DNA of 38,767 bases from Melioribacteraceae bacterium (GTDB taxonomy: Bacteria; Bacteroidota; Ignavibacteria; Ignavibacteriales; Melioribacteraceae). The translations under genes and the position numbers were made by a program. Below are positions 1 through 38,767 of this stretch, piece after piece. Location of the stretch: contig WGCV01000030.1 of NCBI GenBank assembly GCA_015493615.1, positions 1 to 38,767 on the forward strand. Direction: 5' to 3'. Numbering within the stretch: position 1 is the stretch's first letter; every line of letters begins with the position of its first letter. The notes below the pieces were generated by a model. The model was not told the DNA's origin. It was given only the letters and a program-made list of their open reading frames with translations, and searched no databases.

Positions 1-7
1 AGAGAAG

Positions 8-182
8 TAACTCCGTAGGAGTGTTACCTTTGTAATAAATAAAGCGCGCCATTATCTATTAGCTCCGTAGGAGCGGCACTTCAATGCTTACGAGATAATC
101 ATTGTATTTTATGTATCGCTCCTACGGAGCTATTGATTGGAGATTAATTGTTTATTACAAAGGTTTTGCTCCTACGGAGCAA
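8..182. repeat. Nested inverted-repeat element with CTCCGTAGGAG palindromes
   Basis: Four near-identical 13-nt palindromes lie at 10-22, 62-74, 118-130 and 168-180. The core is GCTCCGTAGGAGC or its complement, two in each orientation. The outer pair extends further: ACCTTTGTAATAAA at 26-39 is exactly reverse-complemented at 151-164, next to the outer palindromes, giving terminal repeats of about 32 nt. The inner pair brackets 75-117. No reading frame is visible. This looks like a REP-type non-coding element. Confidence 0.75.
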
Positions 183-232
183 GTATGAAATCATATCGTC
201 TATGTAATTATCAGAAAGTTTCGTATAACTCA

Positions 233-508
233 ACATGGACAAGCCGGAAACAACATGAGAAAAAGTTGAACAAAAAAATAATCTCTGAAACCCTTATCAA
301 TAAGGGATTTTAGAGTATTTGGAAAAATATTTTGCCAAAAATAACACGAATTTTACTGATAAGGTACTAACATGGACAAGTCGGAAACAACATGAGAAAA
401 AGTTGAACAAAAAAAATAATCTCTGAAAACCCTACAAATGAAAGACTTTAGAGTATCCGGGAAAATATTCCGCCAAAAATAACACGAATTTTACCGACAA
501 GGTACTAA
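233..508. repeat. Tandem direct duplication, unit about 137 bp
   Basis: Copy 1 (233-369) and copy 2 (370-508) both open with ACATGGACAAG and close with GACAAGGTACTA or a one-base variant, with most of the interior matching. Copy 1 contains a small hairpin (CCCTTATCAATAAGGG) that has decayed in copy 2, so the duplication is not brand new. No convincing coding frame or RNA family was recognised. Confidence 0.8.
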
Positions 509-552
509 AGGGATTATATATTTCTAAAATTTAGTTTACATTATATTATTCG

Positions 553-565
553 ACCCCATTGGGGT
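553..565. repeat. Short palindrome ACCCCATTGGGGT
   Basis: Perfect six-base arms around a single T. It has the same size and design as the CTCCGTAGGAG palindromes upstream and the AACCTTCAAGGTT palindromes at the window end, but a different sequence. It is probably a single unit of another REP family. Confidence 0.45.
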
Positions 566-579
566 TGTAGATAATTTTT

Positions 580-875
580 AATCCCAAAATTGTCATTAGA
601 CAAAAAATTTCTAATGACTGCCATTAGGAAAAAGATGACTTAAGTTATTAAAGAACAACAGGTTAACTAACTGCCAAGCTGTTAATTTTAGACAAAAAAC
701 CATGTAAGAAAATCTTACTCGTTCTATTTGTAGCGCAGTCCGCCCAAGGCGGACTGTGGCTGCAATTTAGCATTATGCTGTTTTTTCGCAGATTGCAAGC
801 AATCTACGTTACAAAGAATAGTATTTTTCTTAAAAATTTTAGATTAGAAAAAATTCTAATGATAATTTTGGGTTT
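580..875. mobile_element. MITE-like non-coding unit with terminal inverted repeats
   Basis: The left end (580-600, starting AATCCCAAAATT) matches the reverse complement of the right end (855-875) at 19 of 21 positions. Each end also folds on itself: GTCATTAGA (592-600) pairs with TCTAATGAC (610-618), and the right end has ATTAGA/TCTAAT around 844-859. The roughly 296-bp interior encodes nothing evident and contains a three-hairpin repeat (727-815). No target-site duplication was confirmed, so the mobile-element call is an inference from architecture. Confidence 0.4.
727..815. repeat. Three-hairpin REP element
   Basis: Three consecutive hairpins: CAGTCCGCC/GGCGGACTG (736-744/748-756), AGCATTATGCT (769-779) and AGATTGC/GCAATCT (790-796/799-805). 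They are bracketed by inverted ends, TTTGTAGCGCAG (727-738) against CTACGTTACAAA (804-815). The CCGCC-AA-GGCGG hairpin recurs near 27313 and 29600. Confidence 0.6.
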
Positions 876-924
876 AATATCGGCTTGCGCCGGTGTTTAA
901 TGGATGATTGGATAAACCAATGTT

Positions 925-973
925 CGTTTTACGTCTTTCGTCTCGCGTCTTACGTGTTGTGTGTTGCGGTTTT
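925..973. repeat. Seven-base-period minisatellite (CGTYTNN)n overlapping a gene end
   Basis: Five heptamers (CGTTTTA, CGTCTTT, CGTCTCG, CGTCTTA, CGTGTTG) run from 925 to 959, followed by two degenerate units to 973. The array overlaps the 3' end of the histidine kinase gene: its stop codon (950-952) and last seven residues are repeat-encoded. A longer array of the same unit is at 27394-27456. Confidence 0.7.
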
Positions 974-3900
974 ATTGACCATCGGGTATTTAGGAGCCAA
1001 AAAGGAGATAGTGGTTCCTTCGCCTGGTTTGCTTGTAATTGTTAAGCGTCCGTTCATTTTTTCTACAAAATCCTTCACAAGAACAAGTCCCAAACCGCTT
1101 CCCTTTTCTTTGTTTGTTCCGAGCGTGGAATAATGCTGCGAGAAATCGAACAGTTTGTTGATGTTTTCCTGTGAAATTCCTACGCCAGTATCTTTTACGC
1201 TTATTTCAAAGTAATTGATTTTTTCCTGTACGCTAATCTCTATAGAGCCTCCCGGTGGCGTGAATTTAACGGCGTTAGAGAGAAGATTTCTTAAGATTGT
1301 ATCGAGTATTTTGTCGTCAACGTAAACTTCTCCCGATATATTCTGATCAATAATAAAATCTATCTCTTTTTCTGCGGCGGAGGGTTTAAATACAACGGTA
1401 GCCTGCAGAATGGCATTTTTCAAATCCACCATTGTCGGATTAAAGGAAATCTGTTTCATTTGAGTGCGCGCCCACTGAAGAAGATTTTCAAGCAAGCTGA
1501 ATATATGTTTCGCCTGATTGTTAATTCCGCTTGAAATCTCAACGATATCCTCCTCGGTTAATTGTTCGACGTTGCTTTCAAGCAATCCCGAGAGACCCAA
1601 CAGCGCGGTAAAGGGACTGCGAATATCGTGCGCAATAATCGAAAAGAATTTATTTTTGTTATCTATTTCGTGACTGAGATTTATTTCTTTTTCTCTTAAA
1701 AGCCGGTTTTGTTTTTTCAGCTCTTTGTTTTTCTTTTCAATATCATGCTTTAGTTTGATTATCTCTTTTGTTGTTAGTTTCAGTTCCTCTTTTGTGCGAT
1801 TTTCATCCGTAACATCAAGACCTATCGCCAAAACATTTTCAATTTTTCCGTCGTCTCCTTTAATAAGGGTAAAATAAAGTCTTAAATATTTATCTTTGCC
1901 TCCGGCATTTATATGTAAAATTTTATGAGGAAATTTTGACGTTTTTCCATCAATCAATTTTTGAAAAAACAATTCCGCGTTTTTACTTTTTTTCTCATCT
2001 TTTATTACGTTGAAAAATGATTCGTCTTTAATCTCTTCAAAATTTATTCCGAGGAAATTTTCTGCAAATTTGTTAATCAACTTAGCTTTTCTTTCTCTGT
2101 CTAAAATAATTACGGATAAAGGAACGGTATCCATAAATCGCTGAGAAATTAATAAATTTTCTCTAAGTTCCGCTTCAATTTTTTTCAGATGCGTAATATC
2201 CGTCCAGCTGACGTAGAGGTAATAATTTTCAGGAACAATCGGAAGCGACATGCGGCATAAACCGTAACGGTATTCTTTCGTTTTTAAATTCATTGCTCCG
2301 ATTTCCACTTCAAGCGTTTTCTGACGATGCAGAATAGATTTGTAAACGTTTTTTACTACCGGATAATCTTTTTCTTTGATAATTAAATTTAATGTTAATC
2401 CTTTAGCTTCTTCAACTCCTAATGTTTCCAGAAGTTTGTTGTTAAATTTAATTATCGGCGTCAATTCCAAAAGCTCTCTAATTTCATTTTTTGTGAGATC
2501 TTCAATCTTTTCGTCGGTAAACTCATAATCAAACATTGCACTCATTCTTCGAATCGCTTTTTTCGAGTCGAAAACGGCGAGACCGACCTGAGCGGTATTG
2601 AAAATAGCGCCGAATAATTTTTCTCTTTCTTCAAGAAGAAGGCGTTGTCTTTTTGATTCCGAAATATCATTGAGGTGAATTACTACGTTTTTCTGATTAG
2701 TTGCTTTGTCGATTATCAATTTTTCCGAATGGCTTATCCAAATATTTTTTCCGCCGGGAAGTTTTACTTCGTGTTCAAAATGGAAATAATCGCCGTCGTT
2801 TTTTAACTCATTACGTTTTCTGAAAACGTATTCAAAATCTTTTTTGTTTCCGTATTCTCTTAAAATAAAACAGTTAACCGTTTTTTCCGGAGGAAGATTA
2901 AACAATTCTCTGAGTCTGAAAGAAAGGAGAATGCTTCTCGTGGTTAGATTAACATAAGCCACGGCGGAATTTGTAAGACTCAGAGATTCGGAGAGCATAT
3001 TGTTTATTCCGATAATCTTTTCAATATTTGCCTTCTCTTCGGTAATATCGACCATTGTGGAAATAAGTCTGCCGCTCGGTAATTTTTGGGAATACATTCT
3101 GACCGTGGCAAACTTGCCATCCTTCTTTCTGAGAATTCTTTCGCTAACGACCGTTTTGCCGGAAAGAACGGATTCATAGTCCAAAGGATTATCTTTTAAC
3201 TGAGCTTTGGGAAAAAGGTCGTCCATTGTCATTTTCGACAACTCTTCGGCGGAAAACCCCGTTAAAGTTGCAGCGGCGCTATTAAACTGTACAAATCTTC
3301 CGGAGCTGTTTCCGATAAAAATCGGGTTTGGGGAAAGCTGAATTATCTCGAAGTTGCTCTCGCTTTCGGTTAAAAACTTATCAAAAAGTTCGGAATATGC
3401 CTTCGTTTTTTTCCTAATTAAAATAAAAGCAAAAAGCCAAAGGAAGAAAGCAATTAGCGCTAAAATGATATGTTTTTTTTCAACGCTGTTTTTAAGTTCA
3501 ACGAAAGTAGGCGTTAAGAGCAAATTTTCCGGAAAAGTTATTCTGTAAATTATTCCTTCGGGTAAATTATGTTTGTTTTTAGTCGCCTCCGCCGAAAGTC
3601 CTTTAGACCCGGTAGTTCCGGATATGTATTCAAAATAATTTTTGCCGTTTGCCGGAAAATAGCGGGTAAAAAAAGTGTCGGGATTTGTTTTTAGGGTTTT
3701 AATTGCCCCGTTTTCCCAAGAATCGAGAGTTGATTTGTTGAAATCGTTTGAGTAAGAATAGAACCGGACTTTTATAACCGTGTTGCCGATATAAGAGATA
3801 TCGTTTGTCGAGTCCTTTTTATCATGAAAAACAGTATAGAGAAATTTGTCGGAATTATGGGCGTGTGCGATTGCAAGAGCTTTGGACTGCTTTAAATTCT

Positions 3901-4033
3901 CTAAAATTTTGTTGCTGTTCACGTAGGAAAAATATATTATGGATATTAAAAAAATTAAAACGATAGCGGCAACAAAGTCCACAAGACGTTTATTTTTTGT
4001 CGAAACAATATTTTCCGAAAAAAGTTTCCCCAT
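950..4033 (-). CDS. Membrane-bound multi-PAS sensor histidine kinase
   Basis: A 1027-residue two-component sensor that would autophosphorylate on His and pass phosphate to an unidentified response regulator. Order: transmembrane helix about 19-38, periplasmic sensor about 40-187, second helix about 188-206, then four PAS-like domains (about 225-335, 345-460, 470-615, 630-745), a Lys/Glu-rich coiled coil (750-790), a HisKA domain with phospho-acceptor His802 (AHDIRSPF) and HATPase_c with N-box Asn916/Asn920 (NLLSNAVKF), DTGVG at 948-952 and GSGLGL at 978-983. The ectodomain has a motif resembling the Tll0287-like sensor (SYSNDFNKSTLDSWENG) but no CxxCH, so haem binding is unlikely. The ATG at 4033 is preceded by a purine-rich stretch. 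No receiver domain or neighbouring regulator is present, so this is an orphan. The last residues are encoded by a heptamer repeat. Confidence 0.93.
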   Translation of the reverse strand: MGKLFSENIVSTKNKRLVDFVAAIVLIFLISIIYFSYVNSNKILENLKQSKALAIAHAHNSDKFLYTVFHDKKDSTNDISYIGNTVIKVRFYSYSNDFNKSTLDSWENGAIKTLKTNPDTFFTRYFPANGKNYFEYISGTTGSKGLSAEATKNKHNLPEGIIYRITFPENLLLTPTFVELKNSVEKKHIILALIAFFLWLFAFILIRKKTKAYSELFDKFLTESESNFEIIQLSPNPIFIGNSSGRFVQFNSAAATLTGFSAEELSKMTMDDLFPKAQLKDNPLDYESVLSGKTVVSERILRKKDGKFATVRMYSQKLPSGRLISTMVDITEEKANIEKIIGINNMLSESLSLTNSAVAYVNLTTRSILLSFRLRELFNLPPEKTVNCFILREYGNKKDFEYVFRKRNELKNDGDYFHFEHEVKLPGGKNIWISHSEKLIIDKATNQKNVVIHLNDISESKRQRLLLEEREKLFGAIFNTAQVGLAVFDSKKAIRRMSAMFDYEFTDEKIEDLTKNEIRELLELTPIIKFNNKLLETLGVEEAKGLTLNLIIKEKDYPVVKNVYKSILHRQKTLEVEIGAMNLKTKEYRYGLCRMSLPIVPENYYLYVSWTDITHLKKIEAELRENLLISQRFMDTVPLSVIILDRERKAKLINKFAENFLGINFEEIKDESFFNVIKDEKKSKNAELFFQKLIDGKTSKFPHKILHINAGGKDKYLRLYFTLIKGDDGKIENVLAIGLDVTDENRTKEELKLTTKEIIKLKHDIEKKNKELKKQNRLLREKEINLSHEIDNKNKFFSIIAHDIRSPFTALLGLSGLLESNVEQLTEEDIVEISSGINNQAKHIFSLLENLLQWARTQMKQISFNPTMVDLKNAILQATVVFKPSAAEKEIDFIIDQNISGEVYVDDKILDTILRNLLSNAVKFTPPGGSIEISVQEKINYFEISVKDTGVGISQENINKLFDFSQHYSTLGTNKEKGSGLGLVLVKDFVEKMNGRLTITSKPGEGTTISFLAPKYPMVNKTATHNT

Positions 4034-4217
4034 AATTATCTACTTTCAGATTAATCCGGAACCCCGCGGTTGCCGCTCAGTATGTTCTGGAAAAAACGTT
4101 GCTAAAATAATAAAAATCGAATTTATTGCAAAATAATTATGACGTATATCACAATTAATTTAACATTTTACCAAAAAATTCAATAAATTTATCAATTGTC
4201 AATATTTGAATATTATT

Positions 4218-7115
4218 ATGAAAAAAATAACTCTCTTTTTCCTTATCATTATTTTTTCGTTTTCTTATAATACGATGGCGCAAAACAAAGGCGAAAGCTT
4301 AAAAGCGCTGGCTAAATCACACATGGCTGCCGAAAGATTCGGCGAGGCGATCGATCTGCTGAATAAGTATATTGCACAGCATCCGCAGGAAGCCGAAGGT
4401 TATTATTTGAGAGGAACTTGTTATTGGAAACGGCTTCAATATCCTTATGCAGCGCTCGACTTAAAACGGGCTGTAAAATTAGCGCCGAAAAACCAGACTT
4501 ACAGAAAAGATTTGCAGGGATTGAAAAAGATATGGTACGCAATTCTCAGGAAAAAAATTGAGGGTTACAAACGTGAAATTGCAATTGACCCGACTGTCGC
4601 AAAGAACTACCTTGAAATAGGTAAAGCTTACAGACAGATGGAACAGTTCGGGTTGGCGGAGGAATGGTATGACAAATATCTCGCCCGAGACGATAACGCT
4701 TCCCCCGACGAAATAATCAGATACACGGAAATTCTGGCAAAGACCAAGCACATAAAAAAAGGGCAGAAAATCTTAAAAAAGTGGGTTAAGCGTTATCCGA
4801 AAGATTGGAGATTGTGGAGCCGGTACGGAACGTTTTCCCTTTGGCTCGGCGAAAGAAAAATTGCGGAGCAAGCGTTTCAAACCGCTTTGGGGTTTAAGCC
4901 TTATTTTCAGGAAGCTCTCGACGGTTTGGACAAAGCGAGAAAAATTCCTTACGTAACAGATTACGATCCCCGTTCGTTCGAAAAAGAATATATTATCGAT
5001 AAATATTACCGGCTTGTAAAGAAATATCCCGATAATAAAAAGTATCGTTATCGTTTAATTAAGGAGCTGATGAAACGGCGAAGATATGAGGAGGCTTATC
5101 AGCAGGTTCTGAATATGGAGGATAAGTTTTCGGACGATCCGAACTTCGAGAAAACATACAACTATGTGGTTTCGACAAGAGAAAAAGTTTATGAAAAATC
5201 AATCAAGAAAAATTTGAGACTGTTAAAGCGAAATCCGCACAACAGAAAAGCTTTGAAAAAGCTGGTGCAATATTATCAGAACCTTGAAGACTACAACAGC
5301 GCGCTTAAGGCGCTGGAAAAGTTTTTTGAAAAGTACCCGAACGATAAGGATAACGACTTGCGTTTCACTTACGCAAAAATCGCCGCTTGGAATAAGGATT
5401 TTGATTTATCCGGAAAAATTCTGGATCAACTTTTGGAGAAAAATCCGAATAATTTAAAATATAAACTTCTTCGCGCCCAGATTCTTGTTTGGACTAATCA
5501 GGATATTGACCGCGCTGAAAAATATCTTGACGATGTTTTAAGCAAACAGCCGAATAATTTCGAGGCGCTTATTGCAATGGGTTCGCTCCAGCTTTTACAT
5601 CAGGACCCGGATAAAGCAAAGATTTACGCGGACCGCGCAAAAAAAATAAAGCCGGACGATTCCGACTTGAGCGAACTTGAAACGCAGATTGATTTGCTGA
5701 AACAGCGGAAAGAACAGGAAGAACTTCAGAAAATTCTGGACGAAGGAAGGCAGTACGTTCTTGATTCCAACTGCGCCGAAGCGCTTCCTTACTATGAAGA
5801 ATATTTGCAGAAAGCTCCGCCGAACGACCTGATTACTAAAGAATACGGCGATGTACTTTTCTGCGCAAAAGATTACGACGATGCCCTGAACGCATATAAT
5901 CAAGTGTTGGATCACGGTTATATGTACGATGCCGCATTGCAGAGAGCAAAATTATATTTTACAATGGGAGATTCGCTTGAAGCTCTTAATTCATTCAAAG
6001 ATTTAATTAAAGAAGATTCTTCAGAGTTTGAACCGCGGCTCTATCTCGGCGATACTTACATTAAACTTCACGAATATGATTCCGCCCGCGCCGTTTACGA
6101 CACGTTAAAACACTGGGATTTGGATTCCACACAACTTGCGCTGGTTAATATGCGCTACAAATGGATTCCGCCGACCGGGTTTTACGGTTTTATCGAAAGC
6201 TTTCCTTCCTCAATCGGTTTTGCGCCCTCAGTCGCGTTTTATACGGACAACATCCATTTCAGTATGGTTGATTACGGAGGCACGCTGGAATTCGGGGCGC
6301 TTTCGTGGCTTTCGTTCGGGTTGGGAATAAACAGGATGACTTTATCGAGCGAGTACGGATTCCGTGATTTTGCGCTGCTGAAGTTTTCGTTTTTTGCCCA
6401 TTATTGGGATTATCTTTCCGGCTCGGTTTCGTTCGGCTCGATGAAGACGGCGGATCTGAATCCGTACCCCGATATTGAAGCGCGGGTAAAATATGAGAAA
6501 AAAGATACATTAATGGTTGAAGGTTATTATGTTAATCGCGACGCCGGATTGCTTTTATACTCGCCCGGATTGATAAACAGCGTTTGGAGTACGGATTCGC
6601 CCCGTATTTTTGCATCGATATACAGAATAGGCGGTTACTGGCATCATAAATCGGGTTTACGTTTTAGAGGTCATTTTGATTATATCGCAATTTCAGATCA
6701 GAATGAAGGTAATTACTTCCAGTTCAGAATCGGCAAGCAGTATGATAATCTTGAAGCGGGCTACGAATATTATTATGCAAACTTTAAGTACGATAAAAGT
6801 CTTTACAAAGATTCGACTGTTCTTGCTTCAAATCGTCCTTACTATTATTCGCCGCAGAACTTTAACACGCACAGCGTCTATGCCGATTATCTGATGCAGG
6901 ACGATAAGGACTTGACGATTAAAATCGGCGGAAAAGTCGGCTACGCTCCTTTGTCCGGCTTTGTGATTTTTGAAGGTTACGGGAAAATCGAATATCGTCC
7001 GTTTGAAGGATTAACAGTTACAGGACAGTTCGGCGCGGGAAATTCTTCAAGAGATATTTCAAATTATCGCTCCTATTCGGGCGTTATATCCGCTTACTGG
7101 AACATTTATCCTTAA
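4218..7115 (+). CDS. TPR-repeat protein with C-terminal outer-membrane beta-barrel (YaiO/BcsC-like architecture)
   Basis: A signal peptide (MKKITLFFLIIIFSF then an Ala-Gln cleavage region) leads into about 620 residues of tetratricopeptide repeats, for example NYLEIGKAYRQMEQFGLAEE. A C-terminal portion of about 315 residues then alternates aromatic and glycine-rich strands and ends in aromatic residues (SAYWNIYP), as expected for an outer-membrane barrel. TPR plus barrel is the layout of YaiO and of polysaccharide-export proteins such as BcsC and PelB, suggesting a periplasmic scaffold feeding an outer-membrane pore. That role is inferred; no polysaccharide synthase is adjacent. A TTG at 4206 is in frame, but the ATG at 4218 starts a normal signal peptide and is preferred. 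The gene is divergent from the histidine kinase, with about 180 bp between them. Confidence 0.85.
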   Translation: MKKITLFFLIIIFSFSYNTMAQNKGESLKALAKSHMAAERFGEAIDLLNKYIAQHPQEAEGYYLRGTCYWKRLQYPYAALDLKRAVKLAPKNQTYRKDLQGLKKIWYAILRKKIEGYKREIAIDPTVAKNYLEIGKAYRQMEQFGLAEEWYDKYLARDDNASPDEIIRYTEILAKTKHIKKGQKILKKWVKRYPKDWRLWSRYGTFSLWLGERKIAEQAFQTALGFKPYFQEALDGLDKARKIPYVTDYDPRSFEKEYIIDKYYRLVKKYPDNKKYRYRLIKELMKRRRYEEAYQQVLNMEDKFSDDPNFEKTYNYVVSTREKVYEKSIKKNLRLLKRNPHNRKALKKLVQYYQNLEDYNSALKALEKFFEKYPNDKDNDLRFTYAKIAAWNKDFDLSGKILDQLLEKNPNNLKYKLLRAQILVWTNQDIDRAEKYLDDVLSKQPNNFEALIAMGSLQLLHQDPDKAKIYADRAKKIKPDDSDLSELETQIDLLKQRKEQEELQKILDEGRQYVLDSNCAEALPYYEEYLQKAPPNDLITKEYGDVLFCAKDYDDALNAYNQVLDHGYMYDAALQRAKLYFTMGDSLEALNSFKDLIKEDSSEFEPRLYLGDTYIKLHEYDSARAVYDTLKHWDLDSTQLALVNMRYKWIPPTGFYGFIESFPSSIGFAPSVAFYTDNIHFSMVDYGGTLEFGALSWLSFGLGINRMTLSSEYGFRDFALLKFSFFAHYWDYLSGSVSFGSMKTADLNPYPDIEARVKYEKKDTLMVEGYYVNRDAGLLLYSPGLINSVWSTDSPRIFASIYRIGGYWHHKSGLRFRGHFDYIAISDQNEGNYFQFRIGKQYDNLEAGYEYYYANFKYDKSLYKDSTVLASNRPYYYSPQNFNTHSVYADYLMQDDKDLTIKIGGKVGYAPLSGFVIFEGYGKIEYRPFEGLTVTGQFGAGNSSRDISNYRSYSGVISAYWNIYP

Positions 7116-7190
7116 AAGGAGTTTATTAAAAAAAACTAAACAATTAATATTTTCTCTCGATTATATTGGAAAGAAAATAACAATCATAAA

Positions 7191-7562
7191 ATGATAGAAA
7201 TCAGAATATCAAATACCGCCGCCGTTCAACTGCTTGTTGACAGAATCGAAAACGAGTTTAAGTCTCGCATTAAGATTGGAATATATAATCCGGGCTTAAC
7301 CCTGGACGAACTTCCGTTTAACGAACTCTTTGATCTTGCCGAAATCGCCGCGTTTGACCTGGTTTCTATTCTTCCGTTTGATGTTTTGCTGAAGGAAACA
7401 AACATCGATGAAATTATCACAAAGGCGATGCAGTCGCTTGCCGTAATTTACCAGAAAACCGATTTTACCTACTACTCAAAAGAAATGGCAGAATTGCTTG
7501 TGGCAAAATTAAAGCGGATTTATGCCATGTCCGAAAAAGAGAAACTTTATATCAAAAACTAA
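7191..7562 (+). CDS. Hypothetical protein, 123 aa
   Basis: Family not recognised. The protein is soluble, with no signal peptide or transmembrane segment. It looks mixed alpha/beta: a strand-rich, charged N-terminus (MIEIRISN), a middle rich in Phe/Leu/Pro (LPFNELFDLAEIAAFDLVSILPFDV) and a helical C-terminus (SKEMAELLVAKLKRIYAM). The ATG at 7191 is preceded by GGAAAG about 20 bp upstream. It lies 75 bp after the TPR/barrel gene and 66 bp before the protease in the same direction, so it could be cotranscribed with either. The codon pattern matches its neighbours, which supports it being real. Confidence 0.6.
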   Translation: MIEIRISNTAAVQLLVDRIENEFKSRIKIGIYNPGLTLDELPFNELFDLAEIAAFDLVSILPFDVLLKETNIDEIITKAMQSLAVIYQKTDFTYYSKEMAELLVAKLKRIYAMSEKEKLYIKN

Positions 7563-7628
7563 TCTTTATTCCTTTTATCATTTTTTTTATTTACATTTAA
7601 AAACAAATTCTTCAAACGGGAAAGCGCT

Positions 7629-10421
7629 ATGAAAAAAATATTACTTTTATTAAGTTTTTCTCTCTTCTTTTATTTCGGAAACGCTAATGTTTTTGCTCAG
7701 AAAATAGTTCCTAATCGCATTATCGTAAAGTTTAACGGCGAGTTAAAATCAGTTTCATCCTTACCTTTAAAAAATAAACCGCTAAGAAGCGTTAATGTTC
7801 AAGAAGCGGTAAAGCTCTTTCCCGGCATAAAATCGGAAAATTTAAAAGGAATATATTCCCTCCGGATTTCCGGCAATTATGATTTACCGAAACTCTGCAA
7901 AATCTTAGAAAAAGAAAAATCCGTTGTTTGGGCTGAGCCGGATTATTACGGAAAACTTGCCGGATTTGTTCCCAACGACCCGAGTTATTCGGAGCAGTGG
8001 TATTTAAATAATGTCGGAATGGAAAATGCGTGGGACTTACAGCACGGCGCGTCCGGAATTTTAATTGCGGTAATCGATAACGGAATAACGCTTGATCACC
8101 CCGAACTTCAGAATGTAATTTGGACTAATCCCGGCGAAACGGTAAACGGCATTGACGACGACGGCGACGGATTTATTGACGATATTCACGGCTGGGATTT
8201 CGGAAACAGCGATAACGACGTTTCGCACGACGCCGCTTTTTATCACGGGACGCAAGTAGCGGGAATTATTGCCGCTGAGACAAACAATAATATCGGAATA
8301 GCATCGATTGCTTTCGGCGCGACGATACTGCCTCTGAAAGTTACGGAAACTTCCGCTCCCGCCGAAGTTATTATGTCGGAAGGATACCGCGCGATTGTTT
8401 TTGCCGCGGATAAAGGCGCGGATGTAATTAACTGCAGCTGGGGAAATTATCAATATTCGCATCTCGGAGAGGAAGCGGTTAATTATGCGATTGCTCACGG
8501 CGCGACAGTTATTGCCGCGGCGGGAAACGATGGGGCAGACGAAATCTTTTATCCCGCGCGTTACCGTAAAGTTCTTTCCGTCGGCGCTTCGGTTTCCGAC
8601 GATGAAATCTGGACGCATTCCAACAGAGGCTGTCACTTAGATATGCTTGCGCCCGGCGATAGTATTTTGTCGCTGAGCGGCGCTCCGGATTATTACGAAA
8701 TGGCAAGCGGAACTTCCCTTGCTTCGCCTGTTGTCGCGGGAATCGCCGCGCTGGTTAAAGCTCACTTTCCCGCATTCAGCGCCGAGCAAGTCAGGGAGCA
8801 AGTCCGCGTTACCGCTCAGAATGTTTACGGGCAAAATCCGGGGATGGAATATATGCTCGGCTCGGGATGCGCTAATGCGCTAACCGCTCTTTCGCCCGCG
8901 CCGAGAAAATCGGTTAGAGCCAGAGATTTTACATTTACCGACAACAACGACAATGTCGCGCAGCCCGGCGATACGGTAAGACTTAAAGTCGATTTCACGA
9001 ATTATCTTTCCGCGCTTTCAAATTTAACGGTAACTCTTACTACGACGGATAATAATATTTCAATTATAAACTCATCTTTTAACTCCGGAGCGGTTTCAGG
9101 CTCGACAGATTTTAATAACGAGAACAACGAATTTGTTTTTACGGTAAATAACGGCGTTCCGGAAAATCACACCGCTCGTTTTCTGCTGCTTTTTTCCGAT
9201 GGAATGTACAACGATTTTCAGTGGACAGAACTTCTCGTAAATCCGACTTTTCTCGATATGAATCTTAATAAAATTACTTTAACTATCGCTCCCGACGGAA
9301 ATCTCGGATTTACGGATTATCCGTACAACAGCAAGGGCGACGGACTGTTTTACAACAACGATAACCTAAAGCGCTTTTTTGAATCGGGGTTCATGTACGG
9401 GATTTCCTCTACTGAAGTTATGGATAATCTGCATCAAACAATGTACGGCGCTCAAAGCGGCGATTTTACCGAGCTTGTTCCTTTAACGATTAATATTCCC
9501 GGAGCCGATGCGGATCAGCAGGGTAAATTGGTTTTTGACGATTCCGGCGCGGGTTCTTCGCGGCTTGGAATTAAAACCGATTTATATTCGTATGAATACT
9601 CCTCGACCGAATCGGAAAATTATGTAATTCTAAGATACGTTCTCCATAACTCAACATCATCTGTTATCGATAATCTTTACGCCGGACTTTTCTTCGATTG
9701 GGATTTGGACGAAGACGATTACGCGGACGATATTGTAAATTACGACAGCGCCAATAATTACGGCTATGCTTACGACAGCGGTTTCAATACGATTTCCACT
9801 TATCAGGGAGCCGCGCTGATTTCGGACGATAACTACAACTTTTACGCGGTTACGAACAACGGAAGCGACGGCGGAATTAATATTGACCCATTTACCAAAG
9901 GGGATAAGTGGACGGCGCTTTCGAGCGGTTTGACAAAAACATCGGCGGGACCTAACGATATTTCCTTTGTTGTTTCCGGAGGACCTTATACTGTCGGAGC
10001 GGGCGAGTATCTGAATGTAGCTTTTGCAGTCGCTATCGCCGATAGTGTAAGCGAGTTATCCTCGGCGTTTACCGATGCAAGGAATAAATATTCCGGGCTT
10101 CCTCTTGCGGTTGACAATACCGCCGGCGGGTTTCCGAATGAGTTTGCGCTCTATCAGAATTATCCGAATCCTTTCAATCCGGAGACTACAATCAAATACT
10201 CGATTCCTAACGTAAAGAACGGCGGCGAGTCTCAACAGTGGGTTAAACTTGCGGTTTACGACATACTCGGACGCGAAGCGGCGACTTTGGTTAACGCAAA
10301 ACAATCTGCGGGAAATTACGAAGTGAATTTTAACGCGGCAGATTTACCGAGCGGAGTTTATTTCTACAGACTTCAAAGCGGCGGTTTTTCCGCAACAAGA
10401 AAAATGATTTTACTGAAATAG
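7629..10421 (+). CDS. Secreted subtilisin-like (S8) serine protease with type IX secretion sorting domain
   Basis: A 930-residue exported endopeptidase. Signal peptide 1-24 (ending VFAQ), then a propeptide-like region about 25-110 (VPNRIIVKF and WAEPDYYGKL are typical of S8 prodomain junctions). The catalytic domain has Asp150 (AVIDNGI), His206 (HGTQVAGI), oxyanion Asn300 (AAAGNDG) and Ser363 (GTSLASP), so the triad is complete. An acidic loop at 174-185 (GIDDDGDGFIDD), common in Bacteroidota S8 enzymes, probably binds calcium. A long beta-sandwich-like region of about 400 residues follows. The C-terminus (about 837-930) is a T9SS type A domain with YQNYPNPFNPETTI and GVYFYRL, predicting outer-membrane export and surface anchoring or release. 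Substrate unknown. The sorting domain implies that a T9SS apparatus is encoded elsewhere. Confidence 0.95.
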   Translation: MKKILLLLSFSLFFYFGNANVFAQKIVPNRIIVKFNGELKSVSSLPLKNKPLRSVNVQEAVKLFPGIKSENLKGIYSLRISGNYDLPKLCKILEKEKSVVWAEPDYYGKLAGFVPNDPSYSEQWYLNNVGMENAWDLQHGASGILIAVIDNGITLDHPELQNVIWTNPGETVNGIDDDGDGFIDDIHGWDFGNSDNDVSHDAAFYHGTQVAGIIAAETNNNIGIASIAFGATILPLKVTETSAPAEVIMSEGYRAIVFAADKGADVINCSWGNYQYSHLGEEAVNYAIAHGATVIAAAGNDGADEIFYPARYRKVLSVGASVSDDEIWTHSNRGCHLDMLAPGDSILSLSGAPDYYEMASGTSLASPVVAGIAALVKAHFPAFSAEQVREQVRVTAQNVYGQNPGMEYMLGSGCANALTALSPAPRKSVRARDFTFTDNNDNVAQPGDTVRLKVDFTNYLSALSNLTVTLTTTDNNISIINSSFNSGAVSGSTDFNNENNEFVFTVNNGVPENHTARFLLLFSDGMYNDFQWTELLVNPTFLDMNLNKITLTIAPDGNLGFTDYPYNSKGDGLFYNNDNLKRFFESGFMYGISSTEVMDNLHQTMYGAQSGDFTELVPLTINIPGADADQQGKLVFDDSGAGSSRLGIKTDLYSYEYSSTESENYVILRYVLHNSTSSVIDNLYAGLFFDWDLDEDDYADDIVNYDSANNYGYAYDSGFNTISTYQGAALISDDNYNFYAVTNNGSDGGINIDPFTKGDKWTALSSGLTKTSAGPNDISFVVSGGPYTVGAGEYLNVAFAVAIADSVSELSSAFTDARNKYSGLPLAVDNTAGGFPNEFALYQNYPNPFNPETTIKYSIPNVKNGGESQQWVKLAVYDILGREAATLVNAKQSAGNYEVNFNAADLPSGVYFYRLQSGGFSATRKMILLK

Positions 10422-10428
10422 CGGCGGG

Positions 10429-10443
10429 GCGCAAAGTTTGCGC
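10429..10443. terminator. Small hairpin between convergent genes, possible weak terminator
   Basis: GCGCAAA (10429-10435) pairs with TTTGCGC (10437-10443) in the 40-bp gap between the S8 protease and the convergent U32 gene. There is no clean U-tract directly after it, so termination is uncertain. Confidence 0.3.
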
Positions 10444-10461
10444 TCTTTGCAATCTTAAAAT

Positions 10462-11673
10462 CTATTTTTTCTCAATAATTTTATAAACCTGGTCGCGAGG
10501 GCGGAGTTTTTCTTCGCAGAAAAAAGTAATTTCATCTTTCTTTTCTCCTTTTTCGATAAAAACTTCATCTTTCATCATCTTATCGATTTTCAATTCAACC
10601 ACTCCCGTGGAATTCCCGATTATGTAGATACTTTCGCCGGTTCTCAAATCTCCCGCTTCAAGGAGAATGTGAGCTATCTTACTTTTTCCAAAGTAATTCA
10701 GAACTTTCCCGATGTACTGTTTCTTTGTTGTCGCTTGACTGTTGGGCGATTTAGTGAAATGTTCGCCCGAAGGTTTGCCGAAATAAAATCCCGGAGAAAA
10801 TCCGCGGTTGTAAACTTTCCGCAGTTCGTTCCACATCTCCGATTTTACCTCGTCTCTCAATTTGCCCTCAAAATAAAGGTCGATTGCTTTCCGGTATGTC
10901 GAAACAACTTTGGCAATATATTCCGGCGCCCGTTTTCTTCCCTCGATTTTAAATGAGTCGATTCCCGCTTCAATCAGCTGATCGATAAATTCAATCGTGC
11001 ATAAATCTTCCGGCGACATCACATAATCTTCTCCGAGGATAAAGGTTTTTCCGCCTTGCTTCGCGGTGATTTCATATTCGTATCTGCACGGCTGCAAACA
11101 TTCTCCGCGGTTTGCGCTTTTATCAAAAACCTCATGACTTAAAAAACACCTGCCGCTGACGGCAACGCACATTGCGCCGTGAACGAACGCTTCGATTTCC
11201 ATATCGGTAGAAGATTTTATCTCTTTGATTTTTTCAAGCGTAACTTCGCGGGCAAGCACAACCCGTTTTGCTCCGAGTCGCCGGTACATTTTAACCGCGC
11301 CCGAATTTGAAACGGAAGCCTGAGTGCTGACGCAGAAGGGCAAATCATATTCTATCGCTTTTTCTATTACCGACATATCCCAGCAAATAACCATATCGAC
11401 GCCCGCTTTTTTTGCTTCCGGTAAAATTATATCCAGCTCTTTTAGTTCATTATCAAAAACTATTGTGTTCAGCGTAAGGTGCGCGTCAACATCGTGGTCG
11501 TGGCAGAATTTCACAATTTCCGGTAGTTCATCCAAAGTGAAATTTTTTGCCATTGCCCGCATATTTAATTTATCGATTCCGAAATAGACGGCGTCCGCGC
11601 CTGCTTTTACAGCGGTTGTAAGCATTCGCCAATCTCCGGCGGGAGCGAGTAATTCCGGTTTTTTCTTTATCAT
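10462..11673 (-). CDS. U32 family protein (TrhP/YegQ-like, tRNA U34 hydroxylation or collagenase-like peptidase family)
   Basis: 403 residues, the usual length of the core U32 family. The N-terminus ELLAPAGDWRMLTTAVKAGADAVYFG is the family hallmark. The signature EAFVHGAMCVAVSGRCFLS and the cysteine-bearing stretch ANRGECLQPCRYEY (about 190-202) follow, with the four cysteines expected of members that bind an Fe-S cluster. U32 members in E. coli (TrhP/YegQ) take part in prephenate-dependent 5-hydroxyuridine formation at tRNA wobble U34; older names call them peptidases or collagenases. TrhP is the closer guess because of length and cysteine pattern, but RlhA-like or peptidase roles are not excluded. 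The ATG at 11673 is preceded by AAGAGAC. It is separated from ahcY by a strong terminator, so it is transcribed independently. Confidence 0.85.
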   Translation of the reverse strand: MIKKKPELLAPAGDWRMLTTAVKAGADAVYFGIDKLNMRAMAKNFTLDELPEIVKFCHDHDVDAHLTLNTIVFDNELKELDIILPEAKKAGVDMVICWDMSVIEKAIEYDLPFCVSTQASVSNSGAVKMYRRLGAKRVVLAREVTLEKIKEIKSSTDMEIEAFVHGAMCVAVSGRCFLSHEVFDKSANRGECLQPCRYEYEITAKQGGKTFILGEDYVMSPEDLCTIEFIDQLIEAGIDSFKIEGRKRAPEYIAKVVSTYRKAIDLYFEGKLRDEVKSEMWNELRKVYNRGFSPGFYFGKPSGEHFTKSPNSQATTKKQYIGKVLNYFGKSKIAHILLEAGDLRTGESIYIIGNSTGVVELKIDKMMKDEVFIEKGEKKDEITFFCEEKLRPRDQVYKIIEKK

Positions 11674-11713
11674 ATTATTGTCTCTTTAAAATAGGATTGT
11701 AAAGATAAACAAA

Positions 11714-11739
11714 AAAAGGCGGATTTTAATCCGCCTTTT
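11714..11739 (-). terminator. Rho-independent terminator after ahcY
   Basis: AAAAGGCGGATT pairs perfectly with AATCCGCCTTTT around a two-base centre. On the minus strand the stem is followed by a run of seven T. It lies about 20 bp past the ahcY stop and ends the metK-ahcY transcript before the U32 gene. Confidence 0.9.
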
Positions 11740-11760
11740 AATTTTGAAAAACCTCAAATA

Positions 11761-14342
<2,582 letters not shown>

Positions 14343-14448
14343 TTTATTCTCCAATATTATTTTTAACAATTTTGTAATATAATTTTATTCTTAACCAAAT
14401 TCAAAAACAGTGTGATTAAAATTTCCCCTTTTTATCAAAAAAAATAAG

Positions 14449-14497
14449 CGATAATATTTTGTGAGCCGTAAAATGATTTTGCTCAAAAATATTATCG
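14449..14497 (-). promoter_or_regulatory. Terminator-like hairpin in the metK leader (candidate attenuator)
   Basis: 14449-14466 pairs with 14481-14497 over about 17 bases with one bulge (outer CGATAATATTTT, inner GAGC/GCTC) around a 14-nt loop. Read on the minus strand, the stem is followed within two bases by eight consecutive T, the form of an intrinsic terminator. It stands about 107 nt before the metK ATG and no minus-strand gene precedes it, so it has no obvious transcript to end except metK's own. A promoter-like TTGAAT-17-TATATT lies nearer metK on the same strand and would bypass the hairpin. No known SAM riboswitch consensus was recognised. Confidence 0.5.
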
Positions 14498-14571
14498 GGA
14501 AAAATATCGTATTGTTTATCTAACAAAAAAGATATATAATTATTATTCTTTTTTATACCTAAAGGAGCTGA

Positions 14572-16680
14572 ATGAAGAAAAACAAAAAATTGAAGAAAGA
14601 AATCGGGCTGCTCGGCGTTTACGCCATTGCAACAGGAACAACAATAAGCGGCGGTTTTTTTCTGCTTCCCGGAATTGCGGCGCAACAGGTTGGTCCGGCT
14701 GTAATTTTAACTTATCTTCTTGCAACAATTCCCCTCATTCCGGCAATGTTCAGTATGATTGAGCTGGCAACGGCTATGCCGCGAGCGGGCGGAGTTTATT
14801 ACTTCCTTGACAGAACTCTTGGTCCCCTTTGGGGAACGGTAGGCGGAATAGGGACTTGGCTTGCCCTGATTCTGAAAGTTGCTTTTGCTCTTGTTGGTAT
14901 GGGCGCATATATTTCTCTCTTTTTCCCAAACGTGTCGATTCAGCCGATTGCCGTTTCATTTGCGATTATTCTTGCCGCCTTAAATTATTTCGGCGCAAAG
15001 AAAAGCGGAAATGTTCAGGTGTTACTCCTTTTCGGAATACTGGCGATATTAATTGCATTTATCGGCTACGGACTTCCGGCTATTAACTTTTCGCATTTTG
15101 CCGGATTGTGGGACAATGAGTTAACTTCGATTTTTGCGACAACCGGCATGGTTTATATAAGTTATGTCGGAATAACAAAAGTGGCAAGTCTTGCCGAAGA
15201 AGTGAAAAATCCCGAAAGAAATTTGCCCCTCGGAATAATTCTCGCATTCATTACTTCAATTATCATATATGCTTTGGGACTCTCGGTTATGGTCGGCGTT
15301 TTGCCTTTATCCGATTTAACCAAAAGCTTAACTCCGGTAGCCGATACGGCGAATATTTTGTTTGGAAAAACGGGAGTAATTTTAGTTTCGATTGCAGCAT
15401 TGTTTTCCTTTATTTCCGTTGCGAACGCCGGAACTCTGAGCGCGTCGCGTTATCCTATGGCTATGAGCCGCGACCACCTTGTTCCCGTTAAATTTAAAAA
15501 GATAAATAAAAATCACGTGCCCGGACAAGCGTTATTGATTACGCTGATTATCATTCTCACGGTTTTAATATTTTTTGATCCCACAAGTATTGCGAAACTT
15601 GCAAGCGCTTTTCAGCTGCTGATGTTTATGCTTGTTTGCATCGCGGTTATCGTAATGAGGGAAAGCAAGCTGGAAGCATACGACCCGGGTTACAAATCTC
15701 CTTTTTATCCGTGGATGCAGATTGTAGGAATAATTGCTCCGCTCTTTTTGGTTTCGCAAATGGGCTTGCTTCCTCTGTTGTTTTCAAGCGGTTTAATAAT
15801 TTTTGGCATTCTCTGGTACTTTTATTACGGAAGAAAACGCGTCGATAGAACGGGCGCGATATTTCACGTTTTTGCCCGTCTCGGTTTACAGAGGAATTTG
15901 AGTCTGGAAAGCGAACTGCGCGGAATTATGAAAGAAAAGGGCTTGCGCAAGGAAGATCCTTTTGATGAAATTGTAGCGCGCAGTATTGTAATTGATTTGC
16001 CTGAGCGGAAAGAATTTGAAGAAGTCGTAAATGAAGCGGCGGTAATTTTATCAAAAAAAATAGCGCATTCCTCGGATGAAATCAAAGCGAGATTTATGGA
16101 AGGAACCAGAATAGGAGCGACTCCGGTAACCCATAACGTCGCATTGCCTCATTTAAGATTAGACGGTTTGCTTCAACCCGAAATGATTCTCGTTCGCGCA
16201 CAGAAAGGAATTCATATTCACTTTGTTAATCCAATTACAGACAAAGAGGAAGCTCAGATTGTTGCTGCGGTTTTCTTTTTAATCAGTCCCGAGAAAAATC
16301 CTTCCCAGCACTTAAGGATTTTGGCAAGGATAGCCGGGCGCATAGACGAAGAAAGTTTTGAAGAAGAATGGAAAAACGCTAAATCGAAAGATGAAATCCG
16401 ACAAACATTAATTCATGACGAAAAGTGGGTTTCGCTTACGCTTAAGCAAAATACTTCCGCCGGCGAACTTATCGGACTCAAAGTTGCGGATGCGGGAATG
16501 CCCAAAAATTCACTTATCGCCGTGATAAAAAGACACGGTAAAACGTTGATACCAAAAGGCGACACTCAATTTATGGAAGGAGACAGATTGACAATAATCG
16601 GCGATCCGGAATCAATAAAAGAACTTGAACACAGATTTAAAATAACATCATTAACAGGGGAAAAACGAAGGAATGAGTGA
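14572..16680 (+). CDS. APC-family amino-acid permease fused to EIIA-like and RCK_C/TrkA-C-like domains
   Basis: A 702-residue inner-membrane transporter. Residues about 10-425 form an APC-superfamily permease of roughly 12 helices with the typical start GLLGVYAIATGTTISGGFFL and a conserved AEEVKNPERNLPLGI (about 209-223). A soluble region about 445-610 resembles PTS EIIA of the fructose/mannitol type, including the active-site-like NVALPHLRLDG with His527. The last 80 residues (about 620-695) resemble an RCK_C/TrkA-C ligand-binding domain (GLKVADAGMPKNSLIAVIKR, GDRLTIIGDPE). The tail probably gates transport in response to phosphorylation or a bound nucleotide; that is inferred. AAGGAGCTG sits just before the ATG. 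The stop overlaps the start of the deiodinase-like gene by 8 bp, which implies translational coupling. Confidence 0.9.
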   Translation: MKKNKKLKKEIGLLGVYAIATGTTISGGFFLLPGIAAQQVGPAVILTYLLATIPLIPAMFSMIELATAMPRAGGVYYFLDRTLGPLWGTVGGIGTWLALILKVAFALVGMGAYISLFFPNVSIQPIAVSFAIILAALNYFGAKKSGNVQVLLLFGILAILIAFIGYGLPAINFSHFAGLWDNELTSIFATTGMVYISYVGITKVASLAEEVKNPERNLPLGIILAFITSIIIYALGLSVMVGVLPLSDLTKSLTPVADTANILFGKTGVILVSIAALFSFISVANAGTLSASRYPMAMSRDHLVPVKFKKINKNHVPGQALLITLIIILTVLIFFDPTSIAKLASAFQLLMFMLVCIAVIVMRESKLEAYDPGYKSPFYPWMQIVGIIAPLFLVSQMGLLPLLFSSGLIIFGILWYFYYGRKRVDRTGAIFHVFARLGLQRNLSLESELRGIMKEKGLRKEDPFDEIVARSIVIDLPERKEFEEVVNEAAVILSKKIAHSSDEIKARFMEGTRIGATPVTHNVALPHLRLDGLLQPEMILVRAQKGIHIHFVNPITDKEEAQIVAAVFFLISPEKNPSQHLRILARIAGRIDEESFEEEWKNAKSKDEIRQTLIHDEKWVSLTLKQNTSAGELIGLKVADAGMPKNSLIAVIKRHGKTLIPKGDTQFMEGDRLTIIGDPESIKELEHRFKITSLTGEKRRNE

Positions 16681-17341
16681 AAAAGGAAAATATATCCCGC
16701 TAAATTTTACTGAGCTTGACAAAGAGACTATGGCTTCAAACTCTCGCAAGTTTCTTGACCGTATAAAAAAAAGGAGAACAGTCAGATCTTTTTCACAAAT
16801 AGATATTCCGGAAGAAATAATTATAAATGCCGTTAAAGCCGCGGCAACCGCGCCAAACGGAGCAAATTTACAGCCGTGGCATTTTGTGATTATCAAAGAT
16901 ATAAAATTGAAATCGGAACTCCGCCGTCTATCCGAAGAAAAGGAAGCCGAATTTTATTCGGAACACGCTCCCGAAGAATGGCTGAATGACCTGAAACACT
17001 TGGGAACAAACGAGGAAAAGCCCTTTCTTGAAGAAGCGCCCTATATTATTGTTGTGTTTGAAAAAAAGTGGGATGTACTTAAAGACGGAAAAAAGAAAAA
17101 ACTTTATTACACAAAAGAATCGGTCGGAATTGCAACCGGGATTTTGATTACCGCTCTTCATAATTCATGTTTGGCTACTTTAACTTACACTCCCGAGAAC
17201 ATGCTTTTCCTCAATGAACTGTTAAACAGACCTAAAAATGAAAAGCCGTTTTTACTTGTTATTGCCGGACTTCCCAAGGAAGGAACCCGCGTGCCCGATA
17301 TTACAAAAAAAGATTTTGATGAAATTGCTGAGATTATCTGA
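16673..17341 (+). CDS. Nitroreductase-superfamily flavoprotein, iodotyrosine deiodinase (IYD) type
   Basis: A 222-residue FMN enzyme predicted to reductively remove halogen from halotyrosines. FMN-binding KRRTVRSF (33-40) and APNGANLQPWHF (60-71) are intact. Between them and the second FMN region lies an active-site-lid segment with Glu91, Tyr95 and Lys116 in EAEFY and NEEKPFLEEAP. The E-x3-Y-x20-K spacing and the flanking WLNDLKHLGTN match my recollection of vertebrate and bacterial IYD, where these residues clamp the zwitterion of the substrate. The later blocks YYTKESVGIATGIL, LTYTP, NRPKNEKP and VPDITKKDFDEI also follow IYD order. Most ordinary nitroreductases lack this lid. It overlaps the permease gene by 8 bp, suggesting import plus dehalogenation. 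BluB or another nitroreductase subclass is less likely. Its stop overlaps the convergent ATPase gene. Confidence 0.85.
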   Translation: MSEKGKYIPLNFTELDKETMASNSRKFLDRIKKRRTVRSFSQIDIPEEIIINAVKAAATAPNGANLQPWHFVIIKDIKLKSELRRLSEEKEAEFYSEHAPEEWLNDLKHLGTNEEKPFLEEAPYIIVVFEKKWDVLKDGKKKKLYYTKESVGIATGILITALHNSCLATLTYTPENMLFLNELLNRPKNEKPFLLVIAGLPKEGTRVPDITKKDFDEIAEII

Positions 17342-18533
17342 AAGAAGTTAAAAACTCTCTCAAATTATAATGCTCGATGCCGTTCCACTTTCCGATTGGG
17401 AAAGGATCTAAAGAAACTACGAGTTTTCTCCAGTTATCTTTTATCTCTAACAAGTTCCCAAATTCTCTTTTTTTAACTTGTTCGTCAGAAATCAAATAAG
17501 CAACTTGAATATATATTTTCTCTCCATTCTTTTCACATACAAAATCTATCTCCTTTTCTCCCAATTTCCCTACAAAAACTTCAAATCCATTAATAATAAG
17601 ATGAATATATACGACATTCTCAATTATCTTGTTAATATCGTTTTGCCGGTAACCGATAATTGCATTTCTGATTCCCCAATCTTCAAAATAATATTTTTCT
17701 CCGATTTCAAATATCTTTTTCCCGGCAGCGTCTTTTCTTCTTACTTTATAGATTAAAAAGGCATTCTGCAAATAATTAAGATAATTCAAAACCATTTGCG
17801 GAGAGATATTTAGCTTTTGAGATTTTAGATAATCGCTGATTTTCTTTGATGACAAAATATTGCCGACATTATCTGCGGTAAACTTAACAAGATTTTCAAG
17901 AAAGTTAACATTTCGAATATTATACCTTGAAATAACATCTTTATAAAGAATCGTTGAGAAAATATTATTCAGATATTCAAAATTTATTATTTCCGAATCG
18001 CCTAAGTTTTTTAGGAACGGCAAACCTCCATAGCGCAAATAATTCCTTAAAGATTCATCGCTGTCCGTGTATTTGTTGAACAATAAATATTCCGTGTAAG
18101 AAAGAGAAAATACTTTTATTTCAATATATCTTCCGCTTAAAAAGGTTGCTATTTCGCCTGAAAAAATCTTAGAATTGCTGCCGCTGCAATAAACATCGAC
18201 ATTTTTTTGAGAATTAAAATGACGGAGACTTTTTTGAAAATCTTCTATTTCCTGAACTTCATCAATAAAGAGATAATTTTTTTTTGTAGTTTTTAATTTC
18301 TGCAAAACAAATTCATTTAATTCCTTGTAATTGGTAATCGAATCAAATTCATATCTTTCTTTATCAATAAAAATCACATTGGAGTTTTTCTTTCCTTGAA
18401 ATTTCCGGGCAAGCATTCTTAACAGATAGCTTTTCCCAACCCTCCTTTGACCTACAAAAACTTTGATAATATCTTTGTCGATGAAAGGTTCTACTTTTGA
18501 TAGATAATAATCTCTTTTAATAATTTCGTTCAT
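17334..18533 (-). CDS. AAA-type ATPase with DUF4143-like C-terminal domain
   Basis: A 399-residue protein of the large ATPase family often annotated as ATP-binding protein DUF4143. Walker A GQRRVGKS (28-35) and Walker B NYLFIDEVQE (Asp91, Glu92) are intact, followed by sensor-like CSGSNSKIFSGEI. The C-terminal part (KYYFEDWGIRNAIIG, then KEIDFVCEKNGEKIYIQVAY) looks like the PDDEXK-type fold of these proteins. Cellular role is unknown; such genes are scattered, strain-specific and often linked to transfer. It is convergent with the IYD gene, and the 3' ends overlap by 8 bp (stops at 17334-17336 and 17339-17341). Three 40-bp-spaced palindromes fill its upstream region. It appears more A/T-rich than its neighbours, consistent with acquisition. 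Confidence 0.85.
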   Translation of the reverse strand: MNEIIKRDYYLSKVEPFIDKDIIKVFVGQRRVGKSYLLRMLARKFQGKKNSNVIFIDKERYEFDSITNYKELNEFVLQKLKTTKKNYLFIDEVQEIEDFQKSLRHFNSQKNVDVYCSGSNSKIFSGEIATFLSGRYIEIKVFSLSYTEYLLFNKYTDSDESLRNYLRYGGLPFLKNLGDSEIINFEYLNNIFSTILYKDVISRYNIRNVNFLENLVKFTADNVGNILSSKKISDYLKSQKLNISPQMVLNYLNYLQNAFLIYKVRRKDAAGKKIFEIGEKYYFEDWGIRNAIIGYRQNDINKIIENVVYIHLIINGFEVFVGKLGEKEIDFVCEKNGEKIYIQVAYLISDEQVKKREFGNLLEIKDNWRKLVVSLDPFPIGKWNGIEHYNLREFLTSFR

Positions 18534-18556
18534 CAGTTCTAATGTTTGTGTTGGAT

Positions 18557-18659
18557 AGTTTCTAATATACTTTAAACTTTTTAAAAATCAACAAAAAGTT
18601 TCACTTATACTTGAAACTTTTAACAAAATCCGAGAAAGTTTCACCTATGCCTTAAACTT
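18557..18659. promoter_or_regulatory. Three palindromic boxes at exact 40-bp spacing upstream of the ATPase gene
   Basis: Boxes of 23 bp with form AGTTTC-N11-AAACTT start at 18557, 18597 and 18637. The middle one is the best palindrome: AAAAGTTTCA (18594-18603) against TGAAACTTTT (18612-18621). The array fills the space between the ATPase start and the terminator of the next cluster, so it must overlap that gene's promoter. A repressor/operator array or a short repeat family are both possible. Confidence 0.6.
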
Positions 18660-18671
18660 CGAAAAACAAAA

Positions 18672-18710
18672 AAAGGCTGCGCGGTTAAATTGATTAACTT
18701 TACAGCCTTT
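18672..18710 (-). terminator. Intrinsic terminator of the ygeW-like cluster
   Basis: AAAGGCTG (18672-18679) pairs with CAGCCTTT (18703-18710), with an inner GTTAA/TTAAC stem. On the minus strand it is followed by seven T. It lies about 20 bp after the carbamoyltransferase stop. Confidence 0.85.
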
Positions 18711-18731
18711 GAAAAAAGATGAAAATCAGAA

Positions 18732-19742
18732 TTACATAGTTAAAGCCATAATTGCTTTAGCGGTGTGCAGTCTGTTTTCCGCTTCGTCGTAAACAATTGA
18801 AATATCAGGATTGTCGATTACTGCATCGGTAACTTCGTGGTTTCTGTCGGCGGGAAGCGCATGCATCAATTTTACATTTTTATCGGCAAGCTTTATTCTT
18901 CGTTCGTCGCAAATCCAATCGTGATATTTTTCCAAATCAGTTCTCATCTGCATCGAGATTTCTTCTTCGTTATCGAGATATTCCTGAATTCCGTAGTTGC
19001 CGAATCCGCCCCAGTTTTTGGGAATTACGATGTGAGCGCCTTCTATTCCTTCATCCATGTCGTTAGTAAAGTTCAGCGAACCGCCGCCAAGCTCTGCATT
19101 TTTTTTCGCTTTTTCGACGATATAATCACTGAGCGGAAATTCTTTCGGATGCGCGATTGTCAAGTCAATTCCGTAGCGCGGGAAAAGCAATGCCTGAGTT
19201 TGAGGCACCGAAAGAGGTTTTGCGTGAGTATCGGCGTAAGCCCAGCTTACCGTTACTTTCAAGCCTTTCGGGGTTCTTCCGAAATATTCGAAAATTGTCA
19301 TTAAATCCGCAAGTCCCTGAAACGGATGATAAACATCGTCCTGAAGCGACATTACGGGACGAGTAGAATATTTTGCCATTTCGGCGAGGTAATCTTTCCC
19401 GATTCCGTAAAAACAGTTGCGGGATGCTATTCCGTGTCCCATTCGCGAAAGAATTATAGCCGTGTCTTTTGCGGATTCCCCGTGCGAGAGCTGCATTTTA
19501 TCCGGCGTCAAATCGTGCGCGTGTCCGCCAAGTTGAGTCATACCGGCTTCCATTGAGTTTCTTGTCCGGGTTGATTGTTCAAAGAACATCATGAACAGAG
19601 TTTTATCCTGCAGGTAGCGGGTGGATTCGCCGAGCGCGAATTTTCTTTTCAAATCGAATGCGGTTTCAAATACCGTATCAAGCTCTTGTTTTGTCCAATC
19701 GTCGGTTGTTAAAAAATGTTTTCCTTTAAGTTGTGTAACCAT
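18732..19742 (-). CDS. ygeW: YgeW-like carbamoyltransferase (aspartate/ornithine transcarbamylase superfamily)
   Basis: A 336-residue enzyme predicted to transfer or phosphorolyse a carbamoyl group. The carbamoyl-phosphate motif STRTR (57-61), LSHGES (85-90) and HPFQGLAD (139-146) are present. Several blocks follow E. coli YgeW rather than ornithine transcarbamylase: WAYADTHAKPLSVPQ (167-181), a long AHPKEFPLSDYIVEKAKKNAELGGGS run, IVIPKNWG, YHDWICDERR (273-282) and MHALPAD (293-299). The SMG loop that binds ornithine is absent. The usual HCLP is HALP here (Ala295), which is odd. It is shorter than E. coli YgeW (396). The ATG at 19742 has AAGGAG at good spacing. As last gene of the cluster it may release carbamoyl phosphate from a ureido intermediate, or use another acceptor; the substrate is not proven. 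A simple ArgF is the alternative. Confidence 0.8.
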   Translation of the reverse strand: MVTQLKGKHFLTTDDWTKQELDTVFETAFDLKRKFALGESTRYLQDKTLFMMFFEQSTRTRNSMEAGMTQLGGHAHDLTPDKMQLSHGESAKDTAIILSRMGHGIASRNCFYGIGKDYLAEMAKYSTRPVMSLQDDVYHPFQGLADLMTIFEYFGRTPKGLKVTVSWAYADTHAKPLSVPQTQALLFPRYGIDLTIAHPKEFPLSDYIVEKAKKNAELGGGSLNFTNDMDEGIEGAHIVIPKNWGGFGNYGIQEYLDNEEEISMQMRTDLEKYHDWICDERRIKLADKNVKLMHALPADRNHEVTDAVIDNPDISIVYDEAENRLHTAKAIMALTM

Positions 19743-19771
19743 TTTATATCTCCTTGTTTTAAATTCTCATT

Positions 19772-20238
19772 ATAGCACGCAGATTATCATGATTTATTAT
19801 GATTAAAAGCCGATTTATATTTATTTGAAAAGACTTTTCGTTTAAACTGCGGAGTTTCTCCGAAATTAAGCAGCATACCCACCTCTATCTCAGTAGCTTT
19901 TAAATAATTAAGAAGTTGGGCTTCATGCTCGGGACAAAGATTTTTGTCCGCTTTTAATTCCAGAATTACAACATTCTCTACAATTATGTCAGCAAAATAT
20001 TGACCGACTTTATCCTCTTCATAAAAGACTTCAATTGGAAATTGGCTTTCGCAATACAAATGGAATTTTTTAAGTTCAATGATCATGCTTTTTTCATAGA
20101 CCTTTTCCAGAAAGCCATATCCAAGTTTATTATAAACATTAAAATAAGCTTTAATAATTTTATCTGTTATGTCGCTGTATTTATAATTATCCTTTTTCAT
20201 GATAAATCATAATTGATCATAAAAAATCAGCGTCCTAT
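19772..20238. mobile_element. Cassette 1: inverted repeats bracketing a GxxExxY gene
   Basis: The left arm (about 19772-19804, containing AGCACGCAGATTATCATG) and the right arm (about 20205-20238, containing AATCATAATTGATCAT and AATCAGCGTCCTAT) are imperfect reverse complements over about 34 bp, roughly three-quarters identical by eye. They tightly enclose the gene at 19787-20200, including its stop. The unit sits in the gap between ygeY and the ygeW ribosome-binding site. Mobility is inferred from structure; no transposase is present. Confidence 0.5.
19787..20200 (-). CDS. GxxExxY protein (PDDEXK_3-like), copy 1
   Basis: 137 residues of a small family named for its motif, here GFLEKVY (about 29-35). 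Other family landmarks: the N-terminal ITDKIIKAYFNVYNKLGYG, YFADIIVENVVILELKAD with the nuclease-like D-x(n)-E-x-K arrangement, HEAQLLNYLKAT and VGMLLNFG. The family is assigned to the PDDEXK nuclease fold, but its biological function is not established. The ATG at 20200 has no clear Shine-Dalgarno; the upstream bases belong to the right inverted repeat. It is transcribed with the surrounding catabolic genes but unrelated to them in function. The second copy at 22870-23256 is clearly diverged in sequence, so this is not a recent local duplication. Confidence 0.85.
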   Translation of the reverse strand: MKKDNYKYSDITDKIIKAYFNVYNKLGYGFLEKVYEKSMIIELKKFHLYCESQFPIEVFYEEDKVGQYFADIIVENVVILELKADKNLCPEHEAQLLNYLKATEIEVGMLLNFGETPQFKRKVFSNKYKSAFNHNKS

Positions 20239-20248
20239 TAATCTATAC

Positions 20249-21433
20249 TTAGTAATTTTCAACGAACATTGCATAAAACGCCGATGCTTTGACGAGATGT
20301 TCAACGGGAACCTTTTCGTTAGGCGCATGAGCAAGGACTTCATTTCCCGGTCCGAAACCAATAACCGGAATACCGAAATAACCGTTAATTGTTACGCCGT
20401 TTGTCGAGAAAGTCCACTTGTCCACCTTCGGGTCTTCGCCGAAAAGCTCCTTGTAAGCGTCAATTCCTTTTTGGATTACGGGATGACTTTCCTCCAACTT
20501 CCAAGTTGGGTAATATTTTTCCATTCCGTAATTCAGTCCCGTGTATGATGTTTCGTTATACTCAAGCAGAGTAACTTTCGCGTTCATATCTTTTACAATT
20601 TCCCGAATTTCATTAAGCGCCAGTTCTTTGTCTTCGCCCCAAGTCAATCTTCTGTCCAAATGTATTTTTGCGTAATCGGAAACTGCGCATAAGGAGGGAC
20701 TTGAAGAAACAAACTCGGAAACCACTACTGTGCCTTTGCCGAGGAATTCATCATAAGCGAGACGCTCGTTTAACTTTTCGATTTCCAGCACGGCGCGGGA
20801 CGCGTCATAAATGGCGTTTTTACCTCGCTCGGGAGCGGAACCGTGAGCCGAAACGCCGAAGAATTCAACTTCGATTTCCATTCTTCCGCGATGACCTCTG
20901 TAGATGTTCAGGTTTGTCGGTTCGGTAACGACAACAACGTCCGGTCTGATATTTTCTTCTTCCACAAGATATTTCCAGCAAAGTCCGTCGCTGTCCTCTT
21001 CCATAACTGTTCCGGTTACAAGCAGAGTAACATCTTCGGGGAATCCGATTTCTTTTAGAATTCTTGCCGCGGTAATTGCCGCAATTGGGCCTCCTTTTTG
21101 ATCAACGCTTCCGCGTCCGTGAACAAAACCGTCTTTTATTTCACCGCCGAGAGGGTCAAAATCCCAATTAGCAAGATTGCCTAAATCAACAACATCAATA
21201 TGACCGTCAATCGCGATAAGTTTTTTACCGTTTCCCATTCTTCCGATAATGTTGCCTAATTTGTCAATCCTTACTTCATCGAATCCGGCTTCTTCCATTA
21301 TCGCTTTGTATTCTTTAATCACGCTCTCTTCGTGCAGACTGAGAGATTTATGCTTAACAACGCGCGACAAATTTTCGGCGGTATATTGCTCATACTTTTT
21401 TGCGAGTTCCAAAATCTTTTCTTTTTTATCCAT
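20249..21433 (-). CDS. ygeY: YgeY-family metallo-hydrolase (M20/ArgE-DapE superfamily)
   Basis: A 394-residue zinc amidohydrolase/deacylase. M20 metal ligands and catalytic residues are visible: His78 with Asp80 (DGHIDVVD), Asp111 (GRGSVDQKGG), Glu145/Glu146 (TVMEEDSDG), and a C-terminal His in LAHAPNEK. YgeY-specific stretches separate it from ArgE and DapE: EEDSDGLCWKYLVEE, AYDEFLGKGTVVVSE, DRRLTWGED, YYPTWKLEESHPV and DKWTFSTNGVTINGYFGIP. The substrate is unknown; in gamma-proteobacterial and clostridial genomes YgeY is linked to ygeW, ygeX, hyuA and ssnA and the family is called selenium-metabolism-linked. The ATG at 21433 has AGAGG upstream; the gap to ssnA is 18 bp. It probably deacylates or opens an N-carbamoyl or amide intermediate made by the HyuA-like enzyme (inference). 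Confidence 0.92.
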   Translation of the reverse strand: MDKKEKILELAKKYEQYTAENLSRVVKHKSLSLHEESVIKEYKAIMEEAGFDEVRIDKLGNIIGRMGNGKKLIAIDGHIDVVDLGNLANWDFDPLGGEIKDGFVHGRGSVDQKGGPIAAITAARILKEIGFPEDVTLLVTGTVMEEDSDGLCWKYLVEEENIRPDVVVVTEPTNLNIYRGHRGRMEIEVEFFGVSAHGSAPERGKNAIYDASRAVLEIEKLNERLAYDEFLGKGTVVVSEFVSSSPSLCAVSDYAKIHLDRRLTWGEDKELALNEIREIVKDMNAKVTLLEYNETSYTGLNYGMEKYYPTWKLEESHPVIQKGIDAYKELFGEDPKVDKWTFSTNGVTINGYFGIPVIGFGPGNEVLAHAPNEKVPVEHLVKASAFYAMFVENY

Positions 21434-21451
21434 TCAATTACCTCTTGATTT

Positions 21452-22798
21452 TTATTTAATTCTTTTAAATTTTTTACTCAGTTTATTTCCTTGTATAAAA
21501 ATTTCTTTGTTTACGGCGTCTTCATTTATTGTTTGCAAAACCTTATCTTTCAAAATAAAATTGCCGTTCTGAACGAGACTCTGCGCCTGTCGTTCAAGGA
21601 TTCCGTAAATGTAATGTCCCCAAAAGTTGTTGGAATTAATTGGAGTGGGCGGAACATAATCCCAGATAACGAAATCGGCGCGGTCTCCAACATTCAATCC
21701 GGGAAAATCCTTAAAGTATCTGCGGACAAACGCCAGCTGGTCAAAGTATGTTTTAACAACAAACTTGAAAGCAAGGTCGAACGAAAGACCTTTGTTGCGC
21801 ATCAGAAGAAAATAATTTTTCAATGTCCGCCCCGGATTCCCGTGCATTCCGTCGGTACCCATGAGTATCGGAATTCCTTCCGTAATGCCGCCGAAATTCG
21901 GCAAGCCGACCGCATTATTTAAATTGGAATCGAGGTTAAAAGCAATCGCGCTTCCGGCTCGGTCAATTTCATTGTACTCCGGTTTTGTAAGATAAATTCC
22001 ATGAGCAAGAATACTTTTCTCGTTAAGAAGATTGTAATTTCTTAATCTTCGCAGCGGAAGTTTTCCGGTATTTTCTTTGCTGATAATCGCATCGGTGGGA
22101 TCTTCGGCAAGGTGAATGTGAATGCCGAGTTTATATTCCTTTACTAATTTTTCGGCTTCTGCAAGCGTATCGTCGGCAAGCGTGAACGATGCGTGAAGTC
22201 CGAGCATCGCCTTCAAATCATCATCTGTGTTTTCTTCAAGGAATCTGATATTTTCCTTCAAAGCATGGTTTGCCAACTTTGCTCCGTTTCTGTCCGATGT
22301 TTCAAAGCAGAGCGATGCGCGCAAATTGTTTTCCTTCACGACTTCGGCTATTGCCGTTAAACTTCCCTTGGTCGCATTCGGCGAAGCATGATGATCAAAT
22401 ATGTAACTGACGCCGTTTTTTATTGCTTCCGCGGCAGCCATTTGCGCCGACGCACGAACCATATTCAGGTCGAGCGCTCTGTCTAATTTCCACCACAAAT
22501 TATGCAGTATGTAATAAAAAGAATTAGTGTCTCCCTTAACATCCAAACCTTTTGCGAGACGGGAATAAAAATGATCGTGAAAGTTAACTTGAGGAATTGT
22601 TACTACTCTTCCGGCGACGTTGTAAACATTCGGAGATTTTCTGTGATTAAGTTTTACGGATGAAATGTAGTCCGTAAACTTTTTCGACTCGAATGAAGTT
22701 ATCTTTTCTTCTTCTATTGTAAGATCGCCGAATAGAGGAGTAATTTTGGTTTTGTTGATTTTACAAACCCAAGCATTTTCAATCTTAAATTTTTTCAT
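21452..22798 (-). CDS. ssnA: SsnA-type aminohydrolase (amidohydrolase superfamily)
   Basis: A 448-residue cytosolic metal-dependent hydrolase. The HxH metal pair is His74/His76 (NFHDHFYSRL); a further ligand is in GIHIHLAEDP and the catalytic Asp in GTDGMHGN. Long runs match E. coli SsnA in order: HNLWWKLDRALDLN, FDHHASPNATKGSL, CFETSDRNGA, ILAHGIYLTK, and near the end GDRADFVIWDYVPPTP with NFWGHYIYGI. SsnA-like enzymes resemble guanine and cytosine deaminases, and a role in hydrolysing a purine-derived ring or amine is proposed but the substrate is not settled. The upstream AAAGGATAAAGC supports the ATG at 22798. It is flanked upstream by cassette 2 (GxxExxY) and downstream by ygeY. Confidence 0.92.
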   Translation of the reverse strand: MKKFKIENAWVCKINKTKITPLFGDLTIEEEKITSFESKKFTDYISSVKLNHRKSPNVYNVAGRVVTIPQVNFHDHFYSRLAKGLDVKGDTNSFYYILHNLWWKLDRALDLNMVRASAQMAAAEAIKNGVSYIFDHHASPNATKGSLTAIAEVVKENNLRASLCFETSDRNGAKLANHALKENIRFLEENTDDDLKAMLGLHASFTLADDTLAEAEKLVKEYKLGIHIHLAEDPTDAIISKENTGKLPLRRLRNYNLLNEKSILAHGIYLTKPEYNEIDRAGSAIAFNLDSNLNNAVGLPNFGGITEGIPILMGTDGMHGNPGRTLKNYFLLMRNKGLSFDLAFKFVVKTYFDQLAFVRRYFKDFPGLNVGDRADFVIWDYVPPTPINSNNFWGHYIYGILERQAQSLVQNGNFILKDKVLQTINEDAVNKEIFIQGNKLSKKFKRIK

Positions 22799-22842
22799 GC
22801 TTTATCCTTTAATTAAGTTTACTTAGCGCCTTTGAGACTTTC

Positions 22843-23288
22843 TTACCGCAGAGACGCTAAGACGCAAAGTTAAAAATTATTAACAAACCGCTTGAATCCG
22901 TTTTTTAGTAGAGGGACATTAAAGTTAATTAAAAAACCTAACCGCTTGTCGGCTAATTTTAAATATGAAATTATTTGGGCTTCATAAACCGGATGCATAA
23001 TTTCCGAAGATTTTATTTCAAGTATAATTTCATTTTCAACAAGAATATCAATTCTAAATGATTTTCCTAACTCATGTCCCTTGTAAAACAAAGGAAGACT
23101 GATTTGGTTTACTGCATAAATTTTTCTTAGCTCAAACTCCTTCATTAAACTCATTTCATAAACCGACTCTAATAACCCGGGTCCCATTTCTTTATGGACG
23201 GTAATAGATGCATCTAAAATTTCTTTCGACAATATATTATATCTTTCTCTCTTCATGTTTCTTTGCGTCTTTGCGACTTTGCGGTTAA
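22843..23288. mobile_element. Cassette 2: inverted repeats bracketing a second GxxExxY gene
   Basis: The left arm (22843-22871, beginning TTACCGCAGAGACGC) is the near-perfect reverse complement of the right arm (about 23260-23288, CTTTGCGTCTTTGCG then ACTTTGCGGTTAA), with only a few mismatches over about 29 bp. The left arm overlaps the stop of the enclosed gene. The right arm contains the stop codon of the neighbouring hyuA gene (23285-23287) and a purine-rich stretch just before the GxxExxY start. Its sequence is unrelated to the cassette 1 arms. Confidence 0.6.
22870..23256 (-). CDS. GxxExxY protein (PDDEXK_3-like), copy 2
   Basis: 128 residues of the same family as the gene at 19787-20200, with the motif GLLESVY (about 28-34). 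The remaining pattern agrees: ILDASITVHKEMGPG, FRIDILVENEIILEIKSSE, YEAQIISYLKLADKRLGFLINFN and the typical end GFKRFVNN. The function of the family is unknown; the Asp/Glu-x-Lys spacing suggests a nuclease fold. The ATG at 23256 lies immediately inside the right inverted repeat, whose minus-strand sequence GCAAAGAAAC may serve as a weak ribosome-binding site. It divides the hyuA-like gene from ssnA without breaking either frame. Confidence 0.85.
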   Translation of the reverse strand: MKRERYNILSKEILDASITVHKEMGPGLLESVYEMSLMKEFELRKIYAVNQISLPLFYKGHELGKSFRIDILVENEIILEIKSSEIMHPVYEAQIISYLKLADKRLGFLINFNVPLLKNGFKRFVNNF

Positions 23289-24712
23289 TCTTTTGCTTTC
23301 ACAAATTTGCCGCCAAACACATCTTTAACAACCTGCTTACCACGAAGAAAAGTTTTTTCTACAACCGCACTAAAAATCACATTTTCAAAAGGAGTAAATT
23401 TTCCTTTGCTGTGCATATTTCGGCTCTTTACGGTTTTTTCTTTCCAGAGATTGATTAAGGCAAAATCGGCGTCATATCCTGGGGAAATTTTACCTTTTGA
23501 ACTTAAGCCGTAAAGTTCCGCTGCATTTATAGAAAGTAATCTTACGGTTTGTTCCAGACTTAACTTTCCTTTTTTAAAACCTTCGCTGAAAAGAAAAGAA
23601 ACGCGGTGCTCAACTCCCGGAATACCGCCGTAAACTTCCCAGAAATTCTCCGAAATTTTTTCTTTTCTCGGATTACATCCTGCATGATCGGTTGTAACAA
23701 AGGAAATCGTACCGTCGGCAAGTCCTTTCCACAAAGCGTTTTTATCCTTTTCAAATTTTACGGGAGGAGCTGTTTTAAGATAATTTCTGATAGCAGCATT
23801 ATGAAAGTCATCTTGAGTAAAACAAAGATAATGAGGACAAGTTTCGGCAGTAACCGAAAAGCCGTTTTTTTGAGCAAGCTTAATTTTTTTCAAACCGGCT
23901 TGTGAACTTAAATGCACAATGTGGATACGCGCTCCGGTCGCTTCGGCGGTTTTCATCAGCTCGGCGACAGCTTTGGCTTCGGCTCTCACTGAACGGGCTT
24001 CGCAGTATGCCCGCCATGAATTATCGCCGTTGTTTTGCAACTGTTTTCTTTTGTTTGTAATCAGAGTTTTATCTTCCGCGTGAACAGCCATCGGCTTGCC
24101 TGTGGCTTTAATCATTGCTGCTGTTTTTAAGATTTCATCATAAGTTAAATCGCTGAATTCAGGCATCCCCGAAATCACATAAACCTTAAATCCGACAACC
24201 CCGGCGGCGGATAAATCCGCAATTTGTTTCTCAACGTCAATCCCGCTTCGAATATCTTCCGAGCGCACTCCGCCCCAGAATGCAAAATCAATGTAGCTCC
24301 GGTTTTTAAGAGCGGTTAATTTTTTCTTCAGATTTTTTACATTTGTCACGGGGGGAATCGAAGTGCATGGCATGTCGATAACGGTGGTTACTCCGCCGAC
24401 TGCCGCGGCAAAGGAAGCATGGTCAAAATCCTCGCGGTCTTCAAAACCGGGCGTGTTAAAATGAACATGAGCGTCAATTGCGCCGGGAATCGCCAGCGAC
24501 CATTTTCCGTCAATTACCTCAGCCGTTTTCGGATAAGTTGCCTTAGGAATTTTTCCCGTAATCCTTCTCTTTTTCTCTTTTTCGGCAATGTCGTCCCAAT
24601 TTAATTTTCCGGAACGATAACGAACTTCCTTTATTACGCGGGAAAAATAAATGTCGGCGGGCTGTAAATCATTTCCGCCGACGCTTAATAATATGTTTTT
24701 AAGTACTTTCAT
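23285..24712 (-). CDS. hyuA: Cyclic amidohydrolase (HyuA/allantoinase/dihydropyrimidinase type)
   Basis: About 475 residues that open a cyclic ureide such as hydantoin, allantoin or dihydropyrimidine. Binuclear metal site: His83/His85 (DAHVHFNTPG), Lys177 (GFKVYV), the carbamylated lysine in this family, His212 (AVHAEDK), His in IVHLSS and Asp in TTDHAGC. AAVGGVTTVIDMPCTSIPPVT and VISGMPEFSDLTYDEI are closer to allantoinase than to dihydroorotase. By position it matches HyuA of the yge cluster; AllB is the alternative. GTG at 24715 and ATG at 24712 are adjacent; ATG has the better distance from GGAG and is used. It is 36 bp from the upstream PLP-enzyme gene. Its stop codon lies inside the inverted repeat of cassette 2, so the C-terminus may have been altered by insertion. 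Confidence 0.88.
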   Translation of the reverse strand: MKVLKNILLSVGGNDLQPADIYFSRVIKEVRYRSGKLNWDDIAEKEKKRRITGKIPKATYPKTAEVIDGKWSLAIPGAIDAHVHFNTPGFEDREDFDHASFAAAVGGVTTVIDMPCTSIPPVTNVKNLKKKLTALKNRSYIDFAFWGGVRSEDIRSGIDVEKQIADLSAAGVVGFKVYVISGMPEFSDLTYDEILKTAAMIKATGKPMAVHAEDKTLITNKRKQLQNNGDNSWRAYCEARSVRAEAKAVAELMKTAEATGARIHIVHLSSQAGLKKIKLAQKNGFSVTAETCPHYLCFTQDDFHNAAIRNYLKTAPPVKFEKDKNALWKGLADGTISFVTTDHAGCNPRKEKISENFWEVYGGIPGVEHRVSFLFSEGFKKGKLSLEQTVRLLSINAAELYGLSSKGKISPGYDADFALINLWKEKTVKSRNMHSKGKFTPFENVIFSAVVEKTFLRGKQVVKDVFGGKFVKAKD

Positions 24713-24748
24713 CACTTCTCCGCAAAATAAAATACACGCGGGAGCAAA

Positions 24749-26215
24749 TTAATCTTCCGAACGCACTTTTTCGTTAAACTCTTCAATCAGTTTATCCCAC
24801 TTTGGCACAACAGAGAAGCGCTCTTCCCAATAATCTTCATCGTACCACTGAGCGTTGATTTCCTCAACCGTTTTACCCTGCTGCTCAACCCAAGTGAAAT
24901 ATTTTAAGTTATGAATTGATTTTCTGTCGTAGTAATTAAGTTCCTTGAAGTAGTCGATAGTTTGTTTGTTTATTACCTCGCCCCAATCCAAAGCGGCTTG
25001 TTTTTCCGAGTATTTACCCCAGTCGCGGTTCATTTCTTCGAGGCGCGACAGGTACATCTCAACCGAGTCGGTAAATACCGTGAAGATAATATCGTTTTCG
25101 TTGTATTCGTAATATTTAGCCGTTTTGATGGCGCTGAGCAAGTTGCTCGCCGAGGAGATTCCGAGATAGGAAAGTTTATCGATTGTTTCTTTATCAACTC
25201 CTTTTTCTTCAAGGTATTTTTTCCCTTCCGGCTCGTTGAACAAACGAATCATTCTTAAAGGATCTTCGTCATTGATGGCGGTTACAACATCGGTGTTTTT
25301 CGAATTGTGAATCCACGGAACATGCTTATCGCCGATTCCCTCGATTCTGTGTCCGCCGAAACCGTTCATCAGCAACGTCGGGCATTGCAGCGCTTCGGAA
25401 GCTACAACTTTAATCTGCGGATTTACTCTGCGCAGATAATCTCCCGCGGCAATTGTTCCCGCCGAACCGGTTGCGCTTACGTAAGCTGTCAAACGCTGTT
25501 TACCTTCCTTGATATCGTTAAAAAGCTCTTCGATTGTGTATCCCGTGATTTCATAATGCCAAATTGAGTTGCCGAACTGATCGAACTGGTTAAAGATTAA
25601 GTATTCGTCGCTTTCGGCTTCAAGCTCGTGGCATTTGTCGTAAATTTCCTTAACATTGCTTTCGCATCCGGGAGTGGCATAAACTTCCGCTCCGATATTG
25701 CGCAGCCAGTCAAATCTTTCCTGACTCATTTCTTCCGGCAAAATTGCAACCGCGTGAACTCCGAGAAGCGCAGAATTAAAAGCGCCGCCGCGGCAATAGT
25801 TTCCCGTTGAAGGCCAAACGGCTTTGTGATATTCCGGGTCGAATCTTCCGGTAACAAGATATGGCGCCAAACAGCCGTATGTTGCGCCTACTTTATGCGC
25901 TCCGGTCGGGAAAAACTTACCGACCAAGCCGATTACTCTTGCCTTTATTCCCGTAATTTCTTTCGGAATTTCAAGATAATTTATATCTCCGATTCCGCCC
26001 GTTTCCGGATCGTTTCTCCAATTAATTCTAAAAAGGTTTAACGGATTTACATCCTGCAAATCAACATCTTTTAGTTTTTCTTTTATTTCGTCGGGGATTG
26101 TATCCGGTTTTTTAAGCTGTTCAAATGTGGGTAAGATGATGTTATTTTCTTTTGCGCGTTTAATCGTGCGGGATAGATATTCGGGATTCTCAATGTCCCA
26201 GTTCCAGTTGCTCAT
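24749..26215 (-). CDS. Fold-type II PLP-dependent enzyme (TrpB/cysteine-synthase-like beta subunit)
   Basis: A 488-residue lyase or beta-replacement enzyme. The PLP Schiff-base lysine is probably Lys108 in PTGAHKVGAT, the GAHK form seen in tryptophan synthase beta. The substrate-side loop appears as WPSTGNYCRGGAFNSALLG and the phosphate-binding glycine run as SATGSAGTIAAG. An N-terminal extension of about 80 residues and a long acidic C-terminus distinguish it from YgeX (diaminopropionate ammonia-lyase, about 400 residues), which it does not resemble in detail. As first gene of the cluster it occupies the place expected for a deaminating lyase, so it may release ammonia from an amino-acid product of ureide cleavage; this is inferred. 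The ATG at 26215 has GGTGA upstream. Similar proteins are annotated only as PLP-dependent protein subunit beta. Confidence 0.8.
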   Translation of the reverse strand: MSNWNWDIENPEYLSRTIKRAKENNIILPTFEQLKKPDTIPDEIKEKLKDVDLQDVNPLNLFRINWRNDPETGGIGDINYLEIPKEITGIKARVIGLVGKFFPTGAHKVGATYGCLAPYLVTGRFDPEYHKAVWPSTGNYCRGGAFNSALLGVHAVAILPEEMSQERFDWLRNIGAEVYATPGCESNVKEIYDKCHELEAESDEYLIFNQFDQFGNSIWHYEITGYTIEELFNDIKEGKQRLTAYVSATGSAGTIAAGDYLRRVNPQIKVVASEALQCPTLLMNGFGGHRIEGIGDKHVPWIHNSKNTDVVTAINDEDPLRMIRLFNEPEGKKYLEEKGVDKETIDKLSYLGISSASNLLSAIKTAKYYEYNENDIIFTVFTDSVEMYLSRLEEMNRDWGKYSEKQAALDWGEVINKQTIDYFKELNYYDRKSIHNLKYFTWVEQQGKTVEEINAQWYDEDYWEERFSVVPKWDKLIEEFNEKVRSED

Positions 26216-26517
26216 ATAGTCACCATGTCGTTTTAAGTTAGAACAAAATAGTTTATTTAAAAAAAGTCGTACCTTTAAAATAACGAATTTCTGTGAGTTA
26301 GAACCCTTTTTATGGAAATAATTTTTTTTGAGTCGGAATGTATTTGGGAATGCTGAATCTATATGGGATTTAGAATATAGTCCGCCAAGCTTGGAATAAC
26401 TTTTTTTTGTTGGGGGCGGAATTAGAATGATTTCAAATCGGGGATTATTTGTTTCGCCTTGCTTGTATGAAGATAATTGTCGTTAGCAGTTAAGTTGAAT
26501 AGCGGATTATATTGATT
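26216..26517. other. Gene-free 302-bp region upstream of the catabolic cluster
   Basis: No coding frame is visible. It must contain the promoter for the minus-strand catabolic cluster. AGTTAGAAC occurs twice in direct orientation at 26236-26244 and 26296-26304, exactly 60 bp apart, 21 and 81 bp upstream of the first start codon: a possible regulator site, weak evidence. The remainder is A/T-rich without repeats I can recognise. Confidence 0.4.
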
Positions 26518-26844
26518 TTACCTTAGTAATCGTTCATTTAATATTTCTTGGATATTTCTTCCTCCATCCAGAACAGAATGAATATATATTTGATTATTCT
26601 CAATTTCATAGATTATTCGGTAAGGTTTATAAAGAATTTCCAAATATCTCTTAATTCCGGTAAGTCGCAATTCTTCCGGAATATGACCTCTTTCAGGAAA
26701 TTTTTCTAATTTATAGCAGGTATTTTCGAGCGAGTCCAAAAGTTTATTTGCGGAAGAAATGCTGTCGTTTACGGCGACATAAATAAATATTTCCTTTAAG
26801 TCTTGCTTTGCCTGAGGGTCTATTAATACTTTGTATTTCCTCAT
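26518..26844 (-). CDS. RelE/ParE-family toxin
   Basis: 108 residues with the family layout: KYKVLIDPQAKQDLKEIFIYVA at the start, a helical hairpin (SANKLLDSLENTCYKLEKFPERG), then strands ILYKPYRIIYEIENNQIYIHSVLDGGRN. The YRIIYEI strand and the final arginine-containing strand are typical of ParE/RelE; whether it cuts mRNA or poisons gyrase cannot be told from sequence. It is the second gene of a two-gene module, one base after the antitoxin stop. The antitoxin-first order and close spacing fit a type II system. Confidence 0.9.
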   Translation of the reverse strand: MRKYKVLIDPQAKQDLKEIFIYVAVNDSISSANKLLDSLENTCYKLEKFPERGHIPEELRLTGIKRYLEILYKPYRIIYEIENNQIYIHSVLDGGRNIQEILNERLLR

Positions 26845-26845
26845 T

Positions 26846-27118
26846 TTATTGCAAAGATTTTAGTTCATTTCTCAAATCGTTGAATGTGGATTTAACATCG
26901 GCGGCTTTGCTGTTTTTGTTATTTGTGATTGCCAATAATTTTAACATTGCCATTGTATCTTGCATTTTTTCATAAAGCTTAATGTCCTGAACAACAACTT
27001 TAGCTTCTCCGTTTTGTGTAATCACAAATGTTTTTTGATTTTTGTTAATATCGTCGATTAACTTAGCGGCGTTTGCTTTTAAATAACTTATTGATTTAAC
27101 CGATTCACTTAACTTCAT
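26846..27118 (-). CDS. Phd/YefM-family antitoxin
   Basis: 90 residues. The N-terminal half has the Phd/YefM DNA-binding pattern SISYLKANAAKLIDDINKNQ followed by KTFVITQNGEAKVVVQDIKLYEKM. The C-terminal half is Lys/Asp-rich and likely disordered until it wraps the toxin. The ATG at 27118 has AAGGA about 8 bp upstream. A perfect palindrome at 27134-27151 is placed to act as the autoregulatory operator. Confidence 0.9.
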   Translation of the reverse strand: MKLSESVKSISYLKANAAKLIDDINKNQKTFVITQNGEAKVVVQDIKLYEKMQDTMAMLKLLAITNNKNSKAADVKSTFNDLRNELKSLQ

Positions 27119-27133
27119 AACTCAGTCCTTTTT

Positions 27134-27151
27134 TAGACTAAAAATAGTCTA
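27134..27151. promoter_or_regulatory. Probable operator of the Phd/RelE module
   Basis: TAGACTA-AAAA-TAGTCTA, a perfect 7-bp inverted repeat with a 4-bp spacer, 16 bp upstream of the antitoxin ATG. Phd/YefM antitoxins bind short palindromes at this position, so autoregulation is expected. Confidence 0.6.
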
Positions 27152-27297
27152 TCCCGATCTTTATTGCAAGATGTTTTTTAGAGAAATTATTGCAAAACAT
27201 AGAATTGTCATAATGAGTTTGCCAAGCCGGACAAGTTGCGGGATAAAGAATTTACTTCTGCCGCTTTTTGCAGTTCTGTTCGAAAGGAATTTTGCGG

Positions 27298-27362
27298 TCA
27301 TTGCGAGGAGTCCCGCCAAGGCGGAGCGACACTCCGATAAAAAACATCGGAATTCGCAATGA
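27298..27362. repeat. REP-like element with outer stem and two inner hairpins
   Basis: The outer arms TCATTGCGA (27298-27306) and TCGCAATGA (27354-27362) are perfect complements. Inside are CCGCC-AA-GGCGG and CCGAT/ATCGG hairpins, giving a three-way-junction shape. About half of it recurs in opposite orientation at 29458-29489. It lies in the 406-bp gap between the antitoxin and nfo, which contains no gene. Confidence 0.65.
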
Positions 27363-27393
27363 CAAATTTCGGTTTAATCGTGTAATTCCTTTT

Positions 27394-27456
27394 CGTTTTA
27401 CGTCTTCCGTTTAACGTTTTCCGTCTTACGTTTAGCGTCTCGCGTCTTGCGTTTTT
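27394..27456. repeat. Heptamer minisatellite, nine CGTYTNN units
   Basis: Nine consecutive seven-base units (CGTTTTA, CGTCTTC, CGTTTAA, CGTTTTC, CGTCTTA, CGTTTAG, CGTCTCG, CGTCTTG, CGTTTTT) with invariant CGT and no indels. It is located about 70 bp downstream of the nfo stop. The same unit recurs at 925-973, overlapping the end of another gene. Confidence 0.85.
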
Positions 27457-27524
27457 CTTACCTCTCCCCTCTAACCTCTAACGATTTAAGGTTTAACCAA
27501 GTGTGATTTGACTTTACTGAGAAC

Positions 27525-28379
27525 TTATTTTCTGATTAAAGACCTTAAAACCTTCAGGTTTTCCAAATCCTCAAGCTGCTCTTTTCCTTTCGGCGTTTCA
27601 AGAATCTTGGGAACGCGGAAAAGCCGTTCGTCGTTCATAATATTGGCGAAACCATCAAGTCCGATAAATCCTTTCCCGATATGCTCATGACGGTCAACGC
27701 GCGAGCCAAGCTCCTTTTTGCTGTCGTTCATGTGAAAACATTGCAGACGCTCCAAACCGATTGTTTCGTCGAACTCGGTCATTGTCCTGTTATAAGCGCT
27801 TTCGCTCCGAATATCATATCCTGCGGCAAAAATGTGCGCCGTGTCGATGCAGACCGACATCCGCTCCTTCTCTTCAACCTTGTCGATTATTTTGGCAATA
27901 TGCTCAAACTTGTAACCGAGATTTGTTCCCTGTCCCGCAGTAAGCTCAAGCATGCTGCTTACTTCAAATCCTTTCGTCTGCCGATGCGCCCAATTTATCG
28001 ATTCGGCAATAAGGTTCAAACCGTAATCTTCTCCTTTTCCGCCGTGCGCTCCGGGATGAAAATTAAGATACTTTATCCCAAGCTGCTCGCAACGCGTAAG
28101 TTCGTCAACAAAGGCGTTGCGCGATTTTTCCAAATTCGTTTCATCTTTAGCGCAGAGGTTTATCAGATAGGAATCATGACTTACGACATAACCGATATTT
28201 GATTGCTCAATTAAGTTTTTATATCGTTCGATTTCCTTTTCTTCCAAAGGTTTTGCCTGCCAGCGGTTGTTGTTTTTGGTGAAAATCTGCATTGCTGTAA
28301 AACCGAGTTTTTCCGCCCGCTCAACCGCTTTTGAAACGCCTCCGGCTGTGGATGTGTGCGCTCCGAGTAACTGCTCCAT
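27525..28379 (-). CDS. nfo: Endonuclease IV (AP endonuclease)
   Basis: Cuts DNA 5' of abasic sites in base-excision repair; a tri-zinc TIM barrel. About 284 residues from the chosen start, normal for the family. Landmarks: LGAHTSTAGGVSKAVERA at the N-terminus, AMQIFTKNNNRWQ, SHDSYLINLC, the metal-binding LNFHPGAHGG, LELTAGQGTNLGY, VCIDTAHIFAAGYD, CFHMNDSKKELGSRVDRHEHIGKG. All expected His/Asp/Glu ligand segments are visible. Longer starts exist at 28430 (GTG) and 28403 (ATG), but the ATG at 28379 begins next to the conserved LGAHTS and has AAGGA upstream. It is divergent from prmA and bracketed, with prmA, by two toxin-antitoxin modules. Confidence 0.95.
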   Translation of the reverse strand: MEQLLGAHTSTAGGVSKAVERAEKLGFTAMQIFTKNNNRWQAKPLEEKEIERYKNLIEQSNIGYVVSHDSYLINLCAKDETNLEKSRNAFVDELTRCEQLGIKYLNFHPGAHGGKGEDYGLNLIAESINWAHRQTKGFEVSSMLELTAGQGTNLGYKFEHIAKIIDKVEEKERMSVCIDTAHIFAAGYDIRSESAYNRTMTEFDETIGLERLQCFHMNDSKKELGSRVDRHEHIGKGFIGLDGFANIMNDERLFRVPKILETPKGKEQLEDLENLKVLRSLIRK

Positions 28380-28525
28380 AATCAATTTTTCCTTAAAAGT
28401 CATTTTAATCAAATAATAAATATAGCGCACTGTTGCGAAATATACATCGAATATTTTCTTCCGAAAAGGAAACCGGATAATTTATTATTTTAGATTATCG
28501 AAATTAATGAAGAAGGAAAAAGTAA

Positions 28526-29371
28526 ATGAAAAGTTTTACGGAATATAAGATTAAATTTTTGCCCTTTAATGCCGACTTGGTAACCGGAGTTTTGTGGACA
28601 CTCGAAATTGAGGGAATTGTTGAAAACGAAGATTCAATTTCAGTTTATTCCGACTCAAATAAAAAGAAGACAAAACGGGAGTTGGAAAACTTGTTGGAAA
28701 GTCTCGTAAAAGAGGGAGTAATCGAACGGTATTTAATTTCCTCCTCGGATGTTGAAAACCGCAACTGGAACGAGGAATGGGAAAAAGGTTTAAAGGTTAT
28801 TGAGATTTCGGACAGAATTACGATAAAGCCGACTTTCAGAGATTATGAAAATAGTTCCGGTAAAATAGTTATTGAAATTGATCCGAAAATGTCTTTCGGA
28901 ACAGGCGAACATCAAACGACGAGAATTATGCTCGCATTTCTTGAAAAATATGTAAAGGGCGGCGAAAAAATTCTTGATGTCGGAAGCGGAACGGCTGTGC
29001 TTTCGATTGCTTCAATTCTGTTGGGAGCCGAATCGGCGATAGCTTTTGATATTAACGAATGGGCTTTTGAAAACGGAATCGAAAACGTAAGGTTAAACGG
29101 ATTGGAAGATAAAATTGATGTCCGCAACGCCGAAATTACAGAAATCCGGGAAGAGGATTTTGATATGGTTTTGGCGAACATAAATACGCATATAATTTTG
29201 TCGATAAAGGAAGCTCTTGCCGAAAAAGTGAAACAAGGCGGATATTTATTCCTTTCCGGATTGCTGAATTACGACGAAGAAAAACTGATAAAAGTATTTC
29301 AAGACTTCTCTTTTGAGTTTATCGAAAAGCAAAGAGGCGGTGATTGGAGCGGACTTGTTTTCAGGAAATAG
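28526..29371 (+). CDS. prmA: Ribosomal protein L11 methyltransferase
   Basis: A SAM-dependent methyltransferase that trimethylates ribosomal protein L11. 281 residues. The N-terminal substrate-recognition domain is about 1-95, with the linker NRNWNEEWEKGLKVIEI characteristic of PrmA. The Rossmann domain has FGTGEHQTT (about 131-139), SAM motif I ILDVGSGTAVLSIAS, acidic residue in AIAFDINEWA, and LANINTH in place of the catalytic NPPY-type motif, as normal in PrmA. The start has GAAGGAAAAAG upstream. It is monocistronic as far as can be seen; the 381 bp after it are repeats. Confidence 0.95.
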   Translation: MKSFTEYKIKFLPFNADLVTGVLWTLEIEGIVENEDSISVYSDSNKKKTKRELENLLESLVKEGVIERYLISSSDVENRNWNEEWEKGLKVIEISDRITIKPTFRDYENSSGKIVIEIDPKMSFGTGEHQTTRIMLAFLEKYVKGGEKILDVGSGTAVLSIASILLGAESAIAFDINEWAFENGIENVRLNGLEDKIDVRNAEITEIREEDFDMVLANINTHIILSIKEALAEKVKQGGYLFLSGLLNYDEEKLIKVFQDFSFEFIEKQRGGDWSGLVFRK

Positions 29372-29457
29372 AATAAGTGAAAAAGCGATTTGTAAATTGT
29401 TTTAAAGAGGAAGAAAAACGTTTTTTATAATAGGATGCTTTGGGTAGCCTCATTTTG

Positions 29458-29489
29458 TCATTGCGAACTCCGATGTTTTTTATCGGAGT
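29458..29489. repeat. Partial REP copy, mirrored relative to 27298-27362
   Basis: TCATTGCGA (29458-29466) followed by the perfect hairpin ACTCCGAT (29467-29474)/ATCGGAGT (29482-29489). The reverse complement of the REP at 27298-27362 begins the same way and matches nearly base for base over about 34 nt. Confidence 0.65.
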
Positions 29490-29560
29490 GTGGCAATCTC
29501 CAATATTATGGTAGATTGCTTTCTTATAAAACTCGTCGTAATAATTTAACTATAAGAAAC

Positions 29561-29699
29561 CTTTGCATAACCTAAATTTGTCATATTGAGTCCGCCAATC
29601 CGCCAAGGCGGGATCAGAATGACAAATAAATTGAGTTATGCAAAGCATTCTATAATTTTTAGAGGTTATGCAAAGACTTCTAATAAATTTCTTTGCATA
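29561..29699. repeat. Nested inverted repeat and CTTTGCATA boxes
   Basis: Three nested arm pairs: CTTTGCATAAC (29561-29571)/GTTATGCAAAG (29635-29645), ATTTGTCAT (29576-29584)/ATGACAAAT (29619-29627), and an inner CCGCC-AA-GGCGG. A further TATGCAAAG is at 29667-29675 and CTTTGCATA at 29691-29699. Together with the partial REP upstream, this fills the 381-bp gap between prmA and the second toxin-antitoxin module; no gene is visible in the gap. Confidence 0.65.
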
Positions 29700-29710
29700 T
29701 TAGTTTATTA

Positions 29711-29736
29711 AAGTTTATATTAAAAAGTATAAACTT
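29711..29736. promoter_or_regulatory. Probable operator of the Phd/VapC module
   Basis: AAGTTTATA (29711-29719) and TATAAACTT (29728-29736) form a perfect 9-bp inverted repeat with an 8-bp spacer, 16 bp before the antitoxin ATG. Position and symmetry fit an autoregulated antitoxin operator. Confidence 0.6.
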
Positions 29737-29752
29737 AAGGGAGAGTAAAAAT

Positions 29753-29992
29753 ATGTATTCAACGGCAAAGGATTTAAGATTCAACACAAAAGAACTACTT
29801 GAGTCCGTTTCTCGAGGAGAGGAAGTGATTATCACATTTCACGGAAAACCTTATGCTAAATTAGTGCCTCTCAATAAAACAGAAAAAAAGATAAAAGAAA
29901 CGAATGAACTTTTCGGGATATGGAAGGATAGAGATGATTTGGAAGATGTTGCTTCTTATGTTCGCAAATTAAGAAAAGGGCGAGTTTTATGA
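29753..29992 (+). CDS. Phd/YefM-type antitoxin of a VapC module
   Basis: About 79 residues: MYSTAKDLRFNTKELLESVSRGEEVIITFHGKPYAKLVPL is the prevent-host-death pattern, with a charged toxin-binding tail (FGIWKDRDDLEDVASYVRKL). A frame extends upstream to 29693, but the ATG at 29753 has AAGGGAGAG at ideal distance and starts the conserved domain; the upstream stretch is the operator region. The stop overlaps the toxin start by 4 bp (ATGA), a coupling seen in most such pairs. Confidence 0.88.
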   Translation: MYSTAKDLRFNTKELLESVSRGEEVIITFHGKPYAKLVPLNKTEKKIKETNELFGIWKDRDDLEDVASYVRKLRKGRVL

Positions 29993-30369
29993 TCATGATC
30001 GATTCCGATGTTTTAATTTGGTATTTGCGGGGAAACGCCAAAGCAAAAACAACAATTGAAAGTTTGGACGGTTTTTTTATTTCGGTAGTAACTTATATGG
30101 AATTGGTACAGGGAATGCGAAACAAGCGGGAACTGACGCTTCTGCGAGCGGCGTTGCGAGAATGGAACGCAAAAGTTTTATTTATAAACGAAGATATTTC
30201 CGCAAAAGCAATGTTTCTTGTCGAGCAGCATTATTTAAGTAATTCAATGATGCTTGCCGATGCGCTTATCGCTTCCACGGCTATTTCAAACGGACTTAAA
30301 CTATTAACTGGTAATGCGAAACATTATAAAATAATTAAGAACTTAGAGCTGCAAAGTTTTAAGCCGTAA
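29989..30369 (+). CDS. vapC: PIN-domain ribonuclease toxin (VapC family)
   Basis: 126 residues with the acidic PIN residues in order: Asp5 (and Asp7) in MIDSDVLIWYL, Glu38 in TYMELVQG, Asp91 in MLADALIASTA, then LLTGNAKHYKII. VapC enzymes are metal-dependent RNases that usually cleave initiator tRNA or rRNA; the target is not predictable here. Either of two early ATG codons (29989 or 29995) could start it; the first overlaps the antitoxin stop. Confidence 0.92.
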   Translation: MIMIDSDVLIWYLRGNAKAKTTIESLDGFFISVVTYMELVQGMRNKRELTLLRAALREWNAKVLFINEDISAKAMFLVEQHYLSNSMMLADALIASTAISNGLKLLTGNAKHYKIIKNLELQSFKP

Positions 30370-30401
30370 AATTTTTTTAATCACTTTGGAATTTTGATTC
30401 T

Positions 30402-30965
30402 ATGATTTATCAAGCGTTAAAAAAATATTCCAACTGGAAAGTTATTTTGTCGTTGCTGATATTGACTCTGCTCTTTATGTCGGTAGTTTTCCCCCATTAC
30501 GAAGCCAAAATAAATAAAGCGGCAAATGAGAAAGTCCGGATTTTAGACGCAAGATTCAGCTACAACTTCGAGCAGGTTAATTCCCTTTTTTCCAAGATGG
30601 GAAGCAAGGGAAGAGACGCTTACCATTTTATCGCCGCCAATGTCGATATGGTTTATCCCATTGTTTACGGACTCTTTTTCATTTTATCGATTGCATCATT
30701 TCTAAAAAAGATTTTTCCCGAAAGACCCAAAATAATGCTGGTGGCGTTAATTCCTCTGATTGCGGTATTGTTCGATTACTTGGAAAATTTTAATACATTG
30801 AAGATGCTCGGTAATTTCCCGAACATCACTCCGGGCGAAGTTGCCAACGGCGCGCTCTTTACACAACTTAAATGGGAGTTTATTGCAATCTCTATCTTTT
30901 TAATTTTGATTCTTGCCGCGGCGGCAGGTATAAGAAAGTTGTTGTTAAAAGCTAACTCCAAATAA
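30402..30965 (+). CDS. Hypothetical membrane protein, about four helices
   Basis: 187 residues, not recognised. Hydrophobic helices at about 14-32, 81-101, 109-127 and 160-180. Between the first two lies a soluble segment of about 50 residues with a charged helix (KINKAANEKVRILDARFSYN). PNITPGEVANGALFTQLKW forms the loop before the last helix. It has no signal peptidase site, so it is probably an inner-membrane protein. It stands alone between vapC (33-bp gap) and typA (144-bp gap) in the same direction. Confidence 0.7.
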   Translation: MIYQALKKYSNWKVILSLLILTLLFMSVVFPHYEAKINKAANEKVRILDARFSYNFEQVNSLFSKMGSKGRDAYHFIAANVDMVYPIVYGLFFILSIASFLKKIFPERPKIMLVALIPLIAVLFDYLENFNTLKMLGNFPNITPGEVANGALFTQLKWEFIAISIFLILILAAAAGIRKLLLKANSK

Positions 30966-30986
30966 GCATTTAACTAACTTTGCACG

Positions 30987-31017
30987 CAGATATTTAATAT
31001 TTCCCGGCGAATATCTG
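30987..31017 (+). terminator. Hairpin in the gap before typA, possible terminator
   Basis: CAGATATT (30987-30994) pairs with AATATCTG (31010-31017) over a 15-nt loop, and a TTTTTT run appears about ten bases later. It lies 21 bp after the membrane-protein stop. The stem is A/T-rich, so termination would be weak. Confidence 0.35.
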
Positions 31018-31109
31018 TTTCCTCCGTTTTTTATGAGTTTTCTCATATTTAGGAATATCCTCAAAGATTAATTATCTTTAATGTTAATTTTTATTTAATA
31101 AAGGACACG

Positions 31110-32921
31110 ATGAAAAGTATAAGAAATATCGCAATAATTGCGCATGTTGACCATGGAAAGACAACGCTGGTAGATCAAATCTTGAAGCAGAGTAAAATTT
31201 TCAGAGATAATCAGGTAATGCAGGAACGCATTTTGGATTCCAACGATTTGGAGCGCGAAAGAGGCATTACAATTTTATCCAAAAATATTTCAGTAACATA
31301 TAACGATGTAAAAATAAATTTAATCGATACTCCCGGGCACTCCGATTTCGGCGGCGAGGTTGAGCGCGTTTTGAAAATGGCGGACGGCGTTCTGCTCCTT
31401 GTTGACTCCTTTGAAGGACCTATGCCGCAGACGAGATTTGTGCTGCAAAAAGCGCTTAATCTCAATCTGATTCCGATTGTGGTAATTAACAAAATAGACA
31501 GACCCGACAATCGTCCCGAGGAAGTTTTGGACGAAATTTACGATTTGTTTATCGACCTTGACGCATCCGAAGATCAGCTTGATTTTCCGGTGGTTTACGC
31601 AAGCGGAAGAAACGGCTGGGCTGTTACCGATTTGAAGGATGAGCCTGTTGACCTTTCTCCTCTTCTCGATGTGGTACTGGAAAATATTCCCGCTCCTCCC
31701 GAAAATCCGGGCCCGCTGCAGATGCAAATTACATCGATAGATTACAGCGATTATGTCGGGCAAATCGGCATCGGGCGAGTTTACAGAGGCGATCTTGATA
31801 AATCAAAACCGGTTTCGATTATCAGGCGCGACGGCTCGATTTCTCCCGTTTCGATTAAGCAGCTTTTTGTTTTTGAAGGACTTCAGAAAAAGGAAGTTGA
31901 GTTTGTTCATAACGGCGATATTTGTTCGATAGTCGGTTTGGAAAAAATTGACATCGGCGATACGATTGCCGACAGGGAAAAGCCGGAGCCGCTTCCCATT
32001 GTCGCAATCGACGAACCGACAATCAGCATGTATTTTACTACAAACACTTCCCCCTTTTACGGAAGAGAAGGTAAATATGTAACATCGCGGCAGTTGCGCG
32101 ACAGACTTTTTAAAGAGCTGGAGCGGAATGTTGCTTTGCGCGTTGAAGAAACCGCATCGCCCGATACATTTAAGGTTTCGGGACGCGGAGTGCTTCATCT
32201 TTCGATATTGATTGAAAACATGCGACGCGAAGGTTACGAGCTTGCCGTCGGTCCTCCCAAAGTTATTTACAAGGCAATCGAAGGAAAAAAAGCCGAGCCG
32301 ATTGAACTCCTTACTGTTGACGTTCCCGCCGAATATGCGGGCAAGGTAATCGAGATTGTCGGTAATAAAAAAGGAGAGATGATGAAAATGGAAAGCAAAG
32401 GAAGTTTGAATCATCTTGAGTTTCATATTCCTTCGAGAGGTTTAATGGGATTGCGAAACAGAATAATGACGGCGACTTCCGGCGAAGGAATAATTCACCA
32501 TCAATTTTATCAGTACGAATTTTTCAAAGGTTCGATTGTTCATCGTCAGAACGGCGTGCTGATTTCAATGGGCGAAGGAGCCGCAACCGCTTACGCAATC
32601 GATTCTCTGCAGGACAGAGGAAGATTTTTTATTGATCCGGGCGATGTTGTTTACGCGGGGCAGGTAATCGGTGAAAACGCAAAAGCAATTGATATTGAAG
32701 TGAATGTTCAGCGCGGGAAAAAATTAACCAACATGCGCGCGGCAGGTTCGGATAAAGCGGCAAAAATCGCTCCGGCAGTTAAGTTCACGCTTGAGGAAAG
32801 TCTTGAATTTATTGAGGATGACGAGCTTGTCGAAGTTACTCCCAAGTCGATTAGAATGAGAAAGATTTATCTTGACACACACGAAAGGAAAAGATATAAT
32901 CTTAATAAATTGAAAAATTAA
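31110..32921 (+). CDS. typA: Ribosome-associated GTPase TypA/BipA
   Basis: A translational GTPase of the EF-G/LepA class that helps 50S assembly and stress adaptation. 603 residues, the usual length. G motifs: G1 AHVDHGKTT (11-19), G2 RGITI, G3 DTPGHSDF, G4 NKIDRPD. Family-specific C-terminal blocks include FHIPSRGLMGLRNRIMTATSGEG and MGEGAATAYAIDSLQDRG, and the end VTPKSIRMRKIYLDTHERKR is typical of TypA rather than LepA. AAAGGA precedes the ATG. cysS follows after 26 bp, suggesting cotranscription. Confidence 0.98.
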   Translation: MKSIRNIAIIAHVDHGKTTLVDQILKQSKIFRDNQVMQERILDSNDLERERGITILSKNISVTYNDVKINLIDTPGHSDFGGEVERVLKMADGVLLLVDSFEGPMPQTRFVLQKALNLNLIPIVVINKIDRPDNRPEEVLDEIYDLFIDLDASEDQLDFPVVYASGRNGWAVTDLKDEPVDLSPLLDVVLENIPAPPENPGPLQMQITSIDYSDYVGQIGIGRVYRGDLDKSKPVSIIRRDGSISPVSIKQLFVFEGLQKKEVEFVHNGDICSIVGLEKIDIGDTIADREKPEPLPIVAIDEPTISMYFTTNTSPFYGREGKYVTSRQLRDRLFKELERNVALRVEETASPDTFKVSGRGVLHLSILIENMRREGYELAVGPPKVIYKAIEGKKAEPIELLTVDVPAEYAGKVIEIVGNKKGEMMKMESKGSLNHLEFHIPSRGLMGLRNRIMTATSGEGIIHHQFYQYEFFKGSIVHRQNGVLISMGEGAATAYAIDSLQDRGRFFIDPGDVVYAGQVIGENAKAIDIEVNVQRGKKLTNMRAAGSDKAAKIAPAVKFTLEESLEFIEDDELVEVTPKSIRMRKIYLDTHERKRYNLNKLKN

Positions 32922-32947
32922 TTCGGATTATTTCCCGGAGGTTTAAG

Positions 32948-34360
32948 ATGTTGATATATAATACGCTTGATAGAAAAAAAGAGGAGTTTGTTCCTCCTAA
33001 TCCGCCGCATGTTTCAATGTATGTTTGCGGTCCGACTGTTTACGATTTGTTTCACATCGGAAATGCCCGCTCTTTTGTAATGGGCGATATGATTAGAAGA
33101 TACTTGATTTTCCGCGGATACAAAGTTAAGTATGTTATGAACTTGACTGATGTTGACGATAAAATTATTAAGCGCGCTAACGAATTGGGGGTTGACGCCA
33201 AGGAATACGCCGAAAAATATATCAAAGAATTTTTTAAAGATATTGACGGACTGAAAATTAAACGCGCCGACGCTTATCCCCGCGCCACTCAGCATATCGG
33301 CGACATGGTTGAATTAATTAGCGAGTTGGAAAAAAAGGAAATCGCTTATAACGTTAACGGCGATGTTTTTTACGATGTTTCCAAATTTAAAGATTACGGA
33401 AAATTAAGCGGTAAACGAATTGATGATTTGGAATCGGGCGCAAGAATCGAGATTAATGAAAACAAACACAATCCGCTTGATTTCGCTCTTTGGAAAAAAG
33501 CAAAAGAAGGCGAGCCGGAGTGGGAAAGCCCTTGGGGCAAAGGACGACCCGGCTGGCATATCGAATGTTCCGCCATGAGCATGAAAGAATTGGGACAGAC
33601 GATTGACATTCACGCCGGCGGAAGCGATTTGATTTTTCCCCATCATGAAAATGAGATAGCGCAGAGCGAAGCGGCTACCTGCAAGGACTTTGTGAAATAC
33701 TGGGTGCATTTCGGTTTCCTCAATATCAGGGATGAGAAGATGTCGAAATCTCTCGGCAACTTCTTTACCGCGCGGGATATTCTTAAAAAGTTTTCGGCTG
33801 AAACTGTCAGGCTTTTCTTCAGCCAAACTCATTACGCCGCGCCTCTTAATTTTTCCGAAGAACTTTTGCAGTCCGCATCCAAGGCGTCGGAGAAAATTAT
33901 TACTCTTGCGAAAAAAATTAACGAAAAGCTTAAATCGGAAAATTACGGCGACGAAGAATCTTCCGTGAATTTTGAAAAATACTTCGCCGATTTTACCTCC
34001 GCCGTTGACGATGATTTTAACTTTCCGAAAGGCGTTGCGGTCATCTTTGATTTTGTTCGGGAAGTAAATCGTGAAATGCAGACGGACAAAGAGTTTAAGG
34101 TTGAGTTCTATCAATCGGCAAAAGAATTTCTGGTTAAAACTGCCGAGGAAGTTCTCGGAATTTTAGACTGGAAAGAACTCGAAACGCCTGCGGTTACCGA
34201 TTCCAAAGAGGATGAGCTGATTCGTCTTTTGATTGATTTAAGAGCAAATGCCAAGAAAGAAAAAAATTATGCTCTTGCCGATGAAATAAGAAACCGGCTC
34301 GGCGAAATGGGAATCGTTCTGCAGGACACAAAGGACGGCGTTACTTACACCCGAAAGTAG
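32948..34360 (+). CDS. cysS: Cysteinyl-tRNA synthetase
   Basis: Class I synthetase charging tRNA-Cys. 470 residues. The zinc/cysteine site begins at Cys27 (MYVCGPTVYD); the HIGH-like motif is FHIGNARS (35-42); GWHIECSAM and IFPHHENE supply the remaining zinc ligands; KMSKS appears as EKMSKSLGNFF. C-terminal DALR-type helical domain and a final LADEIRNRLGEMGIVLQD complete it. GGAGG lies before the ATG. A small unknown gene starts just after its stop. Confidence 0.98.
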   Translation: MLIYNTLDRKKEEFVPPNPPHVSMYVCGPTVYDLFHIGNARSFVMGDMIRRYLIFRGYKVKYVMNLTDVDDKIIKRANELGVDAKEYAEKYIKEFFKDIDGLKIKRADAYPRATQHIGDMVELISELEKKEIAYNVNGDVFYDVSKFKDYGKLSGKRIDDLESGARIEINENKHNPLDFALWKKAKEGEPEWESPWGKGRPGWHIECSAMSMKELGQTIDIHAGGSDLIFPHHENEIAQSEAATCKDFVKYWVHFGFLNIRDEKMSKSLGNFFTARDILKKFSAETVRLFFSQTHYAAPLNFSEELLQSASKASEKIITLAKKINEKLKSENYGDEESSVNFEKYFADFTSAVDDDFNFPKGVAVIFDFVREVNREMQTDKEFKVEFYQSAKEFLVKTAEEVLGILDWKELETPAVTDSKEDELIRLLIDLRANAKKEKNYALADEIRNRLGEMGIVLQDTKDGVTYTRK

Positions 34361-34388
34361 TTTCGGCTTGAAATTAAAGCGAAAGATA

Positions 34389-34742
34389 ATGACCGGAGCG
34401 GTAATAATAGTTCTTATATTGCTTTCCTTTTTCGGATGGCAGTATGTTTTCAGCATCTACGAAGTAAAAGTTGCCGCGGTGCCCGGGAAGGTAAGCGTGG
34501 GAGATAAAGTCTCCGTTCGGCTGATTCCATTAAATTCCTTCGGCAAAAAAGCCCCTTTCAGGAAAGTCCCGGAAGAAGTTAAGGTTGTTAAAGGCGCTGA
34601 AAACATTGAGGTTCTGCCGGAGGTAACTTCCGGAAATTTCAGTTTTAGAGCTGTGCGCCAAGGAGAAGTTGAACTTCATGTTTCCTCCGATGTTTCTCTC
34701 GAAACAAATTTGATTAAAATAAATGTCTCCTGCAAAAAGTAA
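34389..34742 (+). CDS. Small membrane-anchored protein of unknown function
   Basis: About 117 residues from the ATG at 34389; an in-frame TTG at 34368 would add seven (LKLKRKI-like, basic) residues. A single N-terminal hydrophobic helix (GAVIIVLILLSFFGWQYVF) is followed by a beta-rich extracytoplasmic part (GKVSVGDKVSVRLIPLNSFG, NFSFRAVRQGEVELHVSSDV) that looks like a small Ig-like sandwich. No lipobox or known family recognised. It follows cysS by a few bases and is probably the last gene of that transcript. Confidence 0.65.
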   Translation: MTGAVIIVLILLSFFGWQYVFSIYEVKVAAVPGKVSVGDKVSVRLIPLNSFGKKAPFRKVPEEVKVVKGAENIEVLPEVTSGNFSFRAVRQGEVELHVSSDVSLETNLIKINVSCKK

Positions 34743-34831
34743 CCGGTAAAAAATGATTCGGCACGGCAATTAGGTTATTGAGGACTGAATAGGATTTATT
34801 ATCTTTTATTTCTATAAATTTTAGATTATGA

Positions 34832-36559
34832 ATGAATTTCGATAAAAAACTAATACAATTTATTTCTTGGTGTAAGAAACATTTCATCCTCGGGATTTTA
34901 TCCGGAGTGCTGGTTGTAGTTTTTACGATTTTTCAAAGCCGGCTGATTGCCGAGATTATTGATTCGGCTTTCCTGAAGAGCGGTACACTGAAAACTGTTG
35001 AATCATTGATTTTGTTCTTTTTTGCGGCGGCGATATTTAAAAGCATTTCAATCGCCTCGCAGAAATATTTCAGCGCCAAGGCGACCGAAAAAATTAAAAG
35101 CAATGTACGAAGCAAAATAATCTCCAAAATTTTCAAACTTGGTCCGGCTTATGCGGGCGACACGCTGAGCGGCGAATTAAATAACACGATAACCGAAGGC
35201 GTTGATAAACTCGACGCATATTTCCGTTCCTATTTGCCGCAAGTCTTTTTATCCGTGCTGGTTCCCGTGATTATCCTCTTTTTTGTTTTTCCCCGGGATT
35301 GGATTTCCGGAGTTGTCTTTTTAATCACCGCTCCCGTAATTCCATTCTTCATGATTCTTATAGGAGAGAAAGCGTCGTCGCTAAGCAAGCGGCAGTGGAA
35401 AACGCTTACATTTTTAAGCTCCCATTTTTTTGATGTGATTCAGGGATTAACGACTCTTAAGCTGTTCGGGCAGAGCAAAAACCAGATTAAGAAAATTTCC
35501 GAAATAAGCGACGAGTTCAGAAAAACAACTCTCGGCGTTTTGAAAGTTGCGTTCCTTTCGGCTTTGGTTCTCGAACTCCTTTCCACAATCAGCATAGCGA
35601 TTATATCGGTTGAAATAGGGCTTCGTCTTCTTTACGGCAAAATTGAATTTGTCGATGCGTTTTTTGTTTTGCTTCTCGCTCCGGAGTTTTATTTACCGCT
35701 GCGGATTCTCGGCTCAAGTTTTCATGCGGGAATAGACGGCGTAACTGCGTCCAAAAGCATCTTCTCGGTTTTAGATAAAGAAGAAAGCGCGGAAGTTCAA
35801 AAAGAGGAAAATGCAGATGTGTCGGATGGCGTGTTAATCAACTACAAAAATGTTTCATTCGGTTACGACAAGAACGGCAAAGCGTTAAGCGAAATAAGTT
35901 TAACGATTTCGAAAAATGAAAAAATTGCAATTGTCGGAAAAAGCGGCGCGGGAAAAACCACATTGGTTAATTTGCTGATGAAGTTTATTGAGCCGTCCGA
36001 AGGAGAAATTCTTGTAAATAACATTAATCTTAAATTAATCCGCAGAGAATTATGGATGAAAAACATTGCGCTCCTTTCTCAATCGCCCTATCTCTTCAGC
36101 GCGTCAATAAAGGAGAATATCAGACTCGGAAATAAAAACGCCACAGACCGAGAAATCATTTCCGCGGCTGAATTCGCGGGAATTCATGATTTTATAATTT
36201 CACTTCCGAATGGATATGAAACGAAGGTGACCGAGGAAGGCGCTTCCCTGAGCGGCGGAGAAGCGCAGCGCATTGCTCTTGCCCGCGCTATACTTAAGGA
36301 TGCTCCGATATTAATTTTAGATGAACCGACCGCAAACCTTGATCCGGAAGTTGAGGAAGAGATTGAAGAAAGAATTAACATGTTTTCGCAAAATAAAACT
36401 GTAATAATTATCGCGCACAGATTAAACACCGTTAGAAGAGCCGATAAGATTATTGTACTTGAAAAAGGAAGAATCGCCGAAGTCGGAAGTCATGAAGAGT
36501 TGCTGAAATCAAACGGCTTATACGCCAAATATCTTTCCCTTTACAGAGGCGAAGCATGA
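34832..36559 (+). CDS. cydD: Thiol-exporting ABC transporter, CydD-type subunit
   Basis: 575-residue half-transporter: six transmembrane helices in about 1-320, then an ATPase domain. CydD-like transmembrane motifs include SGELNNTITEGVDKLDAYF and KRQWKTLTFLSSHFFDVIQGL. Walker A GKSGAGKTT, Q-loop LLSQSPYL, signature LSGGEAQRIALARA, Walker B ILILDEPTANLD and switch His in IIAHRL are intact. With CydC it exports cysteine and glutathione to the periplasm, needed for cytochrome bd assembly; no cydAB is in the window. A five-codon out-of-frame ORF (34828-34845) overlaps the start. The stop overlaps the cydC start by 4 bp (ATGA). Confidence 0.92.
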   Translation: MNFDKKLIQFISWCKKHFILGILSGVLVVVFTIFQSRLIAEIIDSAFLKSGTLKTVESLILFFFAAAIFKSISIASQKYFSAKATEKIKSNVRSKIISKIFKLGPAYAGDTLSGELNNTITEGVDKLDAYFRSYLPQVFLSVLVPVIILFFVFPRDWISGVVFLITAPVIPFFMILIGEKASSLSKRQWKTLTFLSSHFFDVIQGLTTLKLFGQSKNQIKKISEISDEFRKTTLGVLKVAFLSALVLELLSTISIAIISVEIGLRLLYGKIEFVDAFFVLLLAPEFYLPLRILGSSFHAGIDGVTASKSIFSVLDKEESAEVQKEENADVSDGVLINYKNVSFGYDKNGKALSEISLTISKNEKIAIVGKSGAGKTTLVNLLMKFIEPSEGEILVNNINLKLIRRELWMKNIALLSQSPYLFSASIKENIRLGNKNATDREIISAAEFAGIHDFIISLPNGYETKVTEEGASLSGGEAQRIALARAILKDAPILILDEPTANLDPEVEEEIEERINMFSQNKTVIIIAHRLNTVRRADKIIVLEKGRIAEVGSHEELLKSNGLYAKYLSLYRGEA

Positions 36560-38292
36560 AAAACTTTTGGCGTTTATTAAAACTGTCGTACGAATACCGC
36601 TGGTGGATGGCGCTTGCGGCGTTTACCGGTTTTTTAACAATCGGAAGCAGCATCGGACTTTTGATGACGAGCGCGTATATCATAACAAAAGCGGCGCTTC
36701 ATCCGAGCGTTGGAGAACTTCAGGTCGCCATTGTAGGCGTAAGGTTCTTCGGGATAGCGCGCGGAATTTTTCGTTACGCCGAAAGATTGATTTCACACAA
36801 TCTTACTTTCAGACTCCTCGCAAAATTCAGAGTTTGGTTTTACAAGTCGATTGAGCCGCTTGCGCCGGCGGGGTTAAGCAACTTCAGAAGCGGAGACCTC
36901 CTTGCCAGAATGGTTTCCGACGTTGAGAGTTTGGAGCATGTTTACATTCGCGTAATCTTTCCGCCGTTTGTAGCGATTCTAATTACCGCGCTTATGTGGA
37001 CTTTGTTCGGAATCTTCAATATTGTTTTCAGCATCATAATTACCGCAGCGCTTGCAGTTGCCGGAGTGGCGGTGCCGGTTTTTACCGCAAAGATGAATAA
37101 GATAATCGGGGAAAGGTTTATTGAAGTTCGCTCCAAACTCAAAACGCTTTCGGTTGATTTAGCTCACGGTTTAACAGAACTGATAGTTTACGGAAAGGAA
37201 AAGGAATTTTCAAATGAGATAATCAGCTTAAATAAAGAGTATAATAAGCTGCAATTCCGAATGTCCTTTATTGACGGGCTTAACGAAGGATTGATATTAT
37301 TTGTTTTGAATCTGACTATAATCGGAATAATGCTTGTCGGAATTCCGCAAATTAATGTCGGTTCTTTGTCGGGCATTGATCTCGCAGTTATGATTGTAGG
37401 CGCGATGGCTTCCTTTGAAGCGGTTCTTCCTATTCCGACAATGGCTCAGCATTTTGAATCGAGCATGCGGGCGGCAAACAGAATTTTTGAGATTACGGAT
37501 AAGACGCCGAATGTGTTAAATTCAGAAAATCCGGTTGAGAATGTTAAATCATACGATTTAGAGTTTAAGGATGTTTCATTCTCATATTCGGGAGGGACTG
37601 ATTTTGTTGTCCGCGATGTGTCGTTTTCTCTGCCTGAAAAGAAGAGAATTGCGATTGTCGGAGCCAGCGGTTCGGGGAAATCAACACTGCTGAATCTGAC
37701 CGCGAGATTCTATGATGTCTCGAAAGGCGCGATTCTATTGGGGAAAACCGATATCAGGCAGATTGAGATTGAAACGCTAAGGAGACAGTTCTCGCATGTT
37801 TCGCAATCAACTCACATATTTGCCGGTACGGTTGAAGATAATCTCCGAGTGGGGAAACCGGATGCGACAACCGAAGAAATGACAGCTGCATTGATTAAGG
37901 CAAATGTTTACGATACTTTTTTTGAAAAACAGAACGGATTAAAAACTTGGCTCGGCGAGGGAGGTTCAAAAATTAGCGGAGGCGAAAGGCAGCGACTGGC
38001 AATAGCGCGAGCGATTTTAAAAGACGCTCCCATATTGGTTTTTGACGAGCCGACGGCTAACCTCGATTCGGAAAACGAACAAAAGATTATAAAAACCATT
38101 CTTAATATTTCGGAAGAAAAGAGCCTGATCTTTATTACTCATCGTCTCGTTTCCCTTTCTGAGTTTGACGAAATACTCGTTATGAAAAAAGGAAAAATAG
38201 TTGAGCGAGGGACCGAAAAAGAACTGATTGCAAAAGGCGGTTTTTATAAGAAAATGTTGGATGCGCAACAGCAGGTGATTTTTCAATTATAA
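36556..38292 (+). CDS. cydC: Thiol-exporting ABC transporter, CydC-type subunit
   Basis: 578 residues, partner of cydD with overlapping genes. The CydC-type transmembrane pattern GVRFFGIARGIFRYAERLISHN (about 56-77) is diagnostic. ATPase motifs GASGSGKST, HVSQSTHIFAG, ISGGERQRLAIARA and ILVFDEPTANLD plus ITHRL are intact, so both sites of the heterodimer may be catalytic. The export role follows from family knowledge. A tandem repeat array begins about 15 bp after the stop. Confidence 0.92.
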   Translation: MKNFWRLLKLSYEYRWWMALAAFTGFLTIGSSIGLLMTSAYIITKAALHPSVGELQVAIVGVRFFGIARGIFRYAERLISHNLTFRLLAKFRVWFYKSIEPLAPAGLSNFRSGDLLARMVSDVESLEHVYIRVIFPPFVAILITALMWTLFGIFNIVFSIIITAALAVAGVAVPVFTAKMNKIIGERFIEVRSKLKTLSVDLAHGLTELIVYGKEKEFSNEIISLNKEYNKLQFRMSFIDGLNEGLILFVLNLTIIGIMLVGIPQINVGSLSGIDLAVMIVGAMASFEAVLPIPTMAQHFESSMRAANRIFEITDKTPNVLNSENPVENVKSYDLEFKDVSFSYSGGTDFVVRDVSFSLPEKKRIAIVGASGSGKSTLLNLTARFYDVSKGAILLGKTDIRQIEIETLRRQFSHVSQSTHIFAGTVEDNLRVGKPDATTEEMTAALIKANVYDTFFEKQNGLKTWLGEGGSKISGGERQRLAIARAILKDAPILVFDEPTANLDSENEQKIIKTILNISEEKSLIFITHRLVSLSEFDEILVMKKGKIVERGTEKELIAKGGFYKKMLDAQQQVIFQL

Positions 38293-38304
38293 ATTTCAAA
38301 TTAT

Positions 38305-38767
38305 AAATTACAAATTTTGGGAAACCTTCAAGGTTTTTAATATTCAATAAATATCGAAAATTCGTTTACTGTTTTAATAATAACGGATTTCTGAATAAAT
38401 CAGTTTAACCTTGAAGGTTGTTCAATTAGAAACGATACGGGAAATATGTGGGAACAAATATCTTAATAAGGTTTTTATGCAAAGTTCCCTAAAAATTACA
38501 AATTTTGGAAAACCTTCAAGGTTATTAATATTCAATAAATATTGAAAATTCGTTTACTGTTTTAATAATAACGGATTTCTGAATAAATCGGTAAAACCTT
38601 GAAGGTTGTTCAATTAGAAACGATACGGGAAATATGTGGGAGCAAATATCTTAATAAGGTTTTTATGCAAAGTTCCCTAAAAATTAAAAATTACAAATTT
38701 TGGGAAACCTTCAAGGTTTTTAATATTCATCAAATATTGAAAATTCTTTTACTCTTTTAATAATAGC
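38305..38767. repeat. Tandem repeat of about 188 bp, at least 2.4 copies, running off the window
   Basis: The marker CAAATTTTGG recurs at 38311, 38499 and 38694 (periods 188 and 195, the longer unit carrying a 7-bp insertion). Each complete unit holds AACCTTCAAGGTT-like and AACCTTGAAGGTT palindromes about 95 bp apart, and GTTTTTATGCAAAG near its end. No frame is conserved, so it is non-coding. This array is the only content of 38293-38767. Confidence 0.9.

Follow-up and report, generated by a model that had tools for sequence, protein, structure and literature searches.

The window, the whole stretch of 38,767 nucleotides that was analysed, contains a run of minus-strand genes in the order allantoinase-like, cassette 2, SsnA-like, YgeY-like, cassette 1 and carbamoyltransferase-like, with the two cassettes filling gaps of the run. 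Each cassette is a GxxExxY gene between two inverted arms. The features are as follows.

18732..19742, minus strand: carbamoyltransferase-like gene, downstream of cassette 1
19769..19804, minus strand: 3' arm of cassette 1, covering the stop and last codons of its gene
19787..20200, minus strand: GxxExxY gene of cassette 1, ORF of 137 aa (TIGR04256, E 1e-38; PF13366, E 1.5e-40)
20205..20242, minus strand: 5' arm of cassette 1 in gene orientation, partner of 19769-19804
20249..21433, minus strand: YgeY-like hydrolase, upstream of cassette 1, used as a flank for the empty-site test in relatives
21452..22798, minus strand: SsnA-like amidohydrolase, downstream of cassette 2
22845..22869, minus strand: 3' arm of cassette 2, three CGCNRAG units
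22870..23256, minus strand: GxxExxY gene of cassette 2, with class-A arms, ORF of 128 aa (TIGR04256, E 5.8e-39; PF13366, E 6.1e-37)
23261..23285, minus strand: 5' arm of cassette 2, three CGCAAAG units, touching the stop codon of the upstream gene
23285..24715, minus strand: allantoinase-like gene, upstream of cassette 2, at a site that is empty in genome G004

Genes and arms of the two cassettes

Both window proteins passed the curated profile cut-off for GxxExxY/PDDEXK_3. They matched PF13366 and TIGR04256 alone, and the S23/IVP family was absent among the profile matches. The cassette 1 gene belongs by profile to the PD-(D/E)XK nuclease family and has class-B arms with inner units of the TTATGAT type. 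All four genes flanking the cassettes are metabolic, so the cassettes adjoin protein genes and not rRNA. Each cassette is filled by its own GxxExxY ORF, leaving no space for a transposase gene, in agreement with the sequence-only reading; five Y1-type transposase genes were found in the window genome (G000), all outside the cassettes.

To score arms, the 90 nt flanking a gene on its 5' side were locally aligned with the reverse-complemented 3' flank, and 24 was taken as the threshold. The arm pair of cassette 2 was 25 nt long and 88% complementary with a score of 35, which was reached by none of 1000 dinucleotide shuffles. The arm pair of cassette 1 (19769-19804 and 20205-20242) scored 32 (p = 0.0005, 2000 shuffles) when the right arm was permitted to overlap the last codons, and was not significant when at most 6 coding bases were permitted (score 19, p = 0.18 by shuffles). 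The cassette at the same site in the congener G001 scored 35 (p = 0.0005, overlap permitted), and the 3' arm of cassette 1 carried the class-B motif at 19772 with 3 mismatches, against a shuffle mean of 0.08. The repeat observation is real; taken by itself, cassette 1 gives it less support, which the same-site congener and the class motif strengthen. Both cassettes were predicted to fold with the arms closing the ORF and lying over the start (z of -4.1 and -3.75), and a recognisable arm pair was present at four of the five GxxExxY genes of the window genome. ORFs, profiles and shuffles thus confirmed that two GxxExxY genes lie in gaps of one cluster, on the same strand, with inverted repeats hugging the gene ends. 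The two arm pairs differ in class and the two proteins are 34-35% identical to each other, which excludes a local duplication and bears out the view of two independent arrivals.

Eight residues were invariant in all 64 relatives compared, among them G29, E32, Y35, D71, E81, K83 and Q95. The GxxExxY motif and the catalytic D, ExK and Q residues were all present, and the D..ExK..Q active site is presumably a RecB-like motif. The AlphaFold2 model (pLDDT 91.7) showed a single small domain, about 130 aa in length, and no additional domain for DNA binding. Its nearest fold by Foldseek was Cas4 SSO0001 (E 2.4e-4), followed by lambda-type exonucleases. The VIA-align table, absence from which excludes no family, gave Z 9.8 over 108 residues with an rmsd of 5.7 for Cas4 SSO0001, and Z 6.8 for the resolvase Hjc. 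A search of the PDB by sequence gave nothing convincing (best E 0.13). The complete Cas4/RecB-like PD-(D/E)XK site, together with the modelled fold, supports a putative active nuclease; the substrate is not named thereby.

Arms, sites and hairpins in other genomes

GxxExxY genes were present in 77 of 96 genomes of the same order, with 231 matches and up to 11 genes per genome. The order set of 125 rows was non-random, comprising the best-scoring of the 231 matches (30 + 80) plus 12 genus and 3 site loci. One row (L110) duplicates locus L019; it is counted in the arm scores of the 125 loci, the class labelling and the positions of the 88 pairs, and was removed elsewhere. An arm score of at least 24 was found at 88 of the 125 order loci (including the one duplicate row), compared with 9.7% of mismatched pairs. 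In the named-genome set, which was the best 80 of 551 matches less 3 dropped at contig edges, the corresponding values were 44 of 77 loci and 7.8%. The repeats predicted from the window therefore do recur at other GxxExxY loci. The named-genome matches span more than ten phyla, plus one record titled as an archaeon, and their classes lean to B because a class-B protein guided the scan, of whose 551 matches the best 80 were retained. None of 30 ParE control genes in the order reached an arm score of 24. Genes of PF05635 (S23-type, four-helix) reached it at 21 of 40 loci in the order, from a set of 41 less 1 at a contig edge, with 6 partial matches left out.

Among the 88 order pairs scoring at least 24, 75 had a 5' arm ending no more than 31 nt from the start codon, and 83 had a 3' arm no more than 31 nt from the stop. 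The arms consist of tandem degenerate units of 7-8 nt, usually three or more, and fall into two main classes. The class-A unit is CRCNRAG (CGCAAAG, CACAGAG, CACTAAG and others), and the class-B arm has ATRGNAC as its terminal unit, with ACRCNGAT or TTATGAT units after it. Flanks were labelled by unit class without coding bases, and the labels were mapped on a FastTree protein tree of 141 of the 201 proteins (57 A and 84 B); 53 whose arm class was unclear and 7 with stops or of odd length were omitted, among them L009, a site-1 cassette. Arm class changed twice on this tree, against a minimum of 37 changes in 300 shuffles, and twice for the order loci alone, against a shuffled minimum of 26. 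The expected co-variation of arm class with protein subtype was therefore found, and we conclude that arms and gene are inherited together. The subclasses CGC and CAC also tracked the tree (7 changes, shuffled minimum 13). Host tracked it weakly, the host label changing 59 times when shuffles gave 73 changes on average and never fewer than 62, and both classes can share one genome, as they do in the window genome. With labels whose motif rules differ slightly from those of the tree, the median score of an arm against its own partner and against other arms of its class was 30.5 and 17 for class A, and 30 and 20 for class B, respectively. This own-partner effect was absent in 9 TTATGAT cassettes (34 vs 34).

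Empty sites were also found in relatives. Cassette 2 was missing in the congener G004, the closest relative found, in which the flanking proteins are 88-94% identical, and G014 had a gene-less class-A hairpin at the same junction, as judged by eye. For the site of cassette 1 (site 1), 29 carbamoyltransferase loci were surveyed, 26 of which had the YgeY-like gene. A cassette was present in 6 of these 26 (G000, G001, G004, G028, G030 and G037), a gene-less hairpin in 2 (G006 and, alongside another ORF in the gap, G005, by eye), and a decayed cassette in 1 (G022, by eye). No cassette or hairpin was recognised by eye in the remaining 17, some of which had other repeats in the gap and one of which (G039) had another ORF. 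At site 1 the flanking genes of G000 and G004 showed 92-93% DNA identity, rising to 95-97% in the 120 nt nearest the cassette, and the cassette genes were 66% identical. G001 is more distant (flanks 78-83%), yet its cassette gene is 72% identical. The site-1 protein of G004 clustered on the tree with those of G028, G030 and G037 and with L157, whose neighbours, as judged by ORFs, are a histidine kinase on one side and a response regulator on the other. Near-identical flanks, divergent genes and the grouping of G004 with L157 indicate that the cassette was replaced close to the arms and that one lineage occupies two sites. Similar genes with unrelated flanks were also found in the pairs L270/L271 of one Bacteroidales genome (gene and 3' arm alike), L008/L127 (5' arm and gene alike) and L273/L280 (gene alone, with no recognised arm pair).

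Neither a lack of empty sites nor an absence of arms at other loci was encountered; many cassettes nevertheless keep the same site in related genomes, which indicates that movement is slow and vertical persistence common. Two anchored ends were mapped in 93 of 201 cassettes. No target-site duplication was found in the 29 class-B cassettes of these that were used for the test, where old insertions could hide one. A TAA duplication at class-A ends was considered and dropped, several right ends being GTTA, GTGA or GCTA.

The class-B pattern, with one mismatch permitted, had 1073 matches in the 96 order genomes, and the reversed pattern had no match in the same genomes. Of the 77 genomes with GxxExxY genes, 64 had the motif, as did 4 of the 19 that lack them. 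This raw association is partly built in since the cassette arms themselves match the pattern, and two matches per gene were therefore allowed for. At most 462 of the 1073 matches can be explained in this way; 722 remained after two per gene (541 without G005), and genomes with matches beyond two per gene numbered 48 of the 77 that have GxxExxY genes, compared with 4 of the 19 that have none (p = 0.0017, kinship ignored). When 30 matches were examined, 4 had a GxxExxY gene no more than 700 nt away, 12 were gene-less hairpins with a partner arm within 200 nt, and 14 were single motifs. Class-B matches also occurred in 16 of 20 genomes showing class-A cassettes alone, the loci examined being partial for 17 of the 20. 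G005 was an outlier with 189 matches. Eight aligned copies from it proved to be one 150-bp MITE that carries a hairpin and has its own terminal repeats, so that the burst of motifs partly rides in this element; a repeated G005 flank that had been taken for the end of an insertion sequence was the same MITE.

Orientation was scored with long ORFs as neighbours. In the order set, both neighbours were long ORFs at 115 of 124 loci (9 unassignable), and the cassette gene was codirectional with both in 104 and opposed to both in none. In named genomes it ran with both neighbours in 47 of 61 cases and against both in 2, with 16 unassignable. The values were 28 of 34 with and 1 against for PF05635 genes (35 of 41 loci supplied), and 12 of 23 with and 8 against for ParE genes (26 of 30 loci supplied). 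Ordinary gene triples in the loci were codirectional in 59 of 71 cases with 1 against, and in a second set in 29 of 35 with 2 against. The cassettes are therefore compatible with operons, as had been claimed, in that their direction follows the operon; ordinary triples are as codirectional, so the cassette gene is placed like any operon gene. The cassette probably depends on the host transcript.

Candidate mechanism and alternative explanations

The anatomy, the coupling of arms to protein, the empty and swapped sites, the gene-less hairpins, the codirectional placement and the complete active site are all direct observations. By analogy with REP/RAYT, we tentatively read them as a minimal mobile unit with a similar cycle built on a different nuclease, and would give this reading a little under an even chance. 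The unit would be one gene for a single-domain Cas4/RecB-like PD-(D/E)XK nuclease with two cognate, imperfectly palindromic arms, settling in intergenic gaps of operons and reading with the host transcript. Unit repeats of the nuclease's own arm class, folded into a hairpin or cruciform of DNA, may be what it recognises and cuts, and cutting could drive movement. The unit, or a related gene-less hairpin, would then be copied or joined into a new gap. Recognition of the arms at the DNA level is favoured because coupling of nuclease subtype to arm class, gene-less copies, and empty or swapped sites together form the signature of RAYT and REP. Weighing against the mobile reading are the failure to find a target-site duplication in the 29 class-B cassettes, the persistence of many cassettes at conserved sites, the class-B matches in genomes showing class-A cassettes alone, the share of the MITE in the G005 burst, a codirectionality that ordinary operon genes share, and a modelled protein of one domain.

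The main competing explanation is an RNA element resembling the intervening sequence (IVS) of Coxiella 23S rRNA, in which the arms would form a stem around the ORF, RNase III would excise it from the transcript, and the DNA unit would be a passenger of some other mover. The anatomy shared with the Coxiella IVS, as far as it is described in the available part of PMC4990558, is striking. In the predicted folds of both window cassettes the arms close off the ORF (z -4.1 and -3.75), the gene shares the direction of both neighbours in 104 of 115 cases and never opposes both, and S23-type PF05635 genes share the build (21/40 in the same order). We nevertheless consider this explanation unlikely. Mismatches compatible with G-U pairing were not enriched in 119 arm pairs, where transitions were strand-symmetric (105 vs 111); such symmetry is expected for a constraint at the DNA level and does not point to selection for RNA pairing. 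In gene-less hairpins there is no ORF that a stem could protect, and long ORFs lie on both sides at 115 of 124 order loci. The arms might instead be a regulatory or autoregulatory site, with a stem over the start codon throttling translation and the unit moving passively by recombination. Arms within 31 nt of the start (75/88) and of the stop (83/88), and predicted folds closing over the start codon, fit such a role, which does not account for 1073 class-B matches when two per gene explain at most 462, nor for gene-less hairpins at the same junctions; we regard it as distinctly unlikely.

Two further explanations deny the GxxExxY gene any part. The hairpins could be REP elements of Y1 (RAYT-type) transposases with GxxExxY genes between them by chance, and Y1 genes are indeed present in 86 of 96 genomes. 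In the 300-nt flanks of 20 Y1 loci, A- or B-unit matches never exceeded two per locus (one locus ends at the gene); 13 of the 20 had arm pairs scoring at least 24, several of the GTCCCGTAGGGACGA type. The Y1 loci thus carry other palindromes or none, which disfavours RAYT as the mover of the A and B hairpins. Class-B matches were found in 3 of 12 Y1 genomes without GxxExxY and in 63 of 74 with both (cassette arms included), and arm class tracks the GxxExxY tree, so this explanation is very improbable. The frequency of gene-less hairpins and single motifs would also suit leftover intergenic repeats that captured GxxExxY genes by chance, with no functional link. That arm class changes twice on the tree, where shuffles needed at least 37 changes, is strong evidence against chance capture. 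The own-partner match within classes A and B and the ParE controls, none of 30 of which reached the arm threshold, also count against it, and we give it hardly any credence.

The preferred reading of a mobile nuclease unit has a broader form, in which GxxExxY proteins would be the mobilising enzymes of widespread, unrecognised palindromic repeats, a PD-(D/E)XK counterpart of REP/RAYT comprising operon-colonising cassettes, non-autonomous hairpins and replacement at a fixed site. This is possible, and we hold it with some doubt. The finding of similarly wrapped genes in many phyla points to a little-known class of mobile genes that slip into operons, and since genes for unrelated S23-type proteins lie in units of the same build, the design may be a general one among mobile genes that live in operons. 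The coupling of arms to protein provides a concrete candidate substrate for GxxExxY proteins and offers an origin for some short dispersed repeats of these genomes. If the nuclease does move its own arms, a second enzyme fold would stand beside Y1 as a source of bacterial palindromic repeats.

Comparison with known systems

The sequence-only reading had called the cassettes an undescribed class. In the literature searched, which left most subscription journals outside, no link between GxxExxY genes and flanking repeats was found, so this part of the claim stands. A similar build is known from REP/RAYT (PMC3686654, PMC3116915) and the Coxiella IVS (PMC4990558), in the portions of these papers that were available, and to that extent the claim does not. 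The available portions of the literature name GxxExxY in passing and gave no function for the proteins. TAACTGA repeats are known in Beggiatoaceae (PMC4679880, in excerpt), and IVP genes occur in rRNA insertions (PMC11270868, in excerpt).

The proteins resemble Cas4/RecB-type PD-(D/E)XK nucleases in fold and in the D..ExK..Q active site, and differ from them in being a single domain of about 130 aa and, in the window, in having metabolic neighbours. Like MITEs and insertion sequences, the cassettes are short elements with inverted ends, gene-less copies and empty sites; unlike them, they have no transposase and showed no target-site duplication in the 29 class-B cassettes.

The Coxiella 23S rRNA IVS has, in the available text of PMC4990558, a 28-bp terminal stem, an ORF inside, excision by RNase III, and tandem GACAGAT heptamers just before the start codon. 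GxxExxY cassettes share with this description a terminal inverted-repeat stem around an ORF and tandem units of heptamer size ahead of the gene. In contrast, their protein is unrelated to S23/IVP, those of the window are sited between protein genes, and no RNA-pairing signal was found in the 119 arm pairs.

The closest parallel in build is REP/RAYT, for which the accessible parts of PMC3686654 and PMC3116915 describe a small nuclease-type gene between cognate palindromes, gene-less doublets across the genome, a repeat class tied to its cognate protein, and a repeat abundance that depends on the gene. The GxxExxY gene likewise lies between inverted cognate repeats, is associated with gene-less doublets, and has a repeat class that co-varies with the protein. 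It differs from REP/RAYT in that the protein is a PD-(D/E)XK enzyme (PF13366, with a model nearest to Cas4) and not a Y1 HUH transposase, in that no GTAG-type tetranucleotide was seen and the arms are built of tandem degenerate units, and in that up to 11 GxxExxY genes occur per genome, with records from more than ten phyla.

Surroundings of the cassettes in the window

Past the right arm of the second GxxExxY cassette (window 22820-22844), there are two extra class-A-like units, CTCAAAG and GCGCTAAG in gene orientation. These units are in direct orientation and are perhaps a remnant of another arm. A toxin gene was also identified in the window:

26518-27118, ParE-family toxin gene (PF05016 match) and adjoining small upstream ORF

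The small upstream ORF may encode its antitoxin.

Class-B motifs in genomes G005 and G075

In G005, the outlier genome in class-B motif matches, a gene-less MITE of about 150 bp contains a class-B hairpin and has GAGACCTCTGAAAAAT as its terminal repeat. The alignment comprised eight copies (L419-L426), six of which were near-identical. The class-B hairpins of four other G005 loci (L404, L405, L406 and L409) enclose a second palindrome, CCACCCCGTGGAATAAATT...GCTATTCCACGGGG, at a similar position. In G075, seven class-B-like motif matches were located on a single strand within less than 9 kb (G075:C21:4109-12727); these are a cluster and not hairpins.

Inverted arms and palindromes at other genes

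Y1/RAYT genes of this order (L428-L447) were frequently accompanied by REP-like palindromes of their own, such as GTCCCGTAGGGACGA and similar sequences. Some of these palindromes were clustered, and arm pairs with an alignment score of at least 24 were found at 13 of the 20 loci. Inverted arms were also observed around genes of the four-helix family PF05635 (23S_rRNA_IVP) that lie in intergenic gaps (L072-L088 and L200-L228), with a score of at least 24 in 21 of 40 loci. These arms consist of tandem 7-10-nt units of the types TTAGAAG, AGTAATGAGT, GTGAATGGTGAA and AAGCTATAAG, and their build is that of the GxxExxY cassettes.
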